20,996 nucleotides of DNA from a virus, in IMG/VR virus record IMGVR_UViG_3300021962_000777, positions 1 through 20,996 of that record. One strand, written 5' to 3'. Shown in pieces: positions 1 through 20,996 of the stretch. The position numbers and the translations under genes are program-made. Every line of letters begins with the position of its first letter. The stretch's first letter is position 1. Under the pieces are notes generated by a model. That model was not told the origin of the DNA and ran no database searches. It saw nothing but the letters and a program-made list of their open reading frames with translations.

Positions 1-56
1 TTACTATGGTTGGAAAATAAGATAAATAACTCTATACATTTAACGTAGGTTCAGAC
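1..56 (+). other. Leader before gp8 with possible tail of an upstream gene
   Basis: These bases precede the gp8 start. Frame 1 stays open to TAG at 46-48 and would end ...LENKINNSIHLT. Frame 2 would end ...YYGWKIR at TAA 23-25. Either could be the C-terminus of the preceding gene (gp7 or gp6 by T4 order), but too little is visible to choose. The frame-2 stop lies inside the GATAAATA box at 21-28, a compact arrangement common in phage genomes. A weak ribosome-binding site (TAGGT, 46-50) precedes the ATG at 57. Confidence 0.4.
21..28 (+). promoter_or_regulatory. Candidate T4-type late promoter (GATAAATA) before gp8
   Basis: GATAAATA matches the T4 late promoter consensus TATAAATA at 7 of 8 positions. 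It ends 28 bp before the gp8 ATG. It is part of a 19-bp sequence (13-31) that recurs exactly at 8771-8789. T4 late promoters are read by host RNA polymerase carrying the gp55 sigma factor and start about 6-7 bp downstream of the box, so transcription here would begin near 34-36. The box and spacing are seen; promoter activity is inferred. Confidence 0.5.
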
Positions 57-1484
57 ATGGCCATTGTAACTAATAAATTTCGTGTAGCAGCTGCCAGCAG
101 TTTTGCTCAAACTTTCAGCACCGACAGTATATACCTTGTAATTGGGCGGCCGCAGAGCTGGAGCGACACCAGTTATAGCACTACGTTTAGCAATCAGGCC
201 AGCGGAACGCCTGCGGACAACAATCCGCCCAATCCCTACGACAATTATCTCAATGAGTCATCGTTTTGGCGCGATGCCATGGCTGGACTGAGATTGAACA
301 ACAGCGATGTTCGGTTGGCTACTACCCGCTACAATTGGTTACCCAATACCCGATACGACATGTATCAGCACAACATCAATGCCAGCGATCCCACCGTCAA
401 CGGGGTATTTAATCTGGCAGACAGCAACATGGTTGTGTATGTCACCAGTACGGGCAATGTCTATAAGTGCTTGTTCAATGGTCGCAGCGCACTCAATACT
501 GCCGGTAGTTTTAGCACAGTGCAGCCCACCACCACGGGTGCAGCGCCGGAAGTTACGGCCGATGGCTACATTTGGAAATATCTCTACAACATTAGTTCCG
601 CAGAAGCCGATTACATTACGGCTAGCTACATTCCAGTACCAACAACGCAAAATGTGTCCACCAGCAGTGGCATTCATGTTATTTTAGTGAGTGCAGCGGG
701 AACCGGGTATAATTCATCCAACACTACTCTGACCATTTATGGCGACGGTGAAGGCGCTGCAGCCACACCAGTAATTAGTGGTTCTAGTCTCAGTACCATT
801 ACTGTGACTAATCCAGGTCGCAACTATACCTGGGCCAAAGTTATCATCAATGGTGTGGGTTCAGCAGCCAGCGCTACTGCAATTATCGCGCCTGCAGGCG
901 GACATGGCAACAATCTACGGCAAGAATGTTCAGCCTTCAATGTCATGATTGCCGGCACCATCAGCGGCTATGCCAACAACGACTTTCCGGTAAACCAGGA
1001 TTTTCGTAGTGTGGCTTTGATTAGAAACCCCCTGGTGTACAGCACTGATCAGATCACCAGCACTGGTACTGTGGCTACAGCCACCACTGGTAGAATCACC
1101 GAATCGTTGAACATGAGTGCAACGACGTCTATTACTCCAGACATTGTGCTGTCCGGAGGCAGCAGCGGTGCAGTCGGAATCGCAGTATTTGTTAGTTCTG
1201 GTACTACTCAGCTACAATATATTCAACCCGTGCCGGCAGATCGACCCAATGCTATTTTGAACAGCACCATCAACACCAGCACTGGTAAACTGCGACAATT
1301 CCAAAACGGTGAACCTGTCACTGGAGCGGGTTACAGCAACACCATAAACAGCAGCAACGGTGTAACGTTGTATGCACCAGAACTTCAGCCCTACAGCGGC
1401 GAGATGTTGTATCTGGATTATCGCCAGCCAGTAACACGGCAAGCCGGTCAGAACGAAAAACTAAACATTGTCATAAACTTCTAA
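57..1484 (+). CDS. 8: Baseplate wedge protein, T4 gp8-like
   Basis: A 475-aa homologue of T4 gp8, a baseplate wedge subunit that links the inner wedge to peripheral proteins. The match to T4 gp8 (334 aa) runs end to end: AIVTNKFR at residues 2-9, IYLVIGRPQSWS near 25-36 (T4 IFITFGRSEPWS), DGYIWKYL at 169-176 (T4 DGYVWEYL), FRSVALIRNPL at 316-326 (T4 FRQISIITNPL), and SGEMLYLDYR plus a hydrophobic INF ending near 447-475 (T4 SGEMIYMENR). It is longer than T4 gp8 because of inserts. Residues about 205-283 hold two GxGY...IxGxGxGA beta repeats, and about 345-440 hold a further beta-rich stretch. As I recall, similar Gly/Tyr repeats followed by a GGHG motif occur in cyanophage gp8. A candidate late promoter lies at 21-28, and the next gene starts 16 bp after the stop. 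Confidence 0.93.
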   Translation: MAIVTNKFRVAAASSFAQTFSTDSIYLVIGRPQSWSDTSYSTTFSNQASGTPADNNPPNPYDNYLNESSFWRDAMAGLRLNNSDVRLATTRYNWLPNTRYDMYQHNINASDPTVNGVFNLADSNMVVYVTSTGNVYKCLFNGRSALNTAGSFSTVQPTTTGAAPEVTADGYIWKYLYNISSAEADYITASYIPVPTTQNVSTSSGIHVILVSAAGTGYNSSNTTLTIYGDGEGAAATPVISGSSLSTITVTNPGRNYTWAKVIINGVGSAASATAIIAPAGGHGNNLRQECSAFNVMIAGTISGYANNDFPVNQDFRSVALIRNPLVYSTDQITSTGTVATATTGRITESLNMSATTSITPDIVLSGGSSGAVGIAVFVSSGTTQLQYIQPVPADRPNAILNSTINTSTGKLRQFQNGEPVTGAGYSNTINSSNGVTLYAPELQPYSGEMLYLDYRQPVTRQAGQNEKLNIVINF

Positions 1485-1500
1485 GGCATCAAGGATAACC

Positions 1501-4500
1501 ATGGATTTCAATCAATCGCCATATTTTGATGATTTTGACGAACTAAAACAGTTCTATCGTGTGCTGTTTCGTCCCGGTGTGGCCGTACAGGCCCGAGAGA
1601 TGAATCAACTGCAGACTATACTGCAGGATCAAATCACTAAATTTGGTAATCACGTATTTAAAGAAGGCAGCGTGGTGATTCCAGGTCAAGTAACCTATCA
1701 TCCTCGAGCTCGTTACATCAAACTGGGCAGCAGCAATTTGGGAGTACAGGAGCTTAGCTATCTCGAAGGCAAGGAAATTTCTGCAGAAACAGATGGTACT
1801 GGTCTGCGAGCCTTTGTAGTCAAAGCCATACCCAGCAATGGCATTGATCCTGATACTTTGATTGTGACTTACAACAGTGGAAATCAACAAGTCAGCGGTG
1901 GATCCAATCAAATCACTGGATTTAAATTTTTAGCCGATCAGATTCTCTATGTTGTCGACGAACCCGCACTCAACATCATTGTCAGCGCTGCCACCAGTGC
2001 AGTCACTGATGATTATACTGCAGTAGCTGCCATCCAAGAAGGTGTGTATTATCTTGCTGGTTGTTTTGTCAGCGTACCAGCAGCATCTGCGATTGTGGAA
2101 AAATATGTAACCGACCCCACTACTATTTCCGCCAAGGTCGGCATCAAATACACCGAAGTAATTGTCACTGAAAGTGAAGACAATACTTTGACCGACAATG
2201 CCTCGGGCAGTCTTAACTATGCCGCTCCTGGCGCGCATCGTTATAAAATTTCCACAGAATTCATAACTTTGCCCTTGGAAGAAAGCCCACCGGGTTTTGT
2301 TGAACTGGTGCGCATTCTTGACGGCGTTGTATTAAAAATTCAAAACCGTGCGTTGTACAATGTGTTGGAAGATACCTTGGCGCGGCGTACCTACGACGAA
2401 AGCGGCAACTACGTTGTCAACGATTTTAAATTTGATGTGCGCGAAGCGCGTAAAAACGATCGCGGATCATGGAAAGCCAGTGCCTATTATGCCGTAGGTG
2501 ACTATGTTGAAGCCAGCACGGCAGGACGTTTTTATGAATGTATTCGCAGCGGCACCAGCGGTGGTACTGAACCCGGAGCGTTTGCCAGTTACGATCAATC
2601 GTCCAGTGTGACTGATGGTGCTGGTACGGGTCCAATCTGGAGATTTAACACCAATCCAGTAAACAATCGTGGACTCTACGATCCAGGTTCCACCAATGCC
2701 AATATTCAGGCTCTGGCCAATTCAAGCAACGTAGTGTTGTCATTCGGGCCCGGCAAGGCATACGTCAAGGGCTATGAAATCGACAATCAGGTCAATAGTT
2801 TTTTGACCTTGCCCAAGTCCCGCACTACGGCCAGCAGCAACAACGTAACTCTGCAGACTCCCGAAGGCAACTACATCTATGTGGATCGTACTCGTACCTA
2901 CGGCGTGCCCAACACCAAGCTCGGCGGTTTGGTGTATTTGTTTGATCGTCCTATCTTCGATCCCGCCAATCAATTCAAGTTTGGTTATGGTCGACGTGTG
3001 GGTCAGGGTCGCATTAAATTTGTGGACTATGATGCCAGCGGCGGACTGAAACTTGGTTTGTTTGATCTTCGCATGGATCCGGGTCGGGTATTTGATCGCG
3101 ATGTAGACAGTGTGATACAGTTTGACACCAGTGTCAGCATCATCAACCGAGCCTACAATCTCAGCGGCGGTGTGAAATATGTCGGCGGAGTTCTGGGCGG
3201 CAGCAATGTATTATGTCAGCTAAGCGGTGGTGTGAATCACAGCGGTGGTGCCACAGCGGGCGCCAGCATACCTGCTGGAACCGCATTTACAGTCACCAGC
3301 GGTACAGTGGGCGCCAATGCTAATTTTTCTGAATTTCGTATTGGTGATGTCATTACTTTTGGTTCAACTGCAAATGCAAATCGATATACTGTGCAGGCCA
3401 TCAACAGCATAACATCAATAACTGTTATAGGCAGCAGTGTGGTGTCAATGTTGGCTACAGCAACTTCAATATTTGTCAGTGTACCGGCTCAGTCAGTAAT
3501 TGGTGTGGGTATTCCCGGCACAGTGCAGACCAAATTTTTAAGCGAAACTCGCATCGGCGATACCGTGCGCGTTGGTGTGCATGCCACCGGCACAGTAACG
3601 CAGATCCTAAGCGACACTCGCATGTTGATCACCAGTGTAATTACAACCGCATCCATTGGTGTGGTTGGTGTGGGTACCGCCAACAGCATTGTGCTTGGCA
3701 GTGGTCTTCTACAGCCCGATATTTTGTATCAAGGTCAAGTGGCGCAGTTCGCCACTGAAGTTTATGCAAATTATGCGCTGGGTATCAACAGCAAACGTCT
3801 CAGTGGATTGTTCACCATCACTGACTTTACTGGCAATGCTACTACGGTGCCGGCACACGCTGCCATCAGACTTACTGGCACTACTGATGCTCGACTGAGT
3901 TTAGAAGCTCGAGCCGGTGATTTGATTAGCATCAATGATCAACGCATGATATTGACCTACATCAGCAGCAACAACGTAGGATTCGCTATTCGGCCGGACA
4001 GCACAACTCTGGGCAGCACTACTGCGCAGTTTCCAATTATTCGCATCAACAACAGCATCATTGATCCTGACAACGATAGTTTGATTTATCGAGTGGCAGA
4101 TGTTGTACAGAGCATGCGCAACAATGTCTATCAAGTATACACTACGTATCAATTTCAGGCTGTCAGTGCCACAAATTCGTTTTCGTTTACTTTGACTTCT
4201 GCATTAAGTGGAAATCAACAGGATACCTTGGCCACCAACGATCCCAGTTATTTTATATTGGCGCGGCGCGATGTGTCTGCTCTGACCAACCCACTGCGAG
4301 TAGTCAGTGTTGTACAGTCCGGCGGCGGTTTAGTTACTGTGACACTGTCTGACAATTTGGTAAGTGGGGGTAATTATACTTTGTCGTATCCAGTGTCGCG
4401 CAATGCCAGCGATACCAATGCTGAATTGGCTGGTGGACGTCGCACAAAAACTTTGTTGGTGGATTCTACTACTACATACCTAACAAGTTCTACCGCACAA

Positions 4501-7500
4501 CAATCCACACTGACATTGAACAACACAGACGTATATTGTCTCAATAAAGTATTGATGTACAGTTCTTTTGTGGCATCCTGGCCGGCTGCCTATACAGCGG
4601 CTGATGTGCAGGACATCACTGAAAATTATACGTTTGACAATGGTCAACGATCAGCGTATTATGATTATGCATCATTGAAATTAAAACCTGGACGACCAGT
4701 ACCTACGGGCAGCGTGCGAGTATTCTATGATTATTTTAGTCACAGTGCAGGCGATTATTTTGCCTACAACAGCTATGACAACGACTATGTGCCCTATGAA
4801 AAAGCGCCAACCTTCAATGGCGTTAATTTAAAAGATTGTTTGGATTTCCGTCCCAGCATAGATTCTGGAGATTTTGAACCTCCGCGATTTGGTACTGGTT
4901 TCTTGACCAACATCACATATTTTCTGGGACGCAAAGATAAGGTCCTGCTGGATCAAAATGGCACGTTCTATACTGTGGCATCCGCTAGTTCACTCAACCC
5001 AGCCACACCAGAGTACAGCAACGAAAATTGTGTGCAATTGTATGATCTTACTTTGACGCCCTACACCAGTGTGGCAGGTTGGCCCAGCATTTCTACTAAA
5101 AAAATTGATAATCGACGATACACCATGAAGGACATCGGCGGTATTGACAAACGATTGGAAAATTTAGAAATAACCACTGCCCTGAGTTTGTTGGAAACCA
5201 ATGCCAGCAGTCTGCAGATTCGCGACAACAACGATCCAACTTTGGAACGATACAAAACTGGTTTCTTTGTGGACAATTTTGGTGATACCAGCAACGCAGA
5301 TTTCCAAAGCGGATCAAGATTCAGCGTAGATTTTCAAAATCAAGTTTTATATCCACACATTACTGATGATGGGTTCATACTGCGTGAAAAAATAAGCGCG
5401 ATTTCTCCGACATCAACTGTGGGCGAAATGCCGGCAATTGATGGTGTGCGCACCGGGTCTGGTGCTCGATATCGCGTAACCGGTGATTTATTGACTTTGG
5501 ATTATAGCACTGCGGTAGTGGTGCAACAGCCATTGGCTACAACTTCTATATCGGTAACGCCGTTTTTAAAATTGTTGTTCCAACAAACCATCGACATCAA
5601 TCCAGACAGTGACATCTATGTCAACCCAGTCACCATCAACAACATTGTCAGTGAAAATACTGCCATTACACAACAACAAGCCATTAATAACCTCCGAAAC
5701 AGTGGTGATGCGCGTCCATATAATATCAGTGAAACCATAGTAAATACGCTGTTAAAAAGTGAAACAATCAGCGAATTAATTCCGTTCTGCCGAGCCAACA
5801 CCATTGTATTTAAAATGAAGGGTATGAAACCTCGAGCCGAACACTATGTGTTTTTTGACGATTTTGATGTCGGAGATTATTGCCAAGGCGCAATTAAAAT
5901 GACCTTTACTGCGCTGGAAAATTTGGATGTCAACACCAGTCGTCCCAATGCCGGTACTGCCGGCGAATGGGGCGGATATGCTCGGTGGCGGAGCAATGCA
6001 GAAAGCTACACTGTTGATAAATCGCGTCGCACGCATTATCCTACAGACTACGACGATCGCATGCCCAGTGCTAGTTTCCGTGATAAAAATTGCAAGGCTT
6101 TGAGCCGCGGCGCAGTAGTGTTGATGTATGAGACTGTGCTTGATAAAATAGTTGAAGTTGGCAGCGGTGTGGTTGTGCATCAAGAAGGTGCCACAGCGTA
6201 CATTGTCAATGGTCGAGGTAAACTCAGTGCTAAATTTATTCGAGCCAATGCCAGTTCCAACAATGGTGCGGGCTACAATTACAGCGGCGCCACTTTCCGA
6301 GTAGGTGTGAGTACTGACAATCTGCGCACTTTGAGCAACCCAACCACAGTCACACCAAACAATGTCTGCACTGACAGCACCGCCGGCACTTTCTTCAGTG
6401 ATGATAAAGGTACCTTGATCATATTGATGGATTTGCCAGATCAAGACGGCGCGCGGTTTATCACTGGTCGAAAACCCATTGTGATTGTGGACGATGCCAC
6501 CAATACTGCAGACAACTGGGATAGTCGAGCCACTGGAACATATACGGTGGAAGGATTTACTGTTACAACCACCAACAGTTTCCATTCCACCAAGACCTTC
6601 CGAGCCGTGCCCTATGATCCTGTGGCACAGAGTTTCAAATTGCCGGACACATTTAGCAGTGGTGCATTTATCACTGACATCGACATTTATTTTGCACAAA
6701 AACCCGTTGCCGAGCGTGCGCCAATTCGATTAGAAATTCGCCCCTGTGATTTAACTGGTCGACCCAGCGGTTCTGACATTGTACCGGGTTCAGTGGTCAC
6801 CAAATATCCTGATGAAATTACTGTGGATAATTCAGCGCGCGTTGCCACAAAATTCACCTTTGAAATACCAGTGTATTTACTGCCAGATCAATATTATGCT
6901 TTTTGTTTAAAATCCGACAGCGTATATTATAAGGTTTGGATCGCCACCCTAGGTGGATTTGACATCAACGATCCCAACAAGATGCATAACTTTCAGACTT
7001 TGTTTGGTAGTTTATTTAAATCTCAGGATGGTGCAGTATGGACTGAAGATCAGTTCAGTGATATTAAATTTACCCTGAACCGCGCAGTATTCAATGCCGG
7101 CACACAAGGTACAGCCTATGTGGTTAACGAACCCATGCCTGGACAAAGTTTGGTCACAGATCCATTCTTGTTCACGCATAGCAGCACCTTGGTGCGAGTA
7201 TCTCATCCTAACCATGGCCTGCGCAACGGCGATTACATACGATTTGGCAGCGAATATTGGAGACAACAATATGAAACTGCAATTTCTTTAAACACCACTG
7301 TAACGTTCCCTGGTGTTAACATAGAAGTCGCCAAAATTTTTGGTAATACGTTGGAACGTGATCAAGTATACTACGACGACACAGTAGCTAGATTCCAGGT
7401 CAGTGAAGTAACACTGAACAGCTATGTTATTGACCTGGCAGATACGGTGGCAGATTTGGGCGTGGGTTCTGTAACAATACCACCGCAACGATCTTCTGGA

Positions 7501-8628
7501 GGCAATGATGTCATTGGATATGGAAATCTGCAATATCATGTGGCAGTGCCGGGCGCCAAGGTCATGAATTTCCAAGAAACATCATTGTCATTTGATGTCG
7601 ATACTGTGAAAGGTATAACCTATGATTATGATTCAAGTAGCACAGACTACAGCGTAAAAAACGATGGTGGCAACATCAACGTTGGCAAGGTGTTTGACGA
7701 ACCTAAAGTCATACTGAGCTCAATCAATGAATCTTTGAAACACCCCGCATCGCGTACCTACACCAACGGAGAAACTTGGCAGCATAGCTATGTTGGTAAG
7801 TTTACACTGGACTCCACGTCGGATCATGTAAGCCCAGTTATTGATTTAAGCACCCTGTATGTGCGCACCATCACCCATAATATCAACAATCCCACAGCAA
7901 GCTCACGGCTGTACAACAATGGTTCGGTGTTGCCTGCATTGAATTCTAGTTCTGCACCAGTATTAATTAAACAGGTTGTAACTGCCAATAATACTACAAT
8001 TAGTTTCGATTCCGGCACCAGCAGTATGTCGTCCACTGCCGGTACATTCAGTGCTTTGGTGCCGGGCAGTTACATTGTAACTACCGGAGATGTAGTCAAT
8101 GGCTACAACATGAACAGCAGCACTGGTTTCTTGGTTACTGGTGTGAGTGCCGATGGCAGCACAGCCTTCCTCAGTGGCAATGTCATCAACGTTCAATCCG
8201 GATTCAACATCACTGTGACTCAGTTGGCCAATTATGTAGATGAAATTGGTGCAAGTTTTGGTTCCATCCAAAATAAATATTGCAGCAAAAAAATTAATCT
8301 CACCAATCCAGCCAGTCAGCTCAAGCTGATTTTCCAGGCTTCGGTGCCACATGAAGCCGATTTTGACATATATTATAAAACCGGACCAGCAACCGCGGAC
8401 TTTACTCTGCGGCCCTGGACTCAGTTCCAACCATTGCCCACCATTAACAAGACCACCAAGCGTGATGATTTCACGGAATTCACCATTGACATCACTGACT
8501 TTGATGCATTGGGCAATCCCAAGGATCTTCCGACATTTACTGCGTTTCAGCTTAAAATAGTGATGCGCAGCACCAATGGTGCTAGGGTATCGCAGTTTAA
8601 AAATCTGCGAGTAATTGCTCATGCGTAG
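1501..8628 (+). CDS. Giant DUF4815-type baseplate/tail structural protein (2375 aa)
   Basis: The N-terminus (FDELKQFYRVLFRPG, REMNQLQTILQDQI, GNHVFKEGSVV) is the signature of DUF4815 proteins, which are virion structural proteins of T4-like aquatic phages. The family motif GPGKAYVKGYEI lies near residues 417-428. A carbohydrate-binding-like module (residues about 321-382) interrupts the domain before that motif. Residues about 580-830 hold repeated RxGDxI beta units. The central region carries YTMKDIGGIDKRLENLE (about 1205-1221) and GFFVDNFGDT, and later the FKMKGMKPRAEHYVFFDDFDV block (about 1436-1458), all conserved in cyanophage structural proteins from memory. The C-terminal third is beta-rich with no family I can name. 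It has no signal peptide or membrane segment. AAGGA lies at 1491-1495, 5 bp before the ATG. Its place directly after gp8 suggests a peripheral baseplate or fibre-base role. It is unusually long, and the 3' end overlaps the next gene by 8 bp. Confidence 0.87.
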   Translation: MDFNQSPYFDDFDELKQFYRVLFRPGVAVQAREMNQLQTILQDQITKFGNHVFKEGSVVIPGQVTYHPRARYIKLGSSNLGVQELSYLEGKEISAETDGTGLRAFVVKAIPSNGIDPDTLIVTYNSGNQQVSGGSNQITGFKFLADQILYVVDEPALNIIVSAATSAVTDDYTAVAAIQEGVYYLAGCFVSVPAASAIVEKYVTDPTTISAKVGIKYTEVIVTESEDNTLTDNASGSLNYAAPGAHRYKISTEFITLPLEESPPGFVELVRILDGVVLKIQNRALYNVLEDTLARRTYDESGNYVVNDFKFDVREARKNDRGSWKASAYYAVGDYVEASTAGRFYECIRSGTSGGTEPGAFASYDQSSSVTDGAGTGPIWRFNTNPVNNRGLYDPGSTNANIQALANSSNVVLSFGPGKAYVKGYEIDNQVNSFLTLPKSRTTASSNNVTLQTPEGNYIYVDRTRTYGVPNTKLGGLVYLFDRPIFDPANQFKFGYGRRVGQGRIKFVDYDASGGLKLGLFDLRMDPGRVFDRDVDSVIQFDTSVSIINRAYNLSGGVKYVGGVLGGSNVLCQLSGGVNHSGGATAGASIPAGTAFTVTSGTVGANANFSEFRIGDVITFGSTANANRYTVQAINSITSITVIGSSVVSMLATATSIFVSVPAQSVIGVGIPGTVQTKFLSETRIGDTVRVGVHATGTVTQILSDTRMLITSVITTASIGVVGVGTANSIVLGSGLLQPDILYQGQVAQFATEVYANYALGINSKRLSGLFTITDFTGNATTVPAHAAIRLTGTTDARLSLEARAGDLISINDQRMILTYISSNNVGFAIRPDSTTLGSTTAQFPIIRINNSIIDPDNDSLIYRVADVVQSMRNNVYQVYTTYQFQAVSATNSFSFTLTSALSGNQQDTLATNDPSYFILARRDVSALTNPLRVVSVVQSGGGLVTVTLSDNLVSGGNYTLSYPVSRNASDTNAELAGGRRTKTLLVDSTTTYLTSSTAQQSTLTLNNTDVYCLNKVLMYSSFVASWPAAYTAADVQDITENYTFDNGQRSAYYDYASLKLKPGRPVPTGSVRVFYDYFSHSAGDYFAYNSYDNDYVPYEKAPTFNGVNLKDCLDFRPSIDSGDFEPPRFGTGFLTNITYFLGRKDKVLLDQNGTFYTVASASSLNPATPEYSNENCVQLYDLTLTPYTSVAGWPSISTKKIDNRRYTMKDIGGIDKRLENLEITTALSLLETNASSLQIRDNNDPTLERYKTGFFVDNFGDTSNADFQSGSRFSVDFQNQVLYPHITDDGFILREKISAISPTSTVGEMPAIDGVRTGSGARYRVTGDLLTLDYSTAVVVQQPLATTSISVTPFLKLLFQQTIDINPDSDIYVNPVTINNIVSENTAITQQQAINNLRNSGDARPYNISETIVNTLLKSETISELIPFCRANTIVFKMKGMKPRAEHYVFFDDFDVGDYCQGAIKMTFTALENLDVNTSRPNAGTAGEWGGYARWRSNAESYTVDKSRRTHYPTDYDDRMPSASFRDKNCKALSRGAVVLMYETVLDKIVEVGSGVVVHQEGATAYIVNGRGKLSAKFIRANASSNNGAGYNYSGATFRVGVSTDNLRTLSNPTTVTPNNVCTDSTAGTFFSDDKGTLIILMDLPDQDGARFITGRKPIVIVDDATNTADNWDSRATGTYTVEGFTVTTTNSFHSTKTFRAVPYDPVAQSFKLPDTFSSGAFITDIDIYFAQKPVAERAPIRLEIRPCDLTGRPSGSDIVPGSVVTKYPDEITVDNSARVATKFTFEIPVYLLPDQYYAFCLKSDSVYYKVWIATLGGFDINDPNKMHNFQTLFGSLFKSQDGAVWTEDQFSDIKFTLNRAVFNAGTQGTAYVVNEPMPGQSLVTDPFLFTHSSTLVRVSHPNHGLRNGDYIRFGSEYWRQQYETAISLNTTVTFPGVNIEVAKIFGNTLERDQVYYDDTVARFQVSEVTLNSYVIDLADTVADLGVGSVTIPPQRSSGGNDVIGYGNLQYHVAVPGAKVMNFQETSLSFDVDTVKGITYDYDSSSTDYSVKNDGGNINVGKVFDEPKVILSSINESLKHPASRTYTNGETWQHSYVGKFTLDSTSDHVSPVIDLSTLYVRTITHNINNPTASSRLYNNGSVLPALNSSSAPVLIKQVVTANNTTISFDSGTSSMSSTAGTFSALVPGSYIVTTGDVVNGYNMNSSTGFLVTGVSADGSTAFLSGNVINVQSGFNITVTQLANYVDEIGASFGSIQNKYCSKKINLTNPASQLKLIFQASVPHEADFDIYYKTGPATADFTLRPWTQFQPLPTINKTTKRDDFTEFTIDITDFDALGNPKDLPTFTAFQLKIVMRSTNGARVSQFKNLRVIAHA
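2464..2646 (+). other. Carbohydrate-binding-like module inside the DUF4815 protein
   Basis: Residues about 321-382 read as W-x-A-x-Y-x-VGDYV, then a Gly-Arg-Phe-Tyr-Glu-Cys segment, then GTSGGTEP, a VTDG motif and GPIW. This W..Y..GD.V / Y.C / GTSG..EP / DG..W layout is the pattern of small chitin-binding-type (CBM5/12-like) modules often embedded in phage tail proteins. It lies between conserved DUF4815 segments, so it is an insertion. Sugar binding is inferred from the aromatic layout only. Confidence 0.6.
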
Positions 8629-8863
8629 TTTGATAAAAGTCGAGGATCACGAACATCTGCGTCGTGATTCTCGCACCAACGCCATTGTGGACATCAACAG
8701 TGAGGCCTACAACAATTATTTACAGTCCAAAAGCCGTCGACAGCAGCAACACCAACGGTTAGACGATCTAGAAAATAAGATAAATAACTTCGAGACCGAT
8801 CTATCGGAAATAAAGCATCTGTTGCAACAACTGCTGGGACAACAACATGGCCATAACAATTAA
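8621..8863 (+). CDS. Small coiled-coil virion-associated protein
   Basis: An 80-aa protein beginning MRSLIKVEDHEHL. I chose ATG 8621, which overlaps the previous stop (ATGCGTAG), over a TTG at 8615 because ATG starts with short overlaps are the rule here and the conserved-looking sequence begins at this Met. Residues about 1-40 are charged (RRDSRTNAIVD, NNYLQSK). The C-terminal half is a clear coiled coil: from residue about 47, hydrophobics L-L-I-F-L-I-L-L fall at alternating 3/4 spacing over nearly four heptads. Similar small proteins lie next to DUF4815 genes in T4-like cyanophages, from memory. An oligomeric connector or fibre chaperone is plausible but not shown. The coding sequence contains the 19-bp promoter-like repeat at 8771-8789. 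Confidence 0.78.
   Translation: MRSLIKVEDHEHLRRDSRTNAIVDINSEAYNNYLQSKSRRQQQHQRLDDLENKINNFETDLSEIKHLLQQLLGQQHGHNN
8779..8786 (+). promoter_or_regulatory. Candidate late promoter (GATAAATA) inside the coiled-coil gene
   Basis: GATAAATA lies within the coiled-coil CDS, 60 bp before the ATG of the next gene at 8847. The flanking 19 bp (8771-8789) are identical to the sequence around the box before gp8. It would drive the small beta protein and the 2252-aa gene. The sequence identity is seen; function is inferred. Confidence 0.42.
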
Positions 8864-9185
8864 TTTAAGCGTTGATCAGGGCGCGGATTTCGAAGCCACC
8901 GTAAAACTTTATAGCAGCAACACCGACGCATTGAATCTATCGGGATATGGATTCAGTGGTCAGATTCGCCGAAGCTATGAATCGCAGAGCACATCGGCTG
9001 CATTCACCATTACATCACCCAATCCCACCAATGGCGAATTAACATTGAGTCTAGCCGACACAACTACCGCGCAGTTGCGCGCTGGGAGGTATGTGTATGA
9101 CATCGTAATTACCGACACTTCTACGGGCGTAAAAACTCGAGCAGCCGAAGGTATTGTGAGTGTCATGCCTGGCGTAACAAGGTAG
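8847..9185 (+). CDS. Small beta-rich protein resembling a BppU N-terminal domain
   Basis: A 112-aa protein starting MAITINLSVDQGADFEATV. The pattern is DQGADFE, LNLSGYGFSGQIRRSY, GELTLSLADTTTAQLRAGRYVYDIVI and a C-terminal EGIVSV. This matches the small immunoglobulin-like domain found at the N-terminus of siphophage baseplate upper proteins, and as stand-alone genes in T4-like cyanophages. In BppU that domain anchors receptor-binding proteins to the baseplate, so an adaptor for the following giant fibre protein is a reasonable inference. The start overlaps the previous CDS by 17 bp. The upstream RBS is weak, so translation is probably coupled. The stop is 4 bp before the next start. Confidence 0.75.
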   Translation: MAITINLSVDQGADFEATVKLYSSNTDALNLSGYGFSGQIRRSYESQSTSAAFTITSPNPTNGELTLSLADTTTAQLRAGRYVYDIVITDTSTGVKTRAAEGIVSVMPGVTR

Positions 9186-9189
9186 CACT

Positions 9190-12100
9190 GTGACAATTCG
9201 CAAAATAACCAATGTCACTACTGGCCTGGTAACTCTGGCCGATCTTCGCATGCCTGCTGCGTTTGTGCGGCGTGCCACCATGTCGCAGAATCGCATCACT
9301 GCGGCCGAAGTAACTGAAACCAGCATCATCAAAGCCACTGCACGCACTGCACAACCAGTGGCGGGCATCAGCTTCATTGATCGGTATCTCAACAACTATC
9401 GCGATGTTGTCACCCTGTTGGATGCTCTGGGCATCACCACCGTAAAACAACTGGTGGATGGCACAGCCTTGCTGGATGTGACAGCCTTGTTTCTTCAATA
9501 TGCTCCGCAGAGAAATTTTGCGGATGCCATAGCGGCCATCGATGATCTGGTTTCTCTGATACTGCTGGCCAATCGTTCTGCGGATGATCAAATCATTATT
9601 GGCCAAGAACTGCAGCTGTTCTTTGACAAGTATCAGTTTGACATAATAGACCCTCTGGATCGACAACGGTTCGACCTTGCAACATTTAAATCGCACAGCA
9701 TTGACTTTGCTGATCAAACTCAATTCACCATTGCACGCAGTTCGCAGGATCAAACTCAGGTTGACGATCAGTTAGAGTTTGGTCATCTTCGTGGTTTGTT
9801 CGACGTTGCAGTGACCAATTCTAAGTTGACTTGGTTGGCTGATCTGGATAAACGTCACATCGTATCCATTGATTCGATCCGAACTTTCAGCATAACCAAA
9901 CTGTCACAGGAACTGGCAGCGGTCGGCGATCTGCACGCACTGCTGTTGCAACGACCGCTGCTGGACGACAACACCATCACCGATTTGCCGTCGTTGCAGC
10001 CCGAGCCCAGAAAGTTCGAACTCATCACCGTCACCGACAATCGACTGGGTTTCTTCATCGGCAAGGGCATACGCGATGATCAAGGACTGACCGATTTGTT
10101 CCGAGCCTTTGATGGTCTGACCTACACCATGACCTATAGTCTGCGAGACAGCTTTGGGTTCAACGATTTCTTTGCCCGCAGATTCACAGTGGTGCGAGGT
10201 GTGCGTGATGGATTTGCAGATGCACAGATCATAGATCAACGCAGCTTCAAAACACTGGCTCGACCGGTGCGCAGCACAGCATTGTCCACACAGGATGTGA
10301 CTACGCGTATCATTGGACGCGGCATCAACGATGCACTGAGTTCTGTCGACATTGAACGCTATGTATTAAGCACCCTGCGCACCGAACAAATTGCGTTGAC
10401 CGATGTGGATCGACTGCGCATAACCAAGCTAAGAGCGCACAACGTACAACTCAACGATGTTGCGCGTCGCCGCGTCACCATATTTAAACGTCACAGCTTC
10501 ACCGCCACTGATAGAATTGCGTTTGGCGGAAGATTCGTTTTGCGTGATAATTTTAGCACACCGGATGCATCACAAGATTTCTTTGTAAAATCACGAGCGC
10601 ATAATTTCACTTTAACATCGCGCAATCGATACAATGCCACCAAACGGCTTGCCGAACTCATCAGTCCAGATCGACCCCAACCGCCGTTGTATGCTGCGTT
10701 TGTAGCTCCGGTGTACGCTGGTTTCCGGTTATTGACCGATCCCATCATCAGTCGCACCAAGGTGGTTATTTCCACTGAAAGCATTGTCGACACCGCAGAT
10801 CAAACCGGTGGTCGTTTGTTGTTTACTGGCTTTGGTGGAGAACGTCAGGTAACCTTTGCGCCAGTGTCGAGTCGTAATTACGACAGTGGTTGGGTTTATG
10901 AGTTCACCACAGAATTTCAAGCCGGTGTGGTTAATCGCAGCAATGGATTAGAGCGTCCCGATGAAGGCGAAGATCTAGTATTGTCCTACAAGGTCGATGA
11001 TGGTTCGTTTGTCACGGCCTGTACGCTGTGGGCCGGGGCCAACGACTGGGCCACAGCGGTCGGCACCAGTCTTACCGTGACCACCAGCGTCGCCATCAAA
11101 CTCGGCAGTGCGTCACAGAGCAGCGTAACCTGGAAAATTTCACAGTTTAATTATAGCAATCCGAACTTTGACCAGTATGCGGTGCGGCGAGCCTTTGCGT
11201 TCAACAGCACCAGCAATTGGTTCCTGGAACCAACTGCCACAGCGCCTGAATTCAACCGACAGATGAGTCTGGCCGATGTGGTGCGCATCAACGACAATAC
11301 CGACGCTAGCGCTACGCCGGTGCGACAGGTCTACCTATTTGATAAAACTACGCTGAGAAATTTCAAGGGTCTGCGGGATCAATTTGCTGCTCTTGAAGAT
11401 CTAAGAATCAATCAATTTAAAGTCATACCGCGACAACAAAATACAGTAACCATCACCGAAGAAGCCGATCTGTTACCAAATTTCGGTAAACGTGACAGCC
11501 TAACAATACAGGATACTCGTCAGGATTTTTTCATTATTAAACGCCTGGCCGACGATGCACCGGCACTGGATCTTGTAGGTGTGTTTGATGGTTTGATATA
11601 CCAGAATTTAATGAGCAAAGCCGATGCCTTCACTCTGCCTGACTTTTTTGCTCGTAGTTTTGATGCCAAATTAATTGCTCAAGTATCGGTGCCCAATTCT
11701 TTTGGTTACACGACACTGGTTGGAAATTACATACGTAATTCCGAAAATCTCGATAAATCGCCCTGGGAATATTCCAGCGGTGGGGTTGTTGGTGATTATC
11801 TCAGCGGACCTTATGGTACACTTCCACAGACCGGTAACGTTATATTGTCGACAGTGGCACAAACTGCGTTCTATGGCATCACCACAGATCGTCGGCAACA
11901 TAGACTTGAATTTACTCACTCAAAATTATCAGGCACACCGTTACAAACATTTTCTGGCAGAGTAATCGCCTTCAATAGCCAAGGCAACTCTGAGACAATT
12001 GCTAATTTTTCGTATACTCCGAATACCAATTTAGCACCTACCACAGTATTTACTTCAGTGCCAAGTATAAATCCCGTGGCATTGAAAGTAGAATTTAATA

Positions 12101-15100
12101 CTTCTGGTATAGGATATCCATTTCATGCCATCTATTCAGTTAGTTTATCTGAAATCAACTATTCTACCTATAACAGAACTGGTTTTGATACTGGTTCTGG
12201 AGTATTTTTCCGAGCAACCAACAGCACCAGCCCATCACAAGTATTACCAGTACAGACTTCGACGTCGTCGGACAGTGTATTGGTGGGATTTCCGCTGAGC
12301 TCGGCTACAAGATACAACTCAAAACAAGAAACTCTTGCATTTAATTTTAACAAAGACGCAAAACAAAGCACCAGCATTACTGTATCAGGCTGGGGCACCA
12401 GCATCACCAGCACTGCCTCGGATCGCGATTTCATCGTCATCGGCGATCCCACTACAGTAACTTCAGGTCAAAGTCGCCGCAGCGGCACTACACTGGAAAA
12501 TGTTCGATATACTGTAAATAAAGCTGCGGATTTTGATTCAGGTCAGCCTGCAAGAGTCGTTGCAGGAGGCAATCGTAGCCTCCGTTTCCAGCCGTCGGAA
12601 AGCAGCAGCGAAACACTGCGGTTCGATGTAACACAGCGCGACACCGATACACAGATCATCGGTGCGGGTCGTACTGCACAGCAGGTAAGATTCAGCGGCG
12701 ATCTAGAAAGAGCGGCATTCTTTCTCACCACCATAGCTCGAGCCAGCACCAGCTATACTATTACGCGCAAGACCATAGAAGGTGTGCCCGGAGTACAGAG
12801 TTCAGTGCAGGTCACCGTTGGTCCGTTGGACAACGATGCCGTGGGCGTGTTTGACTTGTTCGACAGCATAATTTTTGTGGGTCGAGGCATTGCAGACTTC
12901 CTCACCATTGGCAGCGGCATCGACCAACGACAGACTGCGGCAGAACGCATAACATTCCTGATTACGCGTCGCATGGGTGAAGGCCAGAGTGTGAACGGTG
13001 CACCGGACTTCAGCGAAATAATGCAACGCGCATTTCAGACCGTACAAAAACCTGTGAAACAAGGTCTGAACACCACCACAGTGTTCGGCAACATCACAGT
13101 AACTGCCAACGATACTGATCGCCTGTTCATTGGCACCAATGTGCCGGCGCGGCGCGTCAGCGGCGATGCACAGGAAAACGTCAGTTACTTTGTGGACAAG
13201 AGTGCGAAACTCGGTGCGGTACGAACCATTGCAGGTTGGGGCACTACCTTGGCTGGCGGCACTAGCAGTGGCGATTACGTATTGATTGGTGATCCTAGCA
13301 TCAGTCCCGCAGGAACCCAGAGTCGTCGCAGCGGCGCTACCTTGGAAAATGTGCGGTATCAGATCAACGTAGATTTAAAAACCAGAACTTCTAGTATATA
13401 CGCTTCAGGTCGCAGTGGTTTGATAGCGTTTGATGCCACGGGTGTGGCAGATTTTGTTCCGCTGTATTTCTACAACAACGAATTTTTTGGGCCGCGTGGT
13501 GGTGGACGTTCCTACGGAACGCGCGCTGTAGGCGGCGGCGGGCACTATGTAGGTGGGTCACAACTTACAGATGGTGGATCAACCGGCCTCGTAGTAATTT
13601 ATGCCAACGATACCACGCCCATAGTATTTTTTGATGCCGGCGCAACAAGCTGGACAGTCACTGCGGGGGTTACCAGTGTAAGTCTGCATGCCTACGGTGG
13701 CGGTGCTGGTGGACACGCTGAAAGTGGAATCCCACCCAATACCTATGTTGGCGCTGGCGGTGGCGCATTTGCTGCTACCAGCAGCATCGCTGTAACCTCG
13801 GGACAAACTATCTATGTTCAAGTTGGCAACCGAGGAATTGGTACTGTTAGTGTTACTATATTCAGTGGCGGTGGTGGTAGCAGCTGGGTCAACGTTGTTA
13901 GTAATGCCATACCCACCAACACCAGCCAAGGTGTGTTGGCCGCAGCTCCTCCAGCCACACCATTGAGTCAACGCACACTGGGCGGAAGCGCAACAAGCAG
14001 CATTGGCGTGATTCGCTTCAGCGGTGGCGATGGTGTATCCAGCACAACTTCTTCACTCAATCTTGGCGGTGGCGGAGCAGCTGGGCCCGACGGACCAGGT
14101 GGACGTGGAACAACAACACGCAACGGCGGTGCCAACGGAGGACTGTCGGGTGACGAAGGAGGCTGGAACGGTCCGCTGATATCAAACCGTACCTTTAACA
14201 ATACAGCAGTACAAATTTTAGACGTCGATCGCCTCAGCAGTTTTACTCAATATCAAGATACTGTTCAATCACGGGACTTGAATGGTATATTCAAGACTGT
14301 GGCAATCGCTGCCAAGGCCGGTGCTAGCTACACCATTACGCGCAAGACCATTGATGGTGTGGCCGATGCGCAGAGTTCAGTGCAGGTCACCATAACATCA
14401 CCGCAACCGGATCAACTCGGTGTCTTTGATTTTTATGTAGCAAACTTCGGTACGGTGCGCAGGTTCCCCGAGGCCGTTGTGATCGGCAGCGGACTCGGTC
14501 AACGACAAACCACGCTGGAAAACGTATCCTTCCTTATTACTAAATTCTTCGGCAACGATACCGCTGTACCTATTGATCTTGTAGGTGTGTTCGACGGATT
14601 AACCTATGCAAGTTTCTTGTTGACTCGTGATGCACAGGTCATAGGTTCCGGTGCTACATCGGGCACACGTTATTTTGGCAACAAAGAAAACATAACGTTC
14701 AACATCAACAAAAACGCCAAGCTCGGTACAGTGCAAACCATTGCTGGTTGGGGCTCTACGGTAGCCGGCGGCACCAGCAGCGGTGACTATGTTGTCATCG
14801 GCGATCCAAGTCTCAATACTAATCCAACCACTTCTACGCAGAGTCGTCGCAGCGGTGCTACCTTGGAAAATTTCCGCTACACCGTAGAAAAACTCGCAGA
14901 CAATCTAGTACCCGCCGCTGTTGTAGTGGGTGGTAATCGTAGTTTAAGATACCAACAATCAGAAAGCAGCAGCGAGACTCTGAGATTTGACGTTGTTAAT
15001 CGCCAGTTCGATACACAGATCATCGGTGCAGGCCGCACATCACAGCTCGTAAGATTCAGCGGCGATCTAGAAAGAGCAGCCTTTGCCTTTAACCTGCCAG

Positions 15101-15948
15101 CCAAGGCCGGCACCAGCTACACCATTACTCGCAAAACCATCGATGGTGTGGCTGGAGCACAAAGTTCAGTGCTGGTTTCAGTGGCTCCGCAGCAGCTGGA
15201 TCAGCTCGGTGTCTTTGATTTCTTTGAATCGGCTCTGGGTACAGCACGTAGGTTCGCAGATAGTTTGGTGATTGGCAGTCAGGTTATTACTCAGCTATTG
15301 ATTACACGTCAGCCCCGTGATGATCAACTTGCAGTAGATGATTTGTTTTTTACCTATGCTGGACGAAAAACCGATGTTCTTACGGTTGGTTTACCCAATA
15401 CGGTGCGGGTCAGCGACAGTAACATTGAGAAAATAAGTTTTTCTATTAACAAACCTGCCAAACTTGGTGTGGCGCGCACTGTGGCGGGCTGGGGCACCAG
15501 CATCACCGGTACAGCCACTGATCGAGATTTTGTGGTGATTGGCGACCCCACAGTAGTGACCAGTGGTCAGAGTCGTCGCAGCGGCGCTACCTTGGAAAAT
15601 TTCCGTTATACTTTCGGATACAACAAAAACGATGGCGCTACAATTAATGATGTTGATCGTCGAATCGTTGGTTTTAAACGATCCTTGGTTGAATTACAAC
15701 AAATTCAGGACAATTTAGACAAAATATTACGAGTGTTTCGTGTATTTTTAGACGACACCACAGTTAATGATGTTGTTGGTGTGGCAAGACTTCTACCAAG
15801 ATTCTTCGACGATACCTTGGGTGATCTTGATCCATTGAATAATATAAATACATTGATCAGTCGTGGAACTCTACGCATCACCAATTACGTCGCTGACATT
15901 GATTACTTTGAATTTGATTATGTTGGCGAATCGCGCATTATTTCTTAA
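9190..15948 (+). CDS. Giant modular repeat-rich tail fibre/adhesin-like protein (2252 aa)
   Basis: The start is GTG at 9190, 4 bp after the previous stop with AAGG just upstream; the first in-frame ATG is about 20 codons later. In order: residues about 1-390, Asp-rich alpha/beta stretch; about 397-485, five tandem ~18-aa repeats (RxHxxxLxDxxRxR); about 530-655, a reelin-like beta-sandwich with PDEGEDLVLSYKVDDG; about 840-1010, a jelly-roll-like module of lower GC; 1028-2143, tandem A-B-C beta units; about 1434-1667, a glycine-rich domain interrupting unit 2; then a C-terminus ending LRITNYVADIDYFEFDYVGE. That last motif (R-I-x-N/D-Y...Y-F...DYVGE) is typical of cyanophage fibre-like proteins, from memory. 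The modular make-up, repeats and position between baseplate and neck genes suggest a long peripheral fibre that contacts the host. No enzymatic motif was seen, nor an intramolecular chaperone domain. Confidence 0.82.
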   Translation: MTIRKITNVTTGLVTLADLRMPAAFVRRATMSQNRITAAEVTETSIIKATARTAQPVAGISFIDRYLNNYRDVVTLLDALGITTVKQLVDGTALLDVTALFLQYAPQRNFADAIAAIDDLVSLILLANRSADDQIIIGQELQLFFDKYQFDIIDPLDRQRFDLATFKSHSIDFADQTQFTIARSSQDQTQVDDQLEFGHLRGLFDVAVTNSKLTWLADLDKRHIVSIDSIRTFSITKLSQELAAVGDLHALLLQRPLLDDNTITDLPSLQPEPRKFELITVTDNRLGFFIGKGIRDDQGLTDLFRAFDGLTYTMTYSLRDSFGFNDFFARRFTVVRGVRDGFADAQIIDQRSFKTLARPVRSTALSTQDVTTRIIGRGINDALSSVDIERYVLSTLRTEQIALTDVDRLRITKLRAHNVQLNDVARRRVTIFKRHSFTATDRIAFGGRFVLRDNFSTPDASQDFFVKSRAHNFTLTSRNRYNATKRLAELISPDRPQPPLYAAFVAPVYAGFRLLTDPIISRTKVVISTESIVDTADQTGGRLLFTGFGGERQVTFAPVSSRNYDSGWVYEFTTEFQAGVVNRSNGLERPDEGEDLVLSYKVDDGSFVTACTLWAGANDWATAVGTSLTVTTSVAIKLGSASQSSVTWKISQFNYSNPNFDQYAVRRAFAFNSTSNWFLEPTATAPEFNRQMSLADVVRINDNTDASATPVRQVYLFDKTTLRNFKGLRDQFAALEDLRINQFKVIPRQQNTVTITEEADLLPNFGKRDSLTIQDTRQDFFIIKRLADDAPALDLVGVFDGLIYQNLMSKADAFTLPDFFARSFDAKLIAQVSVPNSFGYTTLVGNYIRNSENLDKSPWEYSSGGVVGDYLSGPYGTLPQTGNVILSTVAQTAFYGITTDRRQHRLEFTHSKLSGTPLQTFSGRVIAFNSQGNSETIANFSYTPNTNLAPTTVFTSVPSINPVALKVEFNTSGIGYPFHAIYSVSLSEINYSTYNRTGFDTGSGVFFRATNSTSPSQVLPVQTSTSSDSVLVGFPLSSATRYNSKQETLAFNFNKDAKQSTSITVSGWGTSITSTASDRDFIVIGDPTTVTSGQSRRSGTTLENVRYTVNKAADFDSGQPARVVAGGNRSLRFQPSESSSETLRFDVTQRDTDTQIIGAGRTAQQVRFSGDLERAAFFLTTIARASTSYTITRKTIEGVPGVQSSVQVTVGPLDNDAVGVFDLFDSIIFVGRGIADFLTIGSGIDQRQTAAERITFLITRRMGEGQSVNGAPDFSEIMQRAFQTVQKPVKQGLNTTTVFGNITVTANDTDRLFIGTNVPARRVSGDAQENVSYFVDKSAKLGAVRTIAGWGTTLAGGTSSGDYVLIGDPSISPAGTQSRRSGATLENVRYQINVDLKTRTSSIYASGRSGLIAFDATGVADFVPLYFYNNEFFGPRGGGRSYGTRAVGGGGHYVGGSQLTDGGSTGLVVIYANDTTPIVFFDAGATSWTVTAGVTSVSLHAYGGGAGGHAESGIPPNTYVGAGGGAFAATSSIAVTSGQTIYVQVGNRGIGTVSVTIFSGGGGSSWVNVVSNAIPTNTSQGVLAAAPPATPLSQRTLGGSATSSIGVIRFSGGDGVSSTTSSLNLGGGGAAGPDGPGGRGTTTRNGGANGGLSGDEGGWNGPLISNRTFNNTAVQILDVDRLSSFTQYQDTVQSRDLNGIFKTVAIAAKAGASYTITRKTIDGVADAQSSVQVTITSPQPDQLGVFDFYVANFGTVRRFPEAVVIGSGLGQRQTTLENVSFLITKFFGNDTAVPIDLVGVFDGLTYASFLLTRDAQVIGSGATSGTRYFGNKENITFNINKNAKLGTVQTIAGWGSTVAGGTSSGDYVVIGDPSLNTNPTTSTQSRRSGATLENFRYTVEKLADNLVPAAVVVGGNRSLRYQQSESSSETLRFDVVNRQFDTQIIGAGRTSQLVRFSGDLERAAFAFNLPAKAGTSYTITRKTIDGVAGAQSSVLVSVAPQQLDQLGVFDFFESALGTARRFADSLVIGSQVITQLLITRQPRDDQLAVDDLFFTYAGRKTDVLTVGLPNTVRVSDSNIEKISFSINKPAKLGVARTVAGWGTSITGTATDRDFVVIGDPTVVTSGQSRRSGATLENFRYTFGYNKNDGATINDVDRRIVGFKRSLVELQQIQDNLDKILRVFRVFLDDTTVNDVVGVARLLPRFFDDTLGDLDPLNNINTLISRGTLRITNYVADIDYFEFDYVGESRIIS
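10378..10644 (+). repeat. Five tandem ~18-residue protein repeats
   Basis: Successive segments of 18, 18, 19, 17 and 17 residues begin with Arg or Lys-Arg and follow the pattern R-x-x-x-[IVF]-x-[LAT]-[TN]-D-x-x-[RAF]-x-x-[IVF]. Examples are RTEQIALTDVDRLRITKL and RAHNVQLNDVARRRVTIF. DNA identity between copies is low, so these are old repeats kept at protein level. They could form a regular rod; this is inference. Confidence 0.6.
11680..12210 (+). other. AT-rich jelly-roll-like module in the fibre gene
   Basis: Residues about 831-1007. The segment opens with YIRNSENLDKSPWEY followed by a Gly/Pro-Tyr-Gly-Thr turn, resembling the start of CBM4/9-type jelly-roll modules common in phage fibres. 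By hand count GC is about 34% over 12001-12180, against 48% at 12841-12900 and 55% at 9421-9480. The module is beta-rich and has no internal copy elsewhere in the window. Confidence 0.55.
12271..13116 (+). repeat. Tandem unit 1 (A1-B1-C1) of the fibre gene
   Basis: A1 (12271-12519) runs from DSVLVG through SGWGTSI and VIGDPTTVTSGQSRRSG to LENVRYT. B1 (about 12562-12813) carries GGNRSLRFQPSESSSETLRF, DTQIIGAGRT, RFSGDLERAAF and TSYTITRKTI. C1 follows with AVGVFDLF...LTIGSGIDQRQT. The same order recurs in units 2 and 3. Shared stretches at nucleotide level (for example around 12687-12714 and 15050-15078) show that duplication was fairly recent or that the copies are kept alike by recombination. 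Confidence 0.88.
13117..14628 (+). repeat. Tandem unit 2, interrupted by a glycine-rich cassette
   Basis: A2 (13117-13370) ends TQSRRSGATLENVRY. The expected B module does not follow. A glycine-rich domain and flanks occupy about 13371-14298, after which only the last third of B (AKAGASYTITRKTIDG to SSVQVT, about 14299-14397) appears. C2 then begins (QLGVFDFY...VIGSGLGQRQTTLE). The A-to-A spacing is 1512 bp, against 846 bp and 744 bp for the neighbouring units. Confidence 0.85.
13489..14190 (+). other. Glycine-rich adhesin-like domain
   Basis: Residues about 1434-1667 contain many Gly runs (GGGRSYG, VGGGGHYVGG, YGGGAGGH, VGAGGGAF, FSGGGGSSW, LGGGGAAGPDGPGGRG, NGGANGGLSGDEGGW). Between them is a beta-like segment around SWTVTAGVTSVSLHAYGGG. 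The pattern resembles the phage glycine-rich domains with polyglycine-II cores, such as the gp38 adhesins of some T-even phages. Those sit at fibre tips and decide host range. Here the domain is internal rather than terminal. Receptor binding is inferred. Confidence 0.72.
14629..15372 (+). repeat. Tandem unit 3 (A3-B3-C3) of the fibre gene
   Basis: A3 (14629-14884) is closest to A2, sharing AGGTSSGDYV and TQSRRSGATLEN. B3 (14926-15180) is closest to B1, sharing SESSSETLRFDV, DTQIIGAGRT, VRFSGDLERAAF and SYTITRKTI. C3 begins QLGVFDFFESALG and diverges after VIGSQV. The unit is intact, which shows that the standard arrangement is A directly followed by B. Confidence 0.88.
15373..15616 (+). repeat. 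Partial tandem unit 4 (A4 only)
   Basis: A4 runs from DVLTVG to TLENFRYT and has no B or C after it. Its middle (GWGTSITGTATDRDF, VTSGQSRRSG) follows A1 rather than the adjacent A3, whereas its 3' end is identical to A2 over 33 nt (15568-15600 with 13318-13350). It caps the repeat array before the C-terminal domain. Confidence 0.85.
15843..15850 (+). promoter_or_regulatory. Candidate late promoter, perfect TATAAATA
   Basis: This is the only perfect TATAAATA I found on the + strand. It lies in the last 110 bp of the fibre gene, 116 bp before the ATG at 15967. It matches the T4 late consensus exactly, so it probably starts a transcript for the downstream small proteins and beyond. The match is seen; use as a promoter is inferred. 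Confidence 0.5.
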
Positions 15949-15966
15949 CACAAGGAGTGTATCAAC

Positions 15967-16518
15967 ATGAATTTAACCAACGAGAAAACAAAAATTCGTG
16001 GTAGCGTTGATGTCAAACTTATCGGACCGGACGGGCAAGTAAAGGATACTCGCTACATCCCCAACCTCGTGGTTCAAAACGGTAAAAACTACATCGCTAC
16101 CCGCATGCTGGGCACCAGCAATACTGCCAACGTCAGCGCAGTATCCACCACCATCAGCCTGACATCCTGCATGACGCACATGGGCATCGGCACCAGCACC
16201 ACATCCGTGGCTGTGGCTGACACCAGTCTGTTGACCGAGGTAGTGATTGCCGGCGATATTACTCAGTATTTCCGAGCCAATGTGCAGAGTGCCACTGCCA
16301 ACACTGGTGTGGTGACCTATGTGTCGACCTTCACCACCAATAACCCGCAGCGCACCCTTACTAGCAACACCACGGCAGTCACTGAGGCTGGTATTTTCAA
16401 CAGCTCAAGTTCCAGTGGTACATTGACTGGCACCATGCTGTGCCGCACCACCTTTAACCCAGTGAACAAAGGTAACGACGATACATTGCAAATTACCTGG
16501 ACTATTACTGTAAGTTAA
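15967..16518 (+). CDS. Small phage tail fibre/tip-like structural protein (183 aa)
   Basis: AAGGAG at 15952-15957 is well spaced before the ATG. The N-terminus (RGSVDVKLIGPDGQVKDTR, NLVVQNGKNYIATRML) and the middle (THMGIGTSTTSVAVADTSLL) belong to a beta-rich phage protein type found in many tailed phages. So does the C-terminus (AVTEAGIFNSS, MLCRTTFNPVNKGNDDTLQI, TWTITV). The type is usually annotated as hypothetical or as tail/fibre-associated. The GIGTS...E pattern near residues 74-90 and the AGIFN...NKG end are its hallmarks, from memory. No enzyme motif is visible. It follows the giant fibre gene by 18 bp, so a fibre-tip or attachment partner is plausible. Confidence 0.72.
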   Translation: MNLTNEKTKIRGSVDVKLIGPDGQVKDTRYIPNLVVQNGKNYIATRMLGTSNTANVSAVSTTISLTSCMTHMGIGTSTTSVAVADTSLLTEVVIAGDITQYFRANVQSATANTGVVTYVSTFTTNNPQRTLTSNTTAVTEAGIFNSSSSSGTLTGTMLCRTTFNPVNKGNDDTLQITWTITVS

Positions 16519-16533
16519 TAATTCAGGAGCAGC

Positions 16534-17151
16534 ATGGCTACATTAATTTTGCGCATCCCCAAAGGATCGCCGCTTACCAATGCTGAACTTGATGCTAACT
16601 TCGCCGAGCTGAACAAAACAAAAATCCAGCTCGGCGGAGACATCGGCGGTTCAACCAGCAGTCCAGTAATTGTATCATTGCGTGGCCGTAGTGTGAGTAA
16701 CACTGCGCCTACTACTGGCCAAACTTTGACCTGGAATGGATCTAATTGGATACCACAGACGCCGACAGCAGGCAGCAGCAATACCGCAGTGTTTGCCATC
16801 AACGATGTGTCCAACAGTTTCAACAACAAGACTTTTAAATTTATCCTTCGTAAAGGGCAAACTGCCATTACCGAAGGATTAGACTATGGTGATAATCGTG
16901 ACTTTACTGTAATGATTGGTAACCGTAACTATGCACCTGCGGTACCGCAAGTGTCGAATCTTGGTCCTTGGATTGTGGACTATCAGGCTGAACGAACCTA
17001 TACCTTTAGAGTTGCAGGTTCGAAAATATATTTCTATCGCCCCATAAAACCACGACAGACCGCAGACATACGGATAAATAATGTATCCGCTAGTCGACAG
17101 ACACGAAGTCGTTATCCTTTCTCACCGAACACAGTAGTATTTGGAGATTAA
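16534..17151 (+). CDS. Fibre-like structural protein with KGSPLTNAELDANF N-terminus (205 aa)
   Basis: AGGAG precedes the ATG by 5-6 bp, and the start is 15 bp after the previous stop. Residues about 9-31 (KGSPLTNAELDANFAELNKT) are a short helical N-terminal motif recurrent in phage fibre-like proteins. Residues about 34-75 (LGGDIGGS, SLRGRSVSNTAPTTGQTL, WNGSNWIPQTP) match the beta repeat used in tail-fibre shafts. The C-terminal half is beta-rich with aromatics (FTVMIGNRNY, PWIVDYQAERTYTFRVAG, KIYFYRP) and is basic at the very end. I cannot assign it to a named T4 protein. Its place between the fibre gene and gp13 corresponds to T4 gp12/wac, but no fibritin-like coiled coil is present. The CDS carries a GATAAATA box at 17073-17080. 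Confidence 0.72.
   Translation: MATLILRIPKGSPLTNAELDANFAELNKTKIQLGGDIGGSTSSPVIVSLRGRSVSNTAPTTGQTLTWNGSNWIPQTPTAGSSNTAVFAINDVSNSFNNKTFKFILRKGQTAITEGLDYGDNRDFTVMIGNRNYAPAVPQVSNLGPWIVDYQAERTYTFRVAGSKIYFYRPIKPRQTADIRINNVSASRQTRSRYPFSPNTVVFGD
17073..17080 (+). promoter_or_regulatory. Candidate late promoter (GATAAATA) before the 969-aa gene
   Basis: This 7-of-8 match to TATAAATA lies near the end of the 205-aa CDS, 73 bp before the ATG at 17154. It could start a transcript for the 969-aa protein and gp13. Confidence 0.4.
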
Positions 17152-17153
17152 AC

Positions 17154-20063
17154 ATGGCCAAAAGAGTTGTAGCCGAATATTATACTTTTTCACCGTCTAC
17201 CAAGACCATAACCATACCCAACCGCATTATTTCTCGCGAACAACTGCTGTTGGTGGTAAATCAAAGTAGTAATACTGTGTTATTTAATTTCAGCGATCCG
17301 GACCTGAACATCACGAGTTATACCTGCCCGTATAGCAGTACGGGCACACAATTTACTGTGAACTACGACACCACCAGCATGAGTGCTTCCGATCCCATCA
17401 TGATCATGGAGGATCAGGCTGATCAAAGCATTACTGTGTCGGAAGTCATGCAGGATCCCACCAATAAAATTCGAGTGGTTGCACCGCAGAGTTTGATCGA
17501 CACTGACTTTGAATATGGTCTGCAGCCCATCAAGTGGGAAAGCATGGCCACAATTCAAAACTATCCGTCGTATTTTTATCGCGGTGGTGCCAACTCTTTG
17601 AACGTTGTAAGCATTGCCGGCGGCAACCAGGCTCCGCGGTCTACAATGACGGTGACTACCTTGGGACCACATGGTTTAAGCACCAGCGATTTGGTCAATG
17701 TCAGTTACAGCAATAACTTTGATGCCGAGGGCGCATATCCAGTGCTTACTGTGCCCAGCACCACAACCTTTACCTATACGGCCAAAGGTCAGATCAACGG
17801 CAACGTACAGAACAGCAGCACCAACGTACAGGGCGGTGGTTTAATCACCACTCGCAGTGATCAACCCATACGCATCATACATAGCACCATTGCATCTGAC
17901 AATGGTGCAGCTTCACCAGGATCGTTTGTCACCATAACCACCACTGGCAAACATGGTTTGTTGCGTGGCTCGCCGATTCTGGTGAACAGTGCCACCACCG
18001 TCACCGTCAATGGTTCATGGGTGATTTATGACGTACCTACGCCGACAACTTTCCGATTCCAGACTCCGGGCATCCAAACCGGCACACTCACGCCCACCAT
18101 CGGCAACATGATTGTCATGGTGCGCCCCGAAGCCAATTTTGTGCATCGAGCCAGTGACGGTGGTGTGATGATCAATACCGTAAACGTGCAGGAAGGCATC
18201 ATGGCGGCTCGACAGAGTCGACGTTATTTCCGGTATCAGAGCGGCAAAGGTATTCAGATGAGCACCGGCACAAAGTTTACGCCGAGCTTTGACATCAACA
18301 CCATTAGTTCATCTGGAACTCAGTGTCAAATTACAACTCAACAGTATCTCAGCATTGCCAGCAGCACCACCATCATAGTAGAAGGCATTGAAGTTAATGC
18401 CGGCACCACCAATACCTACAATGGTACGTTTACTGCAAACTTTGTTAGTTCCACAGCAAAAACTTTGACCTACACCATGTCAGGCACACCCACGGACACC
18501 AGTCCCGGCGGTGTTGGTCAGGTCACAGTTAAAAACTGGAGAGGCGCGTCCAACCGTGTGGGTATGTTTGACATGCAGAATGGATTTTATTTTGAATACG
18601 ACGGCACCACCATGTTTGCGGTGCGCCGCAACAGCACTCGTGAAATCCCTGGCACAATAGCTGTAACCAGTGGCAGCACCGCCGTGGTTGGAACCAATAC
18701 CAAGTTCCACAAAAATCTTGTTGTGGGTGATTATGTTGTTATTCGAGGACAAAGCTATCAAGTTACACAGATTGATAGTGCCAACAACATGGATATTGCG
18801 CCGCCGTATCGCGGACCCTCGGTGTCGGGCATACGGTGCAATATCACCACCAATGTAAGAACACCACAGAGTTCGTGGAATCTTGATAGATGTGATGGCA
18901 CTGGACCGTCGGCCTATGTAATGGACATCACCAAGATGCAGATGTGTTACATCGATTATACCTGGTATGGTGCGGGCTTTGTGCGATTTGGTTTCCGAAT
19001 GACCGACGGCAATGTGGTTTATTGTCACAAGGTGGCCAACAACAACAACAACAATCAGGCCTACATGCGCAGCGGTAACTTGCCGGTGCGCTACGAAGTA
19101 ACCAACCTCGGCCCATACAGCAAACTCCTGTCCGGCAGTGTTAGCAGCTACGGCGTTACCTTGGCCAGCGGCGACACCACCATGGTGGTCAAAGACGCAG
19201 AATATTGGCCCACCACCGGAGAAATCATGGTGCAGCAGGGCGCCAATGTGGAGGTCATGGCCTATGGCGGAAAAACCTTCAATAGCACCCTCAACGCCTG
19301 GAACCTCACTGGCCTGGATCGTCGAGCCTTTGGCGGGTCCACCAGCAATTTGAGTTTTGTTCCATCAGAATTTGAAGGCGGAACCGCCAATACCAGTTCA
19401 CAATGCAGCGTGAGTTTCATTACCTGCACCTGTGCTCCAATGATCATGCACTGGGGCACCAGTGTAATCATGGACGGTGGTTATGACGACGATCGAAGCA
19501 TTGTTTTCAGTTATGGCAAACGACGTGAAACTAATGTGAACGCCAGCACCAGCATTGCAGTGATTGCCATTCGTTTGGCACCGTCGGTGGACAACAGTGT
19601 CGTTGGTGATTTTGGTGTGCGCGAAATCGTTAATCGCATGCAGCTCAAATTGTCTAGCATTGGCACCAACTCCACGGGTCCAATGTTGATCACTGGAGTA
19701 TTGAATCCCACACGATTCACTGGTGCGGGAGCTCCGGTGATTCCTGATACCTGGGGATTCACTTCGGTGTTGACCAGCATTGGCTCAGGTTCGTTGGCTC
19801 AGGTCATTGACATGACCAGCAACAACACCACCATACAGGGCGGCGAACAGATTTTTAGTTTCTTTGCCGACAGCGGAGTTCAGACATACGAACTCAACGA
19901 AGTTCGAGATCTTGGCAATGGCATGCTGGGTGGTGATGGTAGCAGTACAACACCTGGTTTCCCCAATGGTCCCGATGTGTTGGTGATTATAGCCAACAGT
20001 GTTACAACATCAGCTACAATTCTTCGGGGTCTTCGACTAAGCTGGACCGAAGCCCAGGCCTAA
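17154..20063 (+). CDS. Large virion structural protein, cyanophage type (969 aa)
   Basis: The start is 2 bp after the previous stop, with GGAG at 17143-17146. The N-terminus (AEYYTFSPSTKTITIP, VMQDPTNKIRVVAPQSLIDTDFEYGLQPIKWE, YPSYFYR) and later blocks mark a conserved virion structural protein of T4-like cyanophages, sometimes annotated VrlC-like (from memory). Those blocks are RYQSGKGIQMSTGTKF, MQMCYIDYTWYGAGFVRFGF, YMRSGNLPVRYEV, DRRAFGG, DGGYDDDRS and REIVNRMQL. Two small beta modules are embedded. Residues about 497-557 hold GTNTKFHKNLVVGDYVVI...YQVTQI, and residues about 663-730 hold LASGDTTMVVKDAEYWP...LTGLDRR. A six-Asn run is at residues 629-634. It has no T4 counterpart that I recognise. 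By position it may be a peripheral baseplate, collar or fibre protein; its exact location in the virion is unknown. Confidence 0.8.
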   Translation: MAKRVVAEYYTFSPSTKTITIPNRIISREQLLLVVNQSSNTVLFNFSDPDLNITSYTCPYSSTGTQFTVNYDTTSMSASDPIMIMEDQADQSITVSEVMQDPTNKIRVVAPQSLIDTDFEYGLQPIKWESMATIQNYPSYFYRGGANSLNVVSIAGGNQAPRSTMTVTTLGPHGLSTSDLVNVSYSNNFDAEGAYPVLTVPSTTTFTYTAKGQINGNVQNSSTNVQGGGLITTRSDQPIRIIHSTIASDNGAASPGSFVTITTTGKHGLLRGSPILVNSATTVTVNGSWVIYDVPTPTTFRFQTPGIQTGTLTPTIGNMIVMVRPEANFVHRASDGGVMINTVNVQEGIMAARQSRRYFRYQSGKGIQMSTGTKFTPSFDINTISSSGTQCQITTQQYLSIASSTTIIVEGIEVNAGTTNTYNGTFTANFVSSTAKTLTYTMSGTPTDTSPGGVGQVTVKNWRGASNRVGMFDMQNGFYFEYDGTTMFAVRRNSTREIPGTIAVTSGSTAVVGTNTKFHKNLVVGDYVVIRGQSYQVTQIDSANNMDIAPPYRGPSVSGIRCNITTNVRTPQSSWNLDRCDGTGPSAYVMDITKMQMCYIDYTWYGAGFVRFGFRMTDGNVVYCHKVANNNNNNQAYMRSGNLPVRYEVTNLGPYSKLLSGSVSSYGVTLASGDTTMVVKDAEYWPTTGEIMVQQGANVEVMAYGGKTFNSTLNAWNLTGLDRRAFGGSTSNLSFVPSEFEGGTANTSSQCSVSFITCTCAPMIMHWGTSVIMDGGYDDDRSIVFSYGKRRETNVNASTSIAVIAIRLAPSVDNSVVGDFGVREIVNRMQLKLSSIGTNSTGPMLITGVLNPTRFTGAGAPVIPDTWGFTSVLTSIGSGSLAQVIDMTSNNTTIQGGEQIFSFFADSGVQTYELNEVRDLGNGMLGGDGSSTTPGFPNGPDVLVIIANSVTTSATILRGLRLSWTEAQA
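19038..19055 (+). repeat. AAC trinucleotide microsatellite (six Asn codons)
   Basis: Five AAC codons followed by AAT encode six consecutive Asn in the 969-aa protein, just before the conserved YMRSGNLP block. Family members usually show a short Asn-rich loop here, from memory, so slippage in a surface loop is a simple explanation. Confidence 0.8.
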
Positions 20064-20068
20064 GGAGG
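20062..20068 (+). promoter_or_regulatory. Strong ribosome-binding site for gp13 overlapping the upstream stop
   Basis: AAGGAGG, the strongest Shine-Dalgarno in the window, begins inside the TAA stop (20061-20063) of the 969-aa gene and ends 4 bp before the gp13 ATG at 20073. It fixes this start and suggests independent strong initiation rather than coupling alone. Confidence 0.75.
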
Positions 20069-20072
20069 CACG

Positions 20073-20996
20073 ATGGCCGCACCAGCAACACGACAACAGC
20101 TCATTGATTATTGTCTTAGGAAACTCGGACATCCAGTAACGGAAATCAACGTCGATGACGATCAGGTTGAAGATCGCATCGACGATGCGTTCCAATACTA
20201 TCGTGACTATCATTACGACGCCGTACAGCGGATATTCATGAAACACATGATAACCGCTAGTCGTATGACTGTGACTTCCAACGCAGTGTCCAGCACAGTG
20301 AATCTTTTTGCCCTGGGCGAAACCATCACGGGGTCGATCAGTCAAGCAACTGCCTTGGTTACACAGGAAGGTCCGGGCAACACCAGTACTGGCACCACTT
20401 TGCTGCTGCAGAACATTCGAGGTACGTTTGTGGCCGGCGATGTACTGACCGGCAATCGCAGTGCGGGTACCGCCACCATGGTGAGCATTGCTCTGGGTGA
20501 CATGGATAATCGGTATATCCAACTCAACGATGCCATCATCAATGTAGTGCGAGTATTGCCCTTCACTGACACCAAGACTGGCATGGACTACATGTTTGAT
20601 CTTCGGTATCAGCTAAGACTCAACGATCTTTTTGACCTGCTAAGCACCAGCATAATCTATTATCAGCAGATTAAATCACATTTAAGTTTGATTGAAATGC
20701 TGTTGGTGGGACAAAAAACTGTGGAATTCAGTCGTCACACCAATAGATTGTACGTAGAAATGGCCTGGGACAAAGAAGTCAATCCCGGTGAATATGTCAT
20801 CGTGGAATGTTATCGCATTCTCAATCCCTCAGAATTTCCCGATGTGTACAACGACTGGTTCCTAAAACGCTATGCCACTGCGTTGATCAAACGGCAATGG
20901 GGGGAGAATCTTAAAAAGTTCGAAGGCATACAAATGCCGGGCGGCGTGACTCTCAACGGACAAAAAATCTGGGATGAAAGCATAGCCGAAATCAAT
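20073..20996 (+). CDS. 13: Neck protein, T4 gp13-like (3' end beyond window)
   Basis: 308 codons are open to the window end with no stop. T4 gp13 is 309 aa and, with gp14, forms the neck that closes the filled head and receives the tail. The N-terminus (RQQLIDYCLRKLGHPV, EINVDDDQVEDRIDDA, YYRDYHYDAVQ) is the gp13 hallmark. So is the region from residue 142 on: DLRYQLRLNDLFDL, HLSLIEMLLVGQKTVEF, RHTNRLYVEMAWDK, WFLKRYATALIKRQWGENL and MPGGVTLNGQKIW. Residues about 69-141 are an added segment between these two conserved parts. It contains two copies of an F-x-x-G-[ED]-x-[IL]-T-G motif (from Phe79 and Phe119). Only the last few residues appear to be missing. Its position after the fibre block matches T4 order. 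Confidence 0.93.
   Translation, partial: MAAPATRQQLIDYCLRKLGHPVTEINVDDDQVEDRIDDAFQYYRDYHYDAVQRIFMKHMITASRMTVTSNAVSSTVNLFALGETITGSISQATALVTQEGPGNTSTGTTLLLQNIRGTFVAGDVLTGNRSAGTATMVSIALGDMDNRYIQLNDAIINVVRVLPFTDTKTGMDYMFDLRYQLRLNDLFDLLSTSIIYYQQIKSHLSLIEMLLVGQKTVEFSRHTNRLYVEMAWDKEVNPGEYVIVECYRILNPSEFPDVYNDWFLKRYATALIKRQWGENLKKFEGIQMPGGVTLNGQKIWDESIAEIN
20277..20495 (+). other. Duplicated beta insertion within gp13
   Basis: Residues about 69-141 of gp13. Two repeats read FALGETITGSISQATALV (from residue 79) and FVAGDVLTGNRSAGTATMV (from residue 119), separated by a Gly/Thr/Ser-rich linker. This F..GE.(I/L)TG..S..TA..V unit is a small beta element often seen in surface proteins of aquatic phages. 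The gp13 proteins I remember join the two conserved parts directly. Confidence 0.65.

Follow-up and report, generated by a model that had tools for sequence, protein, structure and literature searches.

The host-recognition region

The window, which is the whole stretch of DNA analysed here, comprises the entire IMG/VR record IMGVR_UViG_3300021962_000777, a metagenomic contig of 20,996 bases. It begins with a gp8-type baseplate wedge gene (57–1484), which is followed by a gene for a DUF4815/VrlC-type baseplate protein (1501–8628, + strand), recognised through PF16075 (E 6e-54), phrog_358 and homologues named 'VrlC', and by a gene for a 112-aa protein (8847–9185). Next comes the gene for P0001 (9190–15948, + strand), a fibre-like structural protein of 2252 aa that contains a set of repeats and a glycine-rich cassette, and which is syntenic with the fibre genes of two related contigs, L002 and L019. 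Three more proteins, structural or without assignment, are encoded between P0001 and a neck protein (head–tail adaptor Ad2, phrog_211; 20073–20996, + strand) that runs off the end of the record. An internal segment of this neck protein, residues ~60–159, appears similar to the tail-fibre families phrog_693 and phrog_9851.

For the DUF4815 protein, the best annotated matches come mostly from cyanophages and from phages of Pelagibacter and Methylophilales; since identity to them is just 29–34%, the virus is regarded as a distant T4-like one. The photosystem family PF00124, sought as a clue to the host in the L002 and L019 contigs, was found in neither. In the pelagimyophages, VrlC and the neck gene bound the host recognition cluster (PMC7029224). 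The DUF4815/VrlC-type protein and the neck protein form the left and right edges of such a region here and P0001 lies between them, the position of a host-recognition-cluster fibre in T4-like marine phages. The placement agrees with a preliminary description of this DNA, which had suggested a host-range module inside a repeat scaffold.

The repeat scaffold of P0001

The repeats of P0001 are modules termed A, B and C, all on the + strand and delineated by self-alignment. The first unit consists of A1 (12268–12522), which holds two copies of a ~30-aa motif, a complete B1 (12523–12876) and C1, with B1 divisible into a B-front (12523–12636), a type I B-middle (12637–12735) and a B-tail (12736–12876). 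The second unit opens with A2 (13111–13368), the last scaffold module ahead of the cassette, and after the glycine-rich segment it continues with the rest of B2, namely a type II B-middle (14257–14310; DTVQSRDLNGIFKTVAIA), and then with B-tail 2 and C2 (14311–14548). A3 (14620–14892) and a complete B3 (about 14893–15225) make up the third unit, and A4 (15364–15618), which has no B after it, closes the scaffold. The preliminary description had counted three A-containing units, one fewer than the four A modules found, whilst its observation that A leads into a full B in units 1 and 3, and into a glycine-rich segment in unit 2, is borne out by the self-alignment.

The four A modules are genuine repeats, with pairwise protein identities of 52–75% (DNA families D1–D6), the closest pairs being A2/A3 at 75% and A1/A4 at 74%. 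Between units 1 and 3 the B-front and B-middle are 71–73% identical. Unit 3 therefore joins an A of the unit 2 type to a B-front and B-middle of the unit 1 type, a mixed make-up that hints at recombination among the units. A single ~30-aa motif, IGxxxxxRxxGxxxENxxFxxNK, is common to A, B-front, B-middle and C. The window has 14 copies of it, the L002 fibre 18 and the L019 fibre five. A profile made from the window copies alone recovered 13 copies in L002, two in L019 and none in reversed proteins. AlphaFold2 gave a pLDDT of 35 for the scaffold and also for the cassette, too low for a usable model of either.

The protein ends in a conserved C-terminal tag (15796–15945, + strand; RGTLRITNYVADIDYFEFDYVGESRIIS). 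Its pattern, TNYVxDIDYFExDYxGESR, is shared with numerous other proteins encoded on IMG/VR contigs (L020–L049; YTVDMSYFAEDYVGESRxF), and the tag is perhaps a common attachment or assembly signal. A conserved domain is also found in the front half of P0001 (10741–11199), and its counterpart in the L019 fibre (residues 675–793) matches Reelin_subrepeat-B with an E of 1.5e-13.

Borders of the inserted segment

The inserted glycine-rich segment is ~290 aa long, covers approximately residues 1394–1683 of the 2252 and lies between A2 and the remainder of B2. On the DNA, the cassette and its linkers occupy 13369–14256 (+ strand), in place of B-front 2, and have no counterpart in units 1 and 3 or in the L002 and L019 fibres. 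The A2-like sequence stops at residue 1393 (nt 13368), and a search for similarity to B-front in the 52 residues that follow the end of A2 gave none.

By self-alignment with B1 and B3, the B module resumes only at about 14299–14311. Residues ~1690–1707 (nt ~14257–14310) nevertheless belong to the scaffold, as they match an alternative B-middle (DPVQAQDLNNIFKVV and DAVQPYDLNSIFKTF) that occurs in units 2 and 3 of the L002 fibre, both of which are uninterrupted. Identity is 45–54% across 22–24 aa, and the score of 52 compares with 33 ± 4.3 for shuffled sequences, being reached by 1 of 300. The same residues do not match the middle of B1 or B3, for which the scores were reached by 177 and 124 of 300 shuffles, respectively. 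As the residues represent an L002-type B-middle, only the B-front (~35 aa) was replaced, and the end of the cassette lies near 14256 and not at 14298.

Together with the uninterrupted units in relatives, these borders make an insertion after A2 with loss of one ~35-aa B-front well supported at the level of sequence. The feature that had been described is thus real, but its size was overstated by one short module: the left border given as ~13370 is refined to nt 13368, the right border moves inwards, and the loss at the front of B2 concerns B-front and not the front two thirds, with the type II B-middle kept. An alternative is that B2 was never like B1 and B3, unit 2 being an old and different type of unit in which nothing was replaced. 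The unit 2 B-middle does indeed differ in type from those of B1 and B3; against this, units 2 and 3 of L002 have the same alternative B-middle after a normal B-front, so this type of unit exists without a cassette, and B-tails 2 and 3 share 67% identity. With homology to B1 and B3 evident in the tail of B2, the old-unit explanation is very unlikely.

Insertion of the cassette into a genuine scaffold could also be mimicked by assembly, if a short repeat had joined two different sequences. A 33-nt stretch at the end of A2 (13318–13350, + strand) is identical to 15568–15600 in A4 and ends 18 nt ahead of the cassette. The ORF has no longer exact internal repeat, and this is the sole point at which the metagenomic contig gives reason to suspect an assembly error. 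Such a chimera is highly improbable, since a repeat that misleads assembly would be short at 33 nt, no such repeat is found at the right junction, the frame is open across 6759 nt and the GC3 of the cassette (0.39–0.43) is within the range of the ORF. In view of this last observation, GC3 was discarded as proof of a foreign origin.

Among the window's A copies, synonymous codons in the 33-nt stretch agree in 76% of pairs, as against 39% elsewhere in A (p 4e-7, a value that is overstated because the pairs are non-independent), whilst no raised agreement was seen in the corresponding A stretch of L002. The stretch could be a recombination seam or the trace of a recent gene conversion.

The cassette and glycine-rich phage domains

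Glycine makes up 21–22% of the cassette segment. The cassette is matched by phrog_4474 with an E of 4.5e-10, which falls to 2.5e-12 for the core by itself. Its second part (13606–14193, + strand; residues 1473–1668) is similar to canonical glycine-rich domains of phages over their front and middle: no composition-preserving shuffle reached its score against the glycine-rich ends of the L010 and L012 fibres (0/300), or against a glycine-rich profile drawn from HTVC008M, Melnitz-3, S-WAM1 and L012 (0/500). The similarity to phage glycine-rich fibre-end domains, in a broad sense, therefore goes beyond composition. The first part (13402–13605, + strand; residues 1405–1472), which ends GGSTGLVVIYA, resembles the end of a canonical domain, although the likeness is weak (27/500 shuffles reach the score) and suggestive only.

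The proposal that the domain was 'gp38-like' proved too specific. The cassette has no sequence match at E ≤ 10 among PDB chains, including gp38 of the PGII-sandwich type, and PF21722 (Gly_rich_2) does not match the window at E ≤ 0.1, whereas it does match HTVC008M, Melnitz-3 and S-WAM1. Moreover, the domain sits at or near the C-terminus in the comparator proteins, and the phrog_4474 type otherwise ends small fibre proteins, but the cassette lies in mid-protein with 584 aa after it and so does not take the tip position of a gp38-type adhesin. Kinship to phage proteins is seen with phrog_4474 and with L010 and L012. A tblastn of P0001, its units and the cassette against annotated phages returned nothing. 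No allelic relative of the cassette was obtained in cassette-specific scans, which gave just three distant glycine-rich fibre loci, and a search with the cassette DNA pattern yielded five matches that were largely repeats of these three loci.

The arrangement of the two parts raises the tentative possibility, as a refinement of the insertion explanation, that the cassette is a circularly permuted glycine-rich domain, or two incomplete tandem ones, remodelled after insertion. The first part ends as a canonical domain does (GLVVIYA compared with GIVIIRY) and the second part begins like a domain start. Against permutation, the match of the first part is the weak one noted above, and the rotated cassette scores no better than the cassette with a shuffled first part (76/500).

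Fibres of related viruses

Full-length fibres were found for three members of the family (the window, L002 and L019), and among them no unit occurs both with and without the glycine-rich cassette at high identity, which counts against the modular-fibre explanation given below. Scans of viral contigs with the whole of P0001, with an A-module alignment and with the 10741–11199 domain gave nothing or the L002 contig only, and a scan of genome contigs for relatives gave nothing; L019 was found through the conserved C-terminal tag. A third contig, L001, is closer in its DUF4815 protein (85% identical to that of the window), but breaks off early in the fibre gene and does not reach the repeats.

L002 is a 116-kb contig with a matching gene order, in which the C-terminal part of the DUF4815 protein is 71% identical to that of the window. 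Its fibre (L002:13172–20701; 2509 aa) has five A modules and is uninterrupted in units 2–4. In unit 1, a Laminin_G_3 domain (PF13385, E 4e-8) lies between two motifs, one ending at residue 921 and the next starting at 1135. Directly after the fifth A module (motif end 2138) comes a CBM_4_9-like domain (E 1e-4, below the Pfam cut-off), exactly as the cassette follows A2. L019, a 38-kb contig with the gene order of the window, encodes a fibre of 2906 aa (L019:1424–10144) that also contains a Laminin_G_3 domain (E 4e-9) and a CBM_4_9-like domain (E 0.0014, below the Pfam cut-off), plus an additional insert of ~450 aa (L019:3944–5294) without Pfam or PHROG match. This additional insert is possibly a beta-propeller. 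L002 and L019 have CBM domains that are related to each other, and the same holds for their LamG domains (0/500 shuffles in each case).

A glycine-rich segment was sought in the L002 and L019 fibres and neither has one, let alone one in every unit. The two syntenic relatives thus hold different inserts in one scaffold, as a modular fibre should, with uninterrupted units in L002 and other binding-type domains at equivalent junctions in both, just as the preliminary description had proposed looking for. They make the cassette explanation considerably stronger than does the window alone.

A candidate second cassette, CBM-like and starting NYIRNSENLDKSPW, is located just upstream of A1 in P0001 (11725–12225, + strand). 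Its GC3 is low, at 0.26–0.36 compared with 0.46 for the whole ORF. The similarity to the L019 CBM is weak, with a score reached by 7 of 500 shuffles, and no Pfam CBM match was found for this stretch.

Origin and possible role of the cassette

P0001 is probably a modular fibre that acquired a glycine-rich binding cassette through domain shuffling, the insert after A2 having taken the place of B-front. The protein would be a long, fibre-like virion component on a scaffold of the repeated ~30-aa motif, and members of the family would have received different binding-type domains between scaffold units. Here, a glycine-rich domain akin to small phage fibre or adhesin ends entered after A2 and displaced the ~35-aa B-front. 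The cassette may then stand as a side decoration on the fibre, its loops binding a host-surface ligand, and its exchange might alter the specificity or strength of adsorption. Putative elements of this explanation are the assembly into a fibre, the acquisition by recombination, an autonomous fold of the domain, ligand binding and any influence on host range, and a role for the cassette in host range or receptor choice is plausible. The different sugar-binding-type domains in the fibres of two relatives whose gene order is the same suggest, from sequence comparison, that these viruses alter their binding targets by exchanging plug-in domains. The 22% glycine and the mid-chain position, unlike that of known tip adhesins, count against a binding cassette.

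The same two features are consistent with the segment being a structural spacer, or a trimer-stabilising part of the shaft, and no binding domain: scaffold flanks it within the protein on either side, its glycine content is moderate and its binding role is itself putative. Yet its relatives are C-terminal adhesin-type domains, and the insert positions in related fibres hold LamG and CBM_4_9-like domains, which fits decoration, such that a spacer is unlikely. Variation through a diversity-generating retroelement was considered and rejected, as an RVT_1 reverse transcriptase is absent from the window, L002 and L019 records, all of which may be fragments.

A further extension of the modular-fibre explanation, in which the scaffold would be a dedicated plug-in platform with tolerated slots at motif boundaries, DNA seams at A ends and swaps of glycine-rich, LamG and CBM domains within one fibre gene, is quite unlikely as formulated. 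Three of seven inserts start immediately after a motif and one within 4 residues of it (p 0.0008–0.003, the starts having been set with the motifs known); when starts are taken from independent domain criteria and 30 residues are tolerated, p becomes 0.016 for the whole protein and 0.09 for the repeat region. The tendency of cassettes to start shortly after a motif is post hoc, a lead and not a result. With more relatives, a rule for the permitted positions of cassettes becomes testable. The locus offers a readable example of how T4-like marine phages may change host recognition through the exchange of domains within a single syntenic fibre gene, and with more relatives the cassettes become candidates for finding the receptors of uncultured viruses.

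Comparison with known systems

Variable fibre genes and concanavalin-A-type domains are reported for the host recognition cluster of pelagimyophages and cyanomyophages in part of PMC7029224. P0001 shares with these, as far as that part describes them, its location between VrlC and the neck gene; the variation described there for pelagimyophages is of whole genes, whereas in the P0001 family domains vary inside one syntenic gene. Carbohydrate-binding-type inserts in a conserved virion scaffold, with content that differs among relatives, are also characteristic of the evolved Dits of phages of lactic acid bacteria, where CBMs inserted in galectin loops are reported to bind the host (PMC7291167). 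Evolved Dits would work alike but are a different protein: they belong to the distal tail hub and carry the insert in a loop of the galectin domain, in contrast to P0001, a T4-like repeat fibre with a glycine-rich insert.

Glycine-rich domains described as receptor-recognising are known from gp24 of the myocyanophage Pam3 and from T2-type gp38 (PMC9608196, PMC12892980). P0001 resembles Pam3 gp24 and the PGII-sandwich adhesin gp38 (T2/S16/PP01; PDB 6F45) in having glycine-rich motifs in a fibre-type protein. Unlike theirs, its cassette is internal to a long protein, has a putative fold and no sequence match to a solved structure, and contains 22% glycine compared with the 39% given for the glycine-rich domain of Pam3 gp24, and the domain type is common to them only in a broad sense.

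The Gly_rich_2 fibre proteins of HTVC008M, Melnitz-3 and S-WAM1 come from the same type of phage, and several of their genes sit in the same region, from VrlC to neck. Their Gly_rich_2 domain ends a short protein, or nearly so, which sets them apart from P0001, as does the PF21722 match that the cassette lacks. In the Methylophilales phage Melnitz-3 (W03, MZ577098.1), the region 86867–107048 contains several Gly_rich_2 domains, which are distributed over different structural genes.
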